Shown here: in pieces, positions 1 through 32,392 of the stretch
How positions within the stretch are numbered: the stretch's first letter is position 1
Layout of the letters: each line of letters opens with the position of its first letter
Origin: Actinomycetota bacterium
Lineage (GTDB): Bacteria > Actinomycetota > Actinomycetes > S36-B12
Length of the DNA stretch: 32,392 bases
Direction of reading: 5' to 3'
Assembly (NCBI GenBank): GCA_002737125.1
Contig: NSHP01000005.1
Coordinates: 1-32,392 of the forward strand
Made by a program: the position numbers and the translations under genes
The notes under the pieces: model-generated
Told to the model about the DNA's origin: nothing
Database searches by the model: none
The model's input: only the letters and a program-made list of their open reading frames with translations

Positions 1-36
1 GAATCCATTTATTAAGGATTTGGTGCGGGGCTACTT

Positions 37-2412
37 CTAGCCGCGCATCCGAGAGCCGGTTGGGTCATAAGCCGGCTCAGTGAGGATCCGCGCGGGCTGG
101 CGATCACCAATCACCGAAACCTCTACAGGTGCGCCACTTTTGACAACTTCGGAATCGACGAGGGCGAGCGCAAGGCTGCTTCCAACGTGATGCCCATAAG
201 AGCCGGATGTCACGAGCCCGACAACGCGATCACCCAGCCAGACCGGTTCATCGCCGACCGCATCCGATTCAGTGTCACCAAGATCCAGTGTCACCAATTG
301 GCGTGCTGCGCCACGATCACCTTCGGCGAGTGCAGCCTCGCGCCCGATGAAGTCTTTCTTGTCCCAGTCGATGAAACGATCAAGGCCGGTTTCACCGGGG
401 GTATATGCCTGGGTGAATTCTGCCGACCAAATTCCGAAACCTTTTTCAATGCGTAGGCTGTCGATGGCACGGTCGCCTATCGGGGTGACACCAAGTGCGG
501 CAAGGCGGCGCCACAGTTCAGCCTGCTTGTCGGCAGGAACGGTTAGCTCGTAGCCCAACTCACCGGCAAGTGACATGCGGGCAATTAGCATGTCATCGAC
601 AAGGCGAGCGTCCATGAATCGGAAGGTCGACATATCTTGGCCGGTCAAAGCCGCGACAACCTCACGTGACCTTGGCCCAGATACCGCGAAGCCGAGCCAA
701 GCATCGGAGAAGTTCTCGATTGTTACCCCATCGATTAAGTGTTCGGCGAACCAGCGCTGGTGCCATTCTTGGAGGTAGTAGGAGCCGATAACCCAAAAGC
801 GATCCTCGGCTAGGCGGGTAACCGATAAGTCGCCCATGAGGGTGCCTTTTGGATGCAGCATCGGGGTCAGGCCCATGCGGCCAACAGCGGGGATGCGGCC
901 GGCCAGGAGGTTATCGAGCCAGGCGGCGGCACCGGGCCCGCTGACCTGGTAGCGCGAGTAGACGCCGGTCTCGTAGGCACCGACATCACTTCGAACCGCC
1001 GCCACCTCGCGGGCAATGTGCGCGAAGGCATTGTCACGTTGCAATGACGGCACATGTTCGAAGTCGAGGGGCGCAAAAAACTGTGGCACCTCAAGGCCCC
1101 AGGTGGCACCGAATTGTGCGCCCGCCGCTTTGAGATCTGCGTAAGCCGGTGTCGTATGAAGTGGTCGTCCGGCGGGCAATTGCTCATGCGGGTAGGTCGT
1201 CAAGAAGCGGCGAGCATAAAACTGGTAGGTGGTCGCCAGTAGGTAGTCGTCATTTGCTGCCCAATCACCGAACCTAGCCACATCCATGGCGTAGACGTCA
1301 TCGCCTGGGTCGCCGTCGACGATCCAGTTGGCGATGGCAAGGCCCACAGCGGCGCCCTGTGAGTAGCCGGCCATGACACCGGCGGCGGCCCAATACCCGG
1401 GCAGCCCCCGAACCGGACCAACGAGTGGATTGCCGTCCGGGGTGATGGCGAAAGCACCATGCACCCAGCGTTTAATGCCGGCAGTTGCAAGTGCCGGGAA
1501 ACGCGCGAAACCAATCTCCAACTCGGTGGCGATGCGGTCAATATCGGGCGGAAACAATTTTGCGCCGAAATCCCAAGGGGCACCTTCGGGATGCCAGTGC
1601 GCGGGGTTTGATTCGTAGACACCGAGCACCGCGCCATTTTGTTCGCGTTGCAGGTAGGTCCAGCCTTCAAGATCGGTAACCGCAGGCATCGGCCAATCAA
1701 TCGCCATGATCTCGGGTACGTCTTCGGTAACCAGGTAGTGATGCAGGATTGGGGTAACCGGATGGTTAATACCGACCATGTTCCCGACCTTGCGCCCCCA
1801 CATGCCGGCTGCATTCACCACATGTTCGGCCAGGATCGGGCCCTGCTCGGTGTCTAGCTCCCACCCAGCACGGGTGCGCTTCATGCCGAGCACGCGGTTG
1901 TGGGTGATGATGGAGGCGCCACGCCCTCGGGCTGCACCGGCGTAGGCGTAAACCGCGCCATTTGGGTCCAGGTTGCCCTCGTCAGGATCAAAAAGGCCAC
2001 CGGTCAAACCCTCGGGGTTGACGATCGGCACTAGATCAACAATTTCATCAACGTCCATCAGGCGGACGCCATCGTGACCCATCATTTCATGCCAAGCGAC
2101 CTCGGCCTTGAGCCAGCGCATGCGTTCTTGAGTGCTGGCGAGTTCAATGCCGCCGGACAGCTTTAGACCGATGTCAACGCCGCTCTCCTCGGCCACTTTT
2201 GGGTACATCGAAATCGTGTAACTTTGCAGCGCCGCCATGACCGTGTCGTTATTGATGGCATGGAACCCGCCAGCAGCGTGCCAACTGGAGCCAGCGGTCA
2301 GCTCGGTGCGTTCGATGAGCGCGATATCGGTCCAACCCTTTAGGGCCAGGTGGTAGAGCACACTCGTACCAGTAATTCCCCCGCCTATTACTACGACGCG
2401 AAATGATTGCAC
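37..2412 (-). CDS. FAD-dependent oxidoreductase/GcvT aminomethyltransferase fusion (dimethylglycine/sarcosine dehydrogenase-like)
   Basis: 791 aa; N-terminal VVVIGGGITGTSVLYHL dinucleotide-binding motif, SSWHAAG motif (flavinylation His region of the DMGDH family), C-terminal GcvT domain with GTLMGDLSVTRL and GELGYELTVP; GTG start with upstream AAAGGA. Confidence 0.9.
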   Translation of the reverse strand: MQSFRVVVIGGGITGTSVLYHLALKGWTDIALIERTELTAGSSWHAAGGFHAINNDTVMAALQSYTISMYPKVAEESGVDIGLKLSGGIELASTQERMRWLKAEVAWHEMMGHDGVRLMDVDEIVDLVPIVNPEGLTGGLFDPDEGNLDPNGAVYAYAGAARGRGASIITHNRVLGMKRTRAGWELDTEQGPILAEHVVNAAGMWGRKVGNMVGINHPVTPILHHYLVTEDVPEIMAIDWPMPAVTDLEGWTYLQREQNGAVLGVYESNPAHWHPEGAPWDFGAKLFPPDIDRIATELEIGFARFPALATAGIKRWVHGAFAITPDGNPLVGPVRGLPGYWAAAGVMAGYSQGAAVGLAIANWIVDGDPGDDVYAMDVARFGDWAANDDYLLATTYQFYARRFLTTYPHEQLPAGRPLHTTPAYADLKAAGAQFGATWGLEVPQFFAPLDFEHVPSLQRDNAFAHIAREVAAVRSDVGAYETGVYSRYQVSGPGAAAWLDNLLAGRIPAVGRMGLTPMLHPKGTLMGDLSVTRLAEDRFWVIGSYYLQEWHQRWFAEHLIDGVTIENFSDAWLGFAVSGPRSREVVAALTGQDMSTFRFMDARLVDDMLIARMSLAGELGYELTVPADKQAELWRRLAALGVTPIGDRAIDSLRIEKGFGIWSAEFTQAYTPGETGLDRFIDWDKKDFIGREAALAEGDRGAARQLVTLDLGDTESDAVGDEPVWLGDRVVGLVTSGSYGHHVGSSLALALVDSEVVKSGAPVEVSVIGDRQPARILTEPAYDPTGSRMRG

Positions 2413-2464
2413 TGGTTTCCTTTCGGGGTCGGATTTTTGGCGCAGGGTACGAGGTGGGACGCTA

Positions 2465-3391
2465 TCAGTCGCTAACGGGAATACGCAGACAGACTGCGGC
2501 GTGGGCCCTCGATGGGGTGAGGATAGGAAGCGTGGTTTTGCTGCACTGCTCCATCACCACTGGGCAACGCGGATGGAATCGACAGCCGCTGGGAATGCGA
2601 GCTGGGTCAGGAGCTTCACCGGTCAGCACGATGGGCGCGGTTCGCGAGATATCGGGTACTACCGAGAGGAGTGCCTGCGTATAGGGGTGTTGTGGATTGG
2701 TGAGCACCTCGGCGGTCGGCCCGCTTTCCACGATACGCCCGAGGTACATCACGGACACCCGGTCGGCGATATTCCAGGCGAGGCCCAGGTCATGGGTTAC
2801 CACGAGCACGGTTAGGCCTAGATCTTCACGAAGTGAGAGTAAAAGATTTAGGATTTCCCCTCTCACTGATGCGTCAAGGCTGGAGACGGGCTCATCGGCA
2901 ATCAGCACCCGCGGATTGAGCACCAGCGCACCGGCGATTACCACGCGCTGGCGCTGGCCACCGGATAGTTCATGCGGGAAGCGCATAAAGAAGCGCTCCG
3001 GTGGCCTGAGCCCGGCGCGCGAGAGTGCATCTGCAACCAGAGCGGTTTCATCTCCAGGTATTTTCTGTACCCGCAAACCTTCTGCGACGGCGTCGTAGAC
3101 AGTGTGCCTTGGATTTAGTGCACCGAGGGGATCTTGCAAAATCAACTGCACCTGTGACCGATACTTCTTCAACGCCTTCGTTGAATACGAAAGTGGCTTC
3201 CCTTCGAAAGACACCGTTCCCGATGTTGGTTTCTCCAAGCCGAGCAAGGTGCGAGCGAGGGTGGTCTTACCGCATCCGGACTCACCAACGAGTGCCAGGA
3301 TTTCGCCCGCGGGGATGTCTAGATCAACGCCATCAACCGCACGTACTCGGCCGCCAAAGCACACGGACAAGTTCTGGGCCGAGATGATCAT
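2465..3391 (-). CDS. ABC transporter ATP-binding protein, oligopeptide/dipeptide type (DppF/OppF-like)
   Basis: Walker A GESGCGKTT, signature LSGGQRQRV, Walker B VLIADEP, C-terminal oligo/dipeptide ABC domain HPYTQALLSVVP...GCRFHPRCP; start chosen at MIISAQ overlapping the upstream stop (ATGA). Confidence 0.92.
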   Translation of the reverse strand: MIISAQNLSVCFGGRVRAVDGVDLDIPAGEILALVGESGCGKTTLARTLLGLEKPTSGTVSFEGKPLSYSTKALKKYRSQVQLILQDPLGALNPRHTVYDAVAEGLRVQKIPGDETALVADALSRAGLRPPERFFMRFPHELSGGQRQRVVIAGALVLNPRVLIADEPVSSLDASVRGEILNLLLSLREDLGLTVLVVTHDLGLAWNIADRVSVMYLGRIVESGPTAEVLTNPQHPYTQALLSVVPDISRTAPIVLTGEAPDPARIPSGCRFHPRCPVVMEQCSKTTLPILTPSRAHAAVCLRIPVSD

Positions 3392-4365
3392 GAGTCCACC
3401 TTGAAACACGCAGCCGTGCGGTGCGGTGCTACGTGCACCAACGCGGGCGCACTATCGCGGCAGCTGCCCACGGCGATGGGGCAGCGCGGGTGAAATGAGC
3501 ACCCGGTGGGTAGATCACCGGGGAATGGTGGGTCACCCGGTAGCCCGGTCGGCGCGTAGCGAGCTGCGGGGTCTCCGATCCGCGGGAACGCAGCGGCAAG
3601 GGCGCGAGTGTATGGATGTTTTGGATTATCGAAGATCTCTAGTGCCGGGCCAGACTCAATGATTTGTCCGGCGTACATCACCGCGATGCGATCGCAGGTG
3701 GTGCCGAGCACCCCAAGATCATGGCTGATAAGAATCATTCCCATGCCACCATCTGGACCTGCACTTGCATTGCGTACGAGCCCGGTCAACAGGTCGAGCA
3801 CCTGCGCCTGCACCATTACGTCGAGTGCGGTAGTTGGTTCATCAGCAATAATTAGTGCCGGCTTACATGCTAAAGCCATGGCTATCATCACGCGTTGACG
3901 CTGTCCGCCAGAGAGTTGGTGTGGATATGACTTCGCGCGCGATGCGGGCAGGCCAACTTGGGTAAGTAGCTCACCCACGCGGGCATTGATTCGCTTCTCA
4001 GGCACCGTCTGATGCAGCCTAATGGGCTCGGCGATCTGATCACCGATTCGTTGCACCGGATTTAGGGCGTGCAATGCGCCCTGAAAGACGATAGCTGCCT
4101 GCGACCAGCGCACCGCGCGCAACGTACCCCACTTCATCCTCAACAGGTCGACGCCATCAAGGCGGATTTCACCGCGCACCTGCGCAGTTTCTGGTAGCAG
4201 CCGCAAAACTGCCGAAGCCAAGGAGGTCTTGCCGCACCCGGACTCACCAGCGATCCCGAGGGTTTCACCAGCCTCAATGTCAAGTGTCACCCCGCGAACC
4301 GCGGGCACAATGCCTTCACTCGAGGCGTAGTCGACACTGAGATCGCGGAACTGCAGCAATGTCAT
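3388..4365 (-). CDS. ABC transporter ATP-binding protein, oligopeptide/dipeptide type (DppD/OppD-like)
   Basis: GESGCGKTS, LSGGQRQRVMIAMAL, LIIADEPTTALDV, HPYTRALAAAFPRI; internal ATG (MTLLQFRDLSV) overlaps the stop of the upstream permease. Confidence 0.92.
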   Translation of the reverse strand: MTLLQFRDLSVDYASSEGIVPAVRGVTLDIEAGETLGIAGESGCGKTSLASAVLRLLPETAQVRGEIRLDGVDLLRMKWGTLRAVRWSQAAIVFQGALHALNPVQRIGDQIAEPIRLHQTVPEKRINARVGELLTQVGLPASRAKSYPHQLSGGQRQRVMIAMALACKPALIIADEPTTALDVMVQAQVLDLLTGLVRNASAGPDGGMGMILISHDLGVLGTTCDRIAVMYAGQIIESGPALEIFDNPKHPYTRALAAAFPRIGDPAARYAPTGLPGDPPFPGDLPTGCSFHPRCPIAVGSCRDSAPALVHVAPHRTAACFKVDS

Positions 4366-5237
4366 GAAGCCCGCCTGGGGTCCACGATGCGTTCCATTGC
4401 TCGACCGACGAGGGTGAACGCCAGCACCACCAACACCACGCAGATACCAGGTGGCAGCACGTACCACCAGGCGCCGCGGCTGACGGCCCCGGAGGAGAAA
4501 GCCCGGTCAAGCAAAGCGCCCCAAGATGGTGCCCCCGGATCGCCGAGGCCAAGGAATGACAGCGTGGTCTCTGAAAGAATGACGATGGCAACGGTAAGTG
4601 TGGTGTTGGCAAGTACCAACGGAAAGACATTGGGAAATACGTGACGCGACATCTGATACCAGTTGCCGGCCCCAAGGGCCTTGGACCGCTCAAGGTAGGG
4701 CCGGCCCTCGATGGACAGAGTCTGTGCGCGGATGAGTCGCGCGGTGCCGGCCCAAGAGGTGATGCCGATCACGATGATGAGATTTAAGGTGCTCGGCCCC
4801 AGCACCGTCGCTAGGACTATCGCGAGCGGCAAGAATGGAATGACTAAGAACCAGTCGGTGACTCCGACAAGTGCTTGACTTCCAACTCCGCGGAAGTGCC
4901 CGGCCATGATGCCGAATGAGGTACCAATCACCATGGAGATCAAGGTGGCTGCTAGCCCTACGGTCAACGAAATGCGGGTGCCCCAGGCCAGCATCAGCAA
5001 AATTGAGCGGCCGACTTCATCTGTCCCCAACGGATAACTAAATGACGGCGATTCGAACCTGCCTCCGTCAGCTTTAGTTACGTCAAGGGCTGAGTCCGGG
5101 ATCAGAATCGGTGCGAGAATCGCCGTAGTTATAAAGATTGCGAGAATCACCAGCCCGGTCATGCCGGTTCGATCTTGGCGAAATGAATTCGCAAATTGGG
5201 TAAGGCCCTTGCGTCGTCGCTGCGCCACAATACTCAT
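4362..5237 (-). CDS. ABC transporter permease, dipeptide/oligopeptide type (DppC-like)
   Basis: 291 aa hydrophobic protein; HPLGTDE-like YPLGTDEVGRSI, conserved FLGLGDPGAPSWGALL. Confidence 0.9.
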   Translation of the reverse strand: MSIVAQRRRKGLTQFANSFRQDRTGMTGLVILAIFITTAILAPILIPDSALDVTKADGGRFESPSFSYPLGTDEVGRSILLMLAWGTRISLTVGLAATLISMVIGTSFGIMAGHFRGVGSQALVGVTDWFLVIPFLPLAIVLATVLGPSTLNLIIVIGITSWAGTARLIRAQTLSIEGRPYLERSKALGAGNWYQMSRHVFPNVFPLVLANTTLTVAIVILSETTLSFLGLGDPGAPSWGALLDRAFSSGAVSRGAWWYVLPPGICVVLVVLAFTLVGRAMERIVDPRRAS

Positions 5238-6268
5238 GAGCGGACCCGCGGGTCAAAGACAACATAAAGTAGCTCGGCGATTAGGTTGGCGACGATGACA
5301 GCGATCGAGAACATTAGAAAGATTGCCTGTAGGAGTGGGATGTCTGGGCCACGCAATGCCTCGTAGGTAAGGAGGCCGAGCCCGGGCCACGAGAAAACAG
5401 TTTCGACGGTGATGGCACCTGTCACGACAAACCCAAGTGATAAGAAGATCAAGGTGACCGTGGGCAATAAAGCATTGGGTACAGCGTGGCGTTTGCGGAC
5501 CATGGCGTCGCGCAAGCCTTTGGCCCTAGCAAGGGTGAGGTATTCTTGCTTTCGCTCATCTATGAGAGATGAGCGCATCACCAGTGCATAGTCGGCGAGG
5601 TAAATGAGCACGAGAGTGGTGCAGGGCAGCACTAAGTGCCACAAGACATTCAGCCAACCCATCGGGCTCGAGGTGTCCACACCTGGTGTCGAAATCCCAC
5701 CTACGGGAAACATTCCGGGTATGCCGAAGGCGCCGACGGAAAAGACGATAAGTAGCATCATGCCGAGCCAAAACTCAGGCATGGAGTAGAGGATCAGCGT
5801 GGTGCCGGTCGAGATGCGGTCGAATCGGCCACCTGGCTTCCAGCCGGCGCGGATGCCTATCCAGATCCCGATGATCGAGGCCAGCAAGATGGCGGTGCCA
5901 AGCAGTAAGAGGGTGGGCCACAGCCTTTCACCGATCATCTCCCAGACTGGCCGCGAGAACCGGGTCGAGTCGATCGTTGAATCGAATGGGTTACGCAGGT
6001 AGGTGAGGAACTGTTCTAACAGGGGCTTATTTAATGCACGTCGTAATTCGACTAATTGCTCAGGGTCTTGATTGCGCCCGCGCGCGTACAGGCCGATTGG
6101 GTCGCCGGGCAGCATGCGAAAGAGGAAGAAGTTGAAAATGATGACGAAGACCAAAGTGGCTACGGCGCGCAGCGCCTTACCGCCAACCGTCTTAAGCGTC
6201 GACCCAGAAACCCGCTGCCCGCGTATCGGGTCGGGCTCCCCGACAGCTACTTCCTGCAGGATGGAGAT
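5234..6268 (-). CDS. ABC transporter permease, dipeptide/oligopeptide type (DppB-like); start inferred at ATC 6268 rather than TTG 6154
   Basis: RMLPGDPIG motif, YALVMRSSLIDERKQEYLTLARAKGL, VTGAITVETVFSWPGLG; family homology (GKALRAVATL) extends upstream of the TTG; AAAAGGAG lies 6 nt before ATC with an in-frame stop just upstream. Confidence 0.8.
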   Translation of the reverse strand: MSILQEVAVGEPDPIRGQRVSGSTLKTVGGKALRAVATLVFVIIFNFFLFRMLPGDPIGLYARGRNQDPEQLVELRRALNKPLLEQFLTYLRNPFDSTIDSTRFSRPVWEMIGERLWPTLLLLGTAILLASIIGIWIGIRAGWKPGGRFDRISTGTTLILYSMPEFWLGMMLLIVFSVGAFGIPGMFPVGGISTPGVDTSSPMGWLNVLWHLVLPCTTLVLIYLADYALVMRSSLIDERKQEYLTLARAKGLRDAMVRKRHAVPNALLPTVTLIFLSLGFVVTGAITVETVFSWPGLGLLTYEALRGPDIPLLQAIFLMFSIAVIVANLIAELLYVVFDPRVRS

Positions 6269-6402
6269 GGCCTACTCCTTTTCAGCGGCACGATCCCTAT
6301 ATCTACTACATATTGGCCCCGCAGGGGCATGACTTGAGGCAATTGCACCGAGTAATCGGTATTGGAGCAGCACCTGGAGTGGCGCTTGGCTGAGGCTGAA
6401 AG

Positions 6403-6594
6403 CTAAACCGAGCAACTCATATCAGCGCCGCAGCAAAGGGGAGACTTGATTTTCCCATGCCCATTTGGGCACTGTGAAATCGCAACGGTCGAGCCGCCGT
6501 CCATGGTGAGCGTCGCATCGACTAAGCCAGCGCTGCATGCACCACAGGTGGTGTTGACGGACATATTGCACTTGGGGCAAGTGTATAGGGCCAT
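6403..6594 (-). CDS. Small zinc-ribbon-like protein (63 aa)
   Basis: CPKC...CGAC...QCPNGHGK...CCGADMSC, eight Cys in clusters; located 9 nt from the next gene on the same strand. Confidence 0.75.
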   Translation of the reverse strand: MALYTCPKCNMSVNTTCGACSAGLVDATLTMDGGSTVAISQCPNGHGKIKSPLCCGADMSCSV

Positions 6595-6603
6595 GCCGGC
6601 ATG

Positions 6604-7632
6604 TTACCCCAAGGCCCCGACGAGTGGCGCCGCATTAGCGCGAGTGTCAGCAGGCAGGGCCAGACCCAGAAGTTGAATCGATCTGAGCCTGCCTGCTACT
6701 GAGCCCGAGTGGTGCGCGACCATCAGTTCGTCAGCATCAGCATGTTGCTGAAAATCTCGTAGGTAGGCTCGGACGTCATCGGGCCTACCGTGGGCGGTGT
6801 AAGTGAGCATTTGGTCCACCTGCTGGCCTTGCGGTCCTTGGAGAAGTGCCTCGATTTGTGCATCGCCGAGTGGATTTTCGGAACTCCCGAAGAGCGCTCC
6901 CACCAGGCTTCGACGACGTGATTCCAACCCCATTTGCGCTTCCTCGTCTGAAGCTGCTGCGATGACGTTCACCCCGGCAATCACATAAGGACGCTGGAGT
7001 TGGGCGGACGGCTCGAAGCGCTCGCGATAGATGCGCACGGCGCTCTGCAGCTCACCTGGTGCAAAATGCGATGCGAATGCGTATGGGAGTCCGAGCATGG
7101 CAGCGAGTTGAGCTCCAAAAACCGAGGACCCAAGAATGTAGATGGGCACGTTGGTGCCCTGACCGGGGGTGGCGCGAACACCGGGTATCAACGAGTCGTT
7201 GCCAAGGTAGGCCTGTAGTTCTAAAACATCTTGCGGAAAGTTCTCGGCGGTTTGCGGGTGCCTCCTAAGTGCCCGCATTGTGTTTCGGTCTGAGCCTGGG
7301 GCACGCCCTAGGCCTAGATCTATTCGGCCCGGGTGCAACGTGGCCAAGGTTCCAAATTGCTCAGCGATGACAAGCGGTGAGTGGTTTGGCAACATGATGC
7401 CGCCGGAGCCGAGTCGAATATGTTTAGTTTTGGCTGCTACGTGTGCAATAAGAACCGCGGTGGCTGACGATGCGATAGTCGGCATGTTGTGGTGTTCGGC
7501 GTACCAGACGCGTCCGTAGCCAAGGTCTTCTGCAAGCCGGGCAATCTCGACGCAACCGTCGAGGCTTGCACGGACCGATTCACCTGGACCAACCACGGCT
7601 AAGTCAAGAAGTGAAAGCGGCACTTGTTGCAT
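6604..7632 (-). CDS. LLM-class (luciferase-like) flavin-dependent monooxygenase
   Basis: 342 aa; [83 protein letters not shown]. Confidence 0.92.
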
Positions 7633-7738
7633 TAGGACCTTTCAAATTTCAGGTTTAACGTCTGATAGTGCTGAGCCTAGTTGCCGCACCGGCGACGTAA
7701 ACAGTGCGGGCTACTCAAACCAACTCAAGATCTCGCGG

Positions 7739-8365
7739 TTAATGACCGCGGGTGATCCAATCCTGATAGTCGGCGGACTCATTTCCGACCGTGGTCTCGC
7801 TGCCATGCCCGGGTAGCACTTTGGTGCTGCTGGGAAGGGTAAGAATTTTCTCGCTGATAGAGCCAAGGATTGTTGGGAAGTCACTAAATGATCGTCCGGT
7901 CGCACCAGGCCCACCCTGGAAAAGGGTGTCACCGGAAATCAGCGCATCGAGTTCTGAGATATATAGGCAAACCCCGCCCGGTGAATGGCCGGGGGTGTGA
8001 AGAACTTGCATGGAAAGCCCAGCCACCTCGATGGTTTGGCCGTCGCTTAGCTCGGTGGGTACGACTCCGGGGTGAACCACCTGCCAAAGCATCAGGTCGT
8101 CAGGGTGTAAGCGGATAGGTGCCCCCGTCATATCTGCAATAACTACGGCCTGCCCAATGTGATCATCATGCCCGTGCGTGCAGATGACCCCGACGACATT
8201 GCGGCCACCGATCGCATCGAGAATTGCGGCGTGGTCATGGGCTGGGTCGATGACAATTACCTCGGAGTCATCACCGATCAGATAGACGTTGTTATCAACT
8301 TCCCAGGTACCTCCGTCGAGCGAAAATGTGCCGCTGGTGACGATCTTTTCAATGCGAGGTGGCAT
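7739..8365 (-). CDS. MBL-fold metallo-hydrolase (partner of mycothiol-dependent formaldehyde dehydrogenase)
   Basis: 208 aa; CTHGHDDHIGQ metal-binding motif, HTPGHSPGGVCLY, SGDTLF; start overlaps the stop of the upstream dehydrogenase (TAATG). Confidence 0.9.
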   Translation of the reverse strand: MPPRIEKIVTSGTFSLDGGTWEVDNNVYLIGDDSEVIVIDPAHDHAAILDAIGGRNVVGVICTHGHDDHIGQAVVIADMTGAPIRLHPDDLMLWQVVHPGVVPTELSDGQTIEVAGLSMQVLHTPGHSPGGVCLYISELDALISGDTLFQGGPGATGRSFSDFPTILGSISEKILTLPSSTKVLPGHGSETTVGNESADYQDWITRGH

Positions 8366-9450
8366 TACAGAACTACCACCGAGCGAAGAACTTCGCCTCG
8401 GTGCATCTTCGCGAAAGCCTCTTCAACTTCATCGAGGGCAATTTCCTCGGAAACAAATCGATCCAAAGGCAGCCGGCCTTGCAGATACAGATCAATTAGC
8501 ATCGGGAAGTCTCGCGATGGCAGGCAATCCCCGTACCAACTTGACTTAAGTGAGCCACCGCGACCGAAGACATCAATTAGCGGCAGATCCAGTCGCATCG
8601 TCGGATCGGGAACACCGACGAGCACCACGGTGCCGGCGAGATCACGCCCGTAGAACGCAGCTTCGTAGGTTTCGGGGCGACCGACCGCATCAATCACGAC
8701 ATCGGCACCGAAGCCGCCGGTGAATTCTTGGATGCCTTCAACGGCATCGCGGTCGCGGGAGTTAACCGTGTGAGTTGCCCCGAACTCTCGGGCAAGTTCT
8801 AGTTTTCGGTCATCAATGTCAACCGCGATTATGGTGCTCGCACCGGCCAATTTGGCTCCTACTATTGCGGCGTCACCTACGCCACCACAGCCGATCACCG
8901 CGACGGTATCGCCGCGCGTGATGTTGGCGGTGTTGATCGCCGCACCCAGACCCGCCATCACGCCGCAACCGAGTAAGCCAGCAACTTGGGCGGGGGCCCT
9001 GCGATCTACCTTTGTGCATTGCCCGGCCGCCACCAGAGTTTTTTCTGCAAATGCACCGATACCAAGCGCTGGGCTGAGTTCGGTGCCATCCTCCAGCGTC
9101 ATCTTGGCCGCGGCGTTATGGGTGTTGAAGCAGTACCACGGTCGGCCGCGCCGGCAGGCGCGACAATCCCCGCACACGGCGCGCCAGTTTAAGATGACAT
9201 AGTCACCGGGCTGAACTTCGGTGACACCTTCGCCAACGGTATCGACGAAACCGGCTGCTTCGTGGCCGAGTAGATAAGGGAACTCGTCGTTGATCGCACC
9301 TTCACGGTAGTGCAAATCCGTGTGGCATACCCCGCATGCGGCGATCTTAACTTTCACTTCGCCTGGCCCTGGATCGGGTATAACGATGTTCTCGATTGAG
9401 ACGGGTGCACCTTTTGTTTTGGCGATTACCCCGCGAACCATCTCAGACAT
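8365..9450 (-). CDS. mscR: S-(hydroxymethyl)mycothiol dehydrogenase (zinc-dependent ADH family)
   Basis: 361 aa MDR alcohol dehydrogenase; [53 protein letters not shown]; paired with an MBL-fold gene as in mycobacteria. Confidence 0.85.
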
Positions 9451-9538
9451 GTGTTCCCTTCCTAATTAGTGCGAGGAATTCCCAAAACCGGCTGTGGCCG
9501 AGTTTGATGTTGCTGTGAAATACAAAATGATTGAGGTT

Positions 9539-9566
9539 CGGCCGGTTAGCGCATTCTAACCGGCCG
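9539..9566. other. Perfect 11-bp inverted repeat (hairpin), terminator/attenuator-like but without a T-tract
   Basis: CGGCCGGTTAG-cgcatt-CTAACCGGCCG. Confidence 0.7.
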
Positions 9567-9644
9567 CACCTTAGATATGCGAGCGAATTATTCTTAAGAA
9601 CCCTCGAAGCAAAACCCGTCGTTTATAACAGAGCGAATCGAATA

Positions 9645-9761
9645 CTACGGCTGCAGGTCGCCATCGATTCCATGTGCACTGGCACGGGCCCACGCCACCG
9701 CAATGGTCAGCCGGTCAACTGGCGCAAAACTTGCTGGTGAAGCCACACTCAAACTGGGCAC
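9645..9761 (-). CDS. Putative 38-aa small protein MPSLSVASPASFAPVDRLTIAVAWARASAHGIDGDLQP
   Basis: GTG start with AAAAAGGAGG Shine-Dalgarno, 6-nt spacing; sits in an otherwise unexplained ~700-bp gap. Confidence 0.4.
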   Translation of the reverse strand: MPSLSVASPASFAPVDRLTIAVAWARASAHGIDGDLQP

Positions 9762-9836
9762 GCTAAGCCTCCTTTTTGGTATTCGAATTAGCGATAAGAC
9801 ACGCCCTAAGATAGGACGTCTGACTTCGGCGAAATC

Positions 9837-9858
9837 AAAGCCCCAAAGCCCCAAAGCC
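9837..9858. repeat. Short 8-bp tandem repeat (AAAGCCCC, about 2.75 copies)
   Basis: aaagccccaaagccccaaagcc read directly. Confidence 0.7.
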
Positions 9859-10147
9859 ATTTTTTGCCATTTTCGAAAGAAGCGGCGGGTGTGCGATTAA
9901 GGTTTCCATCGTGCGTGGCAAGTTGGGGATATTTGTCCTAGGGGTGCTGTCATCCTCCCGCTGGCCCCGGCGGCCGTGGCGCAGGACCCACTTGGCTCCC
10001 CAGATAGCAACCCATGGGAGCCCCGAGTGTGGCACCTAGCGCAGGCTCTCGTGCCGCGCAAAACCGGCGGCAACCGCATCCTGCAATTGCGCCGCACTTG
10101 CGGTGGGCTGCTCGATCACTGGCCAAGTCTAAGTGCAGGCGCAAACA

Positions 10148-10810
10148 CTATGAGGGCTTGACAACTGTCCAGTATGACGCGGCATTGAGCTCTGCGTAGT
10201 TGGGTGGAAGCGCTGCCGCAGTGGCTTTAACGCTGCACTTACCGGCCTTCTTGCCCACTTTAAGCAGCCAGCCCTTACTTGAATCCTTCACGACAGTGCA
10301 CAGATTAGATCCGGTTGCGATCTTAAAGGTAACCAGCTTGCCTTTATTGGTTTTAAGCTTCGGGGCGCCCATCACATAGGTCTTGCCCTCGGTAACCGTT
10401 TGCGGTGTTTTATTCCAGACACTGCCGAACTTGGCACTCTGGCCAAGTGGGATGGTCGGGATGGTGAAAGTCGCGGTCGCTGCATCGAGCCCGCCCCCGG
10501 CTGGCGAATTCATCACCAGGACGCAAGGGGTGGCTCCGGAGGTCACGGTCAATTGCTTTTGTGACACGGTGCAGCCACCGCTAGCACTCAAAGTCACGTT
10601 TACCCCTGTGGTGGAGGATGCGTAAACATCATTTACTGACGTATACATGATGGCCGGCATCGTCCAAGGGTCGGTGAAGTTGGGTGAGCCCTTACCCCAG
10701 CTCGCGGTGATAACACCGGTCGCGGCGGAGGCGGGGATCGCGGTGGCGCCGTAAAGCAAGGAGGTGGCGGCAAGAGCGGCGAGATAACGGGTCATGAGGC
10801 GCATCAACAC
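10148..10810 (-). CDS. Secreted protein of unknown function, Ig-like repeat style C-terminus
   Basis: Signal peptide RLMTRYLAALAATSLLYGATAIPASAA; SNLCTVV...KAGKCSVKATA resembling bacterial Ig-like Cys-containing repeats; start may be ATG 10795. Confidence 0.65.
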   Translation of the reverse strand: MLMRLMTRYLAALAATSLLYGATAIPASAATGVITASWGKGSPNFTDPWTMPAIMYTSVNDVYASSTTGVNVTLSASGGCTVSQKQLTVTSGATPCVLVMNSPAGGGLDAATATFTIPTIPLGQSAKFGSVWNKTPQTVTEGKTYVMGAPKLKTNKGKLVTFKIATGSNLCTVVKDSSKGWLLKVGKKAGKCSVKATAAALPPNYAELNAASYWTVVKPS

Positions 10811-10879
10811 ACGATAGTGCTTTTACTTGGTGCGCGTGGCCGACTTGACAGTCAGCGAGTTTCGTTATCCACTTTGCTG

Positions 10880-12400
10880 ATGATTTCGAGCCTACTTGCC
10901 CGCACTGCCGTCGCCCTATTTGCTGGGGCCCTGGTCGCAACTTCTGGGGCCACCGCCTCCGCGAAGCCCATCCCTGAGGGCCCAGGGTTTAGCAGCGCCA
11001 CCAAGTTCATTGGCAGCCCGGCAAAGGCGAACCCGGTGTCGCTGCCGGTGGTCCCGACGAACCCGTACATGGCACCGGTGGGTAAGTCGAATATCCATAA
11101 CGACACCTACATGTCAGACTCGTATCAGTGGGCTGGACCGTTGGGTAAGAACACGAAGGTCACTTCACAGGTTGCTGGCGGTGAGTGCGCGAGTATCACT
11201 TTCAATGCAGCAGGCCAGCTAGTTGCTATTTGCCTGACTCCTAAAACTCCTGCCTACTTGACTCTCATGGATCCAGATTCGTTGAAGGTATTAACTCGAT
11301 ACAACCTAACCAGGCGCCCCACCGCGGTTGGCGCTTTGTCGAATCGGGACTACACCGAATTGTCGGGCGGTTACTTCTATCTCGATAACCAGGACCGGGC
11401 CGTCGTGGCGACGGCAGACCGACACATCATCACCTTCGAAGTGGCACGAACTGGCTCGAAGTATGCATTTAAGCCAATTAGCGATGTCGACCTTGCGACA
11501 TCGATTACTGCAGGTCAACCCACATTCGCGGCCAGTGGAGATTCGATTTTGTCTGCATTGCCAGACTTCAATGGCAATATCTGGTTTGTCACAACCCAAG
11601 GCCTTGTCGGTGCCCTGAACCCGCAAACCGGAAAGAGTCAGACCATAAGGCTTTCAGGCGAGGGAATTACGCAGTCGTTCTCTATGGATGAAACTGGGGG
11701 CGTCTACGTCGTCAGTAACATTGCGATGTATCGCTTTGATGCGGTCGCTGGTTTGCCAACATCGAGTTGGCGCATTGTGTATGAAAATGATGGCGTTCAA
11801 AAGCCTGGTGCAAAGAGTGCAGGTTCCGGCACCAGTCCGACGGTGATGTCCGGTGGTCGGGTAGCAATTACAGACAACGCCAATCCAATGAACATTGTTG
11901 TGTATAACACCGCAGTTGATGCCGCATCTCGCGAAGTCTGCTCAGCGCCCGTTTTCGACAAGAACGCGAGCATTACAGAGAATTCACTCATCTCAATCGG
12001 TAGCTCGCTAATCGTCGAGAACAATTACGGTAACTTGAACATCCAATCCGTGGCAAAAGGCAAGACCACCACCCCCGGCTTTGCGAGAGTTGATGTGCAG
12101 GCTGATGGCACCTGCAAGAAGGTTTGGACCAACTCTGAAGTAAGTGCCCCGAGCGTGGTTCCAAAGTTCTCGGCCGCGACTGGCTTGATTTACACGTACA
12201 CCAAGCCGAAAGGGCCGGGCAAAATTGATCGCTGGTACTGGACCGCACTTGATTACCGCACCGGCGAGGTGGTTTACAGCAAGTTAGCGGGGACAGGTGG
12301 CAAGTTCAATAACTCCTACGCGTCTTTGTACTTGGCACCAAACGGTGTTGGCTATGTTGGAGTTCTCAAGGGCCTGATCAGAGTTGCGGACATGAAGTAG
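10880..12400 (+). CDS. Secreted protein of unknown function, possible beta-propeller
   Basis: ORF 10817-12400; internal ATG at 10880 gives signal peptide MISSLLARTAVALFAGALVATSGATASAKP; repeated FDFNGNIWFVTTQGLVGALN / MDETGGVYVVSNIAMYRFD-like blades. Confidence 0.7.
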   Translation: MISSLLARTAVALFAGALVATSGATASAKPIPEGPGFSSATKFIGSPAKANPVSLPVVPTNPYMAPVGKSNIHNDTYMSDSYQWAGPLGKNTKVTSQVAGGECASITFNAAGQLVAICLTPKTPAYLTLMDPDSLKVLTRYNLTRRPTAVGALSNRDYTELSGGYFYLDNQDRAVVATADRHIITFEVARTGSKYAFKPISDVDLATSITAGQPTFAASGDSILSALPDFNGNIWFVTTQGLVGALNPQTGKSQTIRLSGEGITQSFSMDETGGVYVVSNIAMYRFDAVAGLPTSSWRIVYENDGVQKPGAKSAGSGTSPTVMSGGRVAITDNANPMNIVVYNTAVDAASREVCSAPVFDKNASITENSLISIGSSLIVENNYGNLNIQSVAKGKTTTPGFARVDVQADGTCKKVWTNSEVSAPSVVPKFSAATGLIYTYTKPKGPGKIDRWYWTALDYRTGEVVYSKLAGTGGKFNNSYASLYLAPNGVGYVGVLKGLIRVADMK

Positions 12401-12417
12401 TTGACGGGTAACGTCAT

Positions 12418-13812
12418 CTAGCGAAAGGCTGCCTGCAGCATGCCCAACGCCTCGGCAACGCAAGCGGAGTCCGATTTCGGGCGCTTACGCGCGGCGCTGC
12501 CCCCGGAGAACCCAACTAAGGTGGGCGCACCGACAACGTCGGTGACATTGTAAAACTCGGTCCAACGCAGTGCCGAATTCGGTGCGAAATTCGAGGACTG
12601 CGCGGGTAATCCGCCGCCGACTATTCCGATCACTGTCTCCTGGCCCCACCACTGTTTGTCATATCGCAAGATCACTTTCTCAAGATTCCCGGTTGCAATG
12701 CCACCAATGGCCGCTTGGATGGCCTTGGATAATCCAGTAATACTTGGAGACTGGGCTTGCAGTAGTGAAACGGGTACCGCCATTACCACTGCATCGGCGG
12801 TTAGTACTGCATCTGACTCGAGCCTGACGTAAACACCACTCGGTTGCGACGCGTCGACATTTGCAACCGGCGAGCTAAGTCGGATATCGAGGTTGGTGGC
12901 CAGCAATTCTGGGATGTGTTGGTATCCGCCCGCCACAAATGCGTCACCACCAAGAAAATCACTGCCCTCAGTGGGGGCCCGTGCACCCAATTTCGTTGCA
13001 TCGAGGCCATACTCCTGAACTACACCAGTCTCAACGGCCCAAGTTGAAAACCGATTGGCTGGCAGTCCATGTTGCCGCAACCACGAGGCAACCGAAGTGC
13101 TCGGATTCGGCCACGAATTTTCAAGCTGGCTCAGGAGGCTAACCAGTTGATTCGAAGCACGTTCAGCGCTCGGTGATGGCCGCCCGGTCTTGGTATCACG
13201 GAAGCTTTTATTGTCGTAGTCACTCGGAATCAATTTAAGCTGGGCCTGCTGTGCAAGGGGCACTAGCGGGTTGGTTTTCAGCGCGTGCACCCAAGCGGCA
13301 CCCATTTCTACGGACACTCCCCAGGACGTATTCGTGTGGACGCGCCCGCCGATTCGATCCCTGGCCTCAACCACCACGACCTGGGCGCCACTGATGGCAA
13401 GATCGTGTGCGGCGGAAACACCGGCCATACCAGCGCCGATGACGATGACCTTGGGCCCCAAACCGTTGGCTATCAAGGTGCGCGCAGCGCGCTGGCCTGA
13501 TCGAAGAGCCCCCTGAACTGTTGCGGGGTATTCGGGGTCGGTGTATTCACCGGCAAAGACGAGTCGATTGTTAATTATGGCTCGAGCTAAAGTCTTTCTA
13601 ACGCTTGCGGTTGCACCCACGGGCAGCGCAGAGTAGGCGCCCAGTGACCATCGATCGGTGTCCCACCTCGTGACTAGTGATGCGGTCGGGTTTGGCAGCG
13701 ATGCCCTAGGTAGCTTTGCGATGGCCGACTTGTTGCCAGTAGCGATCGCGGTGGCGAATAGCGTGGTGGCACCTAGAAAATTTCTCCGACTAAGCGGGGA
13801 GGGCACTAGCAC
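12418..13812 (-). CDS. Flavin amine oxidase family protein, Tat-type signal, apparently circularly permuted
   Basis: SRRNFLGATTL twin-arginine motif; VIVIGAGMAGVSAAHDL...VVEARDRIGGRVHT; amine-oxidase C-terminal segment TRWDTDRWSLGAYSALPVGA...NRLVFAGEYTDPEYPATVQGALRSGQRAA located N-terminal to the Rossmann motif. Confidence 0.88.
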   Translation of the reverse strand: MLVPSPLSRRNFLGATTLFATAIATGNKSAIAKLPRASLPNPTASLVTRWDTDRWSLGAYSALPVGATASVRKTLARAIINNRLVFAGEYTDPEYPATVQGALRSGQRAARTLIANGLGPKVIVIGAGMAGVSAAHDLAISGAQVVVVEARDRIGGRVHTNTSWGVSVEMGAAWVHALKTNPLVPLAQQAQLKLIPSDYDNKSFRDTKTGRPSPSAERASNQLVSLLSQLENSWPNPSTSVASWLRQHGLPANRFSTWAVETGVVQEYGLDATKLGARAPTEGSDFLGGDAFVAGGYQHIPELLATNLDIRLSSPVANVDASQPSGVYVRLESDAVLTADAVVMAVPVSLLQAQSPSITGLSKAIQAAIGGIATGNLEKVILRYDKQWWGQETVIGIVGGGLPAQSSNFAPNSALRWTEFYNVTDVVGAPTLVGFSGGSAARKRPKSDSACVAEALGMLQAAFR

Positions 13813-13818
13813 TTCACC

Positions 13819-14838
13819 TTAAAGACTGATGGTCGTGAACTCTCCGCGGTCCGCGAATGTGCGAAACCTTGAGGTATCACCGGTGAAGTCAGTCTCCTTT
13901 ACATCGACCACATACACCGTCGGGTCATCGAGGGCGCGATAGGCGTACCGCAGATCACTCAGATTGGCGATCGTGTGGGCGTAGGATATTTCATTTACGA
14001 GGGAGTGGTCGGGCCCAGGCTCTTTGATAATTCCCGGCGGCACGTCAAAGGTATTGAGCACGTGCAGGGCCAGCATTTCGGCGTCGCGGCCGTCTGTTGG
14101 CGTCTCGGCCAAGGTAGTAAGGGCGATAGCACGCACGAACCGGGAAGCGCTGGTGTAGTCGCCCGGCAGCCCATGGAGCCCGGAGCCAACTCCCAGACTC
14201 TTGATGTTCATGCCGTCACCCGTGCGCACACGTTGCCCCGGCCGATTTTCGGCCGAGAATCCGGTGTAGTTATTTAAGTTCAGCAGGTGCCAATCGAGAT
14301 AGGGGGAATTGGTTCCGACACTTGTCGGGTTGTTGACAACCACGACCCCGTCGGGTCGAAACTCGATGGCCGCAGAGTCATCCCGGTCGTGCACGAGTAC
14401 GTGGACAGGTGGGGTGAAAGGCAGGCCGGCATCCCAGCCCCAGATGTTTACTTCGGCTACCGCCTGGCGCACTTCCTCGATGGTCGCGCATGTCGAGAGC
14501 AGATAAGAGGCGACTTCGAGCTGGCTGACATCGGTACCGTCACCGCGGAATTCCGGCGCAACGAAAAAGCCACCTACCATATAAAGCAGGTGGGCGGATA
14601 GGCCGGCGGTGTTCATGCCGTCCATGATCGCGGCATCCATGCCCGTCGCCGCTAGGCCGACCACTCCGTGGCGCGTGGTCCAAGTCTTGGTAGGGACGCC
14701 GGCCGGGCCGAGTGCCACCTTGGGGATATCACGCGGGGTAACACACAGGGAAAGACTCATGAAATGCGGGTAATCAAGACTGCGGCCCACCACTACTGAG
14801 CCGTCCTCGGCGGTTGGTACCTTAAAATTCGTACACAT
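13819..14838 (-). CDS. Linear amide C-N hydrolase, choloylglycine hydrolase (Ntn) family
   Basis: Start at MCTNFKVP giving N-terminal Cys nucleophile, GRSLDYPHF, GMNTAGLSAHLLYM, NNPTSVGTNSPYLDWHLLNLNNY; AAAGGAG upstream. Confidence 0.88.
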   Translation of the reverse strand: MCTNFKVPTAEDGSVVVGRSLDYPHFMSLSLCVTPRDIPKVALGPAGVPTKTWTTRHGVVGLAATGMDAAIMDGMNTAGLSAHLLYMVGGFFVAPEFRGDGTDVSQLEVASYLLSTCATIEEVRQAVAEVNIWGWDAGLPFTPPVHVLVHDRDDSAAIEFRPDGVVVVNNPTSVGTNSPYLDWHLLNLNNYTGFSAENRPGQRVRTGDGMNIKSLGVGSGLHGLPGDYTSASRFVRAIALTTLAETPTDGRDAEMLALHVLNTFDVPPGIIKEPGPDHSLVNEISYAHTIANLSDLRYAYRALDDPTVYVVDVKETDFTGDTSRFRTFADRGEFTTISL

Positions 14839-14998
14839 GATGTCTCCTTTAGGCCCGGGACGCAGGTTAAGTGGAAAAAGCTGAAATAGCAAGGAAGTCT
14901 CCGGCCACCGGCGGATGTGGCGAAGGAGCCCATGCACCAGAATGGATTAGAGGTCGGCACTAAATTGGGTGCCCCCACCTGCGACGAGGGGATGCATA

Positions 14999-15886
14999 GT
15001 GAGCAGCGAACAGTTCGACAAGATGAAGAACGCTGAGGGCTTCATTGCGGCACTTGATCAAAGCGGCGGCAGTACCGCCAAGGCCTTGATGCTTTACGGC
15101 GTTGCAGAGACGGAATATAGCGGTGAAGGCGAGATGTTCGACCTGATTCATCAGATGCGCGCCCGCATCATCACTAGCCCTGCTTTCACCGGAGATCGCA
15201 TTCTCGGCGCGATTTTGTTCGAAATGACTATGGATCGTCAGATCGACGGCATTGGCACTGCGGAGTATTTGTGGAATCAAAAGCACATCGTGCCGTTCCT
15301 GAAAGTCGACAGGGGCCTAGCAGATGAGGTTGATGGCGCTCAGGTGATGAAGCCGATGCCCGACCTCGCTGAACTATTGGCGCGAGCCAACTCCAATGGC
15401 ATGTTCGGCACCAAGATGCGTTCGGTTATCAAGTTGGCGAATCCGACCGGTGTCGGCGCGGTCGTGGGTCAGCAGTTCGAGGTAGGTCGCCAGATTCTTG
15501 GCGCTGGTCTGGTGCCAATCATTGAGCCCGAGGTGGACATCAACAGTGCGCAGAAGGCAGCTGCCGAAACCTTGCTGAAGCCGGCGCTTCTGGCTGAACT
15601 TGACCAACTCACGGCCGATCAGCATGTCATGTTGAAGCTGACCTTGCCGGAGGCAGATGACTTCTATTCGGACTTGATCGCTCACCCCCGAGTACTACGC
15701 GTCGTCGCACTTTCGGGCGGCTACTCGCGCACCGATGCGAATGCCCGCCTGGCCCGCAATCACGGTATGACAGCGAGTTTCTCGCGCGCTCTAACCGAAG
15801 GCCTGTCGGCGCAGCAAAGTGATGCCGAATTTAATGCGGCTCTGGATGCCTCGATCGGTAGTATTTTTGCAGCGTCTATTACCTAA
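14999..15886 (+). CDS. Class I fructose-bisphosphate aldolase
   Basis: GTG start preceded by GAGGGG; GFIAALDQSGGSTAKAL, FLKVDRGLADEVDGAQVMKP, VIKLANPTGVGAVVGQQFEVGRQILGAGLVPIIEPEVDI. Confidence 0.92.
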   Translation: MSSEQFDKMKNAEGFIAALDQSGGSTAKALMLYGVAETEYSGEGEMFDLIHQMRARIITSPAFTGDRILGAILFEMTMDRQIDGIGTAEYLWNQKHIVPFLKVDRGLADEVDGAQVMKPMPDLAELLARANSNGMFGTKMRSVIKLANPTGVGAVVGQQFEVGRQILGAGLVPIIEPEVDINSAQKAAAETLLKPALLAELDQLTADQHVMLKLTLPEADDFYSDLIAHPRVLRVVALSGGYSRTDANARLARNHGMTASFSRALTEGLSAQQSDAEFNAALDASIGSIFAASIT

Positions 15887-15914
15887 TTGCTTTATTTGGC
15901 CGGAGTTTTTTCAT

Positions 15915-16532
15915 TCAGGAAGGCTCCCTTTCTGTCAAAGTCCCAAGTGGTAAGCCAAGTTCAATTTCGGCGCCGCGGCGTGACCACTTAGTTACTTGGG
16001 CGCCGGTAACTGAGTCACTGTGGGCTACCTCCTGCAAGTGGAGCCCATCTAGTAATGACAATATGCGCCAAGCAGCGGCCACTGGATCAAGGCAGGTCAT
16101 TAATCCGGCGCGCACACCGCCTTCGATGATGCTGCAGATGAGTTGTTGCCATGCCTTGTTCAGTCTTTGCGATATTTGTCTAAGTTCAGGGCGCCGGGCG
16201 GCTTCCGCCCAGGCATCGAGCCACAGTTGCATACCCGAATCCCCGTCAGAGCGGGTGTAGGAGTCGAAGAAGAATCTCATTTGCTCTATCGGATCTCGGC
16301 CCTGCTCCACCAAGTTGCTGGTTGTCAGCAGGTCGGCACCGGCTGACCGCTCGAAGGCTTCGGCGATAAGTTCGTCCATTGAGGTCATGTAGTGGTGGAT
16401 CAGGCCACTGGAGGCGCCGAGTTCGGCTGCGACGTCGCGGACGGTGGTCGCGGCGATGCCCTGCCGTTGCATCACGGCCAAGGTGGCGGCGATTATCGCC
16501 TCACGCCGGTCGTCCGGGTTCATCCTGGCCAT
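15915..16532 (-). CDS. TetR-family regulator (BetI-like)
   Basis: 205 aa; REAIIAATLAVMQRQGIAATTVRDVAAELGASSGLIHHYMTS HTH; divergent from the GcvT operon. Confidence 0.88.
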   Translation of the reverse strand: MARMNPDDRREAIIAATLAVMQRQGIAATTVRDVAAELGASSGLIHHYMTSMDELIAEAFERSAGADLLTTSNLVEQGRDPIEQMRFFFDSYTRSDGDSGMQLWLDAWAEAARRPELRQISQRLNKAWQQLICSIIEGGVRAGLMTCLDPVAAAWRILSLLDGLHLQEVAHSDSVTGAQVTKWSRRGAEIELGLPLGTLTEREPS

Positions 16533-16549
16533 ACGGATAGGTTAGACGC

Positions 16550-16581
16550 TATTGCGCAAATGTCCAATAATCACCTAGGAT
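16550..16581 (+). promoter_or_regulatory. Putative promoter with overlapping TetR operator-like inverted repeat
   Basis: TATTG-N10-CAATA (16550-16569); -35-like TTGCGC (16552-16557), 18-nt spacer, -10-like TAGGAT (16576-16581). Confidence 0.45.
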
Positions 16582-16607
16582 GAGTAATCGACAAGTCAAG
16601 GAGCGCG

Positions 16608-17807
16608 ATGATGCGAACGACACCTTTCCACCCGCGCTTGGCCGAGTTGAGCCAAACCCAGATGTGGGGCAATTGGTCTGGATACCTGTCGGCTGTGCGC
16701 TATGACCTCTCGAGCAAGCATGAGTATTTCGGGGTTAGAAATGCCGCTGGTTTCTTCGATACTTCTCCACTCTATAAATACTGGATTCGTGGGCGAGATG
16801 CTGAACTCTTGTGTTCGTTTGCCTTTGCGCGAGATGTCCGAACACTCAAGCTCGGTCGTGCTCAGTACACCATCTGGTGCGATGACGACGGATTTATCAT
16901 GGAGGATGGGGTTCTTTTTCGCTTTGCCTCCGATGAATTCCTGCTCACCGCGGCCGAGCCCAACATGGGCTACTTAAAACAATTGAGCCGCCGGTACGAC
17001 GTCGAGATAGTCGACGCGAGTGAAGATTATGCTTCACTTGCAATCCAAGGCCCACGATCGCGCGACATCCTCGAAGTGCTTACTCCCGACATTTCAGGCC
17101 TTCGCTACTTCGGATTCACCGAGACGAAAATTGCCAACACCCCTGTGACCATCAGCCGCACCGGGTTCAGCGGAGACCTCGGCTATGAGGTAATAATTCC
17201 GGTCGCAGATGCCCTACCAGTCCTTGATGCCATCCTCGAGGCTGGCCACCCGCATGGACTACGCCCATATGGCGATGAGGCACTTGGCATGACCCGCATC
17301 GAGGCAGGCTTGCCGCTTATTGGAGTTGAGTTCAACTCCAGTCGATACGCCTGGACCGCGGAAGACCGCTTCACACCCGATGAACTAGGCCTCGGCTGGC
17401 TCCTTAAGGGCATCGAGGATGACAGCCGACCGTTTATTGGCCGCGATGCGATCTTGCGCGAGCGCGCCGATGGCTCCTCCCGGTGGCGCACGGTCGGTAT
17501 CACCGTCGCATGGAGTGACTTCTATGAACTTTTTGATTCACGCGGTCACCTTGCGGTCCCCGATGAAATTCCCGTGGCTTGGGAGTCCATGCTCTACGAC
17601 GCCAAAGACAAACGTATTGGCTACGCCACCAGCTTCATGTATTCACCTATCCTCCAGTGCCATATCGGCATTGCCCGTGTCAAGCCAAAATACGCCGAAC
17701 CGGGTACCGACATCTACCTTGAGCAAACGGTGAACCACGAATACATCAACGTACGGGCCACCGTCACCACCTTGCCTTTCTACAACCCCGAGAGGAAAAC
17801 CGCCTGA
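16608..17807 (+). CDS. Stand-alone GcvT-like aminomethyltransferase/demethylase
   Basis: 399 aa; FGVRNAAGFFDTSPLYKYWIRG, GFIMEDGVLFRFASDEFLLT, SLAIQGPRSRDIL, SRTGFSGDLGYEVIIP; AAGGAG upstream. Confidence 0.88.
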   Translation: MMRTTPFHPRLAELSQTQMWGNWSGYLSAVRYDLSSKHEYFGVRNAAGFFDTSPLYKYWIRGRDAELLCSFAFARDVRTLKLGRAQYTIWCDDDGFIMEDGVLFRFASDEFLLTAAEPNMGYLKQLSRRYDVEIVDASEDYASLAIQGPRSRDILEVLTPDISGLRYFGFTETKIANTPVTISRTGFSGDLGYEVIIPVADALPVLDAILEAGHPHGLRPYGDEALGMTRIEAGLPLIGVEFNSSRYAWTAEDRFTPDELGLGWLLKGIEDDSRPFIGRDAILRERADGSSRWRTVGITVAWSDFYELFDSRGHLAVPDEIPVAWESMLYDAKDKRIGYATSFMYSPILQCHIGIARVKPKYAEPGTDIYLEQTVNHEYINVRATVTTLPFYNPERKTA

Positions 17808-17808
17808 C

Positions 17809-19407
17809 ATGTCGGACACCAATAACTACGACGCGATCGTCATCGGTGGCGGCCACAATGGACTGACCAACGCCGCCTACCTTGCCAAGGCTGGAAAGAA
17901 GGTTTTGGTCCTCGAGCAGCGACACCTAGTGGGTGGTGCCGCCATCACCGAGGAGCTGCGACCTGGCTTCCAATTCACTACTTTCTCCTACGCACTGAGT
18001 CTGCTGCGCCCCGAAATCATTCAGGAACTTGATCTAGTGCGTTACGGATTCATGCCCCTGCTGATGCGCTCACATTTCGCCCCGATGGAAAACGGCGACT
18101 ATTTCTTACTCGGTCCTGATGCGGGCCTCAATCGACAAGAAATCGCCCGGCACTCAAAAGCCGACGTTGACGGCATGGAGCGGTTTGAACATGACACCGC
18201 GCGCGTGCGCCAGTTCATCCGGCCACTGTTTGACTCGATTCCGCCTAATCTGTTTAGCGACGACCCGGCCGATGCCGACAAAATGGCGTGGTTGCTCAAG
18301 CATCTAGGCACCGGTAACAAGAAAGTAATCCACGACACGGTGCGCCTGTTGACCGGCAGCATCGCGGACTTTTCTGATGACTACCTTGAGTCCGACATCA
18401 TCAAGGCCACGATCTGCTCAGCGGCTTGTGTGGGAATCAAATTGGGCCCAATGTCACCTGGCAGCGGCATGAACTGGCTGTATCTGTCAATGGGTGAGCA
18501 CGACGGTATCGGCGGATCCTGGTCCTTCCACAAGGGTGGTAACGGCGGCTTCACACAGGTGTTGGCCCGCGCGGCCGCGGCCTACGGCGCAGAGATTCGG
18601 CTGGATTCACACGTTGATCACCTAATTACTGAAAAGGGCGAGGTGAAGGGTGTTGCCCTCCGGGACGGAACTGAATTCCGTGCACCGGTCGTGGTGAGTT
18701 CGCTAGATCCTCGGCGCACCTTCTTGGAGATAGCCGATCCACGTGAACTCCCTGCTGATTTGGTCGAAACTATTCAGCGATTCCGTTTTCAAGGGGTCGC
18801 ATCGAAGGTGAACTTCGCTCTCGACGGGCTCCCGGAGTACCCTGCGCTCAGCGGTCGCGCCGATCAGTATCTCGGGTTCATAAATGTGGCTCCGACCGTG
18901 GAATACATGGAGCGGGCCTACGACGCAGCTAAGTACGGCTGGTACTCCGAGCACCCATATATAGATGCGTGCATTCAGTCCTTAGTGGACCCTGACATGG
19001 CACCTCCTGGCAAGCATGTGATGTCGTGCTTTGTGATGTACACCCCGTATGAACTCAAAGGCAGCACCTGGCAGGCGGAGCGGGAGAACATGGCCGATCG
19101 AGTGCAGGCTACCCTCCAAGGTTTCTTCCCGAACTTCAACGACCTGGTACTTCAGCGCGAAGTCGTCTCGCCTGACATCATCGAAGCCAAGACCGGCCTC
19201 TCAGAGGGCAATATCTATGCGGGTGAGTTCTTCCCACATCAGATGTATTTCTTCCGGCCGGCGCCTGGCTACAGCGACTACAGAACTCCCATTCATGGGT
19301 ACTACCAGTGTGGTTCTGGCACCCACCCCGGTGGTTGCGTGATCGGTGCACCGGGGCGGTTGGCAAGCCAACAGGTACTTAAGGATCTAGGCCGGGAAAA
19401 GGCTTAG
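17809..19407 (+). CDS. FAD-dependent oxidoreductase, phytoene desaturase/PYROXD2-like
   Basis: 532 aa; YDAIVIGGGHNGLTNAAYLAKAGKKVLVLEQRHLVGGAAITEEL; C-terminal YQCGSGTHPGGCVIGAPGR; 1 nt after the GcvT stop. Confidence 0.9.
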   Translation: MSDTNNYDAIVIGGGHNGLTNAAYLAKAGKKVLVLEQRHLVGGAAITEELRPGFQFTTFSYALSLLRPEIIQELDLVRYGFMPLLMRSHFAPMENGDYFLLGPDAGLNRQEIARHSKADVDGMERFEHDTARVRQFIRPLFDSIPPNLFSDDPADADKMAWLLKHLGTGNKKVIHDTVRLLTGSIADFSDDYLESDIIKATICSAACVGIKLGPMSPGSGMNWLYLSMGEHDGIGGSWSFHKGGNGGFTQVLARAAAAYGAEIRLDSHVDHLITEKGEVKGVALRDGTEFRAPVVVSSLDPRRTFLEIADPRELPADLVETIQRFRFQGVASKVNFALDGLPEYPALSGRADQYLGFINVAPTVEYMERAYDAAKYGWYSEHPYIDACIQSLVDPDMAPPGKHVMSCFVMYTPYELKGSTWQAERENMADRVQATLQGFFPNFNDLVLQREVVSPDIIEAKTGLSEGNIYAGEFFPHQMYFFRPAPGYSDYRTPIHGYYQCGSGTHPGGCVIGAPGRLASQQVLKDLGREKA

Positions 19408-19427
19408 TTAATAAGTTAACTAGTGCC

Positions 19428-21875
19428 TTAACTGAGCACTCGGCTGCGGTCTGGATCGTAGAAGGGACGCAGTTGCAGGCGCGCCGAATACTTCTGGCCG
19501 GCGACCACAACTTCAAACCCGTCTTCGGCTAGCCAGTCGGCGGTGACCCCGTCCGGATTGTCGATGGTCGCAAGACCAACCGATGCTCCAAGGGTGTGTC
19601 CGAAGCCGCCAACCTGCAGGTAACCAACCCACTTACCGTCCTTTAGCACCGGCTCACTGCCGTGCAGCACCGGCTCAGGGGAGTCCAGCAGCAAACACAC
19701 CAATCGGCTGGTGCGGTCGGTTCGCATTTTTTCGAGAGCAGCCTTGCCGCGAAACGCGGTTGGTTTATCCCAGGCCACCGCGAAAGCCAAGCCAGCCGTG
19801 ATCGGGGTATCGGTGTTATCGATATCGATCCCGTAGTCGCGGTAGCCCTTCTCCAAGCGCAGGCTATGAAGGGCCCCGAGGCCCACTGGCCGAAGTCCAA
19901 GATCCTGCCCAGCTGCTTCGAGGGTTTGCCAGACCGAAACCGCTTGATCTGAAGGTATGTAGAGCTCAAAACCCAGTTCGCCAACATAGGTGACCCGCAA
20001 AACCAGAATCCGCGAATACCCAACTTCAATTTCGCGACCGGTTAAATAGGGGAAGGCCGCATCGGAAAGAGCATCTGGACTCACACGCTCAAGTAGTTCA
20101 CGGGACTTAGGCCCTTGCACCGTGAGTATCACGAATCCGGCGGTGACGTCAGTGACCGTGGCGAATTCACCATCGCAAATTTCATCAAGCAACATTCGCT
20201 CAACGCGCCGATGCGTTACGTCCGAGACCACCACCATGAACTTTTCTTCACCGAGCCGGGTAACTGTGAGATCAGCTTCAATGCCACCACGGTCATTGCA
20301 CCATTGGGTATACACCACCCGGCCGACCGCACCGACAACTTCGTTGGCGCTTAGGCGATCCAAAATAGTTGCAGCATTTGGCCCCTGGACGAGGAATTTA
20401 GACATCACGGTCATGTCCATCACGCCAACGTTTTCACGGACGGTTTTGTGCTCAGCGGCGATCCATGGAGTCCAGTGGCCGCGCTCCCAGGTCCATGGCA
20501 CTACTGGGTTTTCGCCGGTTGGCGAAAACCACTCGGGGAACTCCCAGCCGGCTGATACCCCGAAGTAGGCACCGGCTCGCTCCCACGTTTCATGTAGTGG
20601 TGATCTGCGGATCCCGCGCGCGGTGTGTTGGTGGAAGGTGGGGAAGGAGCCATCGCCGAAAAGCACTCCTAGTTGCTCAACGGTGCGCTCGGTGCGAAAG
20701 CGTAGGGAGTTTTCAAATGGTAGGGCCCGCTCAATGCTGAAGGCCGCGATATCAACCGGGCATATGCCATCGACAATCCAACTCGCCATGACGTTTCCGA
20801 TGCCCCCGCCCATCAAAATCCCGACCGAGTTCAAGCCGGCAGCAACAAAGAGACCATCTACTTCGGGGGCCGGGCCCAGCAACGGCAATACGTCCGCGGT
20901 GAAACTCTCTGGGCCGCAAAACAAGGTTCGAATACCGGCTTCCGAAAGACTAGGGATGCGGGCCATGGCTTTCTCCAGATGCGGAGTCATCCGATCCCAA
21001 TCCGGGGAGATAGTGCCGAAGGCGAAATCCTCAGGTGCTTCCTTCGGGTACCACGGTGCGGCCACCGGCTCGAAGAGCCCCACCAGCATGCCATCGCCCT
21101 CTTCGCGGAAATACCCGTAGCACTCCAGATCTTCGATGATGGGAAGGTCTCGATGCACCCCTGCCATCGGCTCGGTAAGCAGGTAGTAATGCTCGGCGGC
21201 CTGTAGTGGCACATCGACGCCGGCCTTGCGGGCCAGCTGCCTCGTCCATAACCCTGCGCACAGGACGACGGTTTCGGCCTCGACATTGCCAGCATTGGTT
21301 GTGACACCGGTAATCCGACGCCCGGTACGTGTGAAACCGGTAACCGAAATCCCCTCAAGGATGGTGGCACCGGCCAAGCGGGCGCCTTTAGCCATGGACG
21401 TTGCCACGCCAACGGGGTCGGCACGACCCTCGTCCACGACATATGACGCTCCGATTAGGTCATCAACACGGGCGAGTGGGAATAGCTCACTTACCTCGCG
21501 CGGCGAAATTATTTCGTTGGGGACGCCGTAGCCAACCTGAAAGTCCCGTTCGCGAAGCAGTGTCTCGAATCGGGCCGGGTTGGTCGCTACCGAGAGGTGG
21601 CCGACCGGGCGAAATCCAGTTGAGTGGCCCGTCTCCTCCTCAAGTCGCGCATAAAGGTCACGTGAGTAGCGTGCCATCCAAAGTGAGGTGTCATCGTGGT
21701 ACCCGGCGCTGGTGATCAGGCCGGCAGCATGCCAGGTAGTGCCGGCAGTCAGTTGGTCCTTCTCAATAAGTAGCACATCTTTTACACCGAGTTTGGTGAG
21801 GTGGTAGGCAATGGAACAACCAATAACACCGCCGCCGACTATCACAACCTGAGCCCGCGCGGGCGGCGTATTCAC
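19428..21875 (-). CDS. FAD-dependent oxidoreductase/GcvT fusion (dimethylglycine/sarcosine dehydrogenase-like)
   Basis: 815 aa; VVIVGGGVIGCSIAYHLTKLG, TTWHAAGLITSAG, C-terminal GcvT domain GGIEADLTVTRLGEEKFMVV, YVGELGFELYIPSDQ. Confidence 0.92.
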   Translation of the reverse strand: MNTPPARAQVVIVGGGVIGCSIAYHLTKLGVKDVLLIEKDQLTAGTTWHAAGLITSAGYHDDTSLWMARYSRDLYARLEEETGHSTGFRPVGHLSVATNPARFETLLRERDFQVGYGVPNEIISPREVSELFPLARVDDLIGASYVVDEGRADPVGVATSMAKGARLAGATILEGISVTGFTRTGRRITGVTTNAGNVEAETVVLCAGLWTRQLARKAGVDVPLQAAEHYYLLTEPMAGVHRDLPIIEDLECYGYFREEGDGMLVGLFEPVAAPWYPKEAPEDFAFGTISPDWDRMTPHLEKAMARIPSLSEAGIRTLFCGPESFTADVLPLLGPAPEVDGLFVAAGLNSVGILMGGGIGNVMASWIVDGICPVDIAAFSIERALPFENSLRFRTERTVEQLGVLFGDGSFPTFHQHTARGIRRSPLHETWERAGAYFGVSAGWEFPEWFSPTGENPVVPWTWERGHWTPWIAAEHKTVRENVGVMDMTVMSKFLVQGPNAATILDRLSANEVVGAVGRVVYTQWCNDRGGIEADLTVTRLGEEKFMVVVSDVTHRRVERMLLDEICDGEFATVTDVTAGFVILTVQGPKSRELLERVSPDALSDAAFPYLTGREIEVGYSRILVLRVTYVGELGFELYIPSDQAVSVWQTLEAAGQDLGLRPVGLGALHSLRLEKGYRDYGIDIDNTDTPITAGLAFAVAWDKPTAFRGKAALEKMRTDRTSRLVCLLLDSPEPVLHGSEPVLKDGKWVGYLQVGGFGHTLGASVGLATIDNPDGVTADWLAEDGFEVVVAGQKYSARLQLRPFYDPDRSRVLS

Positions 21876-21909
21876 TGTTTCTCCTAGTCGCTACGAAGTG
21901 GTCGAGGGA

Positions 21910-22836
21910 TTACAGATTGCCAGTAAAAGATATTAGGTCGGTGGATTCACCTTGGCGCTTGGACCACCGGCGGTAGAGCAGCCAACCTACCACTATTACG
22001 AGCGTCGAGACGACCAAAATGATGGTCGCCATGGCGTTCAGCGCTGGTGTTGGGGCTGCGCGTGCTACCTGATAAATCCGCATGGATGTGGTCTCGGTGC
22101 TGGCGTCGGAGGAAAGATAGCGAACGATGACGAAGTTATCGAGCACATCTGCAAATATCAAGATGGCGCTCACGAGGATGGCTGGAAACAGCATGGGCAG
22201 AATTACCCTTCGCACCGCCCCGAGAGCCGTTGCCCCCAAATCACGGGCGGCCTCCTCATAGTGCGCGCTAATCGTCAAGAGTCGGGCCCGACAAATGACG
22301 ATTGGATAGGCCAACTGGAAGGTCACCAGACCAACGATCTGTGCTGTGGTGCCCAATCCGAAGGGTGTCGCGAGGTAGGTCACCATGAAGAGCAGGCCGA
22401 TCGCCAAAGCAATCTCGGGGATTACGAAAGTGATGAGCGCCAGGAAATTAGCCCCGGCCGGCAATCGTCCCCGCCACCGATCCAGCGCCAGGGCAAAGAG
22501 CACCCCTAACGGGACGGTGATCGCGGTGGCGATGACGGCCAGCAGCACGGTGTGTGTCAGGGCATTTCGAATTGACTCATCATTTATTACCGAGCCGTCG
22601 GGATCCCAGGTGTACCAGCGCAGCGAAAACCCTTGCCAGGTGCTCCTAGATCGCCCAGCATTGAACGAGAAGAGCACAACGACCGCGACTGGTACTAGTG
22701 ACCAAAGTAGGTAAACCGCGGTGATGGCGGCGAGCCCATGTGCGCGCGCACCGGACGTGCCTCTAGGTGCGCGCTGTCGACGAGTCTCCTGCGCCTCCGC
22801 AAGCAGCGCCTCCGCCGGCGCCGGTGACACTGTCAT
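21910..22836 (-). CDS. Spermidine/putrescine-type ABC transporter permease (PotC-like)
   Basis: Hydrophobic; FALALDRWRG, ARLLTISAHYEEAARDLGATALGAVRRVILPMLFPAIL; start at MTVSPAP overlaps the upstream gene stop. Confidence 0.9.
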   Translation of the reverse strand: MTVSPAPAEALLAEAQETRRQRAPRGTSGARAHGLAAITAVYLLWSLVPVAVVVLFSFNAGRSRSTWQGFSLRWYTWDPDGSVINDESIRNALTHTVLLAVIATAITVPLGVLFALALDRWRGRLPAGANFLALITFVIPEIALAIGLLFMVTYLATPFGLGTTAQIVGLVTFQLAYPIVICRARLLTISAHYEEAARDLGATALGAVRRVILPMLFPAILVSAILIFADVLDNFVIVRYLSSDASTETTSMRIYQVARAAPTPALNAMATIILVVSTLVIVVGWLLYRRWSKRQGESTDLISFTGNL

Positions 22837-23729
22837 GAGCGCACCTCGGCCTTCGCGTTGCTGCGGGTGTACCAAATCATCGGAGCCAGCAGCACCAGAA
22901 GCACCAAAATAAGCAGAGCGCCAGCCTGCCCGGACTGGCCCGGAGTAGCGATAGACAGGTTGATCAGATTGCCGATCATCGACGTGTTCGGCGACTTCGA
23001 CAGCATGTCGCTGGTGAAGTAGTCGCCCATCATGGGCAGGGCGATGAGCAAAGTGCCGGCGACAATGCCGGGCACGCTCATCGGGAGGATCACGCGGCGG
23101 AAGAGTTCAAATCCACTGGCGCCAAGATCGCGTCCGGCTTCGATGAGACTTGGGCTGATGCGGTCAAGGGCCGCAAATAGCGGCAGGAGCATGTAGGGAA
23201 CATAGCCGTAGATCAAACCCATGACGACGGTGAACGGGTTGCCGCTTAGCCAATTGACCTGCAGCGGGATTATGCCCCCGAGCGTAATCATGGAATTGAC
23301 GAGTCCGTCGGGCTGCAGCAGATTAATCCAAGCCAGCATGCGCATCATGTACGAGATCCAAAATGGCGCCACCAATAGGGCGAGAATCAGTGCACGGTGC
23401 CGGCCGGCGTAGCGTGCGGTGAAGTAGGCCACCGGAAAAGCGATGATCATGCAGGCGACGACTGCTACGACTACGTACAGCAGGGTGCGGAGGACCGGTG
23501 GGAGATAGAAGTTGTTCGGGCCGACGAGTCGATCCCAAACCACCAACACCTGCTCGAACTGCCATTCCAGTGGGTTCCACGCTGGCACGGGTGACCGGAA
23601 GATTGGGTCGACCGTGCCGAACGTAACGCAGAAGACAACGTAGAGCGGTACCAAGAAGAACAGCGCGATCCACGCCATGCCGGGGAGGCCAAGGATCGGC
23701 CAGATGAAGCGCGAAGTGCGGTCGGGCAA
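22833..23729 (-). CDS. Spermidine/putrescine-type ABC transporter permease (PotB-like)
   Basis: 298 aa hydrophobic; YVPYMLLPLFAALDRISPSLIEAGRDLGASGFELFRRVILPMSVPGI. Confidence 0.9.
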   Translation of the reverse strand: MPDRTSRFIWPILGLPGMAWIALFFLVPLYVVFCVTFGTVDPIFRSPVPAWNPLEWQFEQVLVVWDRLVGPNNFYLPPVLRTLLYVVVAVVACMIIAFPVAYFTARYAGRHRALILALLVAPFWISYMMRMLAWINLLQPDGLVNSMITLGGIIPLQVNWLSGNPFTVVMGLIYGYVPYMLLPLFAALDRISPSLIEAGRDLGASGFELFRRVILPMSVPGIVAGTLLIALPMMGDYFTSDMLSKSPNTSMIGNLINLSIATPGQSGQAGALLILVLLVLLAPMIWYTRSNAKAEVRS

Positions 23730-23730
23730 T

Positions 23731-25023
23731 TCAGGCTCCCGATTTGAACTGCTGCCAAATTGCCTGGTATTCGGCTTCGACCGCCACCGGGAGCTCCAAC
23801 AGCGGGTAGCCCACCTGGAACCATTCTGGCTTGACGATAGCTCCGGCGAGGTTCGCTGGGAGATAGCCGTCAGCCACCATGGACTCAGGGGTCAATGAAC
23901 GCAGCGGCGGTTGGTACCCCACGAAGCTGAGGTTCTTGATTGATACTTCACTCTTCAGCATGTAGTTGAGGAAGTGGTGAGCCATGACCGGGTTCTCACC
24001 GCCCTTGAGCACGCACAGGAAGTCATTGCCGACTACCCCTTGACCCGTCGGCGGACTCCAGTAGCGCAGCAATGCGGGATCGACACCTTCGGGTAGGTAG
24101 TACTGGCCGGTAATCATGTCACCAGACCAGCATTGCGCCAGCGACATCGTGCCCTCGGGGATATCTGTGTAGCCGGTGATTGTGACTCGCGGTCGGCTGA
24201 CCGAAAGCATCTCCAGCATCGAATCACGTGTTTGTCCCAGGACCGCAGGGTCAGCGCTGTTTACGTCGGTACCGCCATTGCGTAGAATAGTCATGGCAAT
24301 AACTTCACGGTCATCGTCAAGAACGGCTATTGCGCCGGCATACTTGGCGTCCCAGAACACGTCATACGGGTTAGACCTAGCGCTGATGTCTTCGGGGATG
24401 AGGTCGTGCCGCCAGCCGATGCCGGTGGTGTAGATCGTGTAGGGCACCGTGTATTGCCAGCCCTGGTCGTAGAACGGGTTCTGGAACTCCTCCCACACAT
24501 CATTGATGTTCGGGATGTAGTCGTGGTTTAGTGGTCGAATGAGATCACCGTAAACCAATTTGCCCATGTAGTTATAGGTGAGGAACCCAACGTCAAATGG
24601 GACGCTGCCGGAGCGAATCTTGGTCAGGGCCTCGGGCAGGTCATTAAAGGTCGATAGTTCGACCTTGACGTTGTAATCGGCGTACTCCTTTTGGAAGTCC
24701 TTGAGTACACGTTTGTAGACGTAGTCGGGGTAGTTATAGACACGAAGGGTGGCATTCATCTCCGGTTCAAGCCCGGACGCAATGGGTTCATTGCCTGGGT
24801 TGATCGGCCACTTCACCGGATTCTGCGGTGAGGCTATTGGGATTTCGGTCAATGGCGGCAAGGAAGCCGCCGCCGAGCCCCCGGCGGTCGAAGCTGCGGG
24901 CGCGGGGGCACCGAGGGGCTGTGCGCGGGCGCACGAACTTAAAACCCAGGCGCCAGGCACCCCCAAGGCGGAGGCTTGGAGTAGGCGTCGCCTAGAGATC
25001 GAGGGGCGGGGACGATCAGCCAT
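23731..25023 (-). CDS. Spermidine/putrescine-type extracellular solute-binding protein (PotD-like), Tat/lipoprotein signal
   Basis: Start at MADRPRPSISRRRLLQ; lipobox VLSSC; LRVYNYPDYVYKRVLKDFQKEY...VELSTFNDLPEALTKIRSG. Confidence 0.9.
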   Translation of the reverse strand: MADRPRPSISRRRLLQASALGVPGAWVLSSCARAQPLGAPAPAASTAGGSAAASLPPLTEIPIASPQNPVKWPINPGNEPIASGLEPEMNATLRVYNYPDYVYKRVLKDFQKEYADYNVKVELSTFNDLPEALTKIRSGSVPFDVGFLTYNYMGKLVYGDLIRPLNHDYIPNINDVWEEFQNPFYDQGWQYTVPYTIYTTGIGWRHDLIPEDISARSNPYDVFWDAKYAGAIAVLDDDREVIAMTILRNGGTDVNSADPAVLGQTRDSMLEMLSVSRPRVTITGYTDIPEGTMSLAQCWSGDMITGQYYLPEGVDPALLRYWSPPTGQGVVGNDFLCVLKGGENPVMAHHFLNYMLKSEVSIKNLSFVGYQPPLRSLTPESMVADGYLPANLAGAIVKPEWFQVGYPLLELPVAVEAEYQAIWQQFKSGA

Positions 25024-25173
25024 CTGTACTCCTTGGGTAGGGCCGGTCGAGTGTTTGATGCCTACCTTGACCGATGGTTTAGGTTCTGGCAAGAGATTTA
25101 GCATAACTGCCGCACAAAGGACTATCTGCCACCAAGATTAGCACCGGGCACTACTGCGAATGAGGGAGTTTCG

Positions 25174-26265
25174 TTGACTGATGGCAGCGTGAATGTGCGG
25201 CAGCTAGCCAAAAGCTACGGCGAGGTCGAGGCGGTGCGCGGGATCGACCTCGATATCGCCGGTGGGGAGTTTTTCAGCCTCCTCGGGCCATCTGGTTGCG
25301 GCAAGACCACCACCTTGAGGATGATCGCGGGCTTCGAGACGCCAACTAGCGGAGAGATTCGCATTGACGGTGTTGATGTCGTTCAAACAGCAGCGCACGA
25401 GCGCCCGGTAAACACCGTCTTCCAAAACTATGCCCTATTCCCCTTTTTGTCCGTCGCGGACAACGTGGCCTTCGGGCTGCGCTATCAGCAGGTAGATAAA
25501 GCCGGAGTCAAGCGCAAGGTGGCAGAGGCCCTTGAAATGGTTCGCATGGGCAAATATGCCAAGCGCAAGCCGGGTCAACTCTCCGGTGGGCAACAGCAGC
25601 GAGTGGCACTGGCCCGTGCCATCGTGCTCGGCCCCAAAGTGCTTTTGCTCGATGAGCCACTTGGTGCGCTAGATGCCAAGCTCCGCAAAACTTTGCAAGT
25701 CGAACTTAAGTCCCTGCAGCAGTCGGTAGGTATTACGTTCGTTTACGTCACCCATGATCAAGAGGAAGCACTCACCATGAGTGATCGGATGGCGGTAATG
25801 GCGGCCGGCAAGGTTGAGCAGATCGGCTCACCTGCTGATGTGTACGAAAATCCAGAAACCGCATATGTCGCGGACTTCCTCGGCAGCGCGAATGTTGTCA
25901 CTGTGGAGGTAATTGGGGCCGGCGCACCCGGCCGCACGGCATTTAGCCTGGGCTCGGTAACACTTGAAGCCGTCGGGCCAACCATGGCACCGGGCCCAGG
26001 AACTTTGGTCATTAGGCCTGAACGTATTTACCTAGATCCAACCGCTGATGACGCCGTGGCTATCTCGGCAACTGTCGAACGCACGGTGTACCTCGGCGCG
26101 ATGTCAGATATAATAGTGCGCTTGGACTCAGGGCAAGAGTTGGTGGTTCGTAGGCCGAGTGAATTGTCTGGCAACCATCACCGTGGTGAAAAAGTCATGG
26201 TGCACCTGCGCCCCAATGCAATGCGCTTGGTGCCAGCTGGCTCACTAGCCGCGGCCGCTGATTAG
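25174..26265 (+). CDS. Spermidine/putrescine-type ABC transporter ATP-binding protein (PotA-like)
   Basis: TTG start with GAGGGAG; GPSGCGKTTTLRMIAGFETPTSGEIRIDG, LSGGQQQRVALARAIVLGPKVLLLDEPLGALDAKLR, TOBE-like C-terminus. Confidence 0.93.
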   Translation: MTDGSVNVRQLAKSYGEVEAVRGIDLDIAGGEFFSLLGPSGCGKTTTLRMIAGFETPTSGEIRIDGVDVVQTAAHERPVNTVFQNYALFPFLSVADNVAFGLRYQQVDKAGVKRKVAEALEMVRMGKYAKRKPGQLSGGQQQRVALARAIVLGPKVLLLDEPLGALDAKLRKTLQVELKSLQQSVGITFVYVTHDQEEALTMSDRMAVMAAGKVEQIGSPADVYENPETAYVADFLGSANVVTVEVIGAGAPGRTAFSLGSVTLEAVGPTMAPGPGTLVIRPERIYLDPTADDAVAISATVERTVYLGAMSDIIVRLDSGQELVVRRPSELSGNHHRGEKVMVHLRPNAMRLVPAGSLAAAAD

Positions 26266-26606
26266 AAAAGCACGTACAGCTTGCGAAGAGTCTCGTGAAT
26301 ATCCCAGGTGCCTTTCCAGCCAACCGGTACCAGAAAAGTCACACCTGGCCCGGCAAAGAATGAGTCACCGTCATCTGGGGTCACGGTCATGCTGCCGGAT
26401 AGAATATGGACAAATTCGTTTTGCTCCAGGCTCCAATAGGACGGGCCTGCGGTGCACTCCCAGATGCCGGCCTCGGAGCTATTTTCGCCCGACCACATCG
26501 TGTATCCGGAAGTTTGCATCGGCGCACCCGTGGCCTCTGCCAGTGGCCCCCAGTCTTCAAGCTCCGATACCTCGTTAGCTGCTTGAATAAACGGGGCGGT
26601 AATCAA
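26262..26606 (-). CDS. Cupin-domain protein (DUF861/(S)-ureidoglycine aminohydrolase-like cupin)
   Basis: 114 aa; MWSGENSSEAGIWECTAGPSYWSLEQNEFVHILSGSMTVTPDDGDSFFAGPGVTFLVPVGWKGTWDIHETLRKLYV. Confidence 0.88.
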   Translation of the reverse strand: MITAPFIQAANEVSELEDWGPLAEATGAPMQTSGYTMWSGENSSEAGIWECTAGPSYWSLEQNEFVHILSGSMTVTPDDGDSFFAGPGVTFLVPVGWKGTWDIHETLRKLYVLF

Positions 26607-27817
26607 TGGTCCACCTTTTCGGTTTGAGCCGCGCTCGGTGCAGCGGCATTTAAGGGCGATAGTGGCTGCCCGAGGTAGCCGCGGGCAACCATAGTGACAA
26701 ATTGATAGATGGCGTCCTCAGCGGGGGAAAGAGGACCGGATTTCGCAAACCCAGATTCCAGCCCACGTTGTACCGATTCGCAGGCACTCCAATCTTCACG
26801 ATTTGTGATATCCCAGAAGTCAACAGCATAAGCGGGGTCAAATGTTGGCGATGCGATTGCTTCAGGGGGGAAAGCCCATGAGCATTCAACCCAGGTGCGA
26901 CCAGGCGACAACGGGATGGCTCGGTGCGTCATTAGGTAATCTGGGTGCAGGCTTATCAATAAGTTCGGGAAAACCCCGATGTAGTCGATTCGCCTAAGTT
27001 CAGTAGGTGACAGGTTTGGTATCGGAACTCCATCGCTGTGGCCATCAAGTGACATCGTTGTCGCGTGCTCGCGAAGGTCTTGCCAGCCACCCACCCACGA
27101 GCCAAGTGTTGGGGCCCAGTTCTCTCCGCTTTCAGGCGGGCTTACCTGGCAAAGTTCAGGGTGAATTGAGGTGCAGTGATAGCACTCTTGGTAGTTCTCG
27201 TTGATGATTTTCCAATTGGCTTCAATGACGTACTCATGGGTCGCCATCACGACTAGCCGCTCAGGCTGGTAAGGGCCTATTCGCTCACTTAAACCGGATA
27301 GATGCATTTCGAGGGGACCTGAAGCACCTGAGGGGTCTAGAAATATCCAGCCGTGCCACTCCTGCACTGGAAGTGCCGTGAGTGGGAATTCGGATACATC
27401 GAAATTCGATTCACCTTGGTAACCGGCTGCGTTGAAAAGATCTCCATCCAACCGATATGACCACGAATGGTAGGGGCAGGTAATTGCTCGTGCGGTAGTT
27501 GAACCTCCGCAGGGGAGAATTTCGTGTCCGCGGTGTCGGCAAACATTGGCAAACGCACGCAACACCAGATCCTCGCCGCGCACCAGCAACATTGTGGTAT
27601 CACCGACCTTGTCGGCACGTTGCATGCCAGCAGCTGCTATGTCTGCGCTACGCCCGATGCATTGCCATCCAGCAAAGAAGTTGGCACTCTCCCAAGCGAA
27701 AACCTCATCTGAGGTGTAAGCCTCCGGTGGGAGCATTCGACTTTGACCAAATGGCGCTAGTGACCTAGCTAAGGCAAAAGGGTCAAGTGGAGCAGGGGTT
27801 TTCGGGTTGGCCATTTG
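26603..27817 (-). CDS. Rieske [2Fe-2S] ring-hydroxylating-type oxygenase alpha subunit, GbcA-like (betaine/quaternary amine demethylase candidate)
   Basis: Rieske motif CRHRGH-x16-CPYHSWSY; NWKIINENYQECYHCTSIHPEL mononuclear iron motif; start at MANPKTPAP (ORF extends to 27886). Confidence 0.88.
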   Translation of the reverse strand, partial: QMANPKTPAPLDPFALARSLAPFGQSRMLPPEAYTSDEVFAWESANFFAGWQCIGRSADIAAAGMQRADKVGDTTMLLVRGEDLVLRAFANVCRHRGHEILPCGGSTTARAITCPYHSWSYRLDGDLFNAAGYQGESNFDVSEFPLTALPVQEWHGWIFLDPSGASGPLEMHLSGLSERIGPYQPERLVVMATHEYVIEANWKIINENYQECYHCTSIHPELCQVSPPESGENWAPTLGSWVGGWQDLREHATTMSLDGHSDGVPIPNLSPTELRRIDYIGVFPNLLISLHPDYLMTHRAIPLSPGRTWVECSWAFPPEAIASPTFDPAYAVDFWDITNREDWSACESVQRGLESGFAKSGPLSPAEDAIYQFVTMVARGYLGQPLSPLNAAAPSAAQTEKVDH

Positions 27818-27863
27818 GAAAGCATAGGCAATGCGGGAATTGGCGTCCAGTTGGCGGGTCAAG

Positions 27864-29885
27864 TTACTGGGTGCAAATGATGGCATCTACCGCAATTGCG
27901 GTTGAGCCATCAACTATTACGGGATTGAGTTCAATCATGGTCCAATGCTCATCCATGAGTAGATTTCCGGCCCTGACTACGAGTTGGGCCAATTCGTGGA
28001 TTGCATAAACTTGTTGGCCGCGGCCGCCGGTGAGAAGTTCGGCACCTCGAAGGCGGCCGATTTCCCGAACTACCCGATTGCTATCGGTGGGTAACGGGAT
28101 AACAGCTACATCGTTCATAATCTCGGCCCAGATACCTCCTATCCCGACGACAACGCAGGGCACGATGCCCATGCTATGGGCGGCAACGAAAACCTCTACG
28201 CCAGTTTCGACCATAGCTTCTACCAGTAATTCAGGATTCGCTGGCAGTACCGGTATGCGCAGCAGTTGCGCGCTTGCGTCCCGAACTTCATTAGCGGTAG
28301 CCAGGTTAAGGGCCAGGGCGCCGATTTCACTTTTGTGTATGAGCCCTGGCGCGCTCACCTTTATGGCAACCGGAAAACCAATTTCGGCCGCCGCCGAAAC
28401 CGCAGCGTCACTGTTAGCCACCACCTGTGATTTTGGCACGAAGATGCCTACGGCGCGCAAGAACTCCTTTGCAGTGTGCTCGGCCAAGTATTGACTACCT
28501 AGATTGATAGGTGCGCGGCTGGCGCACTCAGCGATTTGCAGCAAACGGGATGGATCAGGGGCCGGCTGTTGCAGTGCGGCCACCGCTTTCAGCGCAGATA
28601 CGAGGCCACCGACCGCATCATCTGGTTCTTGTCCGGGCATCGAACTGACCAGCATTGTCGAAAGCTGTGCCCGCCCGCCGCCGGCAATCCCGCCGGCCCG
28701 GGTGGCATCCCATTCGGCGCGTGGGCCGGCGGGCAGCCCAGGTGGCAGGTCCTGCACATAAAGCAGATGGCCAACCCCCGGGTCGAGGGCCACCGTCTCA
28801 CAAATTGCGGCAACGGCCTCGGTGTCGGCCCAGACCAAATTAGTGTGGTCGAGGGGATTGGTTGCGGTCGCGGTTTTGGGCAGTAGGCCGGCAAGTGCCT
28901 GCAGCGTCGGGGCCCCAAAGTCGGCAAGTATCGCCCGGGCGTCATCAGCGAGGTCCGCCGCGAGGGTGGCATCGCCACCTGAGCAGGTGATGACCGCCGC
29001 GCCGCGTGCATCGCGGTGACCAATCGCCAAGGCGCGTGCTGTCTCGATCAGTGCGACTGGCTCGTGAACAAGGATTCCTCCGGCCTCTTGAATGAGTGCC
29101 TCGAAAACCTTTTGGTCGCCGGCAACCGCCGCTGTGTGTGCTGCGCCAGCTGCTCGGCCGCGCGAACTTCGGCCGGCCTTTAGGAAAACCACTCGTACGT
29201 CATTTTGTGCACACTTGGCCAGTGCCCTAGCGAGCCTGGCCCCGTCGCCATCACCTTCAAGGTAGGCACCTATTACTCGGACACCGTCGGTGGTGGCAAG
29301 TGAATCGATCAACATTGCGGAGTCGACCACGGCGGAGTTGCCGACGGAAAAGATGGAGTGCAGGCCGAGGCCTTGCCGATGGGCGAGCAAAACGACACCG
29401 ATATTTCCGCTCTGCGTTATCAAGGCAATTGGTCCTGCGTCAGTTGGTAGGAGGGCGGCATCCCCCCACAGCGCTGCTCTGGCTGGCACGGATACCAGGC
29501 CGTTGCCGTTGGGCCCGATGACCGGTAGTTCACCGGCCGCCGAGATCAAGTCGGCTTGGGCTAGGTCATTGCCGATCTCAGCGAAGCCGGCGGCAAAAAC
29601 CACAGCGCCGCCGCAGCCCAGTTCGCGCGACTGCAAGAGGTACCCCGGCACCGATTCGGCTGGCGTCGCGATCACCACGGCATCTACCGACTCGCTTAGG
29701 TCCTGAAGGCTAGGTACGCAGCGAAAACTAAGTACCTCTTTCCGAGTTGGGTGCACACCGATAACAGTTCCCGCATACCCATTTCTAATCAGGTTAAGCA
29801 AGGTGGTGTGTGCATAGGAGCCGGGGCGTTCGGTTGCCCCAATCACGGCAATAGAGCGTGGCCTGATGAGCCGCGAAATATCCAT
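27864..29885 (-). CDS. ADP-forming acyl-CoA synthetase / acetate-CoA ligase family protein
   Basis: 673 aa; N-terminal CoA-binding domain LIRPRSIAVIGATERPGS, GPNGNGLVS, LITQSGNIG; C-terminal ATP-grasp FPVAIKVSAPGLIHKSEIGALALNL. Confidence 0.9.
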   Translation of the reverse strand: MDISRLIRPRSIAVIGATERPGSYAHTTLLNLIRNGYAGTVIGVHPTRKEVLSFRCVPSLQDLSESVDAVVIATPAESVPGYLLQSRELGCGGAVVFAAGFAEIGNDLAQADLISAAGELPVIGPNGNGLVSVPARAALWGDAALLPTDAGPIALITQSGNIGVVLLAHRQGLGLHSIFSVGNSAVVDSAMLIDSLATTDGVRVIGAYLEGDGDGARLARALAKCAQNDVRVVFLKAGRSSRGRAAGAAHTAAVAGDQKVFEALIQEAGGILVHEPVALIETARALAIGHRDARGAAVITCSGGDATLAADLADDARAILADFGAPTLQALAGLLPKTATATNPLDHTNLVWADTEAVAAICETVALDPGVGHLLYVQDLPPGLPAGPRAEWDATRAGGIAGGGRAQLSTMLVSSMPGQEPDDAVGGLVSALKAVAALQQPAPDPSRLLQIAECASRAPINLGSQYLAEHTAKEFLRAVGIFVPKSQVVANSDAAVSAAAEIGFPVAIKVSAPGLIHKSEIGALALNLATANEVRDASAQLLRIPVLPANPELLVEAMVETGVEVFVAAHSMGIVPCVVVGIGGIWAEIMNDVAVIPLPTDSNRVVREIGRLRGAELLTGGRGQQVYAIHELAQLVVRAGNLLMDEHWTMIELNPVIVDGSTAIAVDAIICTQ

Positions 29886-29902
29886 GTTGGAGATAGATCC
29901 GC

Positions 29903-31087
29903 TCAGGTGAGCATTGACTTGACGCCGCGACGTTCTAGTGATCGGGCCACCACGAGACGCTGGATCTCCGAGGTTCCCTCCCAGATTCGATCGACTCTAA
30001 GTTCTCGCCAGAATCTCTCGGCCGCCGTGGTGCGCATGTATCCGCGACCCCCGAAGATCTGCACTGCTCGGTCGGCGCACCGTCCGGCCGCTTCCGAGCA
30101 AAAAAGTTTCGCCATTGACGCTTTGCCATGCACCAGTTTGGGGTCGGCGCCCGCATCAGATAGTCGGGCGACTTCCAACCCGAGGAGGCGCCCGGCTGCA
30201 GCGTCAGCCGCGCTGTCGGCCAGCGGGAAGCTCACCCCTTGGTGATCGATGAGCCTGGCACCGCCTTGTTCGCGGTGTGCGGCCCAGTCAACTGACTCTT
30301 CGATCAGTCGCTGCATTGCGCCAACACAGCGTGCGGCAATCCCTAGTCTTTCCTCGGTGAACCAAATGCGCTGCAAATCCTCGCCATTACCGAGGCCGCC
30401 GAGGATGTCAGCATCGGTGAGTTCAACATCGGTGAATCTCATGGTCGGATGCCCATGTGGGTAGTTGTGGGTGAAAGGGACATCAGCAATGATCTCAACA
30501 CCGGGTGCGTCGGCCGGAACCGCGAAAAGGGTAGGAAGCAACTGACCGCCATCATCTGCCAGCGCCATCACCACTATTACTTTGGCGACGGAACCAAACG
30601 TCACGAACCACTTCTCGCCATTTAGTAACCACCTGCCGGTGCCTGTCCTGACCGCAGTTGTCGTGATTCCCGAAGGGTCACTGCCAGCATCAACCTCTGT
30701 TACCGCATAGGCATCGTGTAGTTCACCGCGAAGTGCCGGCTTTAGCCAACGTTCGATCTGCTCGGGTGTGCCGGCTTTCCAGACGTTGTATGCGTTTGGG
30801 ATATACCAAGAGACCCCGTTAGTCGAGCGCCCAAGTTGCTCTTCGACAAGAAACCACTCGGTGCTCGTCCAGCTATTGCCACCGTGCTCCTGCAAGTGCA
30901 GCCCACCATGTAAACCATGCTCTAGTGCCCGCCGGGCTATGTCACGCTGCGTTGCTGCGGGCAACGGGCCGCCGGCCAGCTCCGCCGTAACTTCGTGCGG
31001 GATCAACACCTCGTCGACGAAAGCCGCCGCGCGCTCACTTAACTCAGCAAGGTGCCTTGGGTCACTCGGGTCGGGGGCAGTAGACAT
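29903..31087 (-). CDS. Acyl-CoA dehydrogenase family protein
   Basis: 394 aa; YAVTEVDAGSDPSGITTTAVRTGTGRWLLNGEKWFVT, AKLFCSEAAGRCADRAVQIFGGRGYM, RIWEGTSEIQRLVVARSL. Confidence 0.93.
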   Translation of the reverse strand: MSTAPDPSDPRHLAELSERAAAFVDEVLIPHEVTAELAGGPLPAATQRDIARRALEHGLHGGLHLQEHGGNSWTSTEWFLVEEQLGRSTNGVSWYIPNAYNVWKAGTPEQIERWLKPALRGELHDAYAVTEVDAGSDPSGITTTAVRTGTGRWLLNGEKWFVTFGSVAKVIVVMALADDGGQLLPTLFAVPADAPGVEIIADVPFTHNYPHGHPTMRFTDVELTDADILGGLGNGEDLQRIWFTEERLGIAARCVGAMQRLIEESVDWAAHREQGGARLIDHQGVSFPLADSAADAAAGRLLGLEVARLSDAGADPKLVHGKASMAKLFCSEAAGRCADRAVQIFGGRGYMRTTAAERFWRELRVDRIWEGTSEIQRLVVARSLERRGVKSMLT

Positions 31088-31134
31088 CTGGTTGGCTCTC
31101 CTACACTGGTGCGCAGTTTCGACAGCAGCCTAAC

Positions 31135-31150
31135 CTGAATGACCGTTCAA
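31135..31150. promoter_or_regulatory. Operator-like inverted repeat CTGAATGACCGTTCAA between divergent ACAD and TetR genes
   Basis: Matches CTGAACGACCGTTCAG at 31913-31928 at 14 of 16 positions. Confidence 0.6.
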
Positions 31151-31205
31151 TATCCTCACCGGTTGAAATTCTTCGAGTCGAACCCAAGTTTTGAGAAGGA
31201 GTTAG

Positions 31206-31856
31206 ATGGCAAAAACGGCCTTGGCGGCGAAAGCGCCTGAGGAGCGGCGCGAGCGAATCCTGCGAGCCACCATCGCCGTCGTGCGTGAGCGTGGGTTCGC
31301 GGGGACAAGGGTCACCGACATTGCCGCCGCGGCCGAAACTTCACAGGGCCTGATTCTTTATCATTTCGGTTCCCTGGCCGGCGCCTTCGCGGCCAGCTTG
31401 ACCTTGCTCGAGGACGAGTTCTATGAGGAATTGGCGCGCAACCTCAGCGAGGTGGTTGGCCCGGTACCGCGCCTTCGCCATATCGCTGAACTCGGCGCCG
31501 GATACGGTCCAGCCGTAGGTGATTGGCGGCTCTGGCTGGAATTGTGGGTGCGGGCTATTCGCGATGATGATGCCCGCGCCGCTAGGGAGTCCTTGGATAC
31601 CCGGTGGCGGGGTGCTTTGCGCCAAGTAGTGGACGAAGGATTGGCCGCCGGGGTGTTTGAAGCTAGCGATCCGAAAGCTTCGGTATTGCGATTGGCCGCC
31701 TTGATGGATGGCCTTGCTATCCAGTTGGCCTTGGCTGAGCCGGGCATGACAACCGGCAAATTCACTGAACTGTGGTGGCAATCTGCGGTCTTGGAACTTG
31801 GGATTTCCCCGGTAAGTGCGGTAACCGGTTCCAAGGGAGGCCAGAAGAAAAACTAA
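31206..31856 (+). CDS. TetR-family regulator
   Basis: 216 aa; RRERILRATIAVVRERGFAGTRVTDIAAAAETSQGLILYHFGSLAGAF HTH; AGAAGGAG upstream. Confidence 0.92.
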   Translation: MAKTALAAKAPEERRERILRATIAVVRERGFAGTRVTDIAAAAETSQGLILYHFGSLAGAFAASLTLLEDEFYEELARNLSEVVGPVPRLRHIAELGAGYGPAVGDWRLWLELWVRAIRDDDARAARESLDTRWRGALRQVVDEGLAAGVFEASDPKASVLRLAALMDGLAIQLALAEPGMTTGKFTELWWQSAVLELGISPVSAVTGSKGGQKKN

Positions 31857-31874
31857 ACGCGCACCCGAGGCACT

Positions 31875-31903
31875 TGCTGAATGGTCAGTCAGGATGCTAT
31901 CCT
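31875..31903 (+). promoter_or_regulatory. Putative promoter of the aminotransferase gene
   Basis: TTGCTG (31875-31880), 17-nt spacer, TATCCT (31898-31903). Confidence 0.5.
31877..31892. promoter_or_regulatory. Operator-like site CTGAATGGTCAGTCAG overlapping the -35/spacer
   Basis: Reverse complement CTGACTGACCATTCAG aligns with the two other operator-like sites. Confidence 0.5.
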
Positions 31904-31912
31904 GCGGTTTTG

Positions 31913-31928
31913 CTGAACGACCGTTCAG
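31913..31928. promoter_or_regulatory. Operator-like palindrome CTGAACG-AC-CGTTCAG
   Basis: Perfect 7-bp arms with 2-bp centre, just downstream of the putative -10. Confidence 0.65.
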
Positions 31929-31946
31929 GATAAAAGGGTGTGGGAG

Positions 31947-32392
31947 ATGTTCGCCAAGCAGCGCTTCGGCGCTAGCGCTGACCAAGTTTCGGCGCGTGCA
32001 CACCTGTTATTGAATTTCACTGATTTCAGCAACTTCGAGGACCGGCCCATCCCGATAATGGTTCGTGGCGACGGCCTTGAAGTGATCGATTCGAATGGAC
32101 GCCGCTATCTTGATGGTCTCTCCGGGTTATTCTGCACCAACTTGGGCCATGGGTATGGGGCTGAAGTAGGTGCGGCAGCCCAGCGGCAACTTTCGGAAAT
32201 GGTGTATTCGCCGAACTGGTCGCTGACCCACCCCGCCGCGGTGCATCTGGCGGAACGGTTAACCGACGCAGCGGAGCCACTTGGCATGACCAGGCTTTTC
32301 TTAACAAGCGGTGGTGGCGAGGCAGTTGAAGCCGCCTGGAAACTAGTTCGTCAGTGGCACCTTGCCAACGGGCAGCCGCAACGACATAAGGC
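31947..32392 (+). CDS. Class III (PLP-dependent) aminotransferase, N-terminal part; truncated by window end
   Basis: Open frame from ATG 31947 to the window edge: GDGLEVIDSNGRRYLDGLSGLFCTNLGHGYGAEVGAAAQRQLSEMVYSPNW...LFLTSGGGEAVEAAWKLVRQW; GGGAG-type leader. Confidence 0.9.
   Translation, partial: MFAKQRFGASADQVSARAHLLLNFTDFSNFEDRPIPIMVRGDGLEVIDSNGRRYLDGLSGLFCTNLGHGYGAEVGAAAQRQLSEMVYSPNWSLTHPAAVHLAERLTDAAEPLGMTRLFLTSGGGEAVEAAWKLVRQWHLANGQPQRHK

Follow-up and report, generated by a model that had tools for sequence, protein, structure and literature searches.

A predicted three-site operator system linking a BetI-type TetR regulator with acyl-CoA/Rieske and aminotransferase genes in freshwater actinobacteria

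Does a single TetR-family regulator control the genes on both of its flanks? The question is raised by one end of a 32,392-nucleotide stretch of DNA from an Actinomycetota bacterium (contig NSHP01000005.1), the whole of which was analysed and is called the window. The regulator gene (31206-31856, plus strand) encodes a 216-aa protein with a TetR_N domain (PF00440, 1e-8; 35.3 bits against a cut-off of 24) and a BetI-type C-terminal ligand-binding domain (PF13977, TetR_C_6, 8e-17; 61.9 bits against a cut-off of 27). On one side, across a gap of 118 bp (31088-31205), the length given in an earlier note on this DNA, lies a divergent minus-strand operon headed by an acyl-CoA dehydrogenase gene (acad, 29903-31087; Pfam Acyl-CoA_dh_1/M/N). 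It continues with an ADP-forming acyl-CoA ligase (27864-29885, minus strand; CoA_binding_2, Succ_CoA_lig, ATP-grasp_5), whose PDB relatives are a 4-hydroxybutyrate-CoA ligase and a DMSP lyase entry, and with the alpha subunit of a Rieske oxygenase of the quaternary-amine type (26603-27886, minus strand; Rieske, Ring_hydroxyl_A), and ends with a small EutQ-like cupin (26262-26606, minus strand; Cupin_3 by Pfam; PDB 3bcw, TM1112). The run is as tightly spaced as had been claimed: acad and the ligase gene are 17 bp apart, ligase and Rieske genes overlap by 23 bp, and Rieske and cupin genes by 4 bp. On the other side, the 5' part of a class III aminotransferase gene (31938-32390, plus strand; Aminotran_3) runs to the contig end; a full-length same-genus aminotransferase (L046:6733-8184) scores above the PRK06541 cut-off. 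The gene names of the earlier note agree with Pfam and NCBIfam; the synthetase can be specified further as ADP-forming.

The earlier note had placed three related 16-mers around the regulator gene, and each matches letter for letter. They are near-identical 16-bp near-palindromes, predicted operators here called O1 (CTGAATGACCGTTCAA, 31135-31150, plus strand, in the acad/tetR divergent gap), O2 (CTGACTGACCATTCAG, reverse complement of 31877-31892) and O3 (CTGAACGACCGTTCAG, 31913-31928, plus strand), the last ending 9 bp short of the GTG listed as the start of the aminotransferase gene (31938). The shared pattern, CTGAMYGNNCRTTCAG, has four matches in the window with up to two mismatches, the fourth being the opposite strand of O3, against 0.22 expected, and none of 100 shuffles reaches four. 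Across the draft genome of 1.26 Mb, which is 57% complete, exact matches are confined to these three sites; the missing part may hold further targets of this strain. A scoring matrix was derived from 49 distinct sites that all come from other genera. In a scan of the window, O3, O1 and O2 rank first to third (26.0, 21.1 and 20.9 bits), at least 9.9 bits above the next match, and the best score in 30 random Markov-model windows is 15.1 bits with the same matrix. The fourth-ranking match (30292-30307, 11.0 bits) lies within the acad coding region and was not counted as a site. A literature search with several spellings found no paper carrying the operator sequence.

The relatives compared were TetR orthologues from Candidatus Nanopelagicales, other actinobacterial metagenome-assembled genomes (MAGs) and two cultured Kineosporia strains. 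Several of the MAG records (L045, L047, L050, L051, L058, L071) are titled Bifidobacterium breve; their loci match freshwater Nanopelagicales relatives, and the titles look wrong. The close-orthologue set comprises 29 loci (L043-L071), some from the same genomes as the loci with G handles, so that the two sets are not additive. Conservation was checked in this set: the acad-tetR site is present in 26 of the 29 loci and the tetR-aminotransferase site or sites in 27, nearly always as a pair. The exceptions are L060, without acad, L068, without operon or site, L070, without O1, and L049, where the contig ends; in L070/L143 O1 is missing despite the presence of the operon. Seven distant loci, with TetRs 46-55% identical, still carry sites by tetR and/or the aminotransferase gene. 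Within the genus, a comparison of eight sequences gives 15 invariant columns out of 16 for O1, whereas the remainder of the acad-tetR gap has 41 of 102. The corresponding figures are 14 of 16 for O2 (seven same-genus sequences) and 13 of 16 for O3, against 30 of 49 in the remaining gap, a weaker contrast because the tetR-aminotransferase gap also houses a promoter and a ribosome-binding region.

Random occurrence was checked in nine other same-genus genomes (~17 Mb), in which all zero-mismatch matches to CTGAMYGNNCRTTCAG lie at the locus or before a PotA-type transporter, the match in the SBP/PotA promoter being that of G009. Every zero-mismatch site in the two cultured 7-Mb Kineosporia genomes falls within ~10 kb on one contig. 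An alternative is that the sequences are a repeat, mobile or arisen by chance, with no regulatory role. Duplication could yield three copies within 800 bp, but the sites are conserved across genera while their flanks drift, are under palindromic constraint, hold fixed positions relative to promoters and recur at further pathway promoters in relatives. A chance repeat was rejected on the matrix ranking against random windows, and this explanation retains a negligible probability. O1-O3 are most likely conserved operators of the adjoining TetR, as predicted from the DNA alone, and a TetR dimer is proposed to recognise the 16-bp palindrome CTGAAYG-NN-CRTTCAG.

Linkage between sites and proteins indicates which regulator is involved. 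Seven of the nine other same-genus genomes have the adjoining TetR together with the acad operon and sites, and the remaining two, G001 (96% complete) and G006, lack all three. Pattern matches are absent altogether from G001, and G006 has two one-mismatch matches, both on other contigs and away from any such operon. Across the family, the median number of pattern matches (one mismatch allowed, both strands) is 10 in genomes bearing an orthologue and 4 in the others, with a median of 3 for a reversed-pattern control; the p value of this difference (Mann-Whitney, 5e-10) overstates independence because the genomes are related. Site and protein can also be separated: several TetRs that are 53-61% identical but sit among other genes (L068/L142, L137-L139) lack a nearby site and may have changed targets.

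The sites could be real operators bound instead by the other BetI-type TetR of the window (15915-16532), given that both proteins are of this type and belong to one gene cluster that is also present in Kineosporia. Yet G001 carries this second TetR at 86% identity without the first TetR, the acad operon or a site, a distribution that ties the sites to the first TetR. Moreover, the distant loci L130-L136 have sites beside the first TetR and no close second-TetR homologue was found there, and the divergent promoter of the second TetR has another conserved palindrome, TATTGCGCAAATGTCCAATA. On its own palindrome and on the distribution in G001 and L130-L136, control by the second TetR was rejected and is very unlikely. 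The attribution of the sites to the adjoining TetR, as originally proposed, thus holds across genomes, where sites and operon follow this protein and not the second one.

The placement of the sites relative to promoters suggests how the adjoining TetR would act. Promoter elements at both arms were assigned by consensus and conservation. The predicted aminotransferase promoter (31874-31903, plus strand) has the TTGCTG (31874-31879) and TATCCT (31898-31903) hexamers that had been reported for it, but they are separated by 18 bp, not 17. A TGC precedes TATCCT and makes it an extended -10 element. O2 overlaps the -35 element and O3 lies directly past the predicted +1. In most relatives a TTG is kept immediately 5' of O2, and TGnTAnnnT between O2 and O3. 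On the acad side, the probable -10 of the operon is TAGGCT (31127-31132, minus strand), 2 bp from O1 and assigned from consensus and conservation; no good or recognisable -35 was found for this promoter. In nearly all relatives inspected, a hexamer of the form TAnnnT follows O1 at 1-2 nt on the acad side, and O1 thus fills the DNA just upstream of the acad -10. The overlap of sites with promoters is conserved across relatives. O2 and O3 lie 35-37 bp apart in Nanopelagicales-type loci, 48-49 bp apart in Kineosporia and 22 bp apart in some distant loci; distances of 22, 36-37 and 48-49 bp have no helical phase in common, which points to dimers that act independently instead of forming a loop.

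Some TetR-family regulators activate transcription, and O2 is situated upstream of the aminotransferase -10. An activating or mixed role at this promoter is nevertheless improbable: with O1 abutting a -10, O2 on a -35 and O3 past +1, the placement is consistent with steric repression. Six regulators were tested at +1 in E. coli, and every one of them repressed, BetI strongly (PMC8667592).

From the computed sites, their conservation, their linkage to the TetR and their overlap with conserved promoter elements, we infer binding, repression, autoregulation and an inducer. The TetR encoded at 31206-31856 is read, at a probability of about 0.9, as a local substrate-responsive repressor that would act through O1-O3 on both flanks. 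A dimer at O1 would occupy the DNA just 5' of the -10 that serves the acad-ligase-Rieske-cupin operon, and would curb transcription of tetR as well. Two more dimers, on O2 and O3, would lie over the -35 of the aminotransferase promoter and over its start region. The inducer may be the substrate, an acyl-CoA or another pathway intermediate, bound in the BetI-type C-terminal pocket; with inducer bound, the dimer would release the DNA and both arms would be expressed. The proposal that one regulator governs the acad/acyl-CoA synthetase/Rieske/cupin operon together with the aminotransferase gene is thus supported by conservation and by low random occurrence.

The closest parallel in arrangement is BetI of E. 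coli, the choline-responsive TetR repressor of betIBA/betT. The two proteins share a TetR_N and a BetI-type C-terminal domain, both have divergent genes with an operator within the gap, and the BetI operator, TTGATTGG-AC-GTTCAA, has the same TGA...TTCA 16-bp layout as the sites of the window, a likeness that the earlier note does not mention. In the E. coli bet region, the top match of the matrix is TTGATTGGACGTTCAA, between betI and betT, at 10.0 bits, against 4.2 for the next match and mostly 16-26 for true sites; TTGATTGGACGTTCAA is also part of an engineered BetI promoter (PMC7058928). However, the window TetR reaches 64.9 bits on the equivalog model TIGR03384, whose cut-off is 201.3, and adjoins acad, ligase, Rieske, cupin and aminotransferase genes rather than betA, betB or betT. 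The circuit also differs in its three predicted operators over two promoters and in its different type of catabolic operon. The protein would work in a BetI-like way, but its score below the equivalog cut-off and its lack of bet neighbours set it apart from BetI itself. KstR, PsrA and FadR of Bacillus are TetR repressors that respond to fatty acids or acyl-CoA and have palindromic operators, whose sequence probably differs from that of the sites described here. The window TetR resembles this group in adjoining an acyl-CoA dehydrogenase gene, but the KstR and PsrA models match it weakly, far under the cut-off.

The Rieske protein resembles the group of GbcA, CntA, YeaW and stachydrine demethylase. 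It has the ENYxECYHC...H motif, and the solved structures nearest to it, those of carnitine monooxygenase and a demethylase (4qup), belong to that group. As in the group, a Glu replaces the usual bridging Asp (E-x2-H-x4-H, in NENYQECYHCTSIHPE). In contrast to GbcA, the protein scores 171 bits on NF058607, whose cut-off is 670, and, unlike the genes of the GbcA/CntA group, its gene lies in a tight run without a reductase gene and is linked to those for an acyl-CoA ligase, a dehydrogenase and an aminotransferase.

In relatives the predicted regulon is wider than the three sites of the earlier note, and would take in a PotABCD-type transporter, an internal Rieske site and a flavin reductase/ligase pair. 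The SBP/PotA divergent promoter holds a strong site in L129 (20.9 bits), L053 (18.7), L059 (18.7), L060 (18.2) and Kineosporia (19.9), and a weaker one in L062. The L129 sequence comes from a same-genus genome, and its promoter holds an exact copy of O2 (CTGACTGACCATTCAG) at 1501-1516 (G009:C109:3634-3649). In L052, L053, L071 and L067 a strong site is also found 5' of the Rieske gene. In L064 and L065 one separates the gene for an OYE-type flavin reductase from that for a second ADP-forming ligase-like protein, and in L061 one adjoins the flavin reductase gene. The SBP/PotA divergent region of the window itself has a degenerate operator-like sequence, TTGACCGATGGTTTAG (25067-25082, plus strand), which at 6.5 bits is far ahead of any other match in that region; it is weak and possibly non-functional. 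The listed start of the SBP gene (25104) is probably too early: MADRPRPSISRRRLL, a Tat-like start near 25023, would give a divergent region of 150 bp (25023-25173) that contains the degenerate site at 25067.

The surroundings of the operon are also conserved. Kineosporia sp. A_224 and R_H_3 (L160, L161) have one conserved cluster that is the counterpart of 15915-32392 of the window, with genes for a transporter and permeases, a dimethylglycine-dehydrogenase-like protein, a second TetR, GcvT-like and CrtO-like proteins, and the Rieske/acyl-CoA genes. In the gap between the second tetR and the GcvT-like gene (16533-16607), members of the genus share the palindrome TATTGCGCAAATGTCCAATA, which has the form CTGTTGCGCAGGTGTCCAACAG in the two Kineosporia strains and is probably the operator of the second TetR.

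The best guess, a tentative one, is that the regulated pathway takes up and degrades an amine that is quaternary or otherwise N-methylated; it is based on the type of Rieske protein and on the PotABCD-type transporter, dimethylglycine-dehydrogenase-like and GcvT-like neighbours. More speculative, and on balance doubtful, is an undescribed aerobic route for an omega-amino acid betaine (e.g., gamma-butyrobetaine or beta-alanine betaine) under one BetI-like repressor. Such a route would start with PotABCD-type uptake and Rieske demethylation of the quaternary amine, go on to strip the other methyl groups in flavin- and folate-dependent steps, and end with transamination of the freed amine, CoA activation and dehydrogenation. 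A literature search found no described pathway that fits this gene make-up. If the reading is true, freshwater Nanopelagicales and Kineosporia would share a betaine route co-ordinated by one BetI-like repressor.

The predicted circuit would be a well-supported fresh example of an ordinary bacterial control type. It provides a predicted operator and regulon for a mostly uncultured lineage of freshwater actinobacteria in which regulation is seldom tested. It would also tie the aminotransferase, the transporter and the Rieske/acyl-CoA operon into one pathway, thereby narrowing the search for the substrate, and Kineosporia A_224 and R_H_3 are sequenced strains with the same predicted circuit that are suited to testing it.
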